64,000 bases of DNA from Saccharothrix espanaensis DSM 44229. Lineage in GTDB: Bacteria > Actinomycetota > Actinomycetes > Mycobacteriales > Pseudonocardiaceae. Each line of letters opens with the position of its first letter. Positions within the stretch are counted from its first letter, which is position 1. The translations under genes and the position numbers were made by a program. The notes below the pieces were generated by a model that was given only the letters and a program-made list of their open reading frames with translations, ran no database searches and was not told the origin of the DNA. This document shows, one piece after another, positions 1-64,000 of this stretch. Where the stretch lies: positions 310,001 through 374,000 of the forward strand of contig NC_019673.1 in the NCBI RefSeq assembly GCF_000328705.1. Direction: 5' to 3'.

Positions 1-338
1 TCCGCGAACGCCACCTTGCCGACCACCTGGCGCAGGTCGTCGCCGGGGCCGATGTCGCCACCCAGGTCCCGGTCGGTGCGCGCGGCGGTGCGGGCGGTGT
101 CGGCGGCCAGCGCGATCCGCAGCTCCGGGTACCCGCCGACGCCGATGGCCTTGCAGAACCGGGTCACCGTCGTCTCGCTGGTGCCGGCGGCCTCGGCCAC
201 CTCGGTGATGCTGCGGTGGGCGACGGTCGCCGGGTTGTCCAGCACGACCTTGGCGACCCGCTGCTCCGCGCGGGCCAGGCCGGGCAGGAGGGACCGGATC
301 TTGACTAGGGGGCTGGCATCGGTGCTCTCGGTGGACAC
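1..338 (-). CDS. murR: RpiR/MurR-family transcriptional regulator (N-terminal part, cut by window edge)
   Basis: Only the first 112 residues are inside the window; the C-terminal sugar-phosphate-binding SIS domain would lie to the left. The visible part is an RpiR-type helix-turn-helix domain: a leading segment with LVKIRSLLPGLARAEQRVA, then SITEVAEAAGTSETTVTRFC and KAIGVGGYPELRIALA, the typical spacing of the family. I chose the GTG whose complement lies at 336-338. The gene is last in a minus-strand row after nagZ, namZ and a beta-lactamase-fold amidase, which is the gene content of the Bacillus subtilis MurNAc salvage locus, so a MurNAc-6-phosphate-responsive role is inferred from context. 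A short palindrome CCGT-CCA-ACGG at 355-365, just upstream, could be an autoregulatory operator. The family call is firm; the murR name is an inference. Confidence 0.75.
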   Translation of the reverse strand, partial: MSTESTDASPLVKIRSLLPGLARAEQRVAKVVLDNPATVAHRSITEVAEAAGTSETTVTRFCKAIGVGGYPELRIALAADTARTAARTDRDLGGDIGPGDDLRQVVGKVAFA

Positions 339-448
339 GTGGGAAACTTACTAACCGTCCAACGGAAAATCAACGCACAGTGGGCGGAACTCACCCCGAC
401 CGCCGCCGAGTTCCACCCGGTGGCGTGGGCGGATCGGGCAATGGCCCA

Positions 449-2146
449 CTAGCGGTCGGCCGAACGCCACCCATCGGCGCGCAACACACCCGGATCGCGC
501 TCCGCGTCGACCACCACGCCGTGCCTGTCCGACACCCGCACGCCGTCGACGTACACGCCGCGCCCGCCGTACCCCTCGCCCTTCACGTAGAGCCAGCGGA
601 AGGCGGTCGCCGACTCCGTCGCGAGCTCCACGCGTTCCCAGCGGCGTGCACCGTAACCGGCCAACACCTTCAGGTCGCGCCACGACGTCCCGTCGTTACT
701 GGCCTGCACCACCACCCGGTCGCCCGGGTCCAGGTCGACGAACGCGTCGAACCGCAGCCGCACCCGGTCGGAGCGGGTCAAGGTGGCGGTCGTGAGCGTG
801 CCGAGGTGGGTCGTCGCGGTCCACGCCGCACGGCCGTGCCGCGGGCGGACCGCGAGCGCCGCCGCCAGACCGTTCGCCACGGCCCGGCGCGCGGGGTTGA
901 TCGAACCCCAGTCCCGGCTCGGGTGCACCCGATTGGTCAGCAGGACGGCGATCGAGCCCGAGAGCGGGTCGAGCACCAGCGTCGTGCCGGTGAAACCGGT
1001 GTGGCCCGCGGCTTTCGGGGACGTGAGCGCGCCCATGTACCAGCGCTGGTCGAGCTCGAAGCCGAGCCCGTGCGCGTTGCCGGGGAACCCCTGGTTGAAG
1101 TCGGTGAGCATCAGCTCCACCGTGCGCGGGCGCAGGATCCGGCGGCCCCGGTACTCGCCGCCGTTGAGGATCGCCTGCCCCAGCACGGCCAGGTCGGCCG
1201 CTGTCCCGAACACCCCGGCGTGCCCGGCGACCCCGCCCAGCGACCAGGCGTTCTCGTCGTGCACCTGGCCCCGGACCAGGCCGCGGTGGGCTTGGAACTC
1301 GGTCGCCGCGACCCGGTCGAGCTCGTCGGCCGGCGGGTTGTAGCCGGTGTCGCGCAGCCCCAGCGGTTCGGTGATCTCCTCGCGCACCAGCACGTCGAGC
1401 GGCTTGCCGGTGAGCCGGTGGGCGAGCAGGCCGAGCGTGATCAGGTTCAGGTCGGAGTAGGTGTAGGTCGAGCCCGGCGGGTTCTTCGGCGCCACATCCA
1501 GCACGGCCTTGAGCCGCGCCGGGACGTCGGGGTACTTCGACCACAGCGGCAGCCAGGGCTCCAGACCCGAGGTGTGGGTGAGCAACTGGCGGACGGTGAT
1601 GGCGGACTTGCCGTTGACGCCGAACTCCGGCAGGTACCGGGCGACCGGCGCGTCGAGGTCGAGTTGGCCGAGCTCCTGGCGGCGCACCACCACGATCGAG
1701 GTGAACAGCTTGGAGATCGAGGCCAGGTCGAAGATCGTGTCGGCCCGCATCGGCACCCGCCGGTCCTCGGGCAGCTCGGTGCCGGCGGCGTCGGCGTAGC
1801 GGACCGCCCACCCGGTCGGCTCGTGCGTGGTGACGACGCCGTCGTGGGCGAGCAGCGTGACGGCCCCGGCGAACAGCGGGTGCCCCGACGCGTCGGGCGC
1901 GGTGAAGCGGCGCACCTGGTCGAGCGCGCCGGCGATCGGCCCGGGATCGAGCCCGACGCTTTCCGGCCGACCAGACCGCAGCACGTCGTCCGCCCACCCC
2001 CGCCGAACCACGTCGAACCGCCCCCGCCGCTCCTGCACCGCCACCTCACCGTCCGCCTCGTGACGTCCAGTCTCACTCGCTGTGGCGTGGGCCGGGGTGG
2101 TCGTAACCAGGATCGCGAGCAGGGCGGTGATCAGCAGGGCGCGCAC
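449..2146 (-). CDS. Secreted serine hydrolase of beta-lactamase fold, AmiE-like N-acetylmuramyl-L-alanine amidase candidate
   Basis: About 565 residues. The start is the GTG at 2144-2146, five bases after AAGGAG; an upstream in-frame extension reads through short repeats and is unlikely to be coding. It begins with a Sec signal peptide (VRALLITALLAILVTTTPAHA). The active-site motifs of class C beta-lactamase/PBP-type serine hydrolases are visible: SISK (SxxK) in FDLASISKLF, YSD in TYTYSDLNL, and HTG in AAGHTGFTGT. The last 130 residues look like a discoidin/carbohydrate-binding-type beta domain (VVVQASNDGTSWRDLKVL). In B. subtilis the beta-lactamase-fold protein AmiE (YbbE) removes peptides from MurNAc-peptide and is encoded with nagZ and namZ; the same trio occurs here, so an exo-acting amidase is the best guess. 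A generic esterase or D,D-peptidase cannot be excluded. Confidence 0.7.
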   Translation of the reverse strand: MRALLITALLAILVTTTPAHATASETGRHEADGEVAVQERRGRFDVVRRGWADDVLRSGRPESVGLDPGPIAGALDQVRRFTAPDASGHPLFAGAVTLLAHDGVVTTHEPTGWAVRYADAAGTELPEDRRVPMRADTIFDLASISKLFTSIVVVRRQELGQLDLDAPVARYLPEFGVNGKSAITVRQLLTHTSGLEPWLPLWSKYPDVPARLKAVLDVAPKNPPGSTYTYSDLNLITLGLLAHRLTGKPLDVLVREEITEPLGLRDTGYNPPADELDRVAATEFQAHRGLVRGQVHDENAWSLGGVAGHAGVFGTAADLAVLGQAILNGGEYRGRRILRPRTVELMLTDFNQGFPGNAHGLGFELDQRWYMGALTSPKAAGHTGFTGTTLVLDPLSGSIAVLLTNRVHPSRDWGSINPARRAVANGLAAALAVRPRHGRAAWTATTHLGTLTTATLTRSDRVRLRFDAFVDLDPGDRVVVQASNDGTSWRDLKVLAGYGARRWERVELATESATAFRWLYVKGEGYGGRGVYVDGVRVSDRHGVVVDAERDPGVLRADGWRSADR

Positions 2147-2254
2147 GGTCACTCCTTCACCGGTCGTGCGGGTTCCTCGGCGGGCTCCCCGGTAGTGCGG
2201 GCTTCTCGGTAGTTGCGGGTTCACCGGTAGTGCGGGCTCCCCGGTAGTGCGGGT

Positions 2255-3519
2255 TCACCGGTAGTGCAGGTAGTCGCGGCGGAGGCGGGTGAAGGCGGCC
2301 AGTTCGTCGCGCCACGCGCCGACCACCTCGTCGGTGCCCGCGCCCGCGTCGACCATGCGGCGCAGCCGGTCCGAGCCGGTGAGCTTGTCGATCCAGAAGT
2401 CCGGCCGCCACGCGAAGACCCCCGGGTAGCGCACCCGCGCGGTCACGATCATCGCCACGGCGGCCCGGATCGCGTCGAACTCGGCGGGCCGGGTGACCTG
2501 AAGGGCCACCCCGCCGCAGACCTGGCCGGCGAACTTGGCGAACGTCGGCGTGAAGTGCGCCTCCCGGAACCGCACCCCCGGCAGGCCCGCCGCGTTCAGG
2601 TCCTCCGCCCACCGCCAGTCGACCCCCGGCGCGCCCACCGTCTCGAACGGTCGGGTGGTGCCCCGCCCCTCGGAGAGCACCGTCCCCTCGAACAGGCACG
2701 TGCCGGGGTAGACCAGCGCGGTGTCCCGGGTGGGCATGTTGGGGCTCGGCGGGACCCACGGCAGACCCGTGTCCAGGTCACCGCGCCGCCAGCCCCGCGC
2801 CCACACCCGGCGCAACGCGACCTGCCCGCCGTCGTGGGGCAGGAACTCACCGTTGAACAGCCCCGCCAGCTCGCCGACGGTCAGACCGTGCTGCTGCACG
2901 ATCGGCTTGCGCCCGACGCCGGTCGCGTACGCCGGGTTGAGTTGCGGGCCCCGCGCGGTGCCGCCGACCGGGTTCGGCCGGTCCAGCACGACGAACTCGG
3001 CCCCGCTCGCGGCGGCGGCCCGCATCGCCGTGTACATCGTCCAGATGTAGGTGTAGAACCGCGCGCCGACGTCGGCGATGTCGAACACCACCGTGTCCAC
3101 GCGGGCCTTGGCGAACATGCCGGCGAGCTTCGCCGCGTCGGCCCCGTACGCGTCGTACACCGGGACGCCGGTGCGCGGGTCGAGGTAGTCGCCCTCCGAC
3201 CCACCGGCCTGCGCGGTGCCGCGAAACCCGTGCTCCGGCCCGAACGCGGCCTTCGGCGCGTGCCCGGCGGCCACCATCGAGTCGACCACGTGCGTCTGGT
3301 CGCGCAAGACCCCGGTCGGGTTGGTGAGCACCCCGACCGCACGCCCGGCGAGCAGCCGCCACCCGTCCGCCGCCGCGAGTTCCGCGCCGGTCGCGAGCCG
3401 CTGATCCGCCTGCACGGGCTCCGCCCCGGCAACGCCGGCAGTCCCGACAACGCCGGCGGCCCCGGTCGTCACGCCTGCCGCCGCACCGGCCAGCAGCAGC
3501 CGCCGCGAGACCCCGGGCG

Positions 3520-3523
<4 letters not shown>
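2255..3523 (-). CDS. namZ: Exo-beta-N-acetylmuramidase NamZ-like (DUF1343), Tat-exported
   Basis: 422 residues. DUF1343 proteins such as B. subtilis NamZ (YbbC) release terminal MurNAc from peptidoglycan chains outside the cell. Family-typical stretches are visible: GVLTNPTGVL, AAFGPEHGFRG, GVPVYDAYG, DTVVFDIADVGARFYTYIWT, VLDRPNPVGG and PPSPNMPTRDTALVYPGTCL. The N-terminus SRRLLLAGAAAGV carries twin arginines followed by a hydrophobic stretch, a Tat-type signal. The GTG start at 3521-3523 overlaps the nagZ stop by four bases (GTGA), indicating translational coupling; a second GTG three bases earlier is possible. Together with NagZ upstream and the amidase downstream it forms a MurNAc/GlcNAc salvage set. 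Confidence in the family is high. Confidence 0.88.
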
Positions 3524-5268
<1,745 letters not shown>

Positions 5269-5293
5269 GGTGTCCTCCTCACTTGGCAATCTC

Positions 5294-5347
5294 CCACCAC
5301 TTGGTGGCCCTATTTTGCAAGTTACCCACGTCACAGGGGCGGGTCAA
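5294..5347 (-). promoter_or_regulatory. Putative promoter and operator of the nagZ operon
   Basis: Read on the minus strand, TTGACC (5342-5347) and TAACTT (5319-5324) are 17 bases apart, a good sigma-70-type -35/-10 pair about 50 bases upstream of the nagZ GTG. Just downstream, at the expected start of the transcript, lies a perfect inverted repeat CCACCA-CT-TGGTGG (5294-5307). An operator for the RpiR/MurR-type regulator encoded at the end of the operon is a reasonable inference; no binding data can be read from sequence. Confidence 0.5.
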
Positions 5348-5458
5348 CGGGTTGCGTTGCGTAAGCATTGTGCGGATGGGCACCGACAATTCCGGGCCTG
5401 CCGGCGTCACTCGATCGGGCGGTTCCGCGGCGGGGTGCCGGAACTGGGCACAAAAACA

Positions 5459-5492
5459 GGCCGTGCCCCTCAGCGATGTGAGGGGCACGGCC
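5459..5492 (-). terminator. Strong rho-independent terminator of a small minus-strand transcript
   Basis: A perfect 12-bp stem GGCCGTGCCCCT / AGGGGCACGGCC with a 10-base loop. On the minus strand it is followed by TGTTTTTGTG, giving a U-tract; on the plus strand there is no U-tract. It therefore ends transcription coming leftward from the 5.5-5.75 kb region and separates it from nagZ. Confidence 0.8.
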
Positions 5493-5511
5493 TTCAGCGC
5501 GGGCTTTCGAG

Positions 5512-5748
5512 TTACCAAGCGTGCAACTCGTGTCGTACCAACCTGGCCTCGGCGTCCGGCGTCCCGTTACGCAGGCCCTTGACGACAAGCCTCCCGCGGC
5601 GTGCCGCGCGTGGGTGCTCGAAGTCCGCGCACGGAGCTCTGTCGGGGTGAACGGCGCTTCTCTTCCGCTCCGTCCCTGGCCAACCGGAGGTCCGCACCTC
5701 CTTTGTAGTGCGTGTACGGCCCTCCGGCAAGGGCTCGATGGAGTGCAC
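5512..5748 (-). CDS. Possible small basic protein (78 aa) or leader RNA, unrecognised
   Basis: I do not recognise this product. The frame ends 20 bases before the terminator at 5459-5492, so some transcript certainly ends here. The C-terminal half is rich in Arg and charged residues and ends HELHAW. A strong AAAGGAGG sequence lies inside the frame, and GGAGGT-GCGG-ACCTCC folds into a hairpin that would cover it; no ATG or GTG sits at the ideal distance after it. The start given (GTG at 5746-5748) lacks a ribosome site and is only the longest sensible choice. The stretch 5269-5845 otherwise holds the nagZ promoter and nothing else I can name. It may be a structured small RNA rather than a gene. 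Confidence 0.3.
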   Translation of the reverse strand: MHSIEPLPEGRTRTTKEVRTSGWPGTERKRSAVHPDRAPCADFEHPRAARRGRLVVKGLRNGTPDAEARLVRHELHAW

Positions 5749-5845
5749 CGGTAAAGCGACCGTCAGTAGCGGATCTTCTTGTGTGACACCGTTTTCGATA
5801 AGGGCGCCATCGCGGGTACCGCTGACCGGGGCAACGCCGGGTGAA

Positions 5846-6658
5846 TCAGCTCCGACGTCGGCGGCGCAAGCCGTACCAAGCGACACCGGCGGCCGTCGCG
5901 GCACCCAACCCGATCGCGGTCACCGCGACCGTCGTGCCGGACGGGCGCGGGATGCGGGCCCGCAGGGAAACCGGGTCGGAGAACGTGAGGACCGGCCACC
6001 CGCGTTGCGCCGCGACCTTGCGCAGCGCGCGGTCCGGGTTGACGACGGTCGGGTGCCCGACCACCTCCAGCAGCGGCAGGTCGGTGATGGAATCGGAGTA
6101 GGCGAAGCACCGGGCCAGGTCGTAGTCGTGCTCGTCGGCCAGCCGCTTCGCCGCGACGGCCTTGTTCTCGCCGGCGCAGTAGAAGTCCACGTCGCCCGAG
6201 TAGCGGCCGTCGTTGACGACCATCCGGGTGCCCACGCTGCGCGTCGCGCCGACCATCGCGGAAATGGGCGCGACCAGTTCCTCCCCGGACGCGGAGACCA
6301 CGACCACGTCGTGCCCGTCGGCCTTGTGGTCGACGATGAGTTGGGTGGCTTCCTTGTAGACCAAGGGATCCACGATGTCGTGCAGCGTCTCGTCCACGAT
6401 CGAGCGGACCTGCTCGACGTCCCAGCCCTCGCAGAGGGCGGTGATGTGCGAGCGCATCCGGTCCATCTGGTCGGCGTCCGCGCCGGCCAGCATGAACACG
6501 AACTGCGCGTAGGCGCTCTTGAGCACCGCACGCCGGTTGATCAGGCCTTCTTGGAAGAACGGCCGGCTGAACGCCAGCGTGCTCGACTTGGCGATGACCG
6601 TCTTGTCCAAGTCGAAGAACGCGGCGACTCTGCTGCCTTCGGTGGCGTGCTCGGTCAC
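5846..6658 (-). CDS. HAD-superfamily subfamily IB hydrolase with C-terminal membrane anchor
   Basis: 270 residues. HAD motif I is AAFFDLDKTVIA near the N-terminus, motif II is VVVSASGEE, and motif III/IV is AYSDSITDLPLLE, the pattern of the IB (phosphoserine-phosphatase-like/SerB) branch. A hydrophobic segment TVAVTAIGLGAATAAGVAWYG followed by arginines at the very end should anchor it to the membrane with the catalytic domain in the cytoplasm. It stands divergent to the ssd/tad operon across the 6C RNA, exactly as Rv3661 does in M. tuberculosis. The physiological substrate is unknown; a phosphomonoester is expected. Confidence 0.85.
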   Translation of the reverse strand: MTEHATEGSRVAAFFDLDKTVIAKSSTLAFSRPFFQEGLINRRAVLKSAYAQFVFMLAGADADQMDRMRSHITALCEGWDVEQVRSIVDETLHDIVDPLVYKEATQLIVDHKADGHDVVVVSASGEELVAPISAMVGATRSVGTRMVVNDGRYSGDVDFYCAGENKAVAAKRLADEHDYDLARCFAYSDSITDLPLLEVVGHPTVVNPDRALRKVAAQRGWPVLTFSDPVSLRARIPRPSGTTVAVTAIGLGAATAAGVAWYGLRRRRRS

Positions 6659-6804
6659 CGGTCCAGCTTAAGGGCCGGTCGGAGCAGTCGAGCGGCCACT
6701 GTAATTCGGCGTTTTACGAACTGACAGTGATGCGGTCTACCGAATTTTCCGTGTCCCTCTAACGGAAGACACGCATGACCCTGTCCTGTGGGGATACAGT
6801 AGAC

Positions 6805-6895
6805 GGGTCCGGCTCGACCGGACAGGTTCAGTCCGACCCCCGGGACTGAACCAATGACGACCCCCGTCCCTCCCCCCTGGCGGGGGTCGTCCCAT
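6805..6895 (+). ncRNA. 6C small RNA (actinobacterial C-rich-loop sRNA)
   Basis: Three consecutive perfect hairpins lie in the otherwise empty gap 6659-7123: GTCCGG/CCGGAC (6807-6823), GTTCAGTCC/GGACTGAAC (6826-6851) with loop GACCCCCG, and GACGACCCCCG/CGGGGGTCGTC (6856-6891) with a loop containing CCCTCCCCCC. Two stem-loops with C-rich loops define the 6C RNA family (Rfam), and in M. tuberculosis 6C (B11) lies between the ssd gene Rv3660c and the HAD gene Rv3661, the same two neighbours as here. A TACAGT -10-like element at 6795-6800 sets the likely 5' end near 6807. Known function: the C-rich loops pair with G-rich ribosome sites of target mRNAs. Exact ends are approximate; the rest of the gap (6659-6790, 6900-7120) shows nothing I can name. 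Confidence 0.85.
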
Positions 6896-7123
6896 GTCCG
6901 GGGTCGGTTTCGCCCCCTCCTCCGCCGGTTCCGCAGCCCCTTTCCGGGCCGGTCGCGCGCGGTCCCCCGCTCCTGGTCCGGTCGCCGGGCAACCCGCCGA
7001 TTCGCGGCTTCGAGTTGTCCACACCCCGCAAAGCTGTCCACAGATCGACCATCGGTAGTTGTGGCCTTCCTCACCACTCGGGAACGTGGGTACCACCCAA
7101 CGTGAACGACCCGAGGAGGAACC

Positions 7124-8227
7124 GTGAATCGACTGCTGGCCCTGGTAGACGACCCGGCGTTGCTGGACGAGGTGCTGCAGGCCGCCGCCGTCGCGGGCTG
7201 CGAGGTGGACCGGGTGCCGGACGTGGCCGCGCTGCGCGGTCGGTGGCGCGCCGCGTCGGCCGTCGTGCTCGACACCACGACCCTCGCGGCGGTCGCCGGC
7301 GCGGCGCTGCCCCGGCGGCCGGCGGTGTTCGTGGTCGCCACCGGCCCGCCGGACCGGTCGGTGTGGCCACCGGCGCTGGAACTGGGCGTGGAGCAGGTGA
7401 TCGACGTCCGGGCGGGCCGCGCCAAGCTCCAGGAGGCACTGTCGGACGTGGTGGAGTCGCCGCCGGGCGACGGTCGGGTGCTGTCCGTGCTGGGCGGGTG
7501 CGGCGGCGCGGGCGCGTCGGTGCTGGCGACCGCCGTGGGGCAGGCGGTGCTCTCCGGCGGCGGGCGCGGCCTGCTGGTGGACTGCGACCCGCTCGGCGGC
7601 GGGCTCGACCTGGCCCTGGGCGCGGAGCGCGAGGCCGGCAAGCGCTGGCCGGACCTGAGCCTGAGCGGCGGCCGGGTGCCGGTGGCCGAGCTGCGGTCCG
7701 CCCTGCCCAGCCGCACCAGGGGTGACGGGCGGCTGACGTTCCTGTCCTGCGCGCGGAACGGACCCGACCCGACACCGCAGGCCGTGGCGGCGGTGGTCGA
7801 GGCCGGCCGGCGCGCGGGCGAGACGGTGATTTGCGACGTGCCCCGGCAGCTCTCACCCGCCGCCGGGGCCGCGCTGGAGCGGTCCGACCTGGCGGTCCTG
7901 GTCGTGCCCGCGCGGTTGCGGGCGTGCGCGGCGGCCCGGCGCGTGGCGGAGGAGGTGGCCACGCGGGGCGTCGCCCTGCACGCCGTCGTGCGCGGGCCGT
8001 CGCCGACCGGGATCCACGCCCGCCAGGTGGCGAAGGCGGTCGGGCTGCCCCTGCTCACCGCCATGCGCCCGGAACGCCGGCTGGCCACCGCGCTCGACGA
8101 GGGCCGGTTCCCCCACCACCGCCAAGGCCCGCTGGCCGCCGCCGCACGCGAGGTGCTGGCCGTGCTGCGCGCGCAGAACCCGTTGTCCACCAGGACTTTC
8201 ACCCCGGCGGAGATCAGCCATGGCTGA
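7124..8227 (+). CDS. ssd: Ssd/TadZ-like MinD-family protein ('helicase/secretion neighbourhood' CpaE-like)
   Basis: 367 residues. The GTG start follows GAGGAGG. An N-terminal receiver-like pseudo-domain of about 110 residues precedes a MinD/ParA-type domain. The deviant Walker A position reads LGGCGGAGASVLA and lacks both expected lysines, so ATP use is doubtful; the switch region LLVDCDPLGGGLDLALG is preserved. Homologues are CpaE/TadZ, which place Tad secretion machinery at the pole, and mycobacterial Ssd (Rv3660c), which affects septum formation. It opens the tad operon and is followed directly, with overlap, by the next frames. Localisation factor is the likely role; enzymatic activity is uncertain. 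Confidence 0.85.
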   Translation: MNRLLALVDDPALLDEVLQAAAVAGCEVDRVPDVAALRGRWRAASAVVLDTTTLAAVAGAALPRRPAVFVVATGPPDRSVWPPALELGVEQVIDVRAGRAKLQEALSDVVESPPGDGRVLSVLGGCGGAGASVLATAVGQAVLSGGGRGLLVDCDPLGGGLDLALGAEREAGKRWPDLSLSGGRVPVAELRSALPSRTRGDGRLTFLSCARNGPDPTPQAVAAVVEAGRRAGETVICDVPRQLSPAAGAALERSDLAVLVVPARLRACAAARRVAEEVATRGVALHAVVRGPSPTGIHARQVAKAVGLPLLTAMRPERRLATALDEGRFPHHRQGPLAAAAREVLAVLRAQNPLSTRTFTPAEISHG

Positions 8228-8594
8228 GCACCCGAGCCACAGCCACCCGCCGGCCCACTTCCCAGCGCAGGACACCCGCCCGGCCGGTAAGGGAGAGCAT
8301 CCGTCCGGTTCGCCGGTTCAGAACGCGCCCACCGCCGACCAGCCGGAGCGCCCATCCCCTTGGCCGGTGGAGGACGTGCGGGCGGCGGGTCTGTCGGAGC
8401 ATCCACCTCGTTCACTGGCTGCGAACGCTCGTGCTGCGTGGGGCGGGGTCGGGCGGGCCGTGGGCGTGCTGCGGGCGCGCCTGCACGGGGCGGCAGATCG
8501 GGTTCTGCTGGAAAGCCTGGGCGCGGCAAGGGATTCCTGCATTCAATCGGTGGTCGGTCAGGCGCGCCGATGGGGCCGGGGAGGTCGGCCGTGA
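8220..8594 (+). CDS. Unrecognised 124-aa protein bridging ssd and tadA
   Basis: I do not recognise this product. The ATG at 8220 overlaps the end of ssd by eight bases and the TGA at 8592-8594 overlaps the GTG of tadA by four, so the frame exactly fills the space between the two genes. The first 50 residues are rich in Pro, His and Ser (start MAEHPSHSHPPAHFPAQ); the second half is Ala/Arg/Leu-rich and could form helices. Third-position GC in this frame is high but lower than in the flanking genes. It may be a real coupled gene, a spacer kept open by composition, or a detached N-terminal extension of TadA; TadA is already full length without it. Confidence 0.45.
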   Translation: MAEHPSHSHPPAHFPAQDTRPAGKGEHPSGSPVQNAPTADQPERPSPWPVEDVRAAGLSEHPPRSLAANARAAWGGVGRAVGVLRARLHGAADRVLLESLGAARDSCIQSVVGQARRWGRGGRP

Positions 8595-9721
8595 CCGAAC
8601 TCGTGGAGCGGGTCCGGCGGCGGTTGGCGGACGGCGGCGACGCGCTCACCTCCGCGTCCGTGGCCGCCGCCGTGCGCAGCGAAGCCGGTGGCGTGGTCAG
8701 CCAGGAGGACGTGCGGCGGGCGTTGACCGTGCTGCGGCAGGAGTTCGTGGGCGCGGGTGTGCTGGAGCCGCTGCTGCGCGACCCCGAGCACACCGACGTC
8801 CTGGTCACCGGGCCGAACGAGGTGTGGGTCGACGGCCCGGCCGGGCTCCGGCGCACCGATGTGGTGTTCGCCGGCGAGGCGGCGGTGCGCCGGCTGGCCC
8901 AGCGGCTCGCGGTCGAGGCGGGGCGGCGGCTGGACGACGCGGTGCCCTACGTCGACGGGTGGCTGCCGGGTTCGGTCCGGCTGCACGCCGTGCTGCCGCC
9001 GATCACCCCGTCGACCTGCCTGTCGCTGCGCATCCTGCGCCCCGCCGTGCACGACCTGGCGGCGCTGGAACAACGCGGCACGTTCTCCCGGGAGACCGCC
9101 GGGGTGCTGCGCGCGGTGGTCCGGGCCAGGTCGGCGTTCCTGGTCGTCGGCGGCACGGGGTCGGGCAAGACGACCCTGCTCGCCGCGCTGCTCGGTTGCG
9201 TGCCGCACGACCAGCGCGTGGTGTGCGTCGAGGACGCCGGCGAACTGCACCCCGACCACCCGCAGTTCGTCCGGCTGCTGGCCCGGGGCGCGAACGTCGA
9301 GGGCGCGGGTCGGGTGACCTTGCGCGACCTGGTCCGCCAGGCCCTGCGGATGCGGCCGGACCGGATCGTCGTGGGCGAGGTGCGCGGTGCCGAGGTGGTC
9401 GACCTGCTGACCGCGTTCAACACCGGGCACGACGGCGGCGCGGGGACGTTGCACGCCAACTCGCCCGCCGAGGTGCCCGCGCGGCTGGAAGCGTTGGCCG
9501 CACTGGGCGGGCTGGACCGGCGGGCGTTGCACAGCCAGTTGGCGGCGGCGGTGAAGGTGGTGCTGCACATGCGCCGGGGTCCGGGCGGCGCGCGGCACCT
9601 CGCGGAGATAGGGGTGTTCGAGCGGCGGCAGGACACCTTGCTGGTCCACACGGCGTGGCGGCACGACGAGGGCTGGCGGCCGGCGGGTGCCGAGCTGCGG
9701 CGCTTGGCGGGTGTGCCGTGA
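8591..9721 (+). CDS. tadA: Tad secretion ATPase TadA/CpaF
   Basis: 376 residues from the GTG at 8591, a normal length for this branch. It is a type II/IV secretion ATPase that powers pilus assembly from the cytoplasmic face. Walker A is VVGGTGSGKTTLL with K193; the Walker B region is DRIVVGEVRGAEVVDLL; the His-box region reads GHDGGAGTLHANS. An N-terminal domain (TSASVAAAVRSEAGGVVSQE and EHTDVLVTGPNEVWVDG) is typical of CpaF. It corresponds to Rv3659c and the TIGRFAM 'helicase/secretion neighbourhood ATPase'. TadB starts four bases before its stop. Confidence 0.95.
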   Translation: MTELVERVRRRLADGGDALTSASVAAAVRSEAGGVVSQEDVRRALTVLRQEFVGAGVLEPLLRDPEHTDVLVTGPNEVWVDGPAGLRRTDVVFAGEAAVRRLAQRLAVEAGRRLDDAVPYVDGWLPGSVRLHAVLPPITPSTCLSLRILRPAVHDLAALEQRGTFSRETAGVLRAVVRARSAFLVVGGTGSGKTTLLAALLGCVPHDQRVVCVEDAGELHPDHPQFVRLLARGANVEGAGRVTLRDLVRQALRMRPDRIVVGEVRGAEVVDLLTAFNTGHDGGAGTLHANSPAEVPARLEALAALGGLDRRALHSQLAAAVKVVLHMRRGPGGARHLAEIGVFERRQDTLLVHTAWRHDEGWRPAGAELRRLAGVP

Positions 9722-10479
9722 GCCTGCTGTTGGCCGCCGTCGCGTTGCTGGTCGTTCCGGTGTCGGTGGTCGGGCGGCTGAAAGCGTTGCAGGGCAGGCG
9801 ACCCCTCCGGTTCCGCCGCAGGCCGCCCGACCCGGTGACGGCGGCCGTGCTGGGCGCGGCGGTCGGTCTGCCGGCCGGAGTCGGCGGGTCCGTCGCCGGT
9901 GCCCTGGTGGCCTGGACCCTCTGGCGGGCCCGCCGGGGTCTCCGGGCGGAGCGGGCTCGGCTGCGCGCCTCGACGGCCGTCGCCGAGGGCTTGGCGGGCT
10001 TCGTCGCCGAGCTGCGTTCCGGCGCGCACCCGGCGCAGGCGGCCCTCGGCGCGGCCGAGGACGCCGAACCCCCGGCGGCCGGCGTGTTCCGGGCCATCGC
10101 GTCGACAGCGGCCCGGGGCGGCGACGTGGAAGCCGCCCTGACCACCCCGGACGCGCGACCGCTCGCCCGCGCGTGGCGGTTGTCGGGAGAGCACGGCGTG
10201 CCACTGGCCGACGTGCTGGAGGAGGTCCGGCGCGACCTGCGTCGCCGGATCGACTTCGCCCACCGGTTCCACGCGCGGATGGCCGGGCCGAGGTCGAGCG
10301 CGGCGGTCCTGGCGGCGTTGCCGGTGTTCGGGGTGCTGCTGGGCGAGCTGACCGGCTCGGGCCCGGTGGCCGTGCTGACGTCCACGGTCGCGGGGCAGGT
10401 GCTGCTGGTGGTGGGCGCGGTGTTGATCTGCGTCGGCCTGGGCTGGAGCACGCGGCTGACGAGGCAGGTGGTCACGTGA
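9718..10479 (+). CDS. tadB: TadB-like inner-membrane platform protein
   Basis: 253 residues, GTG start overlapping the tadA stop by four bases. It is a GspF/T2SSF-type protein: a TM segment at the start (LLLAAVALLVVPVSVVG), a second around VTAAVLGAAVGLPAGVGG, a cytoplasmic helical stretch with the family feature FVAELRSGAHPAQAA and EHGVPLADVLEEVRRDLRRR, and two C-terminal TM segments. It would form the platform on which TadA acts, together with TadC. Corresponds in position to Rv3658c. Confidence 0.88.
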   Translation: MSLLLAAVALLVVPVSVVGRLKALQGRRPLRFRRRPPDPVTAAVLGAAVGLPAGVGGSVAGALVAWTLWRARRGLRAERARLRASTAVAEGLAGFVAELRSGAHPAQAALGAAEDAEPPAAGVFRAIASTAARGGDVEAALTTPDARPLARAWRLSGEHGVPLADVLEEVRRDLRRRIDFAHRFHARMAGPRSSAAVLAALPVFGVLLGELTGSGPVAVLTSTVAGQVLLVVGAVLICVGLGWSTRLTRQVVT

Positions 10480-11177
10480 TCCTGTTCTTGCTGGCGGCGG
10501 CCCTCGCGGTCCTCCCACCACGCCGCCCACCGCTCGCCCGCCTGACAACGACCCCTCCGGCCGGTGCCGGGTCCGGCCTGCCGCAGGCGAGGGCCAAACG
10601 GTGGGGACTGGCGTGGTCGAGCGCGGAGCGGTCGAGTCTCGTGGCGAAGCTGGTGCCACGTGGGCGGTCCCCGTCTCAACCGTGGTCACGGTCGTCAGCG
10701 TCACGGCCGTCGTCCCAGTCGTCATCGCCGTCTGCGGATCCGTTCGCGTTGCCTGCCACCTGGGATTTGCTCGCTGCGGCGTTGCGCGCCGGGTTGCCGG
10801 TGGCGACGGCGGTGCACGCGGTGCGGGCGGGCGCGCCTCCGGGGCCTGGCGCGTACTTGCGGAAGGTCGGCGACCTGTTGGCGTTGGGTGCGGATCCGGC
10901 TGCGGCGTGGGCTGCCGCGCTGGACCATCCGGACACTGCGCCGCTGGCACGTGCCGCTCGGCGCAGCGCGCGGTCCGGTGCGGCGCTGGCCGGTGCCGTG
11001 GCGGACCTCGCGGCCGACCTGCGGGCGCGGATCGACGACCAGGCGGAAGCCCGCGCCCAGCGGGCGGCGGTGGTGGTGGCCGGGCCGTTGGCGTTGTGCT
11101 TCCTGCCCGCGTTCCTGTGCCTGGGTGTCCTGCCGGTGGTGATCGGGCTGGCCGGGCAGGTGAGTTCGAGCTGGTGA
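10476..11177 (+). CDS. tadC: TadC-like inner-membrane platform protein
   Basis: 233 residues, GTG overlapping the tadB stop by four bases. Second T2SSF-type platform protein: first TM segment at residues 1-13, a Ser/Arg/Pro-rich linker, then LLAAALRAGLPVATAVHAV and the central helix region ARSGAALAGAVADLAADLR, ending with a long hydrophobic hairpin that includes GPLALCFLPAFLCLGVLPVVI. The linker (about residues 20-70) is rich in serine and unlike TadB. Corresponds to Rv3657c. Confidence 0.85.
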   Translation: MILFLLAAALAVLPPRRPPLARLTTTPPAGAGSGLPQARAKRWGLAWSSAERSSLVAKLVPRGRSPSQPWSRSSASRPSSQSSSPSADPFALPATWDLLAAALRAGLPVATAVHAVRAGAPPGPGAYLRKVGDLLALGADPAAAWAAALDHPDTAPLARAARRSARSGAALAGAVADLAADLRARIDDQAEARAQRAAVVVAGPLALCFLPAFLCLGVLPVVIGLAGQVSSSW

Positions 11178-11208
11178 CTGTCCACAATGGAGCGATAGGA
11201 GAACTGTC

Positions 11209-11361
11209 TTGAACGACAGGGGAATGACGACCGCCGAGTACGCCATCGGCACACTGGCGGCGGCCGGGTTCGCGGGGCTGCTGGTCGTGTTGCTCGGTGG
11301 TGAGTGGATGACGGACATGCTGCGGGGGTTGCTGCAAAAAGCCTTCGCGGCGGGAACGTGA
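11209..11361 (+). CDS. Flp-like pilin precursor, DUF4244 type (50 aa)
   Basis: A 50-residue gene with a TTG start eight bases after AGGAGA; it is too short for most gene callers. The N-terminus reads MNDRG followed by MTTAEYAIGTLAAAG. Cleavage after the glycine would put Glu at +5 and Tyr at +6, the hallmark of Flp/type IVb pilins, followed by a single hydrophobic helix. It therefore is the likely structural subunit assembled by the TadABC proteins upstream. The prepilin peptidase that would process it is not in this window. Its stop overlaps the next gene's GTG by four bases. Confidence 0.85.
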   Translation: MNDRGMTTAEYAIGTLAAAGFAGLLVVLLGGEWMTDMLRGLLQKAFAAGT

Positions 11362-11768
11362 CTCCGGGCCGACCGCGACCGCCGAAAGTCGTTGCCGGGC
11401 ACAGGTCTCTGTTGAGCGGGGACCGGGGCGCGGTGACGGTGGAGGCCGCCTTGGCGGTGTGCGGCCTGGTGGCGTTCGTGGTGGTGGGCGTCGAAGTGGT
11501 CCTGACCGTTCTCGCCCAGGTCCAGTGCACGGACGCCGCACGCGAGGCCGCCCGCCTGGTCGCGCGTGGGGATCCGGGGCGGGCGTCGACCGCTGCGGCG
11601 GCCATCGCTCCCGCAGGCGCTCAGCTGGTCATCCGGCACGACGGCGACACCGCACGGGTGGAAGTGGCCTCGCGGCGCAGGTTGGTGGACGTCCGCGCGG
11701 ACGCCTACGCGGTGCTCGAACCGGGAGTCGCCACCTCCAACGCGCCCACCGGGACCGCCGATGGGTGA
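11358..11768 (+). CDS. TadE-like minor pilin (pseudopilin)
   Basis: 136 residues from a GTG that overlaps the pilin stop. After about 30 basic residues the sequence GDRGAVTVEAALAV resembles the TadE prepilin-type motif, followed by a TM helix (CGLVAFVVVGVEVVLTVLAQ) and the TadE-typical stretch CTDAAREAARLVARGD. The rest should sit outside the membrane as a small beta-rich domain. Equivalent position to Rv3655c; TadE-like proteins act as minor pilins or assembly factors. Confidence 0.82.
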   Translation: MTPGRPRPPKVVAGHRSLLSGDRGAVTVEAALAVCGLVAFVVVGVEVVLTVLAQVQCTDAAREAARLVARGDPGRASTAAAAIAPAGAQLVIRHDGDTARVEVASRRRLVDVRADAYAVLEPGVATSNAPTGTADG

Positions 11769-12279
11769 GCCGAGCGCGCGGTCCGGCCTGGCGGCCTGCG
11801 CCCTGGCTGCCCGCGCCCTGGTGACCGGTAGCCGCGCACTGGCCGCACACGCTGCACGCGCGCTGTCAGTCCGTGCCCGCGTGGACGGGGAGCGCTCGGC
11901 CCTGGGGCGCGGGGCTGGGCGGGCTGTGGTGGGGGATGAGCGGGGGGCGGCGAGTGTGCTGGCCGTGGCGTTGCTCGGGGTGTTGGGGGCCGCCGTCGTG
12001 TTCGGGGTGCGGTACGGGGAGGTGGTGGTTGGTCGGCACCGGGTGGTGGCTGCGGCTGATCTTGCGGCCGTTGCCGCTGCCGGGTGGATCGAGCAGGGGG
12101 CGGCGCGGGCCTGTGGGCGGGCCGAGTGGGTCGTTCGGCGGATGGGAGGGGAGTTGGTGTCGTGCGTCGTGTCCGGGGTGGAGGTGGTGGTCGAGGTCCG
12201 CGCGGCTCGGGGAAAGGGGCTCGGTTCGGTGTTCGGTGCGCCCGCCGCTCGGGCTCGGGCCGGCTCGGGCGAAGGGTGA
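11761..12279 (+). CDS. TadE/TadG-like protein of the 'helicase/secretion neighbourhood'
   Basis: 172 residues, the ATG overlapping the preceding stop by eight bases. A long Ala/Arg-rich N-terminal part (residues 1-55) leads to DERGAASVLAVALLGVLGAAVVFGV, a prepilin-like motif and TM helix, then RHRVVAAADLAAVAAAG, the Rv3654c-like signature in which secreted TadE-like proteins are compared to TadG. Last gene of the tad operon; no clear terminator follows, only a GC-rich gap of about 260 bases that contains the inverted repeat at 12421-12446. Confidence 0.78.
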   Translation: MGEPSARSGLAACALAARALVTGSRALAAHAARALSVRARVDGERSALGRGAGRAVVGDERGAASVLAVALLGVLGAAVVFGVRYGEVVVGRHRVVAAADLAAVAAAGWIEQGAARACGRAEWVVRRMGGELVSCVVSGVEVVVEVRAARGKGLGSVFGAPAARARAGSGEG

Positions 12280-12420
12280 CCTTGCCGCTCCGCGACGAAC
12301 GGTCGCCCTCCGGCGGTGAGCGGACTCACACACCCGCTGGTTGCGGCTTCAAGGGCCGTCTGTGGGGACGGCGGAGTTCTGTCGGCCGTCCGGCCGACCG
12401 GCGTTCGCCGTTCCGTACCT

Positions 12421-12446
12421 ACCAGTTGTCGACTGGTGGCTACCAG
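12421..12446. promoter_or_regulatory. Nested inverted repeat, operator candidate
   Basis: ACCAGT-TGTCG-ACTGGT (12421-12437) is a perfect 6-bp inverted repeat, and its right arm also pairs with a further ACCAG (CTGGT-GGCT-ACCAG, 12433-12446). It lies about 100 bases upstream of the PrimPol-like gene in the gap after the tad operon. An operator or an RNA hairpin are both possible. Confidence 0.35.
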
Positions 12447-12542
12447 AAGTCCCTGTCATGTCGTTAGTTCAAGTGGCGGCACCGACGCGGTGTCGAATAA
12501 CACCAGACACGGTGTCGTGGTCTTCAAGGAGGCGAACGGAAG

Positions 12543-13175
12543 ATGGAGTGGTCCGATAGCTGGCGCGGGGCCTTCCGCATCGAGCTGCGCGCAGAGGCGG
12601 TCAACCTCGCGTGGCACGGGTGGCCTGTGCTGCCGGGGACCTATCCGGCGGGCATCGGGCAGTGGGCCGGTCGCGAGAGCGTCGAGCACGACGGCCCGGC
12701 TCCGGTGCACCACGACTGGCAGGAGCGCATCGGCACCAAGGCGGAGCAGGTCGCCACCTGGTGGGCCGGTCACTCCTACAGCATCCTGCTGGCCACCGGG
12801 CACGGTGTGGACGCCATCGAGGTCGGGGCCGACCTCGGCCGGCGCGCCGCCGTGGCGCTGCGGGCGGCGGGTGTGCCGGTGCCGATCACGGCCACTCCGT
12901 CCGGTCGCTGGATGTTCCTCGTCGCCACCGGGCAGCCGCTGCGGGCCGACTGGGTCGCCGACCACGACGTCCACCACTACGGCCAGGGCGAGTACGTCCC
13001 GCTGCCGCCGACGCCCGTCCAGCACGGCGTCGTGCACTGGCGGGTCAAGCCGCAGATCTGCGCGTGGCAGCTGCCCCGGACCGGCGTCGTGCAGGACGCG
13101 CTGACCGAGGCCGGCCACGTGCCTTCCGGCCACGTGCCCTCCGACTACGGCCTGGTCGTCGGCGGCCTCGCCTGA
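12543..13175 (+). CDS. Short protein related to the PrimPol (bifunctional primase/polymerase) N-terminal domain
   Basis: 210 residues with the ATG at 12543, ten bases after AAGGAGG. The fold family is suggested by the succession ALRAEAVNLAWHGWPVLPGTYP, WWAGHSYSILLATGHGVDAIEV, LGRRAAVALRAAGVPVP and TPSGRWMFLV, which matches the archaeo-eukaryotic primase-polymerase N-terminal domain found in many actinobacterial proteins. Where active PrimPols keep an acidic D-x-D pair after the glycine-rich turn, this protein has DAIEVG, so catalysis is doubtful. No helicase or primase C-terminal domain follows. It sits alone between the tad operon and a helicase on the other strand. Function unknown. Confidence 0.6.
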   Translation: MEWSDSWRGAFRIELRAEAVNLAWHGWPVLPGTYPAGIGQWAGRESVEHDGPAPVHHDWQERIGTKAEQVATWWAGHSYSILLATGHGVDAIEVGADLGRRAAVALRAAGVPVPITATPSGRWMFLVATGQPLRADWVADHDVHHYGQGEYVPLPPTPVQHGVVHWRVKPQICAWQLPRTGVVQDALTEAGHVPSGHVPSDYGLVVGGLA

Positions 13176-13261
13176 CCAGGACCTCCCTGACCAGGACCTC
13201 CCTGACCAGGACCTCCCTGACCGGGGCTTGCCCGATGAGGGCCTGCCCGACCAGGGCCGGC
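13172..13261 (+). repeat. 15-bp tandem repeat after the PrimPol-like gene
   Basis: Unit CTGACCAGGACCTCC is repeated three times without change (13172-13186, 13187-13201, 13202-13216), followed by three degenerate copies to about 13261. The first unit includes the TGA of the PrimPol-like gene. The gap to the convergent helicase gene (13176-13393) holds only this and GC-rich sequence. Confidence 0.85.
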
Positions 13262-13393
13262 CGGACCGCCGTCCTCCTCCGGTGGTTCGGCACCCGCAAG
13301 AAGGGTCGCCGGCCTCACACCGACGACCCTGGTACACCCCGCGGACGCACCCGCGGGAGCAGTACCGGCCCGGCCGTGTTGGACGTCGTGGGA

Positions 13394-15742
13394 CTACTCC
13401 CCGACAACCCCGAGCACGACGTCCAACACGGCCAACCCGCCCGCCTTGTCCAGCGGATCGTTGCCGTTCCCGCACTTCGGCGACTGAACGCAGGACGGGC
13501 AGCCGGCCGGGCACGTGCAGGAAGCGATCGCCTCCCTCGTGGCGACCAGCCATGGGACCACCGCCGCGAACCCGCGGTCGGCGAAGCCGGCGCCTCCCGG
13601 ATGACCGTCGTGCACGAACACCGTCGCCTCCCCGGTGTCCTGGTGCAGCGCGGTCGAGACGCCGCCGATGTCCCATCGGTCGCAAGTCGCGAACAGGGGT
13701 AGCAGGCCGATCGCCGCGTGCTCGGCAGCGTGTAGTGCGCCGGGGATGCGCGCCGGATCCAGACCGGCGCCCCCCGGCGCACTACCCAACAGCTCCTCGC
13801 CGACCGTGTACCAGACCGCCCGGGTGCGCAGGGTCCGCTCCGGCAGGTCCAGCGGCACCGAGTCGACCACCTGCCCGGACGACAGCTTCCGCAGGTAGCC
13901 GACGACCTGCGAGGTCACGTCGACCTCGCCCAGGCACACCGACACCCCGGCGAACCGCCGCTCCTCCAGCACCCGCACGACGGTGATGTCCTTGGTGTCG
14001 CGCGCGGTGGTCGTCCAGTCCGGCTTCTCCGCGTGCACCAGCGCGATGCCGCTGTCCAGGTCGAGCCGGTCCACCACGTACGACTCGCCCTGGTGCAGGT
14101 ACACCGCGCCGTCGTGCACCGTCCAGCACGCCGCCGCCGGGTCGACCGTGCCGAGCATCCGGCCCGAGTCGCCCTCCACCACGACGACCTGCTCGCCGCC
14201 CGAACCCCGGATGTCGACCTCGCCGTGCGGCCGGTCGTGCGAGGTCCAGTACCAGCCGTTCGGCCTGCGTCGCAGCAGCTTGCGCTCCACCATGCCGTCG
14301 AGCACCTCGACCGCCAGGTCCCCGCCGAACTCCTCCAGCGAGTCCGGCGTCAGCGGCAGCTCGGCCGCCGCGCACGCGAGCTGGGGCTCCAGCACGTACG
14401 GGTTCGTCGGGTCGAGCACCGTCGCCTCGACCGGTCTCTCCAGCACCGCGGCCGGGTTGTGCACCAGGTAGGTGTCCAACGGGTCGTCGCGCGCCACGAA
14501 CACCACCAGCGCGCCCGAGTCCCCGGTCCGCCCCGCCCGCCCGGCCTGCTGCCAGAACGACGCCAGCGTCCCCGGGAACCCCGCCACCACCACGGCGTCC
14601 AGGCCGACGATGTCGACGCCCAGCTCCAGCGCGTTCGTCGTCGCCACGCCGAGCAGGTCGCCGCTGGACACGGCCTTCTCCAAGGCCCGCCGCTCCTCGG
14701 GCAGGTACCCGCCGCGGTAGGCCGCCACCCGCGTCGCCAGCTCCGGGTCGACCTCGGCCAGCACCCGGCGCGCCCCGATGGCGGTCAGCTCCGCGCCGAC
14801 CCGCGACCGGACGAACGCCAGCGACCGCGCGCCCTCCACGACCAGGTCGGCCAGGATCCGCGCGGTCTCCGCGCCCGCCGAACGGCGCACCGGCGCGCCG
14901 TTCTCGCCCTCCAGCTCGGTCAGCAGCGGCGGTTCCCACAGCGCGACGGTCCGCCCGGCGCGCGGCGAGCCGTCCTCGGTCACCGCCTCGCACGGCACCC
15001 CGGTCAGGCGGGATGCCGAAGTCGCGGGATCGGCCACCGTCGCCGACGCCAGCACGAACACCGGGTCCGCCCCGTAGCGCCGGGCGACCCGCCGCAGCCG
15101 CCGCAGCAGCAGGGCCACGTGCGACCCGAACACGCCCCGGTAGGAGTGGCACTCGTCGACCACCACGTACGACAGCCGGCGGAAGAACCTGATCCACTTG
15201 GCGTGGTTGGGCAGGATCCCCCGGTGCAGCATGTCCGGGTTGGTGAACACCCAGTTCGCGTGCGCCCGCACCCAGTCCCGCTCGGCCATCGGGGTGTCGC
15301 CGTCGAACGTCGCCGCCCGCACGTTCGGCACGCCCAGCGCTTCCACCGACCGAAGCTGGTCCGCACCCAACGCCTTGGTCGGCGACAGGTACAGAGCTGT
15401 TGCCTTCGGGTCGGTGTGCACGGCGCTGAGCACCGGCAACTGGTACGCCAGCGACTTGCCCGACGCGGTGCCCGTCGCGACCACCACGTGCCGCCCCGCC
15501 CAGACGTGCTCCGCCGCCTGCGCCTGGTGCCGCCACGGTTCCGGGACACCCCGTTCCACCAGCGCCGACACGACTTCCGGCGCGGCCCACGACGGCCACG
15601 GCACGGCTTGCGCGTCCTGTCGCGGGAGGTCCGCGCGGTGCGTCAACGGCGTCTCCCCGGCCGGGACCCCGGCGAGCACCCGGTCCAGTAAACGACGTCC
15701 CTGGTTCGCCACGGGGCGCAGCTTCGCACACGCCACCGACAT
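13394..15742 (-). CDS. SftH/MrfA-type superfamily 2 DNA helicase (DECH box, DUF1998 zinc cluster)
   Basis: 782 residues; an ATG at 15740-15742 (or the GTG just before it) follows AGGAAG. Helicase motifs in order: Walker A VVATGTASGKSLAYQLP, Ia LYLSPTKALGADQ, motif II VVVDECHSY (DECH), motif III ASATV, motif V ATNALELGVDI and motif VI QQAGRAGRTG. Near the C-terminus four cysteines in CTCPAGCPSC plus a further CGNGN form the zinc cluster of the DUF1998 family. Mycobacterial SftH (Rv3649-like) is a 3'-to-5' DNA translocase/helicase of the same length, and B. subtilis MrfA of this clade repairs mitomycin damage. Its neighbourhood gave the TIGRFAM family its name. DNA repair helicase is the likely role. 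Confidence 0.92.
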   Translation of the reverse strand: MSVACAKLRPVANQGRRLLDRVLAGVPAGETPLTHRADLPRQDAQAVPWPSWAAPEVVSALVERGVPEPWRHQAQAAEHVWAGRHVVVATGTASGKSLAYQLPVLSAVHTDPKATALYLSPTKALGADQLRSVEALGVPNVRAATFDGDTPMAERDWVRAHANWVFTNPDMLHRGILPNHAKWIRFFRRLSYVVVDECHSYRGVFGSHVALLLRRLRRVARRYGADPVFVLASATVADPATSASRLTGVPCEAVTEDGSPRAGRTVALWEPPLLTELEGENGAPVRRSAGAETARILADLVVEGARSLAFVRSRVGAELTAIGARRVLAEVDPELATRVAAYRGGYLPEERRALEKAVSSGDLLGVATTNALELGVDIVGLDAVVVAGFPGTLASFWQQAGRAGRTGDSGALVVFVARDDPLDTYLVHNPAAVLERPVEATVLDPTNPYVLEPQLACAAAELPLTPDSLEEFGGDLAVEVLDGMVERKLLRRRPNGWYWTSHDRPHGEVDIRGSGGEQVVVVEGDSGRMLGTVDPAAACWTVHDGAVYLHQGESYVVDRLDLDSGIALVHAEKPDWTTTARDTKDITVVRVLEERRFAGVSVCLGEVDVTSQVVGYLRKLSSGQVVDSVPLDLPERTLRTRAVWYTVGEELLGSAPGGAGLDPARIPGALHAAEHAAIGLLPLFATCDRWDIGGVSTALHQDTGEATVFVHDGHPGGAGFADRGFAAVVPWLVATREAIASCTCPAGCPSCVQSPKCGNGNDPLDKAGGLAVLDVVLGVVGE

Positions 15743-15952
15743 CACGGTTGCTTCCTGCGCCTATAACGGTGTGTGCACGGACGGGGACTCACTGTCGGGT
15801 ACTTGCGGACCTTGAATAGACTCCGCCGCTATCGCATCCAATGAGGGGTGCGTCACGTTGTGTCGGGACAGACCGTCGCGGGTGAGCAAGGCCGGTCCCG
15901 GCGTAGCGCGGTGCTTCCCGCCTTGGGCTTGGAAAACTCACCAGGAGGACGG

Positions 15953-18259
15953 ATGTCCCGGCAATTCCTCGCGGAGGGCCTAGAGCTCTCCGGAGGTGAC
16001 CAAGGTCTCGTGGCCGTGGTCGCCGTGGTCGCCCTGGCTGCTCTCGCCGTCGGTTATGTGCTGCTTCGGGAGGTCCTGGCCGCCGGCCAGGGCACCGCGA
16101 AGATGCAGGACATCGCCAAAGCGGTTCAAGAGGGCGCAGCGGCCTACCTCAACCGGCAGTTCCGAACGCTAGGCATTTTCGTCGTCATCGTGTTCGTGCT
16201 GCTCTTCCTGCTCCCCGCGGAGGACATCGGGGAGCGGATCGGCCGGTCGTTGTTCTTCCTCGTCGGAGCGGCGTTCTCCGCCGCCATCGGCTACCTGGGC
16301 ATGTGGCTGTCCACTCGCGCGAACGTGCGCGTGGCGGCGGCCGCGAAGGAGCCCGGCGGGCGCGAGAAGGCGATGCGCATCGCATTCCGCACCGGTGGCG
16401 TGGTGGGCATGTTCACCGTGGGCCTCGGCCTGTTCGGCGCGGCCCTCGTCGTGCTGGTGTACACCGGCCAGGCACCCAAGGTGCTGGAGGGCTTCGGCTT
16501 CGGCGCGGCCCTGCTCGCGATGTTCATGCGGGTCGGCGGCGGCATCTTCACCAAGGCCGCCGACGTCGGCGCGGACCTCGTCGGCAAGGTCGAGCAGGGC
16601 ATCCCGGAGGACGACCCGCGCAACGCGGCGACCATCGCGGACAACGTGGGCGACAACGTCGGCGACTGCGCCGGCATGGCGGCCGACCTGTTCGAGTCCT
16701 ACGCGGTGACGCTGGTCGCGTCGCTCATCCTGGGCACCGCCGCGTTCGGCGCGAAGGGCCTGCTGTTCCCGCTGATCGTCCCGGCGATCGGCGTGCTGAC
16801 CGCGGTGATCGGGGTCTACATCACCTCGGCCCGGACCGGGGAGAGCGGCCTCTCGGCGATCAACCGCTCGTTCTACATCTCGGCGGTGATCTCGGCCGTG
16901 CTGTGCACGGTGGCCGCGTTCGTGTTCCTGCCCAGCTCGTTCGGCGAGCTCAAGGGCGTGGAGGACCCCGAGGTGATCGCCACGTCGGGCAGCCCGGCGC
17001 TGATCGCGGCCATCGCGGTGATCATCGGCATCGTGCTGGCGGGCGTCATCCTGTGGCTGACCGGCTACTTCACCGGCACCGAGCACAAGCCCGTCAAGGA
17101 GGTCGGCAAGACCTCGCTGACCGGCGCGGCGACGGTGATCCTGTCCGGCATCTCGGTCGGCTTCGAGTCGGCGGTCTACACGGCGCTGGTCATCGGCGGC
17201 GCGGTCTACGGCGCGTTCCTGCTCTCCGGCACGCTGGTCGTGGCGCTGTTCGCGGTCGCGCTGGCCGGCTGCGGCCTGCTGACCACGGTCGGCGTCATCG
17301 TCGCCATGGACACGTTCGGCCCGGTGTCGGACAACGCCCAGGGCATCGCGGAGATGTCCGGCGACGTCGACGGCGAGGGCGCGCAGATCCTCACCGAGCT
17401 GGACGCGGTCGGCAACACCACGAAGGCGATCACCAAGGGGATCGCGATCGCGACCGCCGTGCTGGCGGCCACCGCGCTGTTCGGCTCGTACCAGGACGCG
17501 ATCAAGCAGGCGCTGGAAGGCGTCACGGCGACCATCCCGGTCTCCTTCAGCAACGTCGTGTTCTCGCCGAACGTGCTGGTCGGCATCATCATCGGCGCGG
17601 CCGTGGTGTTCATGTTCTCCGGTCTGGCCGTCAACGCGGTGACCCGCGCGGCGGGCGCGATCGTGTTCGAGGTGCGCCGCCAGTTCCGCGAGAACCCGGG
17701 CATCATGGACGGCTCGGTCAAGCCGGAGTACGGCCGGGTCGTGGACATCTGCACCAAGGACTCGCTGCGCGAGCTGGCCACCCCCGGCCTGCTCGCGGTG
17801 CTGGCCCCGATCGCGGTCGGCTTCGGCCTCGGCGTCGGACCGCTGGCGGGCTACCTGGCGGGCGCGATCGCCACCGGCACCCTGATGGCCGTGTTCCTGG
17901 CCAACTCGGGTGGCGCGTGGGACAACGCCAAGAAGCTGGTCGAGGACGGCAACCACGGCGGCAAGGGCTCGGAGGCCCACGCCGCCACGGTCATCGGCGA
18001 CACGGTCGGCGACCCGTTCAAGGACACCGCCGGCCCCGCGATCAACCCGCTGATCAAGGTGATGAACCTGGTCTCGGTGCTGATCGCGCCGGCCATCGTG
18101 ACGTTCTCGGTGGGCGCGAGCGAGTCCGCGCCCCTGCGCTACGCCATCGCGCTGGTCGCGGTGGCGGTGATCGTCGCGGCGGTCGTCGTGTCCAAGCGGC
18201 GCGGCACGGCCATCGCGGACTCCCCGGCGGAGACTCCCGTCTCCAACGGCGCCGCGTGA
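15953..18259 (+). CDS. hppA: Membrane-bound proton-translocating pyrophosphatase, K+-independent type
   Basis: 768 residues from the ATG at 15953, preceded by CAGGAGGA. About 16 TM helices are visible. The substrate-binding motifs are DVGADLVGKVEQG and DNVGDNVGDCAGMAADLFE, and near the end DTVGDPFKDTAGPAINP. The sequence GNTTKAITKG places lysine at residue 491 with Thr three later; this K/T pair marks K+-independent H+-PPases (K+-dependent ones have Ala/Gly). It hydrolyses pyrophosphate in the cytoplasm and pumps protons outward. A clear terminator follows at 18280-18320. A soluble pyrophosphatase (ppa) is also encoded in this window. Confidence 0.96.
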   Translation: MSRQFLAEGLELSGGDQGLVAVVAVVALAALAVGYVLLREVLAAGQGTAKMQDIAKAVQEGAAAYLNRQFRTLGIFVVIVFVLLFLLPAEDIGERIGRSLFFLVGAAFSAAIGYLGMWLSTRANVRVAAAAKEPGGREKAMRIAFRTGGVVGMFTVGLGLFGAALVVLVYTGQAPKVLEGFGFGAALLAMFMRVGGGIFTKAADVGADLVGKVEQGIPEDDPRNAATIADNVGDNVGDCAGMAADLFESYAVTLVASLILGTAAFGAKGLLFPLIVPAIGVLTAVIGVYITSARTGESGLSAINRSFYISAVISAVLCTVAAFVFLPSSFGELKGVEDPEVIATSGSPALIAAIAVIIGIVLAGVILWLTGYFTGTEHKPVKEVGKTSLTGAATVILSGISVGFESAVYTALVIGGAVYGAFLLSGTLVVALFAVALAGCGLLTTVGVIVAMDTFGPVSDNAQGIAEMSGDVDGEGAQILTELDAVGNTTKAITKGIAIATAVLAATALFGSYQDAIKQALEGVTATIPVSFSNVVFSPNVLVGIIIGAAVVFMFSGLAVNAVTRAAGAIVFEVRRQFRENPGIMDGSVKPEYGRVVDICTKDSLRELATPGLLAVLAPIAVGFGLGVGPLAGYLAGAIATGTLMAVFLANSGGAWDNAKKLVEDGNHGGKGSEAHAATVIGDTVGDPFKDTAGPAINPLIKVMNLVSVLIAPAIVTFSVGASESAPLRYAIALVAVAVIVAAVVVSKRRGTAIADSPAETPVSNGAA

Positions 18260-18279
18260 CCGGTCCGGCCTGAAACACC

Positions 18280-18320
18280 CCGAAGCGGGCGTCCCCTCCA
18301 CGGGCGGGCGCCCGCTTCGG
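18280..18320 (+). terminator. Terminator after hppA
   Basis: A 12-bp stem CCGAAGCGGGCG / CGCCCGCTTCGG with a 17-base loop, 20 bases after the hppA stop. No U-tract follows, as is common in actinobacteria. Confidence 0.7.
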
Positions 18321-18394
18321 CGTGTGCGGATCGGCCCGGATGGGCACACTGTGGGTGTTTCGCGGGGTGTTCCCGGGTGAATGGAGAGTCCGAG

Positions 18395-18976
18395 ATGTGG
18401 ATCCGGCTGGCCGCGGTGGCCGCGTCGGCGGCGCTGGTCGTGGGGTGCGGTTCCGGTGGCGACCCCGCCCCGACCACCTCCGCGTCGTCGTCCCCGTCCG
18501 GCGGCGACACCGTCGCCTACATGGACAAGGTGTGCTCGGCCGCGTCGTCGTTCATCTCGGTGCCCAAGACACCGCCGAAGCTGGACGCGAACGACCCGGT
18601 GAAGCTCAAGGCCGACATGGGCGCGTACATGGGCCAGATGGCCGACGCGTTCAACCAGACGGCCACCAGGCTGCGCGAGGTCGGGCCGTCGCCGGTCGCC
18701 GGTGGCGACGAGCAGGTGTCGAAGATGGCGGGCACGTTCTCCGACATCGCCAAGTCGTTCGCCGACGCGAAGGCGTCGGTCGAGCAGGCCGACGCGAACG
18801 ACCCGGTCGGCGGGTTGCAGGCCGCGGGCGAGGCGATCGGCCGGTTGGACCAGTTCGCCGAGCCGCTCAAGCAGCTGGAGGCCACGCCGGAGCTGAAGGA
18901 GGCCGCCGAGAAGGCACCGGCGTGCCAGGGCCTGCGCACGCTGCGCCCGTCCGAGCCGGTAACCCGGACGTCGTAG
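18395..18976 (+). CDS. Putative lipoprotein, unrecognised
   Basis: 193 residues from the ATG at 18395, eight bases after GGAGAG; an upstream in-frame GTG exists but lacks a ribosome site. The signal peptide ends in the lipobox LVVGC, then a Ser/Thr/Pro linker of about 20 residues. The mature part is helical, with two cysteines (VCSAAS and PACQGL) near its ends that could form a disulfide. It has the same build as the next gene: lipobox, T/S linker, Cys, helical middle, a final EKAPACQGL versus KKAPECTAL. The two are likely tandem paralogues. No function can be assigned. Confidence 0.75.
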   Translation: MWIRLAAVAASAALVVGCGSGGDPAPTTSASSSPSGGDTVAYMDKVCSAASSFISVPKTPPKLDANDPVKLKADMGAYMGQMADAFNQTATRLREVGPSPVAGGDEQVSKMAGTFSDIAKSFADAKASVEQADANDPVGGLQAAGEAIGRLDQFAEPLKQLEATPELKEAAEKAPACQGLRTLRPSEPVTRTS

Positions 18977-19015
18977 TATCCGGCCCGTCAATCAGGACAG
19001 GGTGGGGGGAACAGC

Positions 19016-19621
19016 GTGAAACTTCGCTTGACGGTGGCCGGCGTCCTCGCGGCCGTGCTCGTGACCGGTGCCTGCTCGGGTTCGGGTTCGGGGTCGGCCG
19101 GTTCCAGCAGCACCACGTCCGCCGCGGCCACGACCACGACCAAGCCGGCCGCCGACCCGGTGACCTGGGCCGGCACCTACTGCGAGGGCATCACGCCCGC
19201 GCTGGAGGGCGTCGTGGAGCTGCTCCAGATCATGCTCGGCGGCGCGGCGTCCGACCCGGCGGCGATGAAGGCCAAGATCCAGGAGTTCGCCGGCAAGTCC
19301 GGCCAGGCGTTCACCGACGCCGGCCAGAAGCTCGACGACCTGGGCGCGCCGTCGCCGGAGTCCCAGGCGCTGCACGACGAGCTGGTGAAGTTCTTCACCG
19401 AGTCGGCCGCCACCTGGACCAAGGCCGGCGAGGAGGTCGCCAAGCTCGACCCGGCCGACCCGGAGTTCGCCACGAAGCTGGGCGCGCTGGGCGGCGACGA
19501 GACGACGACCGCCGGCGACCAGATCAAGAAGCTCCAGAACGACCCGAAGCTGGGCGAGGCCTTCAAGAAGGCGCCGGAGTGCACCGCGCTGACCGAGAAG
19601 CTGAAGTCGCTCGGCGGCTGA
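19016..19621 (+). CDS. Putative lipoprotein, paralogue of the preceding gene
   Basis: 201 residues, GTG start at 19016 after GGGGGGAA. Signal peptide with lipobox VTGAC, a Gly/Ser/Thr linker to residue 45, then a helical domain of about 150 residues containing TYCEGITP and ending KKAPECTALTEKL. Layout and end motif match the preceding lipoprotein, so a tandem duplication is likely. It is absent from the matching mycobacterial stretch and looks like a lineage-specific insertion between the proton pyrophosphatase and the topA block. Substrate or partner unknown. Confidence 0.75.
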   Translation: MKLRLTVAGVLAAVLVTGACSGSGSGSAGSSSTTSAAATTTTKPAADPVTWAGTYCEGITPALEGVVELLQIMLGGAASDPAAMKAKIQEFAGKSGQAFTDAGQKLDDLGAPSPESQALHDELVKFFTESAATWTKAGEEVAKLDPADPEFATKLGALGGDETTTAGDQIKKLQNDPKLGEAFKKAPECTALTEKLKSLGG

Positions 19622-19633
19622 CCTCCCGGCGGA

Positions 19634-19658
19634 GCCCGGCCGGGCGTTCCGGCCGGGC
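19634..19658 (+). terminator. Terminator after the lipoprotein pair
   Basis: A 10-bp stem GCCCGGCCGG / CCGGCCGGGC around a GCGTT loop, 13 bases after the stop of the second lipoprotein gene. No U-tract. Confidence 0.6.
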
Positions 19659-19757
19659 CCCGTGCGCCCGGTGCCCTGCGCTGAGCGGCCCGTTCACGGC
19701 AAGATCGCCCGGCTGGGGACTGGCCGTGCTCGAACGTGTGTTCTACGCTGCGGGACC

Positions 19758-20468
19758 GTGGGGCAACTGTCCTTCTTTTCGGCCGAGGCGCGCCGGCCCT
19801 GTGTCGCGGACCTGGCCGGGCTGCTGTGCGGGCCCGGACGGGCGGTGGGTTTCGCGCGCGGTCGGGCGGCCCGGATCTCGGTCTGCCTGGACGAGCGCTG
19901 GCGCGGGGTGGCGCTGGTCGCGGCCCTGGCCGAGCGGGGCGTGCAGGCCCGGCTGGAGCTCGTCCGACGGCCCGCGCCGGTGCTCGGGCAGGCCCCGCCG
20001 GACGACGCGCCGGACGAGGCCGCGCCCGGGGGGACGCCACCGGCCGAGGCCGACGTGGCGGACGGGCGGCCCAGCGCGCCGGCCGAGCCGCCGCGCGCGG
20101 TCGGCGGCGGGCTGGAGGTCACGACGGCCTACCGCACCGACCTCACCGGGCTGGCCCACCAGTGGCTCGTCGGTGACACGAAGGTGGTGCCGCCCGAGTT
20201 CACCCCGCACGGCGGCGTGCTGCGGCTCTGGGCGCTCGCGTCGGGCCGCTGGGCGGAGTCGGCGTACGTGCTCGGGCTCGACCCCGAATCGCCCGACACG
20301 CACGAGCCGCTGCAAAAGGCGTTGGCCGCGTCGGGACTTCCGGCGACACTGCTCAAAACCGGTGGACCCGCACTCCGGGTGGTGGGCCGGCGGCGGTTGG
20401 AGCGGCTCGCCGAGCTGGTCGGACGGGCTCCGCGCGGGGTCGTGGAGCGGACCTGGCCGGCCGCCTAG
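19758..20468 (+). CDS. Conserved actinobacterial protein upstream of topA (Rv3647c-like)
   Basis: 236 residues. The start is the GTG at 19758 giving VGQLSFFSAEARRPC, a conserved beginning for this family; the longer frame upstream is GC noise. Residues 90-120 form a Pro/Ala/Glu-rich loop, flanked by conserved-looking parts such as AARISVCLDERWRGVALVAAL and VVGDTK-like and ALASGRWAESAYVLGL segments. Homologues sit directly before topA in mycobacteria and streptomycetes. I know of no established function; a role with DNA topology or nucleic acids is a guess from the neighbour only. Confidence 0.75.
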   Translation: MGQLSFFSAEARRPCVADLAGLLCGPGRAVGFARGRAARISVCLDERWRGVALVAALAERGVQARLELVRRPAPVLGQAPPDDAPDEAAPGGTPPAEADVADGRPSAPAEPPRAVGGGLEVTTAYRTDLTGLAHQWLVGDTKVVPPEFTPHGGVLRLWALASGRWAESAYVLGLDPESPDTHEPLQKALAASGLPATLLKTGGPALRVVGRRRLERLAELVGRAPRGVVERTWPAA

Positions 20469-20594
20469 CGGTCCTCCTGGCGGGCGATCGGGCACAGTTG
20501 TGTCACCCTGTCCCGACCAGGGCTGCCCATGCGGCGACAAAGGACAGTGCACACTGGCGGGTCGGGACACAGTGTTCGGAGAGAGCGGGACGGC

Positions 20595-23339
20595 GTGGCT
20601 GGATCGACACGGGCGAAGAAGAGCAGCGGGGGATCCGCGAGCGGCAACCGGCGGTTGGTGATCGTCGAGTCGCCCGCGAAGGCGCGGAAGATCGCGTCCT
20701 ACCTCGGTGCCGACTTCGTCGTGGAATCCTCCAAGGGGCACATCCGCGACCTGCCCCGCGGGGCGGCGGACGTGCCCGCCAAGTACAAGGGACAGCCGTG
20801 GGCGCGGCTGGGCGTCGACGTCGACCACGACTTCGAGCCGCTCTACGTGGTCACGCCGGACAAGAAGGCGACCGTCGCGGAGCTCAAGGAGCTGCTCAAG
20901 GACGTCGACGAGCTCTACCTGGCGACAGACGGCGACCGGGAGGGCGAGGCGATCGCCTGGCACCTCCTGGACACCCTCAAGCCCAAGGTGCCGGTCCGCC
21001 GGATGGTGTTCCACGAGATCACCGAGCCCGCGATCCTGGCCGCCGCCGCGAACCCCCGCGACCTCGACCAGGACCTGGTCGACGCGCAGGAGACCCGGCG
21101 CATCCTGGACCGCCTCTACGGCTACGAGGTCAGCCCCGTGCTGTGGAAGAAGGTCATGCCGAAGCTCTCGGCGGGCCGGGTGCAGTCGGTGGCGACCAGG
21201 ATCGTGGTCGAGCGGGAACGCGAGCGGATGAAGTTCGTGACCGCGTCGTACTGGGACGTCTCGGCGACCATGGACGCGGGCGAGCAGGCGTCGCCGCGCC
21301 AGTTCGCGGCACGGCTGGTGGCCGTCGACGGCCAACGCCTGGCCACGGGCCGCGACTTCGAGTCGACCGGTCGGCTCAAGGAGGGCTCGGAGGTCCGGGT
21401 CCTGGACGAGGCGCAGGCCCGCGCGATCGCGGACGGCCTGGTCAAGGCGGACATGGTGGTCTCCTCGGTGGAGGAGAAGCCGTACACGCGCAAGCCGTAC
21501 GCGCCGTTCATGACCTCGACCCTCCAGCAGGAGGCGGGCCGCAAGCTGCGGTTCTCGGCCGACCGGACCATGCGCACCGCGCAGAAGCTGTACGAGAACG
21601 GCTACATCACCTACATGCGCACCGACAGCACCACGCTGTCCGAGACCGCGATCACCGCGGCCCGTGCGCAGGCCACGGAGCTCTACGGCGCGCAGTACGT
21701 GTCGAAGACGCCCCGCCAGTACACCCGGAAGGTCAAGAACGCCCAGGAGGCGCACGAGGCCATCCGCCCGGCCGGCGAGGTGTTCCGCACCCCCGGCCAG
21801 GTGGCGCGGGAGCTGGAGTCCGACGAGTTCAAGATGTACGAGCTGATCTGGCAGCGCACGATCGCGTCCCAGATGTCCGACGCGCGGGGCAACACGACCA
21901 GCGTCCGGATCTCCGGCACGACGGCGGCGGGCGAGGGCGTCACGTTCGCCGCGTCCGGCCGCACGATCACCTTCGCGGGCTTCCTGAAGGCGTACGTGGA
22001 GACGGTCGACTCGGAGGCGGGCGGCGAGTCCGACGACGCCGAGTCGCGGCTGCCCGAGCTGGTCAAGGACCAGGCGCTGGTGGCGGCCGAGCTGTCCGCC
22101 GACGGCCACTCGACGTCCCCGCCGCCGCGCTTCACCGAGGCCAGCCTGATCAAGACGATGGAGGAGCTGGGCATCGGCCGCCCGTCCACCTACGCCTCGA
22201 TCATCAGCACCGTGCAGGACCGCGGCTACGTGTGGAAGAAGGGTTCCGCGCTGGTCCCGTCCTGGGTGGCGTTCGCCGTGGTCGGCCTGCTGGAGCGGCA
22301 CTTCGGCCGGCTGGTGGACTACGACTTCACCGCCGCGCTGGAGGACGAGCTCGACGGCATCGCCGCCGGCCGGCAGGAGCGCACCACCTGGCTGTCCGGG
22401 TTCTACTTCGGCGGCAACGTCGGCCCGGAGTCGTCGGTGGGCCGTTCGGGTGGTCTGAAGAAGCTGGTCGGGTCGAGCGTCGAGCAGATCGACGCCCGCG
22501 AGGTGAACTCGATCCCGCTGTTCGTCGACCTGGAGGGCCGCACGGTCGTGGTCCGGGTCGGCCGCTACGGGCCGTACCTGGAGCGCGAGGTCGAGGGCGA
22601 GGACGGCGCGCCCACCTCGCAGCGCGCGAACCTGCCCGACGACCTGCCGCCGGACGAGCTGAACCGGGGCGTGGCGGAGAAGCTGTTCGCCACCCCGCAG
22701 GAGGGCCGCTCGCTGGGCAACGACCCGGTCACCGGGCACGAGATCGTGGCCAAGGAGGGCCGGTTCGGCCCGTACGTGACCGAGGTCCTGCCGGAACCGC
22801 CCGAGGGCACCAAGAAGCCGCCGAAGCCGCGCACCGGGTCGCTGTTCAAGACCATGTCGCTGGACGCGGTCACGCTGGACGACGCGCTCAAGCTGCTCTC
22901 GCTGCCCAGGGTGGTCGGCAAGGACCCGGAGACCGGCGCGGAGATCACCGCGCAGAACGGCCGCTACGGGCCCTACCTCAAGAAGGGCACCGACTCGCGG
23001 TCGCTGACCAGCGAGGACCAGCTGTTCACGGTAACCCTGGACGAGGCGCTCAAGATCTACGCCGAGCCCAAGAAGCGGGGCCGGGCGGCCGCCGCGCCGC
23101 CGTTGAAGGAGCTGGGCAACGACCCGGTGTCCGGCAAGCCGATGGTGGTCAAGGAGGGCCGGTTCGGCCCGTACGTCACCGACGGCGAGACGAACGCGTC
23201 GCTGCGCAAGTCCGACAGCGTCGAGGGGTTGAGCGACGAGCGCGGGGCCGAGCTGCTGGCCGAGAAGCGCGCCAAGGGCCCGGCGCCGAAGAAGAAGGCA
23301 CCGGTTCGCAAGAAGGCACCCGCCAAGTCGAAGAGCTAG
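20595..23339 (+). CDS. topA: DNA topoisomerase I (type IA)
   Basis: 914 residues from the GTG at 20595. It relaxes negative supercoils by a transient 5'-phosphotyrosine break. The Toprim domain is RRLVIVESPAKARKIASYLG with ATDGDREGEAIAWHLL; the catalytic tyrosine is Y340 in YITYMRTDSTTLS. Actinobacterial TopA lacks the zinc fingers of E. coli and has repeated C-terminal domains instead; here GNDPVTGHEIVAKEGRFGPY, GKDPETGAEITAQNGRYGPY and GNDPVSGKPMVVKEGRFGPY show them. A lysine-rich tail (KKKAPVRKKAPAKSKS), needed for processivity in mycobacteria, closes the protein. Essential gene. Confidence 0.97.
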   Translation: MAGSTRAKKSSGGSASGNRRLVIVESPAKARKIASYLGADFVVESSKGHIRDLPRGAADVPAKYKGQPWARLGVDVDHDFEPLYVVTPDKKATVAELKELLKDVDELYLATDGDREGEAIAWHLLDTLKPKVPVRRMVFHEITEPAILAAAANPRDLDQDLVDAQETRRILDRLYGYEVSPVLWKKVMPKLSAGRVQSVATRIVVERERERMKFVTASYWDVSATMDAGEQASPRQFAARLVAVDGQRLATGRDFESTGRLKEGSEVRVLDEAQARAIADGLVKADMVVSSVEEKPYTRKPYAPFMTSTLQQEAGRKLRFSADRTMRTAQKLYENGYITYMRTDSTTLSETAITAARAQATELYGAQYVSKTPRQYTRKVKNAQEAHEAIRPAGEVFRTPGQVARELESDEFKMYELIWQRTIASQMSDARGNTTSVRISGTTAAGEGVTFAASGRTITFAGFLKAYVETVDSEAGGESDDAESRLPELVKDQALVAAELSADGHSTSPPPRFTEASLIKTMEELGIGRPSTYASIISTVQDRGYVWKKGSALVPSWVAFAVVGLLERHFGRLVDYDFTAALEDELDGIAAGRQERTTWLSGFYFGGNVGPESSVGRSGGLKKLVGSSVEQIDAREVNSIPLFVDLEGRTVVVRVGRYGPYLEREVEGEDGAPTSQRANLPDDLPPDELNRGVAEKLFATPQEGRSLGNDPVTGHEIVAKEGRFGPYVTEVLPEPPEGTKKPPKPRTGSLFKTMSLDAVTLDDALKLLSLPRVVGKDPETGAEITAQNGRYGPYLKKGTDSRSLTSEDQLFTVTLDEALKIYAEPKKRGRAAAAPPLKELGNDPVSGKPMVVKEGRFGPYVTDGETNASLRKSDSVEGLSDERGAELLAEKRAKGPAPKKKAPVRKKAPAKSKS

Positions 23340-23348
23340 CGGGATGAT

Positions 23349-23843
23349 GTGGCGGTGGACGACTTCGGCCCGGACGGCACGCAGGCACCACCGCCACCCC
23401 ACCTGTTCCCGGACTCGCTCTCGGGCCTGGTGACCGGTGACGCCGACCCGCCCCGGCCGTTCCCGGACGCGCTGAGCGGATCGGCGGCACCGGGCCCGCC
23501 GGTCATCCCGCAGGTCGTGGCGCAGCCGGTCTACGCGGAGCCGCCGCGCAGACCGGCGCACCACAAGCAGACCCGCCGCGCGCCCGGCCCGACCCCGGAC
23601 CTCGCGCCCGCGTGGTCGAACGCCCCGCGGTCGTACTCGCCGCCGCAGGCCTACCAGCAGCGGTCGGTGCCGTACGCGCAGCGGCCCGCGATGAACCAGG
23701 TCCAGCACCAGCAGCAGCTGCCGGCGAAGAAGTCCGGCAAGGGCAACCTGATCGGCTGCCTGGTGGTGCTCGCCACGCTGAGCGGCCTGCTGTTCAACGT
23801 GCTGCGCGAGATCGTCGAAGCGGTCGCCAAGCTGTTCACCTGA
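23349..23843 (+). CDS. Proline-rich protein with C-terminal membrane segment
   Basis: 164 residues, GTG nine bases after the topA stop. Residues 1-125 are disordered and rich in Pro, Ala and Gln (with AYQQRSVPYAQRPA and VQHQQQLP). A lysine patch (AKKSGKG) precedes one TM helix (NLIGCLVVLATLSGLLFNVL) and a short helical tail. Likely a tail-anchored inner-membrane protein with a cytoplasmic disordered arm. Not recognised; it follows topA closely enough to be cotranscribed. Confidence 0.65.
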   Translation: MAVDDFGPDGTQAPPPPHLFPDSLSGLVTGDADPPRPFPDALSGSAAPGPPVIPQVVAQPVYAEPPRRPAHHKQTRRAPGPTPDLAPAWSNAPRSYSPPQAYQQRSVPYAQRPAMNQVQHQQQLPAKKSGKGNLIGCLVVLATLSGLLFNVLREIVEAVAKLFT

Positions 23844-23927
23844 CGCCGCGGACCACCCGAACGGCGGATGCGATCGGGGCGGCGCGGCACTCCCGGTTAC
23901 CCTGGTCCCCCGGCACGGACGGCGGGG

Positions 23928-25934
23928 GTGAGCACCATCCAGGACGGCGGCGGCACGGCGGCCTCGACCGGCCACCGGATTCGCAGCGTGTTGGCGATCC
24001 GGCCGTTCCGCAGGCTCTGGGGCGTCACCTACCTGTGCAGCGTCGGCGACTGGCTGTCACTGCTCGCGCTGACCGGCCTGGTCTCCAAGCTCACCCAGAG
24101 CTACCAGTGGGAGAGCTTCGCGCTGAGCCTCGTCGTGCTCACCCAGCTCCTGCCGGGCATCCTGTTCGCCCCGCTGGGCGGCGTGCTCGCGGACCGGTTC
24201 GACCGGCGCAAGATCATGGTCGTCTGCGACCTGCTGCGCGGCGGCCTGTTCATCTCGATCGCCCTGGTCGGCACGGCCTGGTGGCTGTTCATCGCGAACT
24301 TCCTGGTCGGCTGCTGCGCGATGCTGTGGATCCCGGCCAAGGACTCGGCGGTGCCGAACCTGCTGCGCCGCCCGGACCAGGTGGAGACGGCCAACCAGCT
24401 CGGCCTGGTGATGACCTACGGCATCGCGGTGATCAGCGGCGCGGGCCTGTACTCGCTGATCTCCGGCATCCCCGGCTACCTGCACCTGCAGAGCACCGAC
24501 ATCGAGTTCCGGATCGCCACCATCGCCGTGATGGTCAACGGCGCGCTGTACGTGACCTCGGCGGTCCTGGTCGCGGTGCGCATCCCGGAGCTGTCCGGCC
24601 GGGTCAACGCGGTCCGCGCGGCCGAGGGCGAGCGCGAGGGCTTCTTCGCGATGCTCCGCGACGGCCTGCGGTTCGCCGGCCGCACCCCGCTGGTGCGCGG
24701 CCTGGTGATCGGCATGATCGGCGCGTTCGCGGCGGCCGGCGCGGTGATCGGCACGGCCAAGCTGTACGCGCTGTCCCTGCTCGGCGGCGACTCGACCTTC
24801 GGCCTGCTGTTCGTGGCGGTGTTCGCCGGTCTCGCGGTCGGCATGGCGATCGCGCCCCGGATGGCCCGCCGGCTGTCCTACGACCGGCTCTTCGGCGTGA
24901 CGATCGTGCTCGCCGGCACCAGCCTGGTGCTGGTCGCGCTCGCGCCGCACCTGTGGATCGCGCTGATCGCGGTCGCGCTGGTCGGCGGCTGCGCCGGGAT
25001 GGCGTTCCTGACCGGCCTGACCATCGTCGGGTCCAAGGTCGAGGACGCCATGCGCGGCCGGACGGTCGCGCTGCTCCAGTCGTTGCTCAAGGTGGTGCTG
25101 TTCGCCGCCTCCGCGACGGCCCCGCTGCTGGTCAGCGTGGTCCAGCAACCGGACATCACGCTCTTCGGGCACGAGATGCAGGTCGACGGCACCCGCCCGG
25201 TGCTGTTCGGCGCGGCGGTGATCGCGGTGGTGCTCGGCCTGATCGCCTACCGGCAGATGGACGACCGGCGCACCGAGCCGATCCTGTCCGACCTGCTGGC
25301 CGCGCTGCGCGGGCGGTCCCGGCAGGGCGCGGGCGTGCTGATCGCGGTCGAGGGCGAGAGCCGCGCCGACACCTCCGCGCAGGCCCGCCGGCTGGCCGAC
25401 GCGCTGCGCGCCGCCGGGCACCGGGTGCTGCTCGCCGCCGACCCGGACCTCGACGAGCAGCGGCTGCGCAACCTGCTGTCCACCGCCGACCTGGCCGGGG
25501 TGCGGGCGCACGCCCTGGTCGCCGCGGCGGTGCGGGCCGACGTGGTGGAGCGCGAGGTGCGGCCCGCGCTGGACAGCGGCTCGCTGGTGGTGATGGAGCG
25601 GTACGTGGACAGCCCGCTGGCGCACTTCAGCGCGGCCGGCAGCGTCCCGCCCCGGGAGATGGAGGGCCTGGTGGACTGGGCCACCGGGCGGCTGCGGCCG
25701 GACGTGACCGTGCTGCTGGACCGGACGCCGGTCGAGGGCAGCGCGTCGGTGGACGCCGTGGAGCACCACTGGCGGGTGCAGCGGCTGCTGACCGAGATGG
25801 CCGCCGCCGACCCGAGCCGCTACCTGGTCGTGGACGGTGAGGGGACGGTGGACGAGGTGGCCGGGCGGGTGCGCGCCGCCGTGCTGCCGCTGCTGGCCGG
25901 GGCTTCGGCGCAGCCGGTGGCGGACAACTCCTGA
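23928..25934 (+). CDS. MFS transporter fused to a degenerate thymidylate-kinase domain
   Basis: 668 residues from a GTG at 23928. Residues 15-440 form a 12-TM major facilitator protein of the MFS_3 type (GVLADRFDRRKIMVVCDLL is the loop 2-3 motif). Residues 465-655 resemble thymidylate kinase: GVLIAVEGESRADTSAQARR, LADALRAAGHRVLLAADPD, VVMERYVDSPLAHF and VTVLLDRTPVEGSASVDAVE. In a working TMPK the first motif is EGxDGxGKST; here the P-loop Gly-Lys are gone, so ATP binding in the usual way is unlikely. The Arg in ERYVDS (DR/YxxS region) is kept. The fusion lies between topA and holB, as in Streptomyces (annotated there as membrane protein with kinase activity). Role unknown; a nucleotide sensor or transporter regulator is possible. 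Confidence 0.85.
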   Translation: MSTIQDGGGTAASTGHRIRSVLAIRPFRRLWGVTYLCSVGDWLSLLALTGLVSKLTQSYQWESFALSLVVLTQLLPGILFAPLGGVLADRFDRRKIMVVCDLLRGGLFISIALVGTAWWLFIANFLVGCCAMLWIPAKDSAVPNLLRRPDQVETANQLGLVMTYGIAVISGAGLYSLISGIPGYLHLQSTDIEFRIATIAVMVNGALYVTSAVLVAVRIPELSGRVNAVRAAEGEREGFFAMLRDGLRFAGRTPLVRGLVIGMIGAFAAAGAVIGTAKLYALSLLGGDSTFGLLFVAVFAGLAVGMAIAPRMARRLSYDRLFGVTIVLAGTSLVLVALAPHLWIALIAVALVGGCAGMAFLTGLTIVGSKVEDAMRGRTVALLQSLLKVVLFAASATAPLLVSVVQQPDITLFGHEMQVDGTRPVLFGAAVIAVVLGLIAYRQMDDRRTEPILSDLLAALRGRSRQGAGVLIAVEGESRADTSAQARRLADALRAAGHRVLLAADPDLDEQRLRNLLSTADLAGVRAHALVAAAVRADVVEREVRPALDSGSLVVMERYVDSPLAHFSAAGSVPPREMEGLVDWATGRLRPDVTVLLDRTPVEGSASVDAVEHHWRVQRLLTEMAAADPSRYLVVDGEGTVDEVAGRVRAAVLPLLAGASAQPVADNS

Positions 25935-25956
25935 AAGCTCGGTAGGTTTGGCGACC

Positions 25957-27159
25957 GTGGCCGGCAAAGGGGTGTGGAGCGAGGTCGTCGGGCAGCCCGA
26001 GGCGGTCGCCGTGCTGGGCGCGGCGGCCGAGGCGGCGGCGTCGATCGTGGCCGGCGGGTCACCTCCCCCCGGTGCCATGACGCACGCGTGGCTGTTCACC
26101 GGGCCGCCCGGCTCGGGCCGGTCCAGCACCGCGCGGGCGTTCGCGGCGGCGTTGCAGTGCCAGGCCGCGGACGACCGGCCGGGCTGCGGCGCGTGCGCCG
26201 GGTGCCACACGACCCTGGCCGGCACGCACGCCGACGTGCGGGTGGTCGCGCCCGAGGGGCTGTCGATCGCGGTGGCCGAGATGAGGGCGCTGGTGCAGGT
26301 CTCGGCACGCCGGCCGACGTCGGGCAGGTGGCAGGTGGTGATCATCGCCGACGCCGACCGGCTGACCGAAGGCGCGTCGAACGCGCTGCTCAAGGCCGTG
26401 GAGGAACCGCCGGACCGGACCGTGTTCCTGCTGTGCGCGCCCTCGGACCACCCCGACGACGTGTCGGTGACGATCCGCTCGCGGTGCCGGATCGTGTCGC
26501 TGGGCACGCCCCGGCTCGACGCGATCGCGGCGGCGCTGGTCGAGGACGGCGTCCCGGCGGACGAGGCGAACTGGGCGGCGTCGGTGTGCGGCGGGAACGT
26601 GTCGCGCGCGCGGCGGCTGGCGACCGAGGAGTCGGTGCGGGCGCGGCGCGAGTCGGTGCTGCGGATCCCGCTGGCGCTGCGCCGGCCCGCGGACATCTTC
26701 ACCTGCGCGGACAACCTGGTGCAGGCCGCCGAGGCGGACGCGCTGACCGCGAACGAGTCGCGCGACGAGTCCGAGCGGCACGCGCTGGAGACCGCGATGG
26801 GCGCGGGCGGCACCGGCAAGGGCACGGCGGCGGCGACCCGAGGTGCCAAGGGCGCGTTGAAGGACCTGGAGAAGCGGCAGAAGTCCCGGGCCACCCGGAC
26901 CCAGCGGGACTCGCTGGACCAGGCGCTGGTGGACCTCGCCGCGTTCTACCGGGACGTGCTGGTCACGTCGTCGGGCGCGACCGCCGTGCTCAACCACCCG
27001 GACCGGGCGGCCGACGCGCGGACGGCGGCCCGGGAGTGGACCCAGGAGTCGACGCTGCGCCGGCTGGAGGCCGTGCTGGCCTGCCGGGACGCGTTGGAAC
27101 TCAACGTGAAGCCGCGGATCGCCGTCGAGGCGATGCTGTTCACCCTGCACCGGGGCTGA
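25957..27159 (+). CDS. holB: DNA polymerase III delta' subunit (clamp loader)
   Basis: 400 residues from the GTG at 25957 (a TTG nine bases earlier is possible). AAA+ clamp-loader protein: WSEVVGQPEAVAVLG, the P-loop GPPGSGRSS with Arg in place of the usual lysine, as expected for non-hydrolysing delta', a zinc module with Cys in LQCQAADDRPGCGACAGC, and VIIADADRLTEGASNALLK, then EEPPDRTVFLLC and the SRC motif in IRSRCRIVSL. A region about residues 275-310 is rich in Gly/Ala/Lys. It loads the sliding clamp with DnaX and HolA. Position after topA matches mycobacteria (Rv3644c) and Streptomyces. Confidence 0.93.
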   Translation: MAGKGVWSEVVGQPEAVAVLGAAAEAAASIVAGGSPPPGAMTHAWLFTGPPGSGRSSTARAFAAALQCQAADDRPGCGACAGCHTTLAGTHADVRVVAPEGLSIAVAEMRALVQVSARRPTSGRWQVVIIADADRLTEGASNALLKAVEEPPDRTVFLLCAPSDHPDDVSVTIRSRCRIVSLGTPRLDAIAAALVEDGVPADEANWAASVCGGNVSRARRLATEESVRARRESVLRIPLALRRPADIFTCADNLVQAAEADALTANESRDESERHALETAMGAGGTGKGTAAATRGAKGALKDLEKRQKSRATRTQRDSLDQALVDLAAFYRDVLVTSSGATAVLNHPDRAADARTAAREWTQESTLRRLEAVLACRDALELNVKPRIAVEAMLFTLHRG

Positions 27160-27170
27160 CCCCCGGCACG

Positions 27171-28754
27171 TCACTGCTCGGCGGGCTCCGGCGACTCGTC
27201 CTCGACCCGTCGGCGGATCGGCATCGCGGCCACCACGACCACCCCGACCAGCAGCAGCGCGGTGCCCGTCCAGAAGATCGGGACGGTCTGGTAGGCGGCG
27301 TTGGTGTACGCCAGTTGCGGGACGTTCTTGGGCGGGGCGGCTTGCCCACCGCCACCGGGAGGCGTCGGTGTCGGTGCGCACACCACCCCGCCGTTCGGGG
27401 CAGCCGCGCGGACGACCTGCTCACCCAGGGACACCTGTGCCAGCGCCGAAGGCAGGTTCGGCAGACCGAGGGCATCGGTCGGCAACAGCTGGAGGTCGAG
27501 CAGCCGCGCGGTTGCCCCGAGCATGAACCCCTTGATGGTGGGGCCGCCCTGCTGGAGCGGGCCGTCGAGGGCCGTGGACTTCTCGGTGAGCTGCGCGACC
27601 TGGAGGCGCAGCACGCCGATGTCCAGCTTGCGCTCGCCGAGCGCACCCACCACGGGGAGGGTGAGGTCGCCGAGGACCGGGATGCCGATCGGCACGTCGA
27701 GCTTGGGGTTGGCGGCGTCGAGCACGCCGAGTTCCTTGCCGCCCTGCGAGACCCTCAGGACCGGCGCGGTGTAGGTGATCTTCGACGTGCCGGCGTCGCC
27801 GGTGGACAGCGCGGTCAGCGTCGGCTGGCCGACCACGTCGATGCGGACCTCCATCGGCGTGCCCGCGAGCAGCCGCACGCTCGCCGCCTGGAGCGTCGAA
27901 GTCGACTTCACGGCCTTGTTCGCGCTGCCCGGCAGGTCGACCAGTTCGACGGTCGAGTGGGCGCTGAGCGTGTCCGGGAGGCTGAGCAGCGAGCCCTGCG
28001 CGCCGGTCTCGGGCGTGCCGGAGAGCAGGCCGCCGAGCCGGCTCAGCGGCCCGGCCAGGCCCTTGAGCCCGTCGATCAGCGACTGCTTGGCGGCCGCGTC
28101 GAGCTTCGGCGTGTCCTGGGTGAGCATCCCGGTGAGGTCGGGGGAGCTGGGCAGCGTCGGGATGGCGTTGAGCACGGACAGGCTCGCCACGGAGGTCTTG
28201 GCGTCGGCGATGGGCTGCACGCACGGGCCGAGCTCGTCGTTCCAGCGGGCGTGCACGCTGCCGTTGAGCAGGCCGACCTTGAGCAGCGAGTCCAGCGGCG
28301 TCTGCGGCGGGGTGAGCCCACCGGTGATCGGGTCGGCGTTGTCCGGCGACGCGGTCTGCACGATCGTGCCGGGCGTCTGGGGCGCGCGGCCCTGGACCGC
28401 GAACCCCAGCGGCGACGCCTGCGCGACCGCCCGCTCGTAGGCCAGGAACGCCTCGGTGTTCGCCTGCGCGCTGGCCAGCCCCACCCCGATCTCGGCCGCC
28501 GACTGCTTGGGCAGCACCTCGCCGAACCCGGGCAGGATCGTGCTCGTCGGCGTCGAGTCCGGCGCGAGCCGCACCACCGCGAGCCCGGTCCCGGCGTCCC
28601 CGATCACGTGCGTGTTCGGCGCGGGCCCGGCCGACACCGGCGGCTGGTTCGGGTCCCGGGGACCGGGCACGGGCGTCGTCGTGGGCTGGGCGGACGCGGG
28701 GGCGGCGCACAACGCGACCAGCACAGCGGCAGCGGGCAGGGCCATCAGGCGCAT
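27171..28754 (-). CDS. Surface-anchored secreted protein, unrecognised
   Basis: 527 residues from the ATG at 28752-28754 following GGGAGG. Signal peptide MRLMALPAAAVLVALCAAPASAQ; a Pro/Thr stretch to about residue 45; a long ectodomain dominated by small beta-type repeats (for example AASVRLLAGTPMEVRIDVVG and ITYTAPVLRVSQGGKELGVL); a Pro/Gly-rich spacer; then one TM helix (PIFWTGTALLLVGVVVVAAMP) and a basic cytoplasmic tail IRRRVEDE. It has no sortase motif. The type I membrane layout suggests a cell-wall-facing adhesin or structural protein. It ends 11 bases from the convergent holB. No family recognised. Confidence 0.75.
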   Translation of the reverse strand: MRLMALPAAAVLVALCAAPASAQPTTTPVPGPRDPNQPPVSAGPAPNTHVIGDAGTGLAVVRLAPDSTPTSTILPGFGEVLPKQSAAEIGVGLASAQANTEAFLAYERAVAQASPLGFAVQGRAPQTPGTIVQTASPDNADPITGGLTPPQTPLDSLLKVGLLNGSVHARWNDELGPCVQPIADAKTSVASLSVLNAIPTLPSSPDLTGMLTQDTPKLDAAAKQSLIDGLKGLAGPLSRLGGLLSGTPETGAQGSLLSLPDTLSAHSTVELVDLPGSANKAVKSTSTLQAASVRLLAGTPMEVRIDVVGQPTLTALSTGDAGTSKITYTAPVLRVSQGGKELGVLDAANPKLDVPIGIPVLGDLTLPVVGALGERKLDIGVLRLQVAQLTEKSTALDGPLQQGGPTIKGFMLGATARLLDLQLLPTDALGLPNLPSALAQVSLGEQVVRAAAPNGGVVCAPTPTPPGGGGQAAPPKNVPQLAYTNAAYQTVPIFWTGTALLLVGVVVVAAMPIRRRVEDESPEPAEQ

Positions 28755-28863
28755 GTGGTGGTACCTCCCACGAACGGCGGCGTGCGGTGCGGCGCCCACG
28801 TGAGCGGCGTCACGAACAACCTAACGACGCCACCCCCTGCTGGGTGACGCCGGACGCTTGGGC

Positions 28864-28869
28864 TATAGT
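28864..28869 (+). promoter_or_regulatory. -10 element of the tRNA-Thr promoter
   Basis: TATAGT lies 11 bases before the tRNA 5' end, with TGGGTG 17 bases upstream as a weak -35. This is an unusually good -10 hexamer for such GC-rich DNA. Confidence 0.6.
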
Positions 28870-28880
28870 TGTCGCGTCTC

Positions 28881-28954
28881 GCCGCCTTAGCTCAGTCGGC
28901 CAGAGCAGCTCACTCGTAATGAGCAGGTCATCGGTTCGATTCCGATAGGCGGCT
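28881..28954 (+). tRNA. tRNA-Thr (anticodon CGT)
   Basis: 74 bases. Acceptor arm GCCGCCT (28881-28887) pairs with AGGCGGC (28947-28953), discriminator T. The D-arm has AGCTCAGTCGGCCAGAGC, the anticodon stem is GCTCA/TGAGC around loop CTCGTAA with anticodon CGT at 28915-28917, and the T-loop reads GGTTCGATTCC. No CCA is encoded. It decodes ACG, a frequent threonine codon in GC-rich genomes. A terminator follows. Confidence 0.97.
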
Positions 28955-28967
28955 CGCGGGATAGAGG

Positions 28968-29003
28968 CCAGGTCAGCGTGTCTGACCTGGTCTTCTTCAT
29001 TTT
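28968..29003 (+). terminator. Rho-independent terminator of the tRNA-Thr transcript
   Basis: A 9-bp stem CCAGGTCAG / CTGACCTGG with loop CGTGT (28968-28990), followed by the U-rich tail TCTTCTTCATTTT. Confidence 0.8.
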
Positions 29004-29212
29004 CCGGAGTGGTGACGAATCGTAGTGCCGCGCCGTTTGTCGTTGACCGGTGTGGCTTCGGTGTCCCAGGTGCGCTGGCCGGCGTCCGGTCGATCGATCG
29101 TGATGTGCGGCGGAGCGGGCCGTGGACGGGCGGCTGCTCCATCAGGGTGGCCTTTCGCCCGTTCGCGTCAGGCTTCGTTCACCCTGGCGTTGCCACCCTG
29201 GAGGTGATGGCG

Positions 29213-29362
29213 ATGGTTGCGATGGTCGTGCTCACGGTCCTGGCGTTGCCGTTGGTCCTGGTGGCCGCGCGGGTCGGGCGGCGGCGGTGGGTTCGGCGGC
29301 GGGGGGTGGCTCGGGTTCGGGCGGAGTTGGCGGTGTTCCACCACCGGCTCACCCGGTCTTGA
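29213..29362 (+). CDS. Possible small membrane protein (49 aa)
   Basis: The ATG at 29213 is eight bases after GGAGG (two further starts, GTG and ATG, lie within the preceding nine bases). The product is one hydrophobic helix, MVAMVVLTVLALPLVLVAA, followed by a strongly basic tail with many arginines. It overlaps the end of the convergent LLM-oxidoreductase gene by 14 bases. The gap 28955-29212 holds the tRNA terminator and otherwise nothing named. Composition and ribosome site make it plausible, but no homologue is known to me. Confidence 0.4.
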   Translation: MVAMVVLTVLALPLVLVAARVGRRRWVRRRGVARVRAELAVFHHRLTRS

Positions 29363-30281
29363 AGACCCTGGTGGCGATGTCGCCGTAGCGGCGGTCCAGT
29401 TCCGCCGTCACCTCCGACGGGGTCCCCACCACCGCGAACGCGTGCAGCACCTCGTCGTCCACCGCGGCGGACATGTCGTCCCACAGCCGCCGTCGCGACA
29501 TCCGGTGCAGTTCGTCGTGCAGCGCGCCCCAGCCGTGCAGGTCCAGCACCTTCCGGTACGCCGGGGTGGAGCCGTAGAACGCGATCTGCCGGCGCGCCCC
29601 CGCCACCTCCCGGTCGTCGGTGGCGACCAGCGACGGGGCGCTGACCTCCAAGCCCGCCAACGTCTTCCCGGCCGTCTCGCGGCCCTTCGCCAGCGCGGGC
29701 AGCGTCACCTCCCGCAGGTACCGCTCGGTGGTGAAGGTGTGGCACAGGAACCCGTCCGCCACCTCGCCCGCGACCTCGGTCATCAGCCCGCCGACGCCCG
29801 CGAGCCACACCTTCGGCCGGCCGTGCGGGTTCGGGCCCGGGTCGAAGAACGGGGTCATCAGGGTGTGGGTGTAGAACTCGCCGCGAAAGCGCAGCCGCTC
29901 GCCGGTGGCCCACGCGTCCCAGATCGCGTGCAGGGCTTGGACGAACTCGCGCATCCGCGCCGCGGGCTTGGACCACGGCATCCCGAACCGCTTGGTGATG
30001 TGCGGTTCCACCTGCGAGCCCAGCCCCAGGTGGAACCGGCCGCCGGTGGCCAGGTGCAGGTCGTTGGCCTGCACGGCGGTGCTCATCGGGTTGCGGGCGA
30101 ACGCGACGGCGATGGCGGTGCCCAGGTCGAGGTCACCGCCGACCACCCGGGACAGGCCCAGGAACGGGTCGTGCTTGGTCTCGGCGAGCCAGAAACCCGT
30201 GTGACCGGTGGCTTCCGCGCGTCGGGCGGCGTCCACGACGGTGCGCGGGTCGTACTCGATCTCCAAGCGTTCCACCTTCAC
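29349..30281 (-). CDS. LLM-class F420-dependent oxidoreductase
   Basis: 310 residues from the GTG at 30279-30281. A luciferase-like TIM-barrel flavin/F420 enzyme: ARRAEATGHTGFWLAETKHD, DLDLGTAIAVAFARNPMSTA, LATGGRFHLGLGSQVEPHI and KVWLAGVGGLMTEVAGEVAD are typical strand/loop segments of the family, matching the TIGR03617-type F420 group. The bound deazaflavin would carry hydride for an unknown substrate. Start has only a weak ribosome site. It lies between a small membrane ORF and a lipoprotein gene and gives no pathway hint. Confidence 0.85.
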   Translation of the reverse strand: MKVERLEIEYDPRTVVDAARRAEATGHTGFWLAETKHDPFLGLSRVVGGDLDLGTAIAVAFARNPMSTAVQANDLHLATGGRFHLGLGSQVEPHITKRFGMPWSKPAARMREFVQALHAIWDAWATGERLRFRGEFYTHTLMTPFFDPGPNPHGRPKVWLAGVGGLMTEVAGEVADGFLCHTFTTERYLREVTLPALAKGRETAGKTLAGLEVSAPSLVATDDREVAGARRQIAFYGSTPAYRKVLDLHGWGALHDELHRMSRRRLWDDMSAAVDDEVLHAFAVVGTPSEVTAELDRRYGDIATRVFKTG

Positions 30282-30291
30282 GCCGGTGAAC

Positions 30292-31020
30292 TTACGTCTC
30301 GCAGGCCACACCGTCGTTGTCGCGGTCCAGTGCGGCGCGGTAACCGGGCTGGCCCCGGTACAGCGGCGCGGCTCCGGCGGCCCTCGCGGCGGCGCAGTTC
30401 GCGTAGTACGCGCTCGGCGGCGGTGGGGGTGCGACGGGCTGCGGCGCGGGTTGCGGTTCCACGGTCTGGCGCGGCGGAGGTGCCACGGTCTGCTGCTGAG
30501 TGGGCGGGGGAGGCGGCGCGATGGTGTCCGAGCCCGAGCAGGGCGCGCCCCACAGGCCCTTACCGGCGGTTTTCGCGGCGGTCTGGGCGGCGCTGAGCGC
30601 GGCGGACATCGGTTGCAGGGCCCGTGCCACGCCCTGTTCGACCGCGAGCACGACAGCGTCGGTGCCGTCGGGCAGCAGGACGGCTTCGCCGACCAGTCGG
30701 ACCTGCTTGCCGCTCACCGTGGCGGTCAGGAAGTCGACGGCGGACTGGGACCAGCACGCTCCCGGCTGGGCGATGGCGTCCAACACCACTCGACGTCCGT
30801 CGGTCACGGTGATCGTGCGGCCGTCGACGATTCCGGTGACGTCCACCGGTGGCGGCGCGGTGGTCGTGGTCGTCGGGGGAGTCGTGGAGGTCGTGGAAGT
30901 TGTTGTCGCGGAGGAGTTCTGAGCGGAGCCCGTCGCAGACGGCGAGGTGCCGCACGCGCTCACCGCGAGAACGGCCAAAAGCAGCAGCGGCGACGATCTT
31001 CGGACTGAGTCGGCGGTCAT
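30292..31020 (-). CDS. Lipoprotein with nuclease-like (SNase/TNase) and excalibur domains
   Basis: 242 residues from the ATG at 31018-31020. Lipobox LAVSAC, then a Ser/Thr linker. Residues 55-155 look like a reduced staphylococcal-nuclease (OB) domain: VDGRTITVTDGRRVVLDAI and GKGLWGAPC, but the catalytic Arg/Glu set of active thermonucleases is not obvious. After a Pro/Gln-rich spacer the end is an excalibur calcium-binding domain, YYANCAAARAAG ... YRAALDRDNDGVACE, with the DxDxDG loop. Such proteins sit on the outer face of the membrane or in the wall. Possible extracellular nuclease or scaffold. Confidence 0.78.
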   Translation of the reverse strand: MTADSVRRSSPLLLLAVLAVSACGTSPSATGSAQNSSATTTSTTSTTPPTTTTTAPPPVDVTGIVDGRTITVTDGRRVVLDAIAQPGACWSQSAVDFLTATVSGKQVRLVGEAVLLPDGTDAVVLAVEQGVARALQPMSAALSAAQTAAKTAGKGLWGAPCSGSDTIAPPPPPTQQQTVAPPPRQTVEPQPAPQPVAPPPPPSAYYANCAAARAAGAAPLYRGQPGYRAALDRDNDGVACET

Positions 31021-31061
31021 GCCGACCTCATCGACGGGTGCCGGGGCACTCGTTACGCGTT

Positions 31062-31096
31062 CCCGAAAAATCGGGTCCGGCCCGAAAAATCGGGTC
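31062..31096. repeat. Paired palindromic repeats upstream of the L11 paralogue
   Basis: CCCGAAAAATCGGGTC occurs twice (31062-31077 and 31081-31096); each copy is an inverted repeat CCCGA-AAAA-TCGGG. A related CGCGAAAACGGG follows. The pair sits between two divergent genes, 56 bases before the L11-like start, where an operator would be expected. Confidence 0.7.
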
Positions 31097-31151
31097 GGGT
31101 TCGCGAAAACGGGTTGAGTCTGCCGTTGCGTCAATTTCTAGCGTCCCCGCC

Positions 31152-31571
31152 ATGGCAGCGAAGAAGACCCACGAGATCACCTTGAACCTGGAGGCCGGCA
31201 ACGCCTCGATGATGGACCTCGGCAAGATGCTGGGGCAGACCGGCGTGAACCTGGTCGCGGTCAAGCGCGCGTACGACGAGGGCACGGCCGGGCAGCGCGG
31301 CGACGTCGTCCCGGTGGTCGTCACCGTGCGCGAGGACAAGTCGTTCGACCTGCGCCTGAAGACGCCGCCGACCGCGTTCCTGATCCGCAAGGCGTTAGGC
31401 GGCAAGGGCTCCGGGCAGCCCGGTCACCGGACCGCCGGGACGCTGAGCCGCGCCCGGCTGCGCGCCGTCGCCGAGCGGAAGCTGCCCGACCTGAACACGA
31501 CGAGCCTGGACGCGGCGGAGCGGATCGTGGCGGGCACCGCGCGTTCGATGGGCGTGGAGGTCGAGGACTAG
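31152..31571 (+). CDS. Divergent ribosomal protein L11 paralogue
   Basis: 139 residues, near the 140-145 of ordinary L11. The two-domain L11 pattern is clear: an N-terminal part with MLGQTGVNLVAVKRAYDEGT and a C-terminal rRNA-binding part with FDLRLKTPPTAFLIRKALG and LDAAERIVAGTARSMGVEVE. Canonical L11 has the loop ANPAPPVGPALGQ; here the same place reads GNASMMDLGKMLGQ, so all four prolines of that loop are lost. It stands alone, without L1 or the secE-nusG genes that normally accompany rplK, so it must be a second copy. No ribosome site is obvious; the start was chosen by homology. Its stop codon shares CTAG with the convergent next gene. Confidence 0.85.
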   Translation: MAAKKTHEITLNLEAGNASMMDLGKMLGQTGVNLVAVKRAYDEGTAGQRGDVVPVVVTVREDKSFDLRLKTPPTAFLIRKALGGKGSGQPGHRTAGTLSRARLRAVAERKLPDLNTTSLDAAERIVAGTARSMGVEVED

Positions 31572-32023
31572 GTCCGGTTCGGGCGCAGGGTCCAGACGAC
31601 GACCATCTCGGCGGTGGTCACGCCGTCCGCGTTGGTGACGGTGACGGTGACCGGGAACTCGGGGCGGGTGCCCGCGTCGAGTTCCGCCACCACCTCGTCG
31701 ACCGGGCGGCCCAGCACGGCCTCCGCGCGCAGCGCGCCGAGCGCCAGCTTCTTGTACGAGATCTCCGACCGCGCCACGAGCGGGGTGGCCTTGGCCAGGT
31801 GCGGGGCGAACGCGGCCATCGCCACCGCGCCCGACGCGGTCTCGCCCAGGCCGAAGATCATCGCCGCGTGGGGGCCCGCGACGTGGTTGTGGGTGGCCGG
31901 GTCGTCGGGCAGCTCGGCCACCACCCGGTCGCCGGTGACCTCGGGGAACTCCACCCGGCTGGTCCTGACCCACGGCACGGCCTGCTTCATCGCGTCGGCG
32001 ACGAACGAGTAGTCAGCGCTCAT
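31568..32023 (-). CDS. Hotdog-fold protein (DUF4442/PaaI-thioesterase-like)
   Basis: 151 residues. Hotdog features: VVAELPDDPATHNHVAGPHAAMIFGLGETASGAVAM, with a start like PaaI proteins and a helix after the HN motif, and VARSEISYKKLALGALRAEA as the following strand. An acyl-CoA thioesterase or acyl binder is expected; residues such as N-H and G-ET of the active site are present. The gene ends within the last four bases of the convergent L11 paralogue. Not part of an evident operon. Confidence 0.75.
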   Translation of the reverse strand: MSADYSFVADAMKQAVPWVRTSRVEFPEVTGDRVVAELPDDPATHNHVAGPHAAMIFGLGETASGAVAMAAFAPHLAKATPLVARSEISYKKLALGALRAEAVLGRPVDEVVAELDAGTRPEFPVTVTVTNADGVTTAEMVVVWTLRPNRT

Positions 32024-32103
32024 GCCGCAGATGTTACCGACCGGTAGTCATGAGACGCGAGTCACCGGTTATTTCGTTTGCCAAGACTCTCCGCCGGGTT
32101 CAT

Positions 32104-32137
32104 GCTTGTACCCAGCAACTAGTTGGATGATGCAAGC
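32104..32137. promoter_or_regulatory. Operator candidate for the MarR-type regulator
   Basis: A central palindrome CAACTAGTTG (32116-32125) is enclosed by a wider inverted repeat GCTTG (32104-32108) / CAAGC (32133-32137). It lies 15-48 bases upstream of the regulator's ATG, the usual position and length of a MarR-family self-regulatory site. Confidence 0.6.
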
Positions 32138-32151
32138 AAACGGAGTGTCCC

Positions 32152-32667
32152 ATGGTGACCCCGGTGAGTGACGACGTGCGGGAAGCGCAGCTCGCCCAGG
32201 CCGAGCGCATCGGCATGGCGCTGGTACGCCTCAACAAGATGCACGCCTGCGTCGCCGCGCAGATGAGCAAGGCCGGGATGGACAAGGCCTCGTTCGTGCT
32301 GCTCGCGAACCTGATGCACCTGGGACCCGCACGGTCGAGCGCCCTGGCCGAGGCGGTCTTCTCGGACCCCTCGACGGTCAGCCGTCAGGTCGCGACGCTC
32401 GTCAAGGAGGGGTGGGTCGAACGCCGGGCGGATCCCGACGACGGCCGGGCCAGCGTGCTGGCCGTGACGGACGCGGGGAGACGCCTGCTGGAAGAGCGCC
32501 GGTTGATGCGCAACCAGTCCATCGCCCGGATGCTCGCCGACTGGCCCGAGGAGGACCTGGGGGCGTTCATCGACTACTTCGAGCGCTTCGTCGGTGACTA
32601 CGAACGGGCGCTGCCGAAATTCATCGCTGAGAGCGGACTGGGGCCGCGCTCAGAAGGGGAGAAGTGA
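32152..32667 (+). CDS. MarR-family transcriptional regulator
   Basis: 171 residues. Winged-helix DNA-binding core: SSALAEAVFSDPSTVSRQVATLVKEGWVERRADPDDGR, with the DxR wing, and long dimerising helices at both ends. It is followed with a 1-base TGATG overlap by a 14-TM drug exporter, so it probably represses this pair and is released by an exported toxic compound. The palindrome at 32104-32137 is its likely operator. Confidence 0.93.
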   Translation: MVTPVSDDVREAQLAQAERIGMALVRLNKMHACVAAQMSKAGMDKASFVLLANLMHLGPARSSALAEAVFSDPSTVSRQVATLVKEGWVERRADPDDGRASVLAVTDAGRRLLEERRLMRNQSIARMLADWPEEDLGAFIDYFERFVGDYERALPKFIAESGLGPRSEGEK

Positions 32668-34337
32668 TGTCGGAGACGACAACCCGAGCGGAGGCGACAC
32701 CACCGGGTGCCGCGCTGCTCACCCACCGGCAGATCCTGACGATCCTGTCGGGGCTGCTGCTGGGGCTGTTCCTCGCCGCGCTGGACCAGATGATCGTGGC
32801 CACGGCCATGAAGACCATCGCGGACGAGCTCAACGGCCAGACGCTTCAGGCGTGGGCGACCACGGCGTACCTGATCACGGCCACCATCTCGACACCGCTG
32901 TACGGCAAGCTGTCGGACATCTACGGCCGCAAGCCGATGTACCTCACCGCGATCTCGCTGTTCCTCGCGGGCTCGCTGCTGTCCGGCATCGCGAACTCGA
33001 TGTACGAGCTCGCCGCGTTCCGCGCGGTGCAGGGCCTCGGCGCGGGTGGTCTGATGTCGCTGGCCATGGCGATCCTCGCGGACATCACCTCGCCGCGTGA
33101 GCGCAGCAAGTACACCGGCTACTTCATGGCCGTGTTCGGCATCGCCAGCGTCGCAGGCCCGGTGGTCGGCGGCCTGTTCGCGGGCCTGGAGACCTTCCTG
33201 GGCACCGCCGGCTGGCGCTGGGTCTTCCTGATCAACGTGCCGATCGCGCTGGTCGCGCTGGTCGTGGTCGCCAAGGTGCTCAACATCCCGCACAAGCGGG
33301 TGAACCACCGGATCGACTTCATGGGCGCGGCGACCATCACCATCGGCCTGGTGCCGCTGCTGATCGTGGCCGAGCAGGGCCGCGAGTGGGGCTGGGCGTC
33401 GGCCACCTCGATCACCATGTACGTGGTCGGCGTGCTCGGCCTGATCGCGTTCGTGTTCGTGCAGAAGCGGATGGGCGACGAGGCGCTGCTGCCGCTGCGG
33501 CTGTTCCGCCGGCAGACGTTCTCGCTGGGCAACGCGCTGAACTTCCTGATGGGCATCGGGATGTTCGGCGGCATGGTCTCGCTGCCGCTCTACCTGCAGA
33601 TCGTGAAGGGCTTCAGCGCCACCGAAGCCGGCCTGATGATGCTGCCGCTCACGCTCGGCATCATGACCGCGGCCGGCACCAGCGGCCAGTACACCGCCAA
33701 GACCGGCCGGTACCGGGTGTTCCCGATCGTCGGCCTGGGCCTGATGTCGGTGGTGCTGTTCGCGTTCAGCACGGTCGGCACGGACACCGCGATCTGGCAG
33801 CCGCTGGTGCTGATGTTCTTCATGGGCGCCGGCCTGGGCCTGTGCATGCAGACCCTGCTGGTGGCCATCCAGAACGACTCCGAGCCCCGCGACATGGGCG
33901 TCGCCACCGCCTCGGCCACGTTCTTCCGGCAGATCGGCGGCACGGTCGGCACCGCGGTGTTCCTGTCCATCCTGTTCAGCACGGTCGGCGACAAGATCGG
34001 CAACGCGCTGAACACGGCGTTCGGCAACCCGGAGTTCATGGCCGCCCTGGCACGCCCGGAGAACCAGCAGTTCGCGGCGTCGCTGAAGGACGGCGGGACC
34101 GGGCTGAGCCTGGACAACACCGAGTTCCTCGCCACGCTGGACCCGGTGCTGGCCCGTCCGTTCCTGGACGGCTTCTCCGGCTCGATCGACCTGGTGTTCC
34201 TGGTCGGCGGGCTGGTCACGGTGGTCGGCTTCGCGCTGGTGTGGTTCCTGCGCGAGGTGCCGCTGTCCGACCGGTCGGGACTGGAGCGGGTGAACGACGA
34301 GAACGAGGCCGCGAAGGCCCCGGTCGCCATCCACTGA
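32667..34337 (+). CDS. MFS drug-efflux transporter, DHA2/EmrB family (14 TM)
   Basis: 556 residues from the ATG at 32667 after GGGGAGAAG; a GTG one codon earlier would overlap more. DHA2 features: LGLFLAALDQMIVATAMKTI (TM1 with LDxTIV-type motif), STPLYGKLSDIYGRKPMYL (motif A) and FRAVQGLGAGGLMSLAMAIL (motif C region). A loop of about 60 residues between the last TM helices carries NKxGNALNTAF-like and SLDNTEF parts. It would expel hydrophobic drugs or a self-made compound using the proton gradient. Followed by a two-way terminator. Confidence 0.92.
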   Translation: MSETTTRAEATPPGAALLTHRQILTILSGLLLGLFLAALDQMIVATAMKTIADELNGQTLQAWATTAYLITATISTPLYGKLSDIYGRKPMYLTAISLFLAGSLLSGIANSMYELAAFRAVQGLGAGGLMSLAMAILADITSPRERSKYTGYFMAVFGIASVAGPVVGGLFAGLETFLGTAGWRWVFLINVPIALVALVVVAKVLNIPHKRVNHRIDFMGAATITIGLVPLLIVAEQGREWGWASATSITMYVVGVLGLIAFVFVQKRMGDEALLPLRLFRRQTFSLGNALNFLMGIGMFGGMVSLPLYLQIVKGFSATEAGLMMLPLTLGIMTAAGTSGQYTAKTGRYRVFPIVGLGLMSVVLFAFSTVGTDTAIWQPLVLMFFMGAGLGLCMQTLLVAIQNDSEPRDMGVATASATFFRQIGGTVGTAVFLSILFSTVGDKIGNALNTAFGNPEFMAALARPENQQFAASLKDGGTGLSLDNTEFLATLDPVLARPFLDGFSGSIDLVFLVGGLVTVVGFALVWFLREVPLSDRSGLERVNDENEAAKAPVAIH

Positions 34338-34355
34338 TCCACCGCGTCGAACGAC

Positions 34356-34389
34356 GAAGCGGGCCACCCGTCGGGGGGTGGCCCGCTTC
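34356..34389. terminator. Bidirectional terminator between the MFS gene and ppa
   Basis: A 14-bp perfect stem GAAGCGGGCCACCC / GGGTGGCCCGCTTC with a 6-base loop, placed between two convergent stop codons. Confidence 0.8.
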
Positions 34390-34403
34390 GCGCGTGCTGC
34401 GGG

Positions 34404-34907
34404 TCAGTGGTCCTCGCCGTTGGCGATCGCGTCCTTGAGGCGCTGGTAGGACTTCACGATCTCGGCCTCGGCGTCGGTCCGGCCGACCCAGGTCGCGCCC
34501 TCCACGCTCTTGCCCGGCTCCAGGTCCTTGTAGACCTCGAAGAAGTGCTGGATCTCCAGCCGGTAGAACTCGTTGAGGTGGTGGATGTCGCGCAGGTGCT
34601 CGCTGCGGGGGTCGTCCGCCGGCACGCAGAGCAGCTTGTCGTCGCCGCCCTTCTCGTCGGTCATCCGGAACATGCCGATGGCGCGCGAGCGGATCAGGCA
34701 GCCCGGGAACGTCGGCTCCTGGACCAGGACCAGCGCGTCGAGCGGGTCGCCGTCCTCACCCAGTGTGTTGTCGACGAAGCCGTAGTCCGCCGGGTACTGA
34801 GTGGCCGTGAACAGGGTGCGGTCCAGGCGGATGCGCCCCGTCTTGTGGTCCATCTCGTACTTGTTGCGGACCCCCTTGGGGATCTCGATGGTGACGTCGA
34901 ACTCCAC
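34404..34907 (-). CDS. ppa: Soluble inorganic pyrophosphatase
   Basis: 167 residues, family I. It hydrolyses PPi from biosynthesis in the cytoplasm. Active-site segments: [43 protein letters not shown] with the D-x-D-P-x-D metal motif, and the acidic end segment [16 protein letters not shown]. Corresponds to Rv3628. Own promoter at 34943-34972, divergent from dacB. Confidence 0.96.
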
Positions 34908-34942
34908 TGCGCGGTCCTCGCTCGTCTTTGACGTTCGTTACG

Positions 34943-34972
34943 CCACTAGTGTGGACCACGAGGTGTCGTCAA
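34943..34972 (-). promoter_or_regulatory. Putative ppa promoter
   Basis: On the minus strand TTGACG (34967-34972) and TAGTGG (34943-34948) are 18 bases apart, about 35 bases upstream of the ppa ATG. Confidence 0.5.
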
Positions 34973-35032
34973 CCCTCACCCACGTGCAGGTCGCGGGTGT
35001 GACATTGCCCGTAATCAACCCCGGAGGACTGC

Positions 35033-37093
35033 GTGGCCGACGAGCCGTCCTGGCCGACCGTCGATGGCGACGACCGTGCCGGTGAACCGCCGACCGTGCA
35101 GGTCAGGCGGTCGCGACCGGCCGATCCGCCGACCATGCGGCTGCCCGTCCCGCTGCCCGCGAAGCCCCGTTCGGGCCCGTCGCCGGCCACCGGTCGACCG
35201 ACCCCGCCGCCGGCCGCTGAACCGATCACGGAACGTGAAAGAACGTCGACGCCCACCGAAACGGGCGCCGCCCCCACCGTTCGGGGCACGTCCGCCGCCA
35301 CCGGATCGGGTGGTTCCGCGCCGCGTGGTGCCCAGCCCGAGAACCCCGGCCAGACCACCACCCCGGTGACACCCGGCCGCGGCGTCCCGCTCGGCCCCCA
35401 GACGCCCGCTCGTGGCGTTCCGCTCGGCCCGCAGACGCCCGGCCGGGGTGTGCCGCTCGGCCCGCAGACGCCGGGCCGCGGCGTTCCGCTCGGTGCGCGG
35501 GAGAACGGTCCGCAGACGCCTGGCCGGGGTGTGCCGCCCGGCTCGCCGGCGAACGGTCCGCAGACCCCCGCGAGGGGCGTGCCGCTCGGTGCCCAGCCGG
35601 GCGGTGCGGAGGCCGCCGGCGCGTCGGCGGCCGGTGTGGCGCGGGACGAGCGGAAGGTCGAGCCCGAGCCGCGCAGCGAGCCCAAGCGGGTGCCGCCCGC
35701 CGACGACGGCGTCGTCGAGGAGGCCCCGCGCAAGCGCCCCTGGCTGCTGGTCGGCGCGTTGGCGCTGGTCGTGGTGTTGGCCGGCGGTGCGGTGGTCGGC
35801 TGGCAGCAGGGCTGGCTGGACACCGCCCCCACCCCGACGACCGCCGCTCCGCAGCCGCCCGCGCCGATCTCGCTCGCCGTGAAGGGCATCGGCGCGACCG
35901 CGCCCGCGCCGTCCGCGACCGGTGTCGGGGCCGCGCTGCGCGGACCGGCCAACAACGGCGCGCTGGGCACGCTCACCGGCACGGTGGTCGACCCGGCGAG
36001 CGGCACCACCCTGTGGAAGCAGGGCGAGACGACCCCGCTGACCCCCGCGTCGACGGTGAAGGTGCTGGTCGCGGCGGCCGCGCTGCTCACCCTCGACCAC
36101 ACCGCGCAGCTGTCCACCAAGGTCGTCCAGGGCGACCAGCCCGGCACGGTCGTGCTGGTCGGCGGCGGCGACCCGACGCTGTCGACGTTCCCGGTCGACC
36201 GCGGCACCGTCTACCCCGGTGCGGCGACGCTGGACGACCTGGCGTCCCAGGTGACCAAGAACGGCCCGGTCACCCAGGTCCTGTTCGACGTGAGCCGGTA
36301 CCGGGGCGAGGGCATGGCCCCCGGCTGGGACCCCACCGACGTGCCCAACGGCTACGTGGCCCCGATCGGCCCGCTGATGGCCGACGGCGGACGCCAGGAC
36401 CCGACCCTCCCGGACACGCCCCGCTCGGCCACGCCCGGTGCCGCGGCGGCGTCCGCGCTGGCCGCCCGGCTGGGCGTGACCGCGGTCGGGGCGGGCACCG
36501 CGACCGCCGGCGCCAAGGTGCTCGGCGAGGTGAAGTCCGCGCCGGTGGACCGGCTGGTCGAGAACATGATGCAGATCTCGGACAACGTGCTGGCCGAGAC
36601 GCTGGCCCGGGAAGTGGCGCTGGCCAAGGGCCAGGAGCCGACCTTCGCCGGTGCCGTGGCGGCCGTGCGCGCCGTGCTCACCGAGAACGGGTTCGACCTG
36701 ACCGGCGCCGAGGTGGTGGACGCCTCCGGGCTCTCGCCCACCGACAAGGTGCCCGCCCGGCTGCTCGGCGACCTGCTGGTGGCCGCCGCCAAGCCCGACG
36801 CCGCCGACGCCCGCACGGCCAAGCTGCGCCCGCTGCTGACCGCGCTGCCGGTCGCCGGCGGCAGCGGCACGCTGGCCGGCCGCTACGACACCGCCGGCGC
36901 GGCGGGCAAGGGCTGGGTGCGGGCCAAGACCGGCACGCTGACCGGGGTGAACTCGCTGGCCGGTGTCGTGGTCGACGTGGACGGGCGGCTGCTGGTGTTC
37001 GCGTTCATGTCGCTGAGCCCGACCGACGCCAACACCGTGCGCGGTGGCCTGGACGAACTCGCTTCGGCGCTGCGGGGCTGCGGGTGCGCCTGA
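35033..37093 (+). CDS. dacB: D-alanyl-D-alanine carboxypeptidase, S13/PBP4 family, with long cytoplasmic N-terminus
   Basis: 686 residues, GTG after GGAGGA. Residues 1-240 are disordered, Pro/Arg-rich and contain six RGVPLG-type repeats (nucleotides 35378-35605). One TM helix (PWLLVGALALVVVLAGGAVVG) follows, then the extracytoplasmic penicillin-binding domain with STVK (S340, K343), SDN in MMQISDNVLAET and KTGTLTG near the end. It trims the terminal D-Ala of peptidoglycan and could act as endopeptidase. Family members such as Rv3627c have about 460 residues, so the N-terminal arm is the odd part. The following genes are the same as in mycobacteria. Confidence 0.93.
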   Translation: MADEPSWPTVDGDDRAGEPPTVQVRRSRPADPPTMRLPVPLPAKPRSGPSPATGRPTPPPAAEPITERERTSTPTETGAAPTVRGTSAATGSGGSAPRGAQPENPGQTTTPVTPGRGVPLGPQTPARGVPLGPQTPGRGVPLGPQTPGRGVPLGARENGPQTPGRGVPPGSPANGPQTPARGVPLGAQPGGAEAAGASAAGVARDERKVEPEPRSEPKRVPPADDGVVEEAPRKRPWLLVGALALVVVLAGGAVVGWQQGWLDTAPTPTTAAPQPPAPISLAVKGIGATAPAPSATGVGAALRGPANNGALGTLTGTVVDPASGTTLWKQGETTPLTPASTVKVLVAAAALLTLDHTAQLSTKVVQGDQPGTVVLVGGGDPTLSTFPVDRGTVYPGAATLDDLASQVTKNGPVTQVLFDVSRYRGEGMAPGWDPTDVPNGYVAPIGPLMADGGRQDPTLPDTPRSATPGAAAASALAARLGVTAVGAGTATAGAKVLGEVKSAPVDRLVENMMQISDNVLAETLAREVALAKGQEPTFAGAVAAVRAVLTENGFDLTGAEVVDASGLSPTDKVPARLLGDLLVAAAKPDAADARTAKLRPLLTALPVAGGSGTLAGRYDTAGAAGKGWVRAKTGTLTGVNSLAGVVVDVDGRLLVFAFMSLSPTDANTVRGGLDELASALRGCGCA
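35378..35605 (+). repeat. Coding repeat in the dacB N-terminal arm
   Basis: Six copies of a 10-16 residue unit, core RGVPLGPQTPG, mostly 33 bases apart; copies 4 and 5 contain a short insert (ARENG, SPANG). Strongly biased to Gly, Pro, Arg, Gln and Thr, on the cytoplasmic side. Confidence 0.85.
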
Positions 37094-37153
37094 CGGCGCG
37101 TCGGGCAACGTCGGAGTGTCGCCGGCCCCGGCGGCGCAGGTAGCGTCAGCGGG

Positions 37154-38176
37154 GTGAGCGCCTCTACGCAGGATCACCGGGCGGGGAGCGAACCCGTCGA
37201 CTGGGAATTGGCCGTCGCGACCGCCGACCGGTTGGTCCGGCCCGGACCTGTGGTGCCCCGCGCGGAGGCGGACATCGCCGTCGGGCGGCTGCGCGAGCAG
37301 GCGATCGACGCCGAGGTGCACGTCCGGGAGCTGACCGGGCTCGGGCACGGGCTGCCGCTCAGGGCCGGTGAGGTCGTGGACCGGCCGGGCTGGGTGCGCG
37401 CGGCCGTGCAGGGCCTGGCCGCGCTGACCGACGGTGCCCTCCCGCGCCAGTCCGGGGCGTTCAGCGGGGTCCTCTCGGGTACCGCGGGCGTGCAGGCGGG
37501 CGTGGTCATCGCGTTCCTCAGCGGCCGGGTGCTCGGCCAGTACGACCCGTTCTCCGACGGCGGCCGGCTGCTGCTGGTCGCACCCAACATCGTCGGCGCG
37601 CAGCGCGCGCTGGACGTCCCCGGCGCGGACTTCAGCATGTGGGTGTGCCTGCACGAGGGCACGCACCGGCTCCAGTTCACCGCCGTCCCGTGGCTGGCCG
37701 AGCACTTCGCGGGCCAGGTCGCCGCGCTGCTCGGCTCGATGGACGAGGGCGTCGCGCCCCGGCTGCGCGACCTGCCCCGCCGGCTGCGCGAGGCGGGCGG
37801 GTTCGTCGACCTGCTGCAGAGCCCGGCGCAGCGCGAGCCGCTGGACCGGCTGATCGCCCTGTCCACCCTGCTCGAAGGCCACGCCGACCACGTGATGGAC
37901 GCGGTGGGGCCGGAGGTGGTGCCGACCGTCGGGGTCATCCGCGAGCGGTTCACCGCCCGGCGCAAGGGCGGTGGGGTGCTGGACCGGATCCTGCGCACGC
38001 TGCTCGGCGTCGAGGCGAAGGTCCGCCAGTACGCGGAGGGCGCGGCGTTCACCCGGCACGTGGTGGACCGCGCGGGCATGTCCGGCTTCAACGCGGTGTG
38101 GACCAGCCCCGAGACGCTGCCCACCCGGGCCGAGATCGCCGACCCGGCTGCCTGGCTGCGCCGCGTCTCCCCGTGA
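37154..38176 (+). CDS. Zinicin-like metallopeptidase / DUF2342 protein
   Basis: 340 residues, GTG at 37154. The zinc motif HEGTH (residues 167-171) in WVCLHEGTHRLQF and the downstream LLEGHADHVMDAVG are diagnostic of the DUF2342 'zinicin-like' family, also annotated 'coenzyme F420 biosynthesis associated protein'. Corresponds to Rv3626c. Substrate is unknown. TilS begins four bases before its stop, as in a tight operon. Confidence 0.88.
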   Translation: MSASTQDHRAGSEPVDWELAVATADRLVRPGPVVPRAEADIAVGRLREQAIDAEVHVRELTGLGHGLPLRAGEVVDRPGWVRAAVQGLAALTDGALPRQSGAFSGVLSGTAGVQAGVVIAFLSGRVLGQYDPFSDGGRLLLVAPNIVGAQRALDVPGADFSMWVCLHEGTHRLQFTAVPWLAEHFAGQVAALLGSMDEGVAPRLRDLPRRLREAGGFVDLLQSPAQREPLDRLIALSTLLEGHADHVMDAVGPEVVPTVGVIRERFTARRKGGGVLDRILRTLLGVEAKVRQYAEGAAFTRHVVDRAGMSGFNAVWTSPETLPTRAEIADPAAWLRRVSP

Positions 38177-39111
38177 ACGGGCCGCTGGCCGAGGTCCGCA
38201 CGGCCGTCAAGCGGTTCCTCGCCGAGCACCGCCCCGACCGGGTGACGGTCGCCGTGTCCGGCGGCGCGGACTCGCTCGCCCTCGCCGCGGTGACCGCGCG
38301 GCTGGCGCCCGGCGCGCGGGCCGTCGTGGTCGACCACGGCCTCCAGGACGGGTCCGCCGAGGTCGCCGACCGGGCCGCCGGCACGTGTGAAGGGCTCGGG
38401 CTGGCAGCGGAGGTCCGAAGGGTCCTCGTGTCCGGTCCGGGCGGCCCGGAGGCCGCCGCCCGGCGGGCCAGGTACGCCGTGCTGCGCCCGGAGAGCGGCG
38501 TCGTGCTGCTCGGCCACACCAAGGACGACCAGGCGGAGACCGTGCTGCTCGGGCTCGGGCGGGGTTCCGGGGCCCGCAGCATCGCCGGGATGCGGCCTTA
38601 CGACCCGCCGTGGGGCCGCCCGCTGTTGGCCGTCGCACGCGAGACGACGAACGCCGCGTGCGCCGAACTGGGCCTCACGCCGTGGGTCGACCCGCACAAC
38701 TCCGATCCGGCGTTCACCCGCGTCAGGCTGCGCCGCGAGGTGTTGCCGCTGCTCGAAGACGTGCTCCAGCACGGCGTCGCCGACGCCCTGGCCCGCACCG
38801 CCGCGCAGCTGCGCGAGGACTGTGACGCATTGGACGAAATCGCCCGGCGCTTCGCCGGCGACCCGCGCGCCGCCGACGACCTCCACGACCACCCGCCCGC
38901 CCTGCGCAGGCGGGTGCTGCGCCTGTGGCTGCTCGACGCGGGCGTGCCCGAGTTGTCCGACTCGCACCTGCGGCGGGTGGACGCGCTGGTGGGCGAGTGG
39001 CGCGGACAGGGCGGCGTCTGGCTGCCCGGCGGCTTTGTGGCACGCCGCGTGCATGGCAGGCTGGTTGTCGAACGGCCTGATGAACCACCGGTTGAACCAG
39101 TTCAGTCATGA
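38173..39111 (+). CDS. tilS: tRNA(Ile)-lysidine synthetase
   Basis: 312 residues from the GTG at 38173, overlapping the previous stop by four bases. It adds lysine to C34 of tRNA-Ile(CAU). PP-loop SGGADS (29-34) in [15 protein letters not shown], and [20 protein letters not shown] plus [20 protein letters not shown] are TilS signatures. The C-terminal tRNA-binding part is short, as in actinobacteria. Corresponds to Rv3625c (mesJ). Overlaps hpt by ATGA. Confidence 0.95.
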
Positions 39112-39680
39112 CAAAAAGGGGACCGTCCGTGTACGACGGCGACATCGCCTCCGTGCTCATCACCGAGCAGGAAATCAGCGACAAGGTCACCGAGCTGGCC
39201 AACAAGGTCGGAGCCGACTACCCGGCCGACGGCGGGTCGGACCTCGTCCTGATCACCGTGCTCAAGGGCGCGGTGATGTTCATGACCGACCTCGCGAGGG
39301 CGCTCCCGGTGCCCGTGCAGCTGGAGTTCATGGCGGTCAGCTCCTACGGCTCGTCCACCTCGTCATCCGGCGTGGTGCGCATCCTCAAGGACCTGGACCG
39401 CGACATCGTGGACCGGGACGTGATCATCGTCGAGGACATCATCGACTCCGGTCTGACGCTGTCCTGGCTGCTCAAGAACCTGGCGTCGCGCAAGCCGCGC
39501 TCGCTGGAGGTGTGCTCGCTGCTGCGCAAGCCGGACGCGGTGAAGGTCGACGTCCCGGTCAAGTACGTCGGCTTCGAGATCCCCAACGAGTTCGTCGTGG
39601 GCTACGGCCTCGACTACTCCGAGCGCTACCGCGACCTGCCCTACATCGGCACGCTGGAGCCGAAGGTGTACAGCAGCTGA
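39108..39680 (+). CDS. hpt: Hypoxanthine phosphoribosyltransferase
   Basis: 190 residues; ATG at 39108 overlaps the tilS stop, and a GTG at 39129 would give a more usual length. Purine salvage in the cytoplasm, making IMP/GMP from PRPP. The PRPP-binding motif is [35 protein letters not shown] is the PPi loop; [14 protein letters not shown] is the base-binding end. Order tilS-hpt-ftsH-fol matches mycobacteria and Streptomyces, apart from the VWA gene inserted here. A terminator follows. Confidence 0.96.
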
Positions 39681-39686
39681 ACCCGA

Positions 39687-39714
39687 CGGGCCGCGCCGTT
39701 GTCGGCGCGGCCCG
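39687..39714. terminator. Bidirectional terminator between hpt and the VWA gene
   Basis: A 12-bp perfect stem CGGGCCGCGCCG / CGGCGCGGCCCG with a TTGT loop, between convergent stops. Confidence 0.75.
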
Positions 39715-39720
39715 ACCGGT

Positions 39721-41421
39721 CTAGCAGTTCGGGCGGCAGCGGCGTTGCGAGATGGCGTCGAGCAGGACGGTCTTGATGTCCTCGGGCTTCATGGCCTGGT
39801 AGGACTTGCCGCCGGTGGCATCGGCGATCTGCCGCAGGGCGTCCAGGTCGGCATCGGGGCCCAGGCCCACCATGAACATCGGCACGGGGCGGGCCGGGTC
39901 TACCTCGCGGCGCAGGGTGTCGAGGAGTTCGGGCAGCTTGGTGGTCGAGATGTCGTCGTTGCTGCCGTCGGTCAGCAGCGTCACCGAGTTGATCTTGTTC
40001 GGGTTGAACGTCTGCTGCGCGTTGCGGAACGCGGCCAGCACGGTGTCGTTCAACGACGTCCCGCCGCCGACCATGGCCGGGATTGCGCCCGCGCCCTTCT
40101 GCAGCTGGTCCCGGCGCGGCGCGCCGCCGATCGGCTCGCCCAGCGGACCGGTCGGCACCAGCTCGACGTACCCCTTGGGCCTCTTGTTCGTGGAGAACGC
40201 CCAGAGCCCGATCTCCGAGGTGTCGGGCAGCATGGACAGCGCGGTCAGCGCGGCCTCCTTGGCGGCGTCGACCCTGGTCAGCTCGCTGCCCTGCATCTTC
40301 TCCGCCATCGAGCCGGACACGTCCAGCACGGCCAGGATCCGGGTGTCCAGGCTGATCGCGCCCCATGTGCCCAGCAGCTCCGCGACCTGGTCCGGGGTGG
40401 GCGTGCGGAGCAGGGTCACGTCGTCGCCGCGCAGGCCGTCCTGCTCCGTGGTCCAGCCCCGCGGGGCCTTGCCGTCCGGGGTGCGGAAGCCCGCCTCGGC
40501 GAACCGCTGGGCGGTCCGGCCGCCGCGCAGGGCCTCCTCGAAGCCGGCGGCGGCGGCCGCGGTGCCCGCCATCTCGCCGGTCCGGCTCACCCGGACCACC
40601 GGGAAGTCGAAGCCGATCGTGCCCTCCTTGGGGTGCGACCCGACCACCCGCCGCGACCCGGCGACCCGGTTCGCGGCCAGCACCGCCTGCTCGGAGGCGG
40701 TGAACACCGGCGCGTTGTCGGCGCCCTGCACGACCTTGCCGAACGCGTCGCGCACCGACGGCGGGGCCTCCCGGCCGATCCGCAGCAGCGCGCCGACCAG
40801 CTCCGGCTTGGGCGTGCCGTCCGGGTTGCCGAGCTGGGCGCGGATCACCGCGAGCGTGGCGAGGCCCTCGGTCGAGGTCGTCGGGTCGGTCAGCACCACC
40901 GGCACCTCGGGGTCGACCACGCGGGCCCAGCTGACCGGCGTGATCGGCCAGCCCAGCGCCGTCATCGCCCCCTCGGAACCGGTGATGACCAGCGGTGACG
41001 AGGCCAGCGACGGCTTGATCTCCAGCCGGGGCGCGTCCGCGCCGCGGTCACCGGCCTGGCGCCGGCTCTCGGCCGCCCACATGGTGGAGTCCGGGATCCA
41101 CAGGGCGGGCGGGTTGATCTGCGCGGTGGGCAGCTCGTGCGCCACGTCGGCCGCGCCGCGCGCCTCGACCAGCACCTGGACGCACTTGCCCTCGACGACC
41201 GGCTGGCCGGCCTGGTAGTCGTCGGCCGCGCCGCGCACGACCTCCTCGGTCGCCGGGGCGACCGCGACCTTCAGCGGCAGGGTGCCCTTGCAGTCCGGTC
41301 CGCCGGTGGCCTGGATCGCGACGACCGTGACGCCGGCCGCCGCCAGGACGCCGATCAGCGCACCGATCGGGAGTGCGGTCCGGCGTGCGCGGCCGGGGGG
41401 ACGCTCGGTCCGAGCTGACAT
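39721..41421 (-). CDS. Membrane-anchored substrate-binding-like/VWA protein
   Basis: 566 residues from the ATG at 41419-41421. One TM helix near the N-terminus (TALPIGALIGVLAAAGVTVVA) anchors a large outside part. Residues 40-320 resemble an extracellular solute-binding fold (PLKVAVAPATEEVVRGAADDY and LASSPLVITGSEGAMTALG); residues 355-560 form a von Willebrand A domain with an intact MIDAS, LAVLDVSGSMAEKM, plus GGGTSLNDTVL and LLTDGSNDD. Such fusions occur widely in actinobacteria without a proven role; metal-dependent protein binding at the cell surface is expected. The gap to ftsH (41422-41842) is a shared divergent control region. Confidence 0.8.
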   Translation of the reverse strand: MSARTERPPGRARRTALPIGALIGVLAAAGVTVVAIQATGGPDCKGTLPLKVAVAPATEEVVRGAADDYQAGQPVVEGKCVQVLVEARGAADVAHELPTAQINPPALWIPDSTMWAAESRRQAGDRGADAPRLEIKPSLASSPLVITGSEGAMTALGWPITPVSWARVVDPEVPVVLTDPTTSTEGLATLAVIRAQLGNPDGTPKPELVGALLRIGREAPPSVRDAFGKVVQGADNAPVFTASEQAVLAANRVAGSRRVVGSHPKEGTIGFDFPVVRVSRTGEMAGTAAAAAGFEEALRGGRTAQRFAEAGFRTPDGKAPRGWTTEQDGLRGDDVTLLRTPTPDQVAELLGTWGAISLDTRILAVLDVSGSMAEKMQGSELTRVDAAKEAALTALSMLPDTSEIGLWAFSTNKRPKGYVELVPTGPLGEPIGGAPRRDQLQKGAGAIPAMVGGGTSLNDTVLAAFRNAQQTFNPNKINSVTLLTDGSNDDISTTKLPELLDTLRREVDPARPVPMFMVGLGPDADLDALRQIADATGGKSYQAMKPEDIKTVLLDAISQRRCRPNC

Positions 41422-41677
41422 ACCGTGAGTACCTTCGGGTCGTTGTTCACTCTTTCGGGTGGGCGTTGAACACTCCGTAGCTGCCGAGGATGGCACGGGA
41501 GGTCCGGGCACCGGGTGCTCGTGGCACACGTCACCCGAATGAGCCTCACTTCCTTGCTACCTGCTAGTAACGTCCTACCCCACGTAAGTGTTACGGCCGG
41601 TTCGTCCGCCCGGTTCATGATCTTTTGGGCGTTGGCTGGACCCGTCTGACCTGCGAACCGTGTTCGCGGTCACGGCG

Positions 41678-41704
41678 GGGAACGCTTGACCGGTCTCGTC
41701 CGTT
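41678..41704 (+). promoter_or_regulatory. SigR/SigH-type promoter candidate for ftsH
   Basis: GGGAAC (41678-41683), 18 bases, then GTT (41702-41704): this fits the actinobacterial SigR/SigH thiol-stress promoter GGAAT-N18-GTT except for one base. It lies about 130 bases upstream of the ftsH ATG in the 420-base gap. Nothing else definite was seen in that gap. Confidence 0.45.
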
Positions 41705-41842
41705 GGTCCCACGAGACGTGACAGCCCCCAACGCGGAGCACTCCGCCCGCGCCTCGGGCGGTAGGCTGGTCGGACGGGTCGTGCCCGTCCGCGCCCGTCA
41801 CCAAGTCAGGGAGGGTCGAGGCCGCCCGCCGGCCGTAAGTGA

Positions 41843-44074
41843 ATGGACCGCAAGCGCCTGCTTCGCAACCCGCTGCTGTGGATCGTGGCGGTGTTGCTGC
41901 TCTACTACGCCTTCACCGTGCTCTTCGACGACGCACGGGGGTACACCCCGGTCAAAACGTCCCAGGCACTGGAGCAAATCCGGGACGGCAAAGTCAAAGA
42001 AGCCACGATCGAGGACAAGGAGCAGCGCCTCAAACTGACCCTCAACGACGGGGTGACCTTCGAAGGTCACAACCGGTTGATCACGCAGTTCCCGGCGAGC
42101 TCCACCGACGAGATCTTCACCATCCTCACCGGGACCGGCGACCAGCCGGGTTCCACCGGCAAGCCGACCGTCGAGACCAAGGTCAGCCAGGACTCGTTCC
42201 TGATGCAGATGCTGCTGTACCTGGTCCCGCTCGGCCTGCTGCTGCTGCTCCTGATGTGGATGATGAACAACGCCCAGGGCGGCGGGAACCGCGTCCTGAA
42301 CTTCGGCAAGTCCAAGGCCAAGCAGTTGTCCAAGGACATGCCCAAGACGACCTTCGCGGACGTCGCGGGTGCCGAGGAGGCGGTGGAGGAGCTCTACGAG
42401 ATCAAGGACTTCCTCCAGAACCCCGGCCGCTACCAGGCGTTGGGCGCGAAGATCCCGAAGGGCGTGCTGCTCTACGGCCCGCCCGGCACCGGCAAGACCC
42501 TGCTGGCCAGGGCCGTCGCCGGCGAGGCCGGGGTGCCGTTCTACTCGATCTCCGGCTCGGACTTCGTGGAGATGTTCGTCGGTGTCGGCGCGTCCCGCGT
42601 CCGCGACCTGTTCGAACAGGCCAAGCAGAACGCCCCGTGCATCATCTTCGTGGACGAGATCGACGCGGTCGGCCGCCATCGCGGCGCGGGCCTCGGCGGC
42701 GGTCACGACGAGCGCGAGCAGACCCTCAACCAGCTGCTCGTGGAGATGGACGGCTTCGACTCGCGCGGCGGGATCATCCTGATCGCCGCGACCAACCGGC
42801 CCGACATCCTGGACCCGGCGCTGCTGCGCCCCGGCCGCTTCGACCGGCAGATCCCGGTGTCCGCGCCCGACCTCAAGGGTCGCAAGCAGATCCTGCGGGT
42901 GCACGCCAAGGGCAAGCCGTTGGCCGCGGAAGCCGACCTCGACGGCCTGGCCAAGCGCACCGTGGGCTTCTCCGGCGCGGACCTCGCGAACGTGATCAAC
43001 GAGGCCGCCCTGCTCACCGCCCGCCAGAACGGCACCGTGATCGACAGCGCCGCGCTGGAGGAGTCGGTCGACCGGGTGATCGGCGGTCCGGCCCGCAAGA
43101 GCCGGATCATCTCCGAGAAGGAGAAGAAGATCACCGCCTACCACGAGGCCGGGCACGCCCTGGCCGCGTGGGCGATGCCGGACATCGACCCGGTCTACAA
43201 GGTCACCATCCTCGCCCGCGGGCGGACCGGCGGTCACACGCTGTCCGTGCCGGAGGAGGACAAGGACCTGATGACCAGGTCCGAGATGATCGCCCGGCTG
43301 GTGTTCGCGCTCGGCGGCCGCTCGGCCGAGGAGCTGGTCTTCCACGAGCCGACCACCGGCGCGTCCAACGACATCGAGCAGGCGACCAAGATCGCCCGCG
43401 CGATGGTCACCGAGTACGGCATGTCCGCGCGCCTCGGAGCCGTGAAGTACGGCCAGGAGCAGGGCGAACCGTTCCTCGGGCGGACCGCGGGCCGGCAGGC
43501 GGACTACTCGCTGGAGGTCGCGCACGAGATCGACGAGGAGGTGCGCGAACTCATCGAGGCCGCGCACACCGAGGCGTACGAGGTGCTCAACACCTACCGC
43601 GACGTGCTCGACTCGCTCACGCTGGAGCTGATCGAGAAGGAGACCCTGCACCAGAAGGACCTGGAGCGGATCTTCGCCGCCGTGGAGAAGCGCCCGCGGA
43701 TCACGAAGTTCAACGACTTCGGCAACCGCACGCCGTCGGACAAGCCGCCGGTCAAGACCCCGGCGGAGCTGGCGAAGGAGCGCGGCGAGCCGTGGCCCCC
43801 CGCCATCGAGGACACCCTCCAGCAGGAGCTGCCCCCGGCGCAGGACCCGGTGCCCGCGCCGCCCGCCGCGGTGCCCAACGGCAACGGCACGCCGTACCAG
43901 CCGCAGCAGCCCCAGCACCCGACGTCCGGGCCGCCGAACTACGGCGCGCCCCCCGGCTGGACCCCGGCCACCGTCCCCGGCAGCGGCCAGCCCGCCGCCC
44001 CGTGGCAGCCGGAGCACACCGACGCGGACGCGGGGAAGCGGACGTTCGACGCGGATCCGGACCACCGCACGTGA
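41843..44074 (+). CDS. ftsH: ATP-dependent zinc metalloprotease FtsH
   Basis: 743 residues. Degrades misassembled membrane proteins and some regulators. Two N-terminal TM helices ([18 protein letters not shown], then [19 protein letters not shown]) flank a periplasm-facing domain. AAA motifs: Walker A GPPGTGKT with K218, Walker [12 protein letters not shown] and the second region of homology [18 protein letters not shown]. The protease motif is HEAGH (434-438). A Pro/Gln-rich tail of about 90 residues follows. A SigR-type promoter lies upstream. folE starts within its stop codon. Confidence 0.97.
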
Positions 44075-44703
44075 CCGAGATCGACCAGGCCGGCCTCTCC
44101 GTCACCGGGGAGGCCGGCTCCACGAGGCGGACGTTCGACCAGAAGCGGGCCGAGGCGGCGGTGCGCGAGCTGCTGCTCGCGTGCGGCGAGGACCCGGACC
44201 GCGAAGGGCTCCAGGAGACGCCGGCGCGGGTCGCGCGGGCCTACCGGGAGCTGTTCGCGGGCCTGTACACCGACCCGGACTCGGTGCTGGCGAAGACCTT
44301 CGACGAGAGCCACGAGGAGCTCGTCCTGGTCACCGACATCCCGATGTTCTCGTTCTGCGAGCACCACCTGCTGCCGTTCCACGGGGTGGCGCACGTCGGG
44401 TACATCCCCAACGAGCACGGGCGGGTGACCGGGCTGTCCAAGCTGGCCCGGCTGGTCGACCTCTACTCCAAGCGGCCCCAGGTGCAGGAGCGGCTGACCT
44501 CGCAGGTCGCCGACGCCCTGGTGCGCCGGCTCGAACCGCGCGGCGTGATCGTCGTGATCGAGGCCGAACACCTGTGCATGGGGATGCGGGGTGTCCGCAA
44601 GCCCGGCTCGCGGACCACCACGTCCGCCGTGCGCGGGATCCTGCGGTCCTCCGCCTCGTCCCGGGCGGAGGCCATCGAGCTCATCCGCGGGCGCACGCGG
44701 TGA
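44071..44703 (+). CDS. folE: GTP cyclohydrolase I
   Basis: 210 residues, GTG overlapping the ftsH stop by four bases. First step of tetrahydrofolate synthesis, GTP to dihydroneopterin triphosphate. Zinc and substrate residues lie in [19 protein letters not shown] and the final [33 protein letters not shown] is the family signature. Begins the tight folE-folP-folB-folK set. Confidence 0.96.
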
Positions 44704-45539
44704 GCCTGCCTCGGCCGGGGCACTGCGTGGTGATGGGTGTCGTGAACGTGACCCCGGACTCGTTCAGCGACGGCGGCCGGTACCTGGGCCGCTCGGACGC
44801 GGTCGAGCACGGGGTCGCGATGTTCCGGCGCGGCGCGGACGTGATCGACGTCGGCGGCGAGTCCACCCGGCCCGGCGCGTCCCGCGTCGACCCGGCCGTG
44901 GAGGCCGCGCGGATCGCCCCGGTGATCCGCGAACTGGTCGCCGAGGGCGTGCCGGTGTCGGTCGACACCATGCGCGCCGAGGTGGCGGTGGCCGCGTTGG
45001 AGGCGGGCGCGTCGATCGTGAACGACGTCTCCGGCGGGCTCGCCGACCCGGAGATGGCGTCGGTCGTGGCCGCCGCCGGGGTGCCCTACGTGCTGATGCA
45101 CTGGCGCGGGCACAGCCGCGAGATGAACCGCCTCGCCGTGTACGACGACGTGGTGCGCGACGTCCGGGACGAGCTGTGCGCCCGGGTCGACGTCGCGCTG
45201 GCGGCGGGCGTGGCGGCGGACCGGATCGTGCTCGACCCCGGGCTGGGGTTCGCCAAGAACGCCGACCACAACTGGCAGCTGCTGCACCGCTTGGACGAGC
45301 TGCTGGCCCTGGGGTTCCCGGTGCTGGTCGGGGCGTCCCGCAAACGTTTCCTCGGGTCGCTGCTGGGCGACCGCGCGCCGGCCGGCCGCGAGGACGCGAC
45401 GGCCGCCGTGTCGGCGCTGGCCGCGTTCGTCGGCGCGTGGGGCGTGCGGGTGCACGACGTGGAAAAGTCGCTGGACGCCGTCGCGGTGGCCCGCGCCTGG
45501 CGGGCCGGGCGTGGTGGGTTCTCCGGCGGAGGTGGCTGA
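44700..45539 (+). CDS. folP: Dihydropteroate synthase
   Basis: 279 residues, GTG overlapping the folE stop by four bases. Joins pterin pyrophosphate and p-aminobenzoate; target of sulfonamides. Signatures: [30 protein letters not shown] and [14 protein letters not shown]. No sulfonamide-resistance feature is evident. Active DHPS of this type (FolP1) keeps the loop seen here. Confidence 0.95.
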
Positions 45540-45540
45540 G

Positions 45541-45903
45541 GTGGCTGATCGGATTTCGTTGCGCGGGCTGCGGGTGCGCGGGTTCCACGGCGTGTTCGAG
45601 CACGAGAAGCGCGACGGGCAGGACTTCCTGGTCGACGTGACGGCGTGGCTGGACCTGTCCCGCGCGGCGGCCACCGACGACCTGCGGGAGACCCTGCACT
45701 ACGGCGAGCTGGCCGAGCGGGCGGCGGCGATCGTGGCCGGCGGGCCGTACGACCTGATCGAGACGGTCGCGGGCAAGGTCGCCGACGAGGTGATGACCGA
45801 CCTGCGGGTGCGGGCCACCGAGGTGACGATCCACAAGCCGGCCGCGCCGATCCCGCTGACCTTCGAGGACGTGTCGGTGACCGTGCGGCGGGAGCGCGGG
45901 TGA
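45541..45903 (+). CDS. folB: Dihydroneopterin aldolase
   Basis: 120 residues, GTG at 45541 with GGAGG about eight bases before it. Converts dihydroneopterin to hydroxymethyl-dihydropterin. [21 protein letters not shown] is the family start and [14 protein letters not shown] contains the conserved active-site Glu. It overlaps folK by four bases. Confidence 0.94.
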
Positions 45904-46382
45904 GCCGCGCGGTCCTGTCCATCGGCTCGAACCTGGGCGACCGGTTCGGGTTCCTGGAGCAGGCGGTGGCCGGGTTCGCGGCCGAGCTGGTCGCGGTGTC
46001 CCCGGTCTACGAGACCGCGCCGTGGGGCGTGACCGACCAGGACGACTTCCTGAACGCGGTGCTGGTGGTGTCCGCCGGGCTCGGGCCGTGGGACTGGCTG
46101 CGGCGCGGGCAGGAGCTGGAGAACGCGTCCGGCCGGGTGCGGACCCTGCGGTGGGGGCCCCGGACGCTGGACGTCGACGTGGTGACTGTGGACGGCGTGA
46201 CCTCCGACGACCCGTCGTTGCTGCTGCCGCACCCCGGCGCGCACGAGCGGGCGACGGTGCTGGTCCCGTGGCTGGACGTCGAGCCGGACGCGGTGCTGCC
46301 CGGCCACGGCCCGGTGGCCGACCTGGTGGCGGCGCTCGACGTGACCGGCGTGACCCGCCGCGACGACCTCCGACTGGGCTGA
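45900..46382 (+). CDS. folK: Hydroxymethyl-dihydropterin pyrophosphokinase (HPPK)
   Basis: 160 residues, GTG overlapping the folB stop by four bases. [28 protein letters not shown] and the signature region [16 protein letters not shown] (D-x-D magnesium site) identify it. Last enzyme of the folate set here. After it lies a 130-base stretch with a loose GGTTGGTTC-type repetition. Confidence 0.95.
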
Positions 46383-46516
46383 GCCCGGCCTGTTCTCGGC
46401 TCTCCTCCGGGTTGGTTCGGGGCTGGGGTCCAAGGCTGGTCCAGGGTTGGTTCAGGGCCGGAGTTCGGGGTGCACCTGCGGGCGTGCGGGGTTAGCGTCG
46501 GCGCGGGAGGTCGGCG

Positions 46517-47173
46517 ATGAGCAACGCGGTCACGTACGACGCCGCGCGGCGGCGGATCACGAGCCTGGTCACCACCGGCGACACGGCGGCCGAGGTCGAG
46601 GCGTGTCCGGGGTGGACGGTCAAGGACGTGGTGGCGCACCTCGCCGCCGGGCTCGGCGACTTCGCGAACGGGCAGTTCGACGGGGTCGAGACCGGCGAGT
46701 GGGGCGAGCGGCAGGTCCGCGACCGCCGGGACCGCGCGCTGGGCGACCTGCTGGTCGAGTGGGAGCGCAACTTCCAGGTCGCCGAGGGGCTGTTCGACTC
46801 GCCCGCGGGCGCGGTGCTGATCGCCGAGGTCGTCGAGCACGAGCACGACATCCGGACCGCGCTGGGCCGGCCCGGCGAGCGCGACAACGTGGCCGTGCGG
46901 GCGGCGCTGACCAGGCCGTTGCAGGAGGTGGACCAGCGGTTGCGCAGCCGGGAGCTGCCGGCGCTGCGGATCACCCTGGAGCACGGCGACCGGATCGTCG
47001 GCGAGGGCGACCCGTCGGCCACGCTGCGCACCTCGTCGTTCGAGCTGCTGCGGGTCGTGGGCGGGCGGCGCAGCGAGAGCCAGATCCGGTCGCTGGACTG
47101 GGACGGCGACCCGAGCCGGTGGCTGGCCGCGCTCCAGCTGTTCGGCACGCGGGAGACCGCGCTGGTCGAATGA
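46517..47173 (+). CDS. DinB-like/maleylpyruvate-isomerase-fold protein (mycothiol-associated type)
   Basis: 218 residues. The helical-bundle start CPGWTVKDVVAHLAAGLGDF is the TIGR03083-type signature and EVVEHEHDIRTALGRPG carries the second and third metal-binding His. The family contains mycothiol-dependent isomerases and S-transferases, metal-bound and cytoplasmic. Substrate unknown. Between folK and a DUF3180 gene, it is likely an added member of this row; it is not part of the mycobacterial order. Confidence 0.82.
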   Translation: MSNAVTYDAARRRITSLVTTGDTAAEVEACPGWTVKDVVAHLAAGLGDFANGQFDGVETGEWGERQVRDRRDRALGDLLVEWERNFQVAEGLFDSPAGAVLIAEVVEHEHDIRTALGRPGERDNVAVRAALTRPLQEVDQRLRSRELPALRITLEHGDRIVGEGDPSATLRTSSFELLRVVGGRRSESQIRSLDWDGDPSRWLAALQLFGTRETALVE

Positions 47174-47177
47174 CACC

Positions 47178-47639
47178 ATGGGGTGCGTGAGGTTCACCAA
47201 GCCCCGTGACCTGCTCGCCGCCGGACTCGTCGCCGGCCTGCTGGCGCACCTGCTGCTCCGGCTCGCCTACGGCACGCTGCCGCCGCTGCCGACCTTCGCC
47301 GGGTTCACCCTGCTCGTCATAGCGGCGGTCGACCTGGTGCTGGCGTTCTCGCTGCGCGCCCGCATCCAGCGCAAGCCCGGCAGCGCGCCGGTCGAACCGT
47401 TGACCGCGGCGCGGGCGGTGGCGCTGGCCAAGGCGTCTTCGGTGCTCGGCGCGATCATGGCCGGCGCGTGGGCGGGTGTGCTGGTCTACGTGCTGCCGGT
47501 GCGCGGCGAGTTCGAGGCCGCCGACCACGACCTGGTCAGCGCGATCGTCGGAGTCGTCAGCGCGGTGGCCTTGATCGGTGCCGGCCTGTGGCTGGAGCAC
47601 TGCTGCAAGACCCCCGAAGATTCCCACCGGGACGGGTGA
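47178..47639 (+). CDS. DUF3180 membrane protein
   Basis: 153 residues (or 150 from a GTG at 47187). Four TM helices, with the family features RFTKPRDLLAAGLVAGLLAHLL, TAARAVALAKASSVLGAIMAG and the closing helix with GAGLWLEHCC. Corresponds to Rv3605c, which follows folK in mycobacteria. Function unknown. Confidence 0.88.
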   Translation: MGCVRFTKPRDLLAAGLVAGLLAHLLLRLAYGTLPPLPTFAGFTLLVIAAVDLVLAFSLRARIQRKPGSAPVEPLTAARAVALAKASSVLGAIMAGAWAGVLVYVLPVRGEFEAADHDLVSAIVGVVSAVALIGAGLWLEHCCKTPEDSHRDG

Positions 47640-47689
47640 ATACCGGTGCGGAGGTCTCAATCGGGTAACTGACCGGTACGGTAGACGCC

Positions 47690-49519
47690 ATGACCGGGCG
47701 AGGCACGTCGCAGGACGACGAGCAGCAAGATCACGGTCGTGGCTCCGGGCGACTACTGCTGGTAGCAGCATTGGCGCTCGCGCTGGGTGCCGCGGCGGTG
47801 CTGGTGCTGAGCGACAACGCCCGGTGGCTGAGACTGGCCGTCGTCGCCGCGCTGTGGGCCGCGCTGGTCGGCGCGTTCCTCGCCGCCCGGTACCGCCGCC
47901 AGGTCGCGGACAGCGCCGACGAGGTGGCCGACCTCCAGTCGGTGTACGAGCTGGAGCTGGAGCGCGAGGTCGCCGCCCGGCGCGAGTACGAGCTGGAGAT
48001 CGAGGCGGAGACCCGCAAGCGGGTGCAGGAAGAGGCCAAGGACGACCTGGAGGCGCTGCGCGGCGAGCTGCGCGCCCTGCGGGAGAACCTGGAGGCCCTG
48101 CTCGGCGGCGAGGTGCTGGTGGAACGCGTGGCGCTGCGCGCCGAGTCGACCCGGATGCGCGCCCTGTCCGACCAGTCCCGGGTGATGTCGGTGAGCGATC
48201 AGCGGATCATCACCGCCGGGCCGACCAAGACGACCGTGACCAAGACCGTCGAGAAGTCCGCGCCGGACCGCACGGAGCTGATCGAGCGGGTCGCCCACGA
48301 GGTCCCGCGCAAGGAGCAGGTTCGGCGTCCCGAACCCGTGCGCCCGGACCCGAGCAGGCGTGAACCGGCCCAGCCCGCGCGGCGCGAACCGGCACGGGCG
48401 GCGCAGCAGCGGCCGGCGGTGGCGGTGCGCGCGCCGGAGTCGACCGAGCGCGTCAACCGGTCGGAGTTGGCGGGGCGACTGACCCCGACGAGCCGACCGG
48501 AGCCGACCCGGCGCGTGGAGCCCACGCGCCCGGCCGCCGAGTCGGCCGACTTCTTCAGCGACGCGAAGGCGGCGGCCCGGCCGTCGACTACCGGTGCGGT
48601 GGGCAGCGGCGCGGTGCTCGGCGGTGGCCGTCCCGGTGCCCCGGGCGGTGCTCCCGGTGGCGGTCCCGGCGGGCCCGGTAGCGGTCCTGGCGGATCCGGT
48701 GGGTCCGGTGGCGGTTCCGGCGGGTCCGGTGGTGACGCGGCGCGTCCGGCCGGTCGGGCCGAGGCCGCGCAGCCGGCGGAACCGGTGGCGCGCCAGGCCG
48801 AGCCGTCCCGCACCGAGCACACGATCCAGCGGCGCAGCCGGGTCGCCGAGCGCACCGAGATGATCAGCCGCGACGCGCTGGCGGCCGACCAGTCCGTCCG
48901 AGGTCCGGTGGCGGAGCAGAGCCGGCCCGCGCCCGCCGAGCCGCCGCGCCGCGCCACGCCGACGGCCGCCGAACGCACCGGCGGCTTCCGCCCGGTGACC
49001 GGCGCGGAGCCGGTGCAGACCGGTCGACGCGCGGAGCAGAGCGGCTACACGGCGGTGCCCGCTGCGGGCAAGCGTGCCGAGCAGAGTGGCTACCACCCGG
49101 TGCCGGCAGCCGGTCAGCGTGGCGAGCAGAGCGGGCACTACCCGGTGCCGGCGGCGGGTCAGCGCGCTGAGCAGAGTGGCTACCACCCGGTGCCGGCGGG
49201 TGATCGGGCCGAGCAGGGCGGGTACGCGGCGGTGCCGGCGTCCGGGTCCGGCACGCGGGCGGCGGAGGAGAGCGGGTACCTGCCGGTGTCGGCGGAGCCG
49301 GCCGGGCGGTCGTCGGCCGAGTTGTCCGCCGGGCGGCGGGCCGCCGACGAGAGCGGCGGCGGCCGGCGGCGGGCCGAGGACCGGCCCGCGGGACGGCGCA
49401 GCGCCCCCGAACCCGAACCCGCCGGGGCCCACGCGGACGGCAAGTCGGTCAGCGAGCTGCTGGCGGCGTTCGGCGGTGGCGAGTCGCCGCGTCGGCGTCG
49501 GCGGCGCGGCGAGGACTGA
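47690..49519 (+). CDS. DUF6779-type membrane/coiled-coil protein with long repetitive tail
   Basis: 609 residues. Residues 20-65 hold two TM helices; residues 80-150 a charged coiled coil (VYELELEREVAARREYELE, then RELRALRENLEALL). After residue 170 the protein is disordered, with a glycine-rich block near residues 300-345 and 15-residue repeats (R-A-E-Q-S-G-Y-x-x-V-P) around 447-535. The end SVSELLAAFGGGESPRRRRRR is a conserved-looking basic motif. Rv3604c holds the equivalent place. A role in envelope or division is possible but not shown. Confidence 0.8.
   Translation: MTGRGTSQDDEQQDHGRGSGRLLLVAALALALGAAAVLVLSDNARWLRLAVVAALWAALVGAFLAARYRRQVADSADEVADLQSVYELELEREVAARREYELEIEAETRKRVQEEAKDDLEALRGELRALRENLEALLGGEVLVERVALRAESTRMRALSDQSRVMSVSDQRIITAGPTKTTVTKTVEKSAPDRTELIERVAHEVPRKEQVRRPEPVRPDPSRREPAQPARREPARAAQQRPAVAVRAPESTERVNRSELAGRLTPTSRPEPTRRVEPTRPAAESADFFSDAKAAARPSTTGAVGSGAVLGGGRPGAPGGAPGGGPGGPGSGPGGSGGSGGGSGGSGGDAARPAGRAEAAQPAEPVARQAEPSRTEHTIQRRSRVAERTEMISRDALAADQSVRGPVAEQSRPAPAEPPRRATPTAAERTGGFRPVTGAEPVQTGRRAEQSGYTAVPAAGKRAEQSGYHPVPAAGQRGEQSGHYPVPAAGQRAEQSGYHPVPAGDRAEQGGYAAVPASGSGTRAAEESGYLPVSAEPAGRSSAELSAGRRAADESGGGRRRAEDRPAGRRSAPEPEPAGAHADGKSVSELLAAFGGGESPRRRRRRGED
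49028..49300 (+). repeat. 45-bp coding repeats in the DUF6779 protein
   Basis: Five to six copies of a 15-residue unit with core RAEQSGYxxVPAAG; the copies near 49074-49200 are the most alike. Pattern looks like recent slippage in a disordered tail. Confidence 0.85.
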
Positions 49520-49539
49520 CCCGTCGGAGCGGGGGCGGC

Positions 49540-50613
49540 CTACTTGTCGATGTCGCCGACCACGACGGCGAACGACCCCAGCACGGCCGGCAGGTCGTCC
49601 ACCGCCGTGCCGGGCAGCAGCGCGGACAGCGCCTGCACGTTGTTGAACGACGGCGTGCGCAGCTTGAGCCGCCACGGCGTCTTCTCGCCGCGCGAGGCCA
49701 GGTGCACACCGGAGGTCCCGAGCGGTGCCTCGACCCGGGTGTACACCGACCCCTCCGGTGCCTTGATCGCCTTGGGCAGCCGCACGTTCACCGGCCCGCC
49801 GGGCAGCACGTCCAAGCACCGCTCGACCAGCCGCACGGACTGCCGCACCTCGTCCACCAGGCATCGGACCCGCGCCAGCGCGTCGCCCTCCGCCCGGACC
49901 ACCGGGGTCACGTCGAGGCCCCGGTAGCCGGGCAGCGGATCGTCCCGGCGCAGGTCGAAGTCCACTCCGGACGCCCGTCCGATCGGACCGGTCACCCCGT
50001 ACGCGAGCGCGGACTCCCGGCTCAGCACACCGATCCCGGCCAGTCCACCGGGAACCTCCCCGGTGTCCACAGTGGACAGTGCGGCGCGGACCCGGTCGGT
50101 CCACCCGGCCGGGACGTCCTCGCGCAGCCCGCCGATCCGGTTGAACATGAAGTGGATCCGGCCGCCCGACGCCTCCTCCAGCACGGCCTGCACGGCTTCC
50201 CGCCCGCGCGCGGCGGCCGGACCGGTCAGCGGCGCGAGGAAGACCAGGTGCGCCATGATCCGGTTCAGCTCGCACAGCACGGCCCGGAGGGTCTGCGCGC
50301 GGGCGGGGACGTCCATGCCGGTCATCCGCTCGACGGCGAGCGCGACGGCGAGTTCGTTGCAGAACGCGGCCAGCCAGTCGTGCCGGTTGGCCAGCGTCAG
50401 CACCTGCCGGTAGTCGCGGACCTCGAACAGCTTCTCCGCACCCCGGTGCAGGTGCCCGACGAGCGGTTCGGCGGCGGTGATGACCGCGTCGTCGCGGACG
50501 GTCAGCCGGAGCCGGTACGCGCCGTGCGCCGAGGGGTGCAGCGGGCCGAGGTCGACCACCCGGTCCACGCCCAGGTGACGTGCCCCGGCACCGACGCCAA
50601 CGGTGATCTCCAC
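49540..50613 (-). CDS. Orphan NuoD-like (NADH dehydrogenase 49-kDa subunit/NiFe-hydrogenase large chain fold) protein
   Basis: 357 residues, about 50-80 shorter than ordinary NuoD. Features: LGPLHPSAHGAYRLRL (quinone-site His-x-x-x-His loop), GHLHRGAEKLFE with R57, NRHDWLAAFCNELAVALAVER with R77, and the end RTPSFNNVQALSALLPG ... DLPAVLGSFAVVVGDID. In complex I the residue after the third of these Arg (R-L-D-Y) is the ubiquinone-binding Tyr; here it is Trp80. No other nuo gene is nearby. A SAM-dependent methyltransferase of the NDUFAF7/MidA family is encoded 1.1 kb upstream on the same strand. A small variant of complex I or a separate complex is possible. Confidence 0.82.
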   Translation of the reverse strand: MEITVGVGAGARHLGVDRVVDLGPLHPSAHGAYRLRLTVRDDAVITAAEPLVGHLHRGAEKLFEVRDYRQVLTLANRHDWLAAFCNELAVALAVERMTGMDVPARAQTLRAVLCELNRIMAHLVFLAPLTGPAAARGREAVQAVLEEASGGRIHFMFNRIGGLREDVPAGWTDRVRAALSTVDTGEVPGGLAGIGVLSRESALAYGVTGPIGRASGVDFDLRRDDPLPGYRGLDVTPVVRAEGDALARVRCLVDEVRQSVRLVERCLDVLPGGPVNVRLPKAIKAPEGSVYTRVEAPLGTSGVHLASRGEKTPWRLKLRTPSFNNVQALSALLPGTAVDDLPAVLGSFAVVVGDIDK

Positions 50614-50758
50614 CGCGTCATGCTCGCACGCCGGACGGTGGTGGGGCGGAGGGCCGCTCCTGGTGCCCGGCCGGGTCGAGGGGGGCCTGGCCGGGTTGGG
50701 GTGGATGGTCGGGTCGGGTCGGGTCGGGGTGCTGGGTGGTGGGTGGCTGGGTGGGGTG

Positions 50759-51205
50759 TCAGTCGGCGGTGATGGAGAACAGGAAGCAGCCGTGGGACAC
50801 GCTGCGCACTTGGATCTCGACCACGTTGGAGTTGTTCAGCAACTCGTCGATCTTCTCGTACAGCTCTTCGGGCTGCGCGATCCCGCCTTCGTAAATCCGG
50901 CCGTCGGCGTCGTACGCGCGCAAGGTCCGCTTGTTGTGCCGGAACGCCTCGGGCACATCGTGCACGGTGTCCGGGCCGTCGCACGGCAGCATGTGCACGA
51001 ACACCGGGCCCAGTTCCTCGTACGGACCGCGACCGGCGGTGGGCGTGTAGCGGAACAGCACGAGCGGTTCGCCGACCCCGGCCTTGCGCAGGCAGCACCG
51101 CAGCGGCGCGCCGGGCGACTCGCCCCGCAGCTCGTGGAACTCGTCCGTGCCGGCCAGCTTCCGGGCCCGTTCCACCACGTCGGTGGGCAACGCGTGAATC
51201 CTCAT
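50759..51205 (-). CDS. DUF1203 protein
   Basis: 148 residues. The DUF1203 pattern is clear: MRIHALPTDVVERARKLAG, PLRCCLRKAGVGEPLVLFRY, PYEELGPVFVHMLPC and the closing VVEIQVRSVSHGCFLFSI. A short PRCCLR and PVFVH core is conserved. Function unknown. Same strand as the NuoD-like gene. The gap to that gene (50614-50758) is low-complexity (GGTCG runs). Confidence 0.82.
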   Translation of the reverse strand: MRIHALPTDVVERARKLAGTDEFHELRGESPGAPLRCCLRKAGVGEPLVLFRYTPTAGRGPYEELGPVFVHMLPCDGPDTVHDVPEAFRHNKRTLRAYDADGRIYEGGIAQPEELYEKIDELLNNSNVVEIQVRSVSHGCFLFSITAD

Positions 51206-51283
51206 GCGATCAAGCCTGGTCGTCGGAGGCGGTGGTGGCCGGCGGTCTTCGGACGTGGCGGCGGGGGTGGTTCGGGCGGCGAG

Positions 51284-51742
51284 TCACCAGACGGGGCGGA
51301 TGCCGGCTGTGGAGGTGTGGTCCAGGTACGTGGTGAGGCTGTCGCGGAGGGCGGCGAACTCGGCGTCGCCGACGAGGGCGGCGAACTCGGCGTCCAGCTC
51401 CGCCCACAGCCGGTCGGCCAGGCGCAGGTAGTCGTGGCCCTTGGTGGTCAGCGCGAGCGCTTGCGCCCGGCGGTCGGTCGGGTGCGGCTCGCGCCGGACG
51501 TAGGCCCACTCGACCAGCTCCGCGACGGTCTTGCCGGCCGCCTGCTTCGACACGCCCAGGTGCGCCGCCAGGTCGACGGTCGTCGGGTGCTCGTTCGCGG
51601 CCAGGTACCGGAAGACGAAGCCGTGCGCTGGGCGCAGCGGCTCCAACCGGTGTTCGGCCAGGCGGTCGTGGAACCGGTCGGTCATCGCCCGGAACGTCCT
51701 GGCCAGCAGCATCGACGCGGGTTGCGCAGGGGGGTGGGGCAC
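51284..51742 (-). CDS. MarR-family regulator
   Basis: 152 residues from the GTG at 51740-51742. Winged helix TVDLAAHLGVSKQAAGKTVAELVEWAYVRREPHPTDRRAQ with the D-R wing typical of the family. The longer open frame upstream lies opposite to another gene's frame and is not credible. It starts six bases downstream of the stop of the methyltransferase gene on the same strand, so the two may be one transcript. Confidence 0.85.
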   Translation of the reverse strand: MPHPPAQPASMLLARTFRAMTDRFHDRLAEHRLEPLRPAHGFVFRYLAANEHPTTVDLAAHLGVSKQAAGKTVAELVEWAYVRREPHPTDRRAQALALTTKGHDYLRLADRLWAELDAEFAALVGDAEFAALRDSLTTYLDHTSTAGIRPVW

Positions 51743-51747
51743 GGTCG

Positions 51748-52731
51748 TCAGTGTGCAGGTGGACAACCTGGTTGGCCACTCTCGTGGTCGGGCCGGGGTC
51801 GCCACGGCGGCAGCGGCGGCAGCAGGTCCGCGACCGGGACGCCCACGCCGTGCAGCAGCCAGCCGAACGACCCGAGCCCGCCGACGGCGCGCAGCTCGGC
51901 CACGCGCGACGCCCGTGCCGCCGACTCCAGCCACGCCATGCCCGTTCCGCGTGTCGCTCGGCCCGTCGCGGGCTGACCGGTGGGCTGGTTGGTGGGGGTC
52001 AGGGCGGCCAGGGCGTCGCGTTGGGAGACCAGCACCCAGTCGCCGCCGGCGGCCTCGGCGCAGGCGTCCAGGGCCACGTGCGCGGTCAGGTCGCACGAGC
52101 CGTCGAACACCGGCGGCACGCGACGGCCCGCGCGGTACGCCGCGAACGTGCCCTCCGGGTACCGGCCGGCGGCCCGGTCCGCGCGCAGGTGCCCGTAGTC
52201 GACGGCCAGCGCCGCGCCGTGCACCCGGCCCACGGCGTCCGCCCACGCCCGGTCCCGGGGCGCGCCGATCTCGGCCCGCCGACCGGGCTCCAGCGGCCAC
52301 CACCTGGTCAGCCACGGGTCGTCGTGCGGTCCCACGACCAGCGGGCACGGGATCGCGTCCAGCCACTCGTGGCCGACCAGCAGCCCGTGCACGGCGGCCG
52401 GCAGGTCGCGCGTCCACTCGACACCGGGCAGCGCGCGGGCGGGCCCCACGTCCACGGCGGTCACGTGCAGCCGGTCGGCGAGCCGCGCGGGGGCCAGCGC
52501 GCGGATCGCGGCGGACAGCTCGCCGCCGCCCGCGCCCACGTCGACGAAGTCCACCCGGGCCGGCCGGCCCAGCGCGAAATCCACCCGATCGAGCAGCACC
52601 AGGAGCGCTTCGGCCAGCTCAGGGCCGATCAGCGGGGCGGTGCGGAAGTGGTCGGCCGGCACCGCGCCCCGGCTGAAGAAGCCCTCCGGGCCGTAGAGCG
52701 CGGTGCGCCACGCCGATTCCGAGTCCCGCAT
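51748..52731 (-). CDS. MidA/NDUFAF7-type SAM-dependent protein-arginine methyltransferase
   Basis: 327 residues. The family start YGPEGFFSRGAVPADHFRTAPLIGPELAEAL, the SAM motif VDFVDVGAGGGELSAAI and LVGHEWLDAIPCPLV place it in the SAM-MT 28 (MidA) family; the human member NDUFAF7 dimethylates Arg85 of NDUFS2 (NuoD homologue) in complex I assembly. Near its C-terminus, residues 255-280 are Thr/Pro/Gly-rich and probably a loop. It lies close to the orphan NuoD-like gene whose equivalent arginine (R57) is kept. Confidence 0.85.
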   Translation of the reverse strand: MRDSESAWRTALYGPEGFFSRGAVPADHFRTAPLIGPELAEALLVLLDRVDFALGRPARVDFVDVGAGGGELSAAIRALAPARLADRLHVTAVDVGPARALPGVEWTRDLPAAVHGLLVGHEWLDAIPCPLVVGPHDDPWLTRWWPLEPGRRAEIGAPRDRAWADAVGRVHGAALAVDYGHLRADRAAGRYPEGTFAAYRAGRRVPPVFDGSCDLTAHVALDACAEAAGGDWVLVSQRDALAALTPTNQPTGQPATGRATRGTGMAWLESAARASRVAELRAVGGLGSFGWLLHGVGVPVADLLPPLPPWRPRPDHESGQPGCPPAH

Positions 52732-52761
52732 GCGTCAAGTGTCCCTTTAAGGTTGCACACT

Positions 52762-53937
52762 GTGACCGCCTCCCCTGCCCGCAAGCGCGTCGACCAGCGC
52801 CGCTGGACCGTCCTCCTGCCGGTGGTCGGGCTGATCGCGCTGGGCGCGTGCGGCCTGATCCTGCTCGGCCTGGGCACCAGCAAGATCGGCGTGGGGCCGA
52901 TCCTGGTCGGCGCGATCGCCGCGCTCGTGCCGGTGGCCGCCGTGCTCGGCGCGTTCCTCTGGGTCGACCGGTGGGAACCGGAACCCGCGAAGATCCTGCT
53001 GCTGGCGTTCGCCTGGGGCGCGTGCGGCGCGACCATCACGTCCCTGGTGTTCAACCAGACCGCGCACGTGCTGGGCGAGCTGATCAACAACGGCGACGGG
53101 TCGACGTTCGCTGCCGTCGTGGGCGCGCCGATCGTGGAGGAGGCGACCAAGGCGGTGTTCGTGGTCGTGCTGTTCCTGCGCCGGCGCGAGGAGTTCGACG
53201 GCGTGGTGGACGGCATCGTCTACGCGGGCGTGACCGCGGCCGGCTTCGCGTACACGGAGAACATCTACTACTTCGCGCGCGTGTTCGTGGACAGCGGTTT
53301 CGGCGACATGTCCAGCGGCGTGGTGGCGCTGTTCGTCCTGCGCGGGGTGCTCTCGCCGTTCGCGCACCCGCTGTTCACGGCCATGGCCGGCATCGGGATC
53401 GGCATCGCGGCGCTGACCGTCAACCGGACCCTGCGGTGGGTCGCGCCGGTCGTGGGCTACCTGGGCGCGGTGGGGCTGCACTCGCTGTGGAACTTCTCCA
53501 CGACGGTGGGCGACGGGTCGACGTTCATCAACCTGTACTTCCTGATCATGGTGCCGGTGTTCGCGGGCATGGTGTGGCTGGTGATCTGGCAGCGCCGCCG
53601 GGAGCAGCGGATCGTGGCGGGCCAACTGCCGGAGATGGCCGCGCAGCGGTGGATCGCCTCCAGCGAGGTCACCCTGCTGGCGTCGTTGCAGGGGCGCCGC
53701 AGGTGGCGGCGCACGGTGCGGCGCAAGGTCGGCGAGCAGGCCGCGCGAGCCGTGGCCGGGTACCAGGTGGCCGCGACGGAACTGGCGTTCCTGCGGCACC
53801 GGATTCAGTTGGGAACCGCTGGAACGGAGGCCGACGAACGTCACGCCGTGCTGCTCGAAGCGCTGGTCGCCGCACGTCAGGCCGCGGTGGACGCGCCGGG
53901 CGCGCTCAAGGCCGCGGGTGGGGCCAGGCGAGGGTGA
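52762..53937 (+). CDS. PrsW-family intramembrane metalloprotease
   Basis: 391 residues from the GTG at 52762, divergent from the MidA gene by 30 bases. About eight TM helices. PrsW signatures: VGAPIVEEATKAVFVVVLF, VYAGVTAAGFAYTENIYY, LSPFAHPLFTAMAGIGIG and GLHSLWNFST, giving the E-E, E and two H zinc ligands. The last 110 residues are cytoplasmic and basic. In B. subtilis PrsW cuts an anti-sigma factor; the target here is unknown. No sigma or anti-sigma gene is nearby. Confidence 0.92.
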   Translation: MTASPARKRVDQRRWTVLLPVVGLIALGACGLILLGLGTSKIGVGPILVGAIAALVPVAAVLGAFLWVDRWEPEPAKILLLAFAWGACGATITSLVFNQTAHVLGELINNGDGSTFAAVVGAPIVEEATKAVFVVVLFLRRREEFDGVVDGIVYAGVTAAGFAYTENIYYFARVFVDSGFGDMSSGVVALFVLRGVLSPFAHPLFTAMAGIGIGIAALTVNRTLRWVAPVVGYLGAVGLHSLWNFSTTVGDGSTFINLYFLIMVPVFAGMVWLVIWQRRREQRIVAGQLPEMAAQRWIASSEVTLLASLQGRRRWRRTVRRKVGEQAARAVAGYQVAATELAFLRHRIQLGTAGTEADERHAVLLEALVAARQAAVDAPGALKAAGGARRG

Positions 53938-54003
53938 AAGGCCAGGGCTCGTGGTGGTCGGGTGTGGTGTGTTCGCCGCGGTCGGGAGGGTGGCGTTCGG
54001 TGT

Positions 54004-54063
54004 GGGCGGGTGTGTTGGGCTAGCCAGAGGGCGGGTGTGTTGGGTTTGCCAGAGGGCGGGTGG
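54004..54063 (+). repeat. 25-bp tandem repeat between PrsW and panC operon
   Basis: GGGCGGGTGTGTTGGG followed by variable TnTnGCCAGA: two full copies (54004-54028, 54029-54053; two mismatches) and the start of a third. The gap 53938-54166 has no gene I can support. Confidence 0.75.
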
Positions 54064-54166
54064 TGTTCGTCGCAGTTGAGTTCAGTCCGGCGGGCGCGGG
54101 ATTACGCTCGCGGCCGTCGTCCGGTACCCGCCTAGGGCCTGGAACGCCACTGAAGGAGTACGTCGC

Positions 54167-55060
54167 ATGGACGCGACCCCCCGCCCCGCGCGGCTGGCTG
54201 TCGGAGTGATCTCGGCAGGCCGGGTGGGCTCGGTGCTCGGCGCCGCCCTGACCAGGGCGGGCCACGTCGTGAGCTCGGTGTCGGCGGTGTCGCGCGAGTC
54301 GCTGCGCCGGGCCGAGGAACTGCTGCCGGACGTGCCGGTGGCTCCACCGCCCGAGGTCGCCGCGTCGGCCGACCTCGTGCTGCTGGCCGTGCCCGACGAC
54401 GAGCTGGCCGGGCTGGTCCGCGGCCTGGTCGCCACCGGGTCGCTGCGCGCCGGGCAGATCGTCGTGCACACCAGCGGCGCGCAGGGGATCGGCGTGCTGG
54501 AACCGGCCCGCGCGGTCGGTGCGCTGTGCGTGGCCCTGCACCCGGTGATGACGTTCACCGGACGCTCCGAGGACGTCGAGCGGATGACCGCGTGCTCGGT
54601 CGGCGTGACCGCCGCGGACGGCGACGACGCGGCGTGGAACGTCGGCGAGGCCCTGGTCGTGGAGATGGCCGCGGAGCCCGTGCGCATCCCCGAAACCGCC
54701 CGCCCGCTCTACCACGCGGCACTCGCGCACGGCGCGAACCACCTGATCACGCTGGTCGCGGACTGCGCGGACCTGCTCCGCTCGGCCGGGATCGGCGACG
54801 CCGAGCGGATGCTCGGGCCGCTGCTGTCGGCCGCGCTGGACAACGTCCTGCGGCACGGCGACCGGGCGCTCACCGGGCCGGTCGCGCGCGGCGACGCCGG
54901 CACCGTGGCAAAGCACCTGCGCGTCCTGGCGTCCGAAGCGCCTGACACCCTTGACCCGTACCGGGTTCTCGCGCGCCGCACCGCCGACCGCGCAGAGGCC
55001 GCCGGGCTGCTCAAGCCCGATCCGGCCGCCGACGTCCGCACCACTCTTGAGGACCGATGA
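54167..55060 (+). CDS. Rossmann-fold protein with DUF2520 domain (Rv3603c-like)
   Basis: 297 residues. N-terminal NAD(P)-binding fold: LAVGVISAGRVGSVLGAALTRAG, where the first Gly-x-x-x-x-G turn is kept, and ADLVLLAVPDDELAGLV. The C-terminal part (YHAALAHGANHLITLVADCADLLRSAG) is the DUF2520 helical domain. Homologous to 6-phosphogluconate dehydrogenase-type reductases. Always next to panC in actinobacteria, overlapping by ATGA; a ketopantoate reductase-like role in pantothenate synthesis has been proposed from context. Confidence 0.85.
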   Translation: MDATPRPARLAVGVISAGRVGSVLGAALTRAGHVVSSVSAVSRESLRRAEELLPDVPVAPPPEVAASADLVLLAVPDDELAGLVRGLVATGSLRAGQIVVHTSGAQGIGVLEPARAVGALCVALHPVMTFTGRSEDVERMTACSVGVTAADGDDAAWNVGEALVVEMAAEPVRIPETARPLYHAALAHGANHLITLVADCADLLRSAGIGDAERMLGPLLSAALDNVLRHGDRALTGPVARGDAGTVAKHLRVLASEAPDTLDPYRVLARRTADRAEAAGLLKPDPAADVRTTLEDR

Positions 55061-55947
55061 CCAAGCCGCTCACCAAAGACGACTACGTGCCCAACGACGT
55101 CACGGTGCACCGTGACCCGGAGCGGTTGCGGCGGGTGGTGCGCGCACTGCGGGCCGCCGGGCGCAACATCGCGCTCGTCCCGACCATGGGCGCGCTGCAC
55201 GAGGGCCACCGGAAGCTGATCCGGGAAGCGCACGTCATGCAGAACACCGTGGTCGTGGTGTCGATCTTCGTCAACCCCGCGCAGTTCGGTCCCGCGGAGG
55301 ACTTCTCGACCTACCCCCGGACGTTCGAGTCCGATGTGGACGTCTGCCGGCAGGAGCGGGCCGGCCTGGTGTTCGCGCCGGAGGCGGAGGACATGTACCT
55401 GCCCGGTGCGACGGTGACCCTGTCGCCCGGACCGCTCGGCGACGAGCTGGAGGGCGCGTCCCGGCCGGGGCACTTCGCCGGCGTGCTGACCGTGGTGTCC
55501 AAGCTGTTCAACATCGTGCAGCCGACGTACGCGGTGTTCGGGGAGAAGGACTACCAGCAGTTGACGCTGATCCACCGGATGGCGCGGGACCTGGACTTCC
55601 CGGTGGCCGTGGTGGGCGTGCCGACCGTGCGCGAACCGGACGGCCTGGCCCTGTCCTCGCGCAACCGGTACCTGTCGGAGGAGGAGCGGTCGGCGGCCAC
55701 CGCGCTGTCGGCGGCGCTGGTGGCGGGCGCGCACGTGAGCGGCGGCGGCGCGGCGGCGGTGCTGTCGGCGGCGTCCTCGGTGCTCGCGGCCGTGCCGTCG
55801 GTGGACGTGGACTACCTGGAACTGCGGGCACCGGACCTGGGGCCCGCGCCGGAGAACGGGGACGCGCGGCTGCTCCTCGCCGCGCGAGTGGGCTCCACCC
55901 GACTGATCGACAACATCGCCGTGCTGCTCGGCACCGGCGACGAGTGA
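55057..55947 (+). CDS. panC: Pantothenate synthetase
   Basis: 296 residues, ATG overlapping the preceding stop. Joins pantoate and beta-alanine with [22 protein letters not shown] contains the HIGH-like motif; [33 protein letters not shown] and [15 protein letters not shown] (KMSKS-like) follow. Start of the panC-panD-coaX transcript. Confidence 0.96.
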
Positions 55948-55958
55948 GGGGGACCGCG

Positions 55959-56474
55959 ATGTTCCGCACCATGCTCAAGTCGAAGATCCACCGGGCCACG
56001 GTGACCCAGGCCGACCTGCACTACGTGGGCTCGGTGACCGTGGACCAGGACCTGATGGACGCCGCCGACCTGCTGGCCGGCGAGCAGGTGGCGATCGTGG
56101 ACGTGACCAACGGGGCGAGGCTGGAGACCTACGTCATCGCCGGTGAGCGCGGGTCGGGCGTGATCGGCATCAACGGGGCGGCGGCGCACCTGGTCAAGCC
56201 CGGCGACCTGGTCATCCTGATCGCGTACGGGCAGATGGACGACACCGAGGCGCGCGCGTACCAGCCGAGGGTGGTGTTCGTGGACGCGGACAACCGGGTC
56301 GTCGACCTCGGAGCGGACGCCGCGCACGCGCCGGAGGGCTCCGGCCTGGTCAGCGGTGCTGTTGTCGCGGACCCCGCGGGCGTGTCGCTCGTCGCCGTGA
56401 CCGGTACTCCTACTTCGTCGTCCGAGACCGAGGACGCCACGGCGTTGGACGCGTTGATCCAGGCCGAGAACTGA
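55959..56474 (+). CDS. panD: Aspartate 1-decarboxylase precursor
   Basis: 171 residues from the ATG at 55959; the upstream GTG-like frame starts are not supported. [20 protein letters not shown] precedes YVGSVT, so autocleavage between Gly24 and Ser25 makes the pyruvoyl enzyme that supplies beta-alanine. A tail of 30 residues beyond the usual 140 is Thr/Ser/Glu-rich. The ribosome site is GAGTGAGGGGGACC, unusually G-rich and able to pair with the C-rich loops of the 6C RNA in this window. In M. smegmatis panD is a reported 6C target. Confidence 0.95.
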
Positions 56475-56501
56475 CCGGGTCTCGGCGGAGGGGAAGTTCC
56501 T

Positions 56502-57287
56502 GTGCTGCTCGCCATCGACGTCGGCAACACCAACATCGTCCTGGGCCTGTACGACGGGACGGGGGACAAAGCCGCCCTGGTGCGTGACTGGCGGATGCGC
56601 ACCGACGCGCGGATGACCGCCGACGAGCTGGCGCTGACCATGCGCGGGTTGTTGGGGGAGTACGCGGACAAGATCACCGGCATCTCGGCGCTGTCGACGG
56701 TCCCGGCGGTGCTGAGGGAACTGCGCGTGATGCTCGGCCGGTACTACTCGGCGGTGCCGAAGGTGCTGGTGGAGCCGGGAGTGCGGACCGGCGTGCCGCT
56801 GCTCGTGGACAACCCGAAGGAAGTCGGCTCGGACCGGGTGATCAACACCCTCGCCGCGCACCACCTGCACAGCACGGCGTGCGTGGTGGTCGACTTCGGC
56901 ACGTCGACGAACCTGGACGTCATCTCGGCCAAGGGCGAGTTCCTGGGCGGCGCACTGGCCCCCGGCATCGAGATCTCGGTCGACGCCCTGGCCGCCCGCG
57001 CGGCACAGCTGCGCAAGGTGGAGCTGGTACGACCCCGTTCGGTGATCGGGAAGAACACGGTCGAGTGCCTCCAGTCCGGGATCGTGTACGGATTCGTGGG
57101 TCAGGTGGACGGCCTGGTACGCCGGATCGTGGACGAACTCCAGGTGAGCGAACCCGGCCCGGTGACGGTGATCGCCACCGGCGGCCTGGCACCGCTGGTG
57201 GTCACGGAGTCGGCCACGATCCACGCCCACGTCCCGGACCTGACCCTGCTGGGCCTGCGCCTGGTCTTCGAACGCAACATGCGCTGA
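56502..57287 (+). CDS. coaX: Type III pantothenate kinase
   Basis: 261 residues, GTG at 56502. First step of CoA synthesis from pantothenate. LLAIDVGNTNIVLGLYDG carries the ATP-binding DxGNT; CVVVDFGTSTNLDVIS and LGGALAPGIEISVDALAARAA are family signatures; PVTVIATGGLAPLV is the ending motif. Same order panC-panD-coaX-lysS as in mycobacteria. Confidence 0.95.
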   Translation: MLLAIDVGNTNIVLGLYDGTGDKAALVRDWRMRTDARMTADELALTMRGLLGEYADKITGISALSTVPAVLRELRVMLGRYYSAVPKVLVEPGVRTGVPLLVDNPKEVGSDRVINTLAAHHLHSTACVVVDFGTSTNLDVISAKGEFLGGALAPGIEISVDALAARAAQLRKVELVRPRSVIGKNTVECLQSGIVYGFVGQVDGLVRRIVDELQVSEPGPVTVIATGGLAPLVVTESATIHAHVPDLTLLGLRLVFERNMR

Positions 57288-57883
57288 CCCGTTCCGGCTC
57301 TGCCCTGAGCCCCCGCGTGACTGGGTTCTTCAAGCTCGCCGGCCGGCTTGTCGCTTGGCTGGTGGTCTCGGACTGTTGTGCCGGATTGTCGGTGGTGCGT
57401 GGGAAAATGGTGTTGGGGGCCGGAGGCCACGCTTGTCGGCGTCGGCGTGCTGACCTGCGCGTTCGAGCGGTCGCGCTGGGCTGGTGCAGAGGATTGTCGG
57501 TGGTGCGTGGGAAAGTGGTGTCGGGGGCCGGAGGCCACGCTTGTCGGCGTGGCCTGACGTGGCTGTTCTAGCGGCTGTGCCGCCGCGTGCGCGGGAAGTC
57601 GCCTCCCACGTGAGGACCTCCGACCCGCTTCCGGACCGCCCAGGTGTGCGCGGGCCAGGCACTATCGGAGCGTTCGTCGTCGTCCGCATTGGGTCCGGGG
57701 CTGGTTGCGAAGCCCGGCCAGGTGCAGCAGGCGGGCCGGTGAGGCCCAAAAGCGAAAAGCGTCCTCGCCGGACGGGCGAGCCGCCAAGGATGACGGAAAA
57801 GCGGGTGGCGGCAGGTGGATTGTGGGGGTGCGGGTGTGCTCCTGCATGTGGGCACGGTGGGTGGGCGGGCCGGCGCTGGGCGG
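57288..57883. repeat. Gene-free stretch with a 60-bp direct repeat
   Basis: About 600 bases without a credible gene. It contains two nearly identical 60-bp copies, starting GGATTGTCGGTGGTGCGT and ending GCTTGTCGGCGT, at 57383-57442 and 57491-57550 (start-to-start distance 108 bases). They differ at two or three positions. On the other strand the copies read as FPTHHRQS-type peptides. The stretch 57551-57883 after them shows nothing I can name. Confidence 0.75.
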
Positions 57884-58648
57884 TTAGCGGCGCTGAAGGC
57901 GGGTCGCTTCTGTCACCAACGGGAAGTCGAACTCGCCCGTTGCCGTTTCCGGGTTGCTTTTCAGGTAGGTCAGCAGGGACGTCAGCAGTTCCTCCCGTTC
58001 CGCTGCCGAGATCACGAGGGTGTGGGAGTGGGTGCCGATCGTCGCCACCAGGGACTCCGCCGTTCGGCGGTGCGTGTGGGGGAACTTCCGGGTTTCCACG
58101 TCCTTGTACGCCTCGTGTTCCGGGATGTCTTCTTCCACCGAGTGCTGGTGGCTCACGGTCGACTTGCCCAACTCGTTGAGCTTCGCGACCCACGGCACCG
58201 TTACGTCGGAGTCGTTCCACAGGCTGGCCAGGACGCCTCCTGGGCGCAGGACCCGGGCGATCTCGGTCAGCGCCTTCGCCTTGTCGAACCAGTGGAACGC
58301 TTGTCCCACCAGTACGGCGTCCATGGTGCCGTCCGGAAGGGGGATGCGTTCCGCTGTTCCCGGTAGCGCCCTTACGCCTCCGTGTTGGCGCACCAACTCC
58401 GACAGCATCGACTCGTCGGGCTCCACGGCCGTGACGTGGTGGCCTTCCGCGACGAGTCCTCCGGTGAGTTTTCCGGTTCCCGCCGCCAGGTCCAGCACCT
58501 GTTGCGGTCCGCCGCCCAGGGGTTCCAGCGACCACCGGATGGCGGTCGCCGGGTAGTCCGGGCGGTGTTCGGCGTACGTGGCGGCCTGTGCTCCGAAGGA
58601 GTTCGCCCGGCGAGCACTCAAGTCATCACTCGTCACCGTCCCCACCAT
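57884..58648 (-). CDS. Class I SAM-dependent methyltransferase
   Basis: 254 residues. Motif I is QQVLDLAAGTGKLTGGL, motif II VTAVEPDESMLSELV, then GTAERIPLPDGTMDAVLVGQAFHWFD and ARVLRPGGVLASLWND. The HWFD stretch is typical of methyltransferases related to UbiE-type and small-molecule families in actinomycetes. No cluster context reveals the acceptor. It diverges from lysS by 50 bases. Confidence 0.88.
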   Translation of the reverse strand: MVGTVTSDDLSARRANSFGAQAATYAEHRPDYPATAIRWSLEPLGGGPQQVLDLAAGTGKLTGGLVAEGHHVTAVEPDESMLSELVRQHGGVRALPGTAERIPLPDGTMDAVLVGQAFHWFDKAKALTEIARVLRPGGVLASLWNDSDVTVPWVAKLNELGKSTVSHQHSVEEDIPEHEAYKDVETRKFPHTHRRTAESLVATIGTHSHTLVISAAEREELLTSLLTYLKSNPETATGEFDFPLVTEATRLQRR

Positions 58649-58698
58649 AGTGAGAACCGGTTCGATTCCCCGAGGGGTCTTTCCGTACGCTTCCCCCC

Positions 58699-60210
58699 GT
58701 GAGTGAGCAGCCTGCGAACCCTACCGCCACCAGTGACGACGATCTTCCCGAGCAGCTTCGGGTGCGCCGGGAGAAGCGGGCGCGGCTGCTGGAACGCGGG
58801 GTGGACCCCTATCCGGTCGAAGTGCCCCGGACGCACACGTTGCGTGAGGTCCGGGAACGGCACCAGGGGCTCGAACCCGATGTCACCACCGGTGAGATCG
58901 TCGGTGTCACCGGACGGGTGATGTTCATCCGCAACACCGGGAAGTTGTGCTTCGCCACGCTGCGCGAGGGTGACGGCACCGAACTCCAGGCCATGCTGAG
59001 CCTGAACGGGGTGGGCGAGCAGGCGCTCGCCGAGTGGAAGTCCGACGTCGACCTGGGCGACCACGTGTTCGTGCGCGGCGAGGTCATCACCTCCCGGCGC
59101 GGCGAACTGTCCGTGATGGCCCAGGAGTGGCGGCTGGCGGCGAAGTCGTTGCGGCCGCTCCCGGTCGCCCACAAGGAACTGGCCGAGGAGACCCGCATCC
59201 GGCAGCGGTACGTGGACCTGATCGTGCGCGAGCAGGCCCGCGACACCGTGCGCAGCCGGGCCGCCGTGGTGCGCTCCCTGCGGGACTCGTTCCACCGGCG
59301 CGGTTTCGTCGAGGTCGAGACGCCGATGCTGCAGACGTTGCAGGGCGGTGCGTCCGCCCGGCCGTTCGTCACCCACTCGAACGCGCTGGACATCGACCTC
59401 TTCCTGCGCATCGCCCCGGAGCTGTACCTCAAGCGCTGCGTGGTGGGCGGGATCGAGCAGGTCTTCGAGATCAACCGGAACTTCCGCAACGAGGGGATGG
59501 ATTCGTCCCATTCGCCCGAGTTCTCCATGTTGGAGTACTACGAGGCGTACGCCACCTACGAGACGAACGCGGTCCTCACCCGCGAGCTGGTCCAGGAGGC
59601 CGCCCTGGCGGTGGCGGGCACGCACCAGGTGACGCTCGCCGACGGCTCGGAGTACGACCTGGGCGGTGAGTGGACCACGCTCGGCATGTACGAGTCGCTG
59701 TCCGACGCCGCCGGCGAGGCCGTCACGCCGGAGACCTCCGCCGAGGAGCTGCGCAAGCTCGCGGACCGGGTCGGCCTGGAGGTGGACCCGAAGCTCGGGC
59801 ACGGCAAGCTGGTCGAGGAACTCTGGGAGCACCTGGTCGGCGACGGGCTGCACGCACCCACGTTTGTCCGTGATTTCCCGGTCGAGACCTCGCCGCTCAC
59901 CCGGCGGCACCGCACCCGGCCCGGGGTGGCCGAAAAGTGGGACCTGTACGTGCGCGGATTCGAGTTGGCCACGGGATACTCCGAACTGGTCGACCCGGTG
60001 GCGCAGCGGGAGCGGCTGGAAGCCCAGGCGCGGTTGAGTGCCGCCGGGGACGTCGAGGCCATGCCGGTGGACGAAGACTTTCTGCGATCGCTGGAGTACG
60101 GAATGCCACCGAGCGGTGGTGTGGGAATGGGCATCGACCGACTGCTGATGGCCATCACCGGCCTCGGTATCCGGGAGACGATCCTGTTCCCCCTCGTGCG
60201 ACCTGAATGA
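58699..60210 (+). CDS. lysS: Lysyl-tRNA synthetase, class II
   Basis: 503 residues, GTG at 58699. OB-fold anticodon domain (residues 60-165: [20 protein letters not shown]), then class II motifs: motif 1 [20 protein letters not shown], motif 2 [24 protein letters not shown] and motif 3 [15 protein letters not shown]. The N-terminal 30 residues are a short extension. Rv3598c equivalent. Confidence 0.97.
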
Positions 60211-60325
60211 AGTAACTTCTGGGACTCCGGTCTGCGCATTGCGGTACTTGTGCGCTAACCTGCACCCGACAATGCTTTGGTCGCGGTCGGGGAACACCGC
60301 GCATTCGGAGTCCAGGAGGATACGC

Positions 60326-60673
60326 ATGGCGCAGAAGGTCACCGTGACCCTGGTCGATGACCTGGACGGCGGGAAGGCGGAGGAGACGGTCGGCTTCGGT
60401 TTGGACGGTGTGTCCTACGAGATCGACCTTTCTTCGGGCAATGCGGGCAAGCTCCGCGATGCACTCGCCGACTTCGTCGCCGGCGCTCGCAAGGCCGGGG
60501 GCCGCAAGCGCGGTCCGGGCCGTCCGGCCGGTGTGAAGGCCGCACGTCCCGCATCCGCTGATCGCGAGCAGAACCAGGCCATTCGGGAGTGGGCCCGCAA
60601 GCAGGGGATGAAGGTGTCCGATCGTGGACGTATCCCCGCCGAGGTGCTGGAGGCCTACCACCAGCAGGGCTGA
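60326..60673 (+). CDS. lsr2: Lsr2 nucleoid-associated protein
   Basis: 115 residues, ATG after CCAGGAGGA. N-terminal dimerisation domain [19 protein letters not shown]...YEIDLSS, then a Lys/Gly/Arg linker, and the C-terminal AT-minor-groove reader with RGR in [18 protein letters not shown]. It bridges DNA and silences AT-rich, often foreign, genes. Strong terminator follows. Confidence 0.97.
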
Positions 60674-60718
60674 CACGTGATTGCGTGGCGTTCGCCACGG
60701 CAATTACGCCAAACGACG

Positions 60719-60759
60719 AAGGGGCACCGGTCCGTTACCGGTGCCCCTTGGTTGTTTTT
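60719..60759 (+). terminator. Rho-independent terminator after lsr2
   Basis: A 13-bp perfect stem AAGGGGCACCGGT / ACCGGTGCCCCTT, loop CCGTT, followed by GGTTGTTTTT. Preceded by a smaller hairpin CGTGGCG/CGCCACG near 60684-60699. One of the few U-tracted terminators in the window. The stretch 60760-61026 after it shows nothing supported. Confidence 0.85.
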
Positions 60760-61026
60760 CCGTACCAGTCGATCCTGGAAAGATCTTGTACGGACGTCGG
60801 ATGGTGAAGTTCATAACGATGTTCCGATGGTGGTGCGGTCGACGTGGTGAAGGTGGCGGGCGGGCCGAGATGTCGATGACGGTGTGCCGGTGGGCATGCG
60901 CGTTCGGTGGTCGGATTGGGTGCCCTGGGACGGCGTCCCCCGGTAGGTGGGTGAGTGCCGGGGTGAGTCCGAACGGTCCAGGAAGGGCGCGGCCGTCTGC
61001 GCGGGTGACGTTGTCGTGGTCGTTCT

Positions 61027-61884
61027 TCAGCCCTGGCGCGGGCAGGTGGCGCAGACTTCCGCGTCGGGCAGCGCGAAGTGGAAGCAGCAGCTTTCCCGGC
61101 GGCGGGTCCACCCGGTTCCGGTCGCGCGCAGAGTGGACGCCGAGGTGAACGGGGCCGTTTTGTCCGGTAGCAGCAGTGCCGCGTCGGCGACGCCGGCCGC
61201 CTCGTCGCCGCACAGCTGACCGGCGTTCCAGGCCGCGCTGTCCAGGGCGTCGGTCGCGGCGGCCCACAGCTGCCGGCGGCCGAACCGGACCATGGGGCCG
61301 AACGTGGTCACGAACCGCGCCGCGTGCGCGGCGAACCGGGCGCGCAGCAGCGCGGCCAGGGCCTGGTCGTCGGCGACGACGGTGGCGGACGGGTGGTCGC
61401 GCGCGGGGTCGTCGGGCAGGCAGGCGAACTCGTCGGTGAGCAACGCCACGCCCACGACGTGCGGCCGGCCGGTGGTCCCGACCCGGATCGCCACGTCGGC
61501 GGGGCGCAGCGAGGGCACCCGCCTGGCCAGGTGGAACAGCGTGCCGCCGAGCAGGCCGACGGTGCTCAGGTACCAGCTCATCACGTACCCGCCGGTGGTG
61601 CGCTCGGGTGCGTCGCCGTAGTGCTCGCGCAGCCAGATCGCCAACTCGGCCCGCCACGAGGTGAAGCCTGCCGGGCTGGAGAGCAGTGCTTCGGTGACGG
61701 TCCAGCCGGGGGTGGGGGTGGAGCCGGAGCCGGAGGGAGCGGGGAAGGCGGGGGCGGAGGAGGTGGGGGTGCCGGGGGGCGGGAGGTGGAGGCTTACCTC
61801 GCACCAGTCGGTGAGGGTGTTGGCCCGGGTGATGGTTGTGGCGAGGGGGCTCTCTCGGGTGGCCGTGGGTGCGGGTACGGTCAT
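61027..61884 (-). CDS. FhuF-like (2Fe-2S) ferric-siderophore reductase
   Basis: 285 residues. Most of the protein is Ala/Arg-rich helical sequence; its end is RRESCCFHFALPDAEVCATCP, which has the C-C-x(10)-C-x(2)-C pattern of the FhuF [2Fe-2S] domain. Such proteins reduce ferric siderophores inside the cell. An iron-regulator box lies 27-45 bases upstream. No siderophore transporter or synthetase is in the window. A Pro/Ser-rich segment near residues 37-58 is unusual. Confidence 0.82.
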   Translation of the reverse strand: MTVPAPTATRESPLATTITRANTLTDWCEVSLHLPPPGTPTSSAPAFPAPSGSGSTPTPGWTVTEALLSSPAGFTSWRAELAIWLREHYGDAPERTTGGYVMSWYLSTVGLLGGTLFHLARRVPSLRPADVAIRVGTTGRPHVVGVALLTDEFACLPDDPARDHPSATVVADDQALAALLRARFAAHAARFVTTFGPMVRFGRRQLWAAATDALDSAAWNAGQLCGDEAAGVADAALLLPDKTAPFTSASTLRATGTGWTRRRESCCFHFALPDAEVCATCPRQG

Positions 61885-61910
61885 GGTGAGAGGTCCTGGG
61901 ATCCGGCGGA

Positions 61911-61929
61911 TGAGGGTTGCCTAACCTTA
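61911..61929 (-). promoter_or_regulatory. IdeR/DmdR-type iron box upstream of the FhuF-like gene
   Basis: Read on the minus strand TAAGGTTAGGCAACCCTCA matches the DtxR/IdeR/DmdR consensus TTAGGTTAGGCTCACCTAA at 14 of 19 positions, with the AGGTTAGGC half complete. Iron repression of the gene is expected. Confidence 0.65.
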
Positions 61930-61997
61930 TCGAGGTTCCCTCGAGTCGGTGGTCCTCGGTGACGCCGGTCACGTCCGTTGCGGCCGTTCGGGGGGTT

Positions 61998-62011
61998 GTT
62001 CGCGCTCAGCG
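61998..62011 (+). promoter_or_regulatory. ClgR-box candidate upstream of clpC
   Basis: GTTCGC-GCTCA-GCG matches the GTTCGC-N5-GCG pattern described for the Clp-gene regulator ClgR in actinobacteria. It lies about 20 bases before the SigR-type promoter of clpC. Short motif in GC-rich DNA, so chance is possible. Confidence 0.35.
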
Positions 62012-62027
62012 GACATCGCCCGATCCG

Positions 62028-62054
62028 TGGAATCTACCTGGCAGATCACGCGTT
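62028..62054 (+). promoter_or_regulatory. SigR/SigH-type promoter candidate for clpC
   Basis: TGGAAT (62028-62033), 18 bases, then GTT (62052-62054) fits the thiol-stress promoter GGAAT-N18-GTT exactly, about 150 bases upstream of the clpC ATG. clpC is a known member of the Streptomyces SigR regulon. Confidence 0.6.
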
Positions 62055-62208
62055 GGTACCGATGTCAGAGATCCCCGACAGCGACTGCACGCGAACGGGA
62101 ACTGAGAGTGTCCGGGCCGGCGACTACAGTGGTCCCACGGTGCCGCGCTCTCCACGGTATGCCAGTGGTGAGCCCGAGGACCGCCGGCGCAGCAGTCAGG
62201 GAGTGCGA

Positions 62209-64000
<1,792 letters not shown>

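Follow-up and report, generated by a model that had tools for sequence, protein, structure and literature searches.

A NuoD paralogue linked to a MidA-type methyltransferase in actinobacteria, and its probable place in a second complex I lineage

Results

The NuoD2 and MidA genes

The window, a stretch of 64,000 nucleotides of the Saccharothrix espanaensis DSM 44229 genome (C1:310001-374000), holds genes for a NuoD-type protein, termed NuoD2, and a MidA-type methyltransferase (Table 1). NuoD2 matches PF00346 (E=1.5e-57, 195.2 bits, above the cut-off of 24), with the NCBIfam NuoD equivalog cut-off (best 295.9 bits vs 360) and that of TIGR01962 (285.7 vs 459.35) both missed. The same NuoD type is found in 98 of 246 genomes of the class, so this is no chance open reading frame and the NuoD-like call of the initial annotation stands. 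The structure model of NuoD2 (pLDDT 90.6) has the fold of complex I 49-kDa chains (TMq 0.85 at best rank), and the 50 fold matches listed all come from complex I, respirasomes or NDH (TMq 0.78-0.86). The assignment of the second gene to the MidA family is borne out by a PF02636 match above the cut-off of 23.3 (E=5.9e-14, 52.6 bits), and the six best fold matches of its structure model (pLDDT 89.4) are COG1565/MidA chains (TMq 0.67-0.71).

Table 1. Features of the nuoD2-midA locus; positions are those of the window.
Feature	Position	Strand	Description
nuoD2	49540..50613	-	D (49-kDa type) subunit, probably of a second complex I lineage lacking the NADH module; 357 aa; GTG start
W80 codon	50374..50376	-	Position of the quinone-binding Tyr
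R77 codon	50383..50385	-	Invariant
R57 codon in HRGAEK	50443..50445	-	Predicted MidA target by homology; counterpart of human NDUFS2 Arg85 (PMC3829151)
DUF1203 gene	50759..51205	-	Between the pair; lineage-specific insert, 7/80 named loci
MarR-type regulator	51287..51742	-	Between the pair; start approximate (ORF cut near there); lineage-specific insert, 2/80 named loci
midA	51748..52731	-	NDUFAF7/MidA-type methyltransferase; 327 aa; ATG start; the genome's only PF02636 match

Whilst the two genes share a strand, as the initial annotation had it, they are not directly adjacent, with the DUF1203 and MarR-type genes intervening; present at only 7 and 2 of 80 named loci, these two were rejected as parts of the system. 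The statement that no second nuo gene lies in the window holds for subunits B, D, F, and H, with searches of PF01058, PF00346, PF01512, and PF00146 returning no further copy there and the other matches in this genome lying at 8.80-8.85 Mb. The whole genome has a single copy of NuoH (PF00146 search).

The residues singled out initially, R57 in HRGAEK, R77 20 residues later, and W80 in RHDW, were verified and prove to be family-wide, with all three present in 50/50 NuoD2 rows of an alignment of class sequences (48 genomes, G123 and G196 being represented twice each). The position of R57 is occupied by Thr in 21/21 main NuoD proteins (21 genomes, two of which, G118 and G026, lack NuoD2), including that of the window genome. 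The quinone-binding Tyr of the RxDY motif, present in 21/21 main NuoD, is absent from NuoD2 and replaced by Trp in 50/50 rows; the corresponding figure of 80/80 at the named loci is biased because these were picked by patterns including RHDW and EKLFE. The two His of HPSxHG are kept in 49 and 46 of the 50 NuoD2 rows, with the second lost in four. The initial suggestion of a perhaps quinone-independent protein is not supported, given these His and the same Trp in full operons of the lineage. In the large subunit of [NiFe] hydrogenases, Cys ligands lie near both ends; a metal site of this type was rejected for NuoD2, as neither HRGAEK nor the C-terminal VGDIDK contains a Cys.

Co-occurrence of NuoD2 and MidA

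Among the 246 class genomes, NuoD2 is found in 98 and a MidA match (one query sequence, E<=1e-5) in 96, with 89 holding both and 141 neither. Where both genes share a contig (82 pairs), they are never more than 12 kb apart, with 64 pairs on one strand and 18 on opposite strands, and six further pairs are split over different contigs, in support of the association proposed from the single locus. Two MidA matches (G078, G166) are unconfirmed by PF02636 and were dropped for the comparison with NuoB2 below, leaving 94 genomes, 89 with NuoD2. Completeness is 76% for G067 and 60% for G096. In the named genomes, MidA is present at 64/66 loci with full flanks and at 71/80 overall. MidA does not accompany the main nuo genes: some NuoD match is found in 231/246 genomes, in eight of which it is NuoD2 alone, and therefore ~223 genomes carry another NuoD, compared with 96 carrying MidA. 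MidA serving the main complex I was rejected on these numbers and on the Thr at the target position of all 21 main NuoD.

Outside the class, 32 of 34 same-contig pairs of MidA and a strong D (E<=1.6e-103) lie within 10 kb, 15 of these at 7.5-8.9 kb on one strand, equivalent to the spacing of an operon end, and 25 more pairs lie on different contigs. MidA matches are missing from 35/94 strong-D genomes, and 15/74 MidA genomes are counted without a strong D, several of which (e.g. G247, G262, G276) fall just below the threshold.

In the class, nine NuoD2 genomes gave no MidA match. Assembly gaps could explain two (G015, G170), in six a neighbouring DUF2520 gene leaves no space for MidA, and a 1.2 kb gap in G203 gave no match. 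An arginine lost together with MidA would have been the cleanest proof, but the residue is kept in all nine and in 20/20 D proteins fetched from outside the class without MidA, 15 of which also have the Trp. The arginine therefore does not require MidA.

A second set of complex I genes

The description of NuoD2 as an orphan is not supported, because a second NuoB (NuoB2), mostly accompanied by NuoC- and NuoI-like genes (NuoC2, NuoI2), tracks NuoD2, and because its lineage includes intact operons with the full complement of 11 subunits. NuoB2, defined by the 91 best genomes of the NuoB search, occurs in 87/98 NuoD2 genomes and in four genomes without NuoD2 (G004, G014, G042, G108), which are 72-93% complete. 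Of the 11 NuoD2 genomes outside this set, nine have two or three NuoB matches, those of G116 being the ones inspected; one of the 11, G033, is truncated by the end of a contig, and in G190 NuoD2 and MidA are present with no NuoB2 found. NuoC2 is found in 18/19 and NuoI2 in 17/19 fetched stretches, with both named by Pfam/NCBIfam in the window genome and in G032, and NuoI2 gives a 4Fe-4S dicluster match. The N2 cysteines C21, C22, C88, and C118 are invariant in 17 NuoB2, the predicted partner of NuoD2; the alignment omits L121, truncated by the end of its contig, and L120, where no NuoB2 was found.

KorAB is a 2-oxoacid:ferredoxin oxidoreductase. Its KorA gene is 23.9 kb from NuoB2 in the window genome, and among the matches listed it is present in at least 61/91 NuoB2 genomes, on the same contig in at least 47 and on another in at least 14. 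KorA also lies ~20-34 kb from the main NuoB in the NuoD2-free genomes G012, G038, G056, G088, and G100 (read by eye), and part of its nearness to NuoB2 is therefore regional. As KorA exceeds the cut-off in 190/246 genomes and fails to do so in several NuoD2 genomes, including G128, KorAB was rejected as an obligate partner.

Two class genomes show the second set with a membrane arm of its own (A, H, J-N). In G128 (100% complete), a cluster of A, B, C, H, I, J, K, L, M, and N lacks D; there is one PF01058 and one PF00146 match, NuoD2 is the sole D match, and no PF01512 (NuoF) match and no other NuoD were found. In G018, A2, B2, C2, H2, I2, and J2-N2 form a cluster beside KorAB. Outside the class, three of 12 fetched loci (L320, L321, L331) hold the operon A-B-C-D-H-I-J-K-L-M-N-midA, again with the membrane arm. 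No match to the main copies of NuoF and NuoG was found in the fetched stretches L320-L331, NuoE lying outside this search; the L324 and L325 stretches end at or before nuoN, with the absence of midA there resting on a separate search. In the tree, the 84 Trp-type D proteins form one clade (support 0.956), inside which the 50 class NuoD2 rows are nested as a clade of their own (support 0.99).

These operons bear on whether the pair simply hitch-hikes in a conserved folK-panC neighbourhood, with MidA acting on an unrelated protein. FolK-like, DUF3180, DUF2520, and PanC genes do recur around NuoD2/MidA loci, and the 18 of 82 pairs on opposite strands and the NuoD2 loci without MidA would fit such a reading. 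We consider it improbable, with midA closing the nuo operon in the different neighbourhood of L320, L321, and L331, the known target residue being found on NuoD2 but missing from the main NuoD, and the two genes being jointly present or absent across the 246 genomes, for which the Fisher test ignores relatedness. The labels FolK and PanD are putative.

The second set could also be a decaying relic whose inactive core no longer reduces quinone, given the Trp at the quinone Tyr position, the second HPSxHG His lost in 4/50 rows, and the lack of a second NuoH in the window genome. Against this, the same Trp is present in full operons of the NuoD2 lineage, the four N2 cysteines are invariant, and the small genome of G032 (1.7 Mb, 100% complete) keeps NuoD2 and MidA 30 bp apart together with B2-C2-I2, making decay a very remote prospect.

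Exchange of Arg and Thr at facing positions of D and B

The residues of D and B that face each other are exchanged between the two sets, with Arg on D (50/50) and Thr on NuoB2 (17/17) in the second set, and Thr on D (21/21) and Arg on NuoB (7/7) in the main set. The main NuoB count covers seven genomes (G012 lacking NuoD2), with L105 repeating L099 and L096 giving no row. Of the two NuoD types, NuoD2 alone was thus found to have MidA's known target residue, and its fit is with NuoB2. Arg on D with Thr on B is also observed in the operons L320, L321, L331, L324, L325, and L329 (NuoB of L325 read by eye) and in the Tyr-type operons L326 and L327, and is therefore a common state rather than a mark of the NuoD2 lineage alone. 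The exchange corresponds to a published intersubunit residue switch, and in E. coli the corresponding arginine is reported not to be dimethylated (PMC8042128).

The swap weighs on the possibility that NuoD2 is a spare D replacing NuoD in an ordinary NADH-fed complex I, with MidA serving the hybrid. A single NuoH is found in the window genome and in 10 more NuoD2 genomes among the 42 searched that carry a main NuoB as well; these therefore encode no second whole complex, and hybrid machinery has been proposed for Streptomyces nuo and nuo2 in a published comment (PMC9239103). However, such a hybrid would set the NuoD2 Arg against the main NuoB Arg, placing two arginines together, in contrast to the single one of all sets examined. 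With a matching NuoB2 tracking NuoD2, and with G128 keeping NuoD2 in the absence of NuoF and another NuoD, we regard a spare D as unlikely.

Discussion

The reading we favour, with a probability of roughly three in four, places NuoD2 in a second lineage of complex I without the NADH module, whose genes are scattered in the window genome. MidA is predicted to dimethylate Arg57 of NuoD2, a residue that would lie above cluster N2 of NuoB2, the likely partner. Methylation of R57 by MidA is predicted by analogy with human NDUFAF7, and may help NuoD2 to dock on NuoB2 and tune N2. The complex is likely to be fed by ferredoxin, for which KorAB is a candidate source; electrons from the reduced form would reach quinone by way of NuoI2 and NuoB2. 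In genomes with a single NuoH, including that of the window, a B2-C2-D2-I2 core may borrow the main membrane arm.

A further, more tentative extension, which we hold to be possible but rather doubtful, has two rival cores sharing one membrane arm, an NADH-fed B-C-D-I and a ferredoxin-fed B2-C2-D2-I2, so that exchanging cores would swap the electron donor. The main core would have Thr on D and Arg on B, and the second dimethyl-Arg on D and Thr on B, with methylation by MidA keeping NuoD2 off the main NuoB and sorting it to NuoB2.

No description of the NuoD2-MidA pair was found in the literature searched, an earlier mention in the 2018 MidA paper (5ztz) being possible. The second complex I lineage favoured here suggests that such an enzyme lets aerobic actinobacteria channel electrons of low potential into the respiratory chain. 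Among the closest known parallels is the 11-subunit complex I-like enzyme of Desulfitobacterium, which lacks NuoEFG and for which ferredoxin has been proposed as the donor (PMC11238625). Similarly, the second set has a core of B, C, D, and I, to which relatives add A, H, and J-N, with no NADH module found with the set. In contrast to that enzyme, D and MidA lie apart from the other subunits in the class, the window genome has no second NuoH, NuoD2 has Trp at the quinone Tyr position, and MidA is a linked gene.

NDUFAF7/MidA symmetrically dimethylates Arg85 of NDUFS2 (PMC3829151). The MidA described here shares the COG1565/MidA fold, and NuoD2 has the Arg in HRGxEK; unlike NDUFAF7, this MidA is divergent in sequence (PF02636 52.6 bits) and is predicted to serve only the second of the cell's two NuoD. 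The Thr/Arg switch is known from Nqo4/Nqo6 of Thermus thermophilus (PMC8042128), with the main actinobacterial NuoD/NuoB examined being in the same Thr/Arg state; unlike in Thermus, both states of the switch occur here within one genome. In that earlier study, the effect of arginine methylation was not separable from that of arginine loss (PMC8042128). With Thr/Arg and Arg/Thr cores side by side and the methylase gene linked to just one core, the role of methylation becomes testable by single-gene deletion.

The Streptomyces nuo2 cluster (SCO4599-4608) is described as being of unclear function and as lacking C, D, E, F, G, and L (PMC9239103). The cluster of G018, a genome that is presumably Streptomyces-like, judging by its group, resembles nuo2 in its A2, B2, C2, H2, I2, and J2-N2 genes beside KorAB, and differs from nuo2 as published in having a PF00329 NuoC and a NuoL-like gene. 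Judging from G018 rather than S. coelicolor itself, the missing D of nuo2 would be NuoD2 at the midA locus, which offers this cluster both its absent D subunit and a likely ferredoxin-fed role.

Results

NuoD2, the NuoD-like protein of the window, was described in the initial annotation as an orphan with no other nuo gene, a description which is not supported: a second NuoB (NuoB2) is found at a distance from nuoD2 in NuoD2 genomes, with 87 of the 91 genomes carrying a strong NuoB2 also carrying NuoD2 (the other four are 72–93% complete). NuoC2 and NuoI2 occur in 18 and 17, respectively, of the 19 stretches fetched around NuoB2 candidates, and all three form a contiguous set in the window genome; NuoB2 was sought and not found in G190, which has the NuoD2-MidA pair. 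In G032 the three genes are divergent from adjoining korA-korB, which encode the 2-oxoacid:ferredoxin oxidoreductase KorAB. Among the matches listed, KorA and NuoB2 share a contig in 47 pairs; in 46 of them the two genes have opposite strands and are separated by no more than 10 kb, and the remaining pair, 23.9 kb apart, is that of the window genome. Another 14 pairs are split between contigs. KorAB is widespread, was not found in some NuoD2 genomes (G128 included), and lies fairly near the main nuo genes in some NuoD2-free genomes.

Locations of the nuoD2-midA locus and of the second nuo set
Feature	Location	Strand	Remark
DUF3180 and DUF6779 genes	47178-49519 (window)		flank nuoD2
nuoD2, NuoD-like, 357 aa	49540-50613 (window)	-	
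DUF1203 and MarR-type genes	50759-51742 (window)		separate nuoD2 from midA
midA, MidA-type methyltransferase, 327 aa	51748-52731 (window)	-	
NuoB2, NuoC2, NuoI2, contiguous	about C1:8803791-8805236 (NC_019673.1)	-	39 kb from main nuoH

The window (C1:310001-374000) belongs to a 9.36 Mb actinobacterial chromosome, whose only PF02636 match is the window's midA and whose further NuoD lies in the main nuo cluster (~8.85 Mb). The locus is flanked by DUF3180, DUF6779 and a gene we take to be FolK-like on one side, and by PrsW-like, DUF2520, panC and presumably PanD-like genes on the other. The nearest named relatives are Saccharothrix (NuoD2 identity 89–90%). Among the 80 named loci, some incomplete at their ends, DUF1203 was found at 7 (Saccharothrix, Lentzea), MarR at 2, DUF3180 at 41 and DUF6779 at 12.

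Using the window's own proteins as queries, the NuoD2 type was found in 98 and a MidA match in 96 of the 246 class genomes (both in 89, NuoD2 alone in 9, neither in 141, and MidA alone in 7, two of which, G078 and G166, were not confirmed by PF02636). The proposed association across genomes is borne out, with single-contig pairs in 82 of the 89 genomes, all within 12 kb (64 on the same strand, 18 on opposite strands), and separate contigs in 6; of the 66 named loci whose flanks are complete, 64 have MidA. G020 has no MidA among the matches listed, yet a cut MidA ORF is present on its NuoD2 contig, and in G032 (1.7 Mb, 100% complete) the two matches are 30 bp apart. Outside the class, 94 genomes carry a strong D (E ≤ 1.6e-103) and 74 carry MidA, with 59 genomes in both groups; 34 pairs share a contig (32 within 10 kb) and 25 lie on separate contigs. 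One genome of another class without strong NuoD2 holds a MidA match (G500:C21:966026-966970, E = 7.5e-129) comparable in strength to the class-genome matches; it may represent a contaminating contig.

The second set most likely represents a complex I without the NADH module. In G128 (100% complete), NuoB and NuoH are each present once, while NuoF and any NuoD besides NuoD2 were sought and not found; its cluster (A, B, C, H, I, J, K, L, M, N) lacks only D, which NuoD2 would supply from another contig. Other classes contributed twelve fetched loci (L320-L331). L320, L321 and L331 comprise a single operon, A-B-C-D-H-I-J-K-L-M-N then midA, with zero NuoF or NuoG matches in these stretches. L324, L325 (whose stretch stops before nuoN) and L329 hold the operon without adjoining midA; among genomes of this arrangement, a MidA match is absent genome-wide from G254 and G334, and lies on another contig in G408. 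L322, L323 and L330 have D and MidA together, with other nuo genes not found in the stretch, and L326-L328 are operons of the Tyr type that lack MidA. G018 and similar genomes possess a second membrane arm.

In a tree of 111 D sequences, the 84 Trp-type sequences form one clade (0.956), within which the 50 class NuoD2 rows form a nested clade (0.99); most simply, D and midA would have departed jointly from an ancestral operon. The Trp noted at the quinone-binding Tyr position (W80) extends throughout the Trp-type lineage examined. Three genomes of family f85, G366 (C1:528111, C1:1012134), G396 and G415, have two D each (E 1e-93 to 1e-98), and both fetched from G366 carry Arg and Tyr.

Discussion

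The arginine singled out initially (R57, HRGAEK) proved invariant, with Arg (HRGAEK/HRSAEK) in 50 of 50 aligned NuoD2 rows and Thr (HTGIEK) in 21 of 21 main NuoD. The facing position is Arg (AGRV) in main NuoB of 7/7 genomes and Thr in 17/17 NuoB2, a residue swap whose pattern fits a matching of NuoD2 to NuoB2. The swap thereby places the arginine dimethylated by human NDUFAF7 (PMC3829151) on NuoD2, and leaves it absent from main NuoD. The usual combination is Arg on D and Thr on B, which the Tyr-type operons L326 and L327 share.

Nine class genomes carry NuoD2 without MidA, and all keep the arginine; assembly gaps could account for two, and in the remainder the neighbourhood is visible and MidA is not there. 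Outside the class, the 20 fetched D sequences unaccompanied by MidA likewise all keep the arginine, and in E. coli it is present and not dimethylated, according to PMC8042128. Methylation is therefore not required for keeping the arginine, and MidA may be an improvement rather than a necessity.

The electron donor would be reduced ferredoxin, for which KorAB is a possible source; electrons would pass via the NuoI2 clusters and NuoB2 cluster N2, reaching quinone at the D2/B2 site. Dimethylation of Arg57 by MidA would come early, as with NDUFAF7, and so aid D2 in joining B2. The single NuoH of the window genome suggests that its membrane arm would be common to the main and second cores.

As far as the literature searched shows, three points are new: that the missing D and its methylase can be placed at a distant locus, that a nuo2-type cluster contains NuoC, and that two switch states occur side by side in one genome. 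S. coelicolor nuo2 is described in PMC9239103 as lacking NuoC, whereas the nuo2-type cluster of G018 has a PF00329 NuoC-like gene (L109:9866-10435, +). Both states of the intersubunit switch coexist within one genome: in PMC8042128, where the switch side chains occupy one shared space near N2, Yarrowia has Arg on D and Thr on B, matching NuoD2/NuoB2, and Thermus has Thr on D and Arg on B, matching main NuoD/NuoB.
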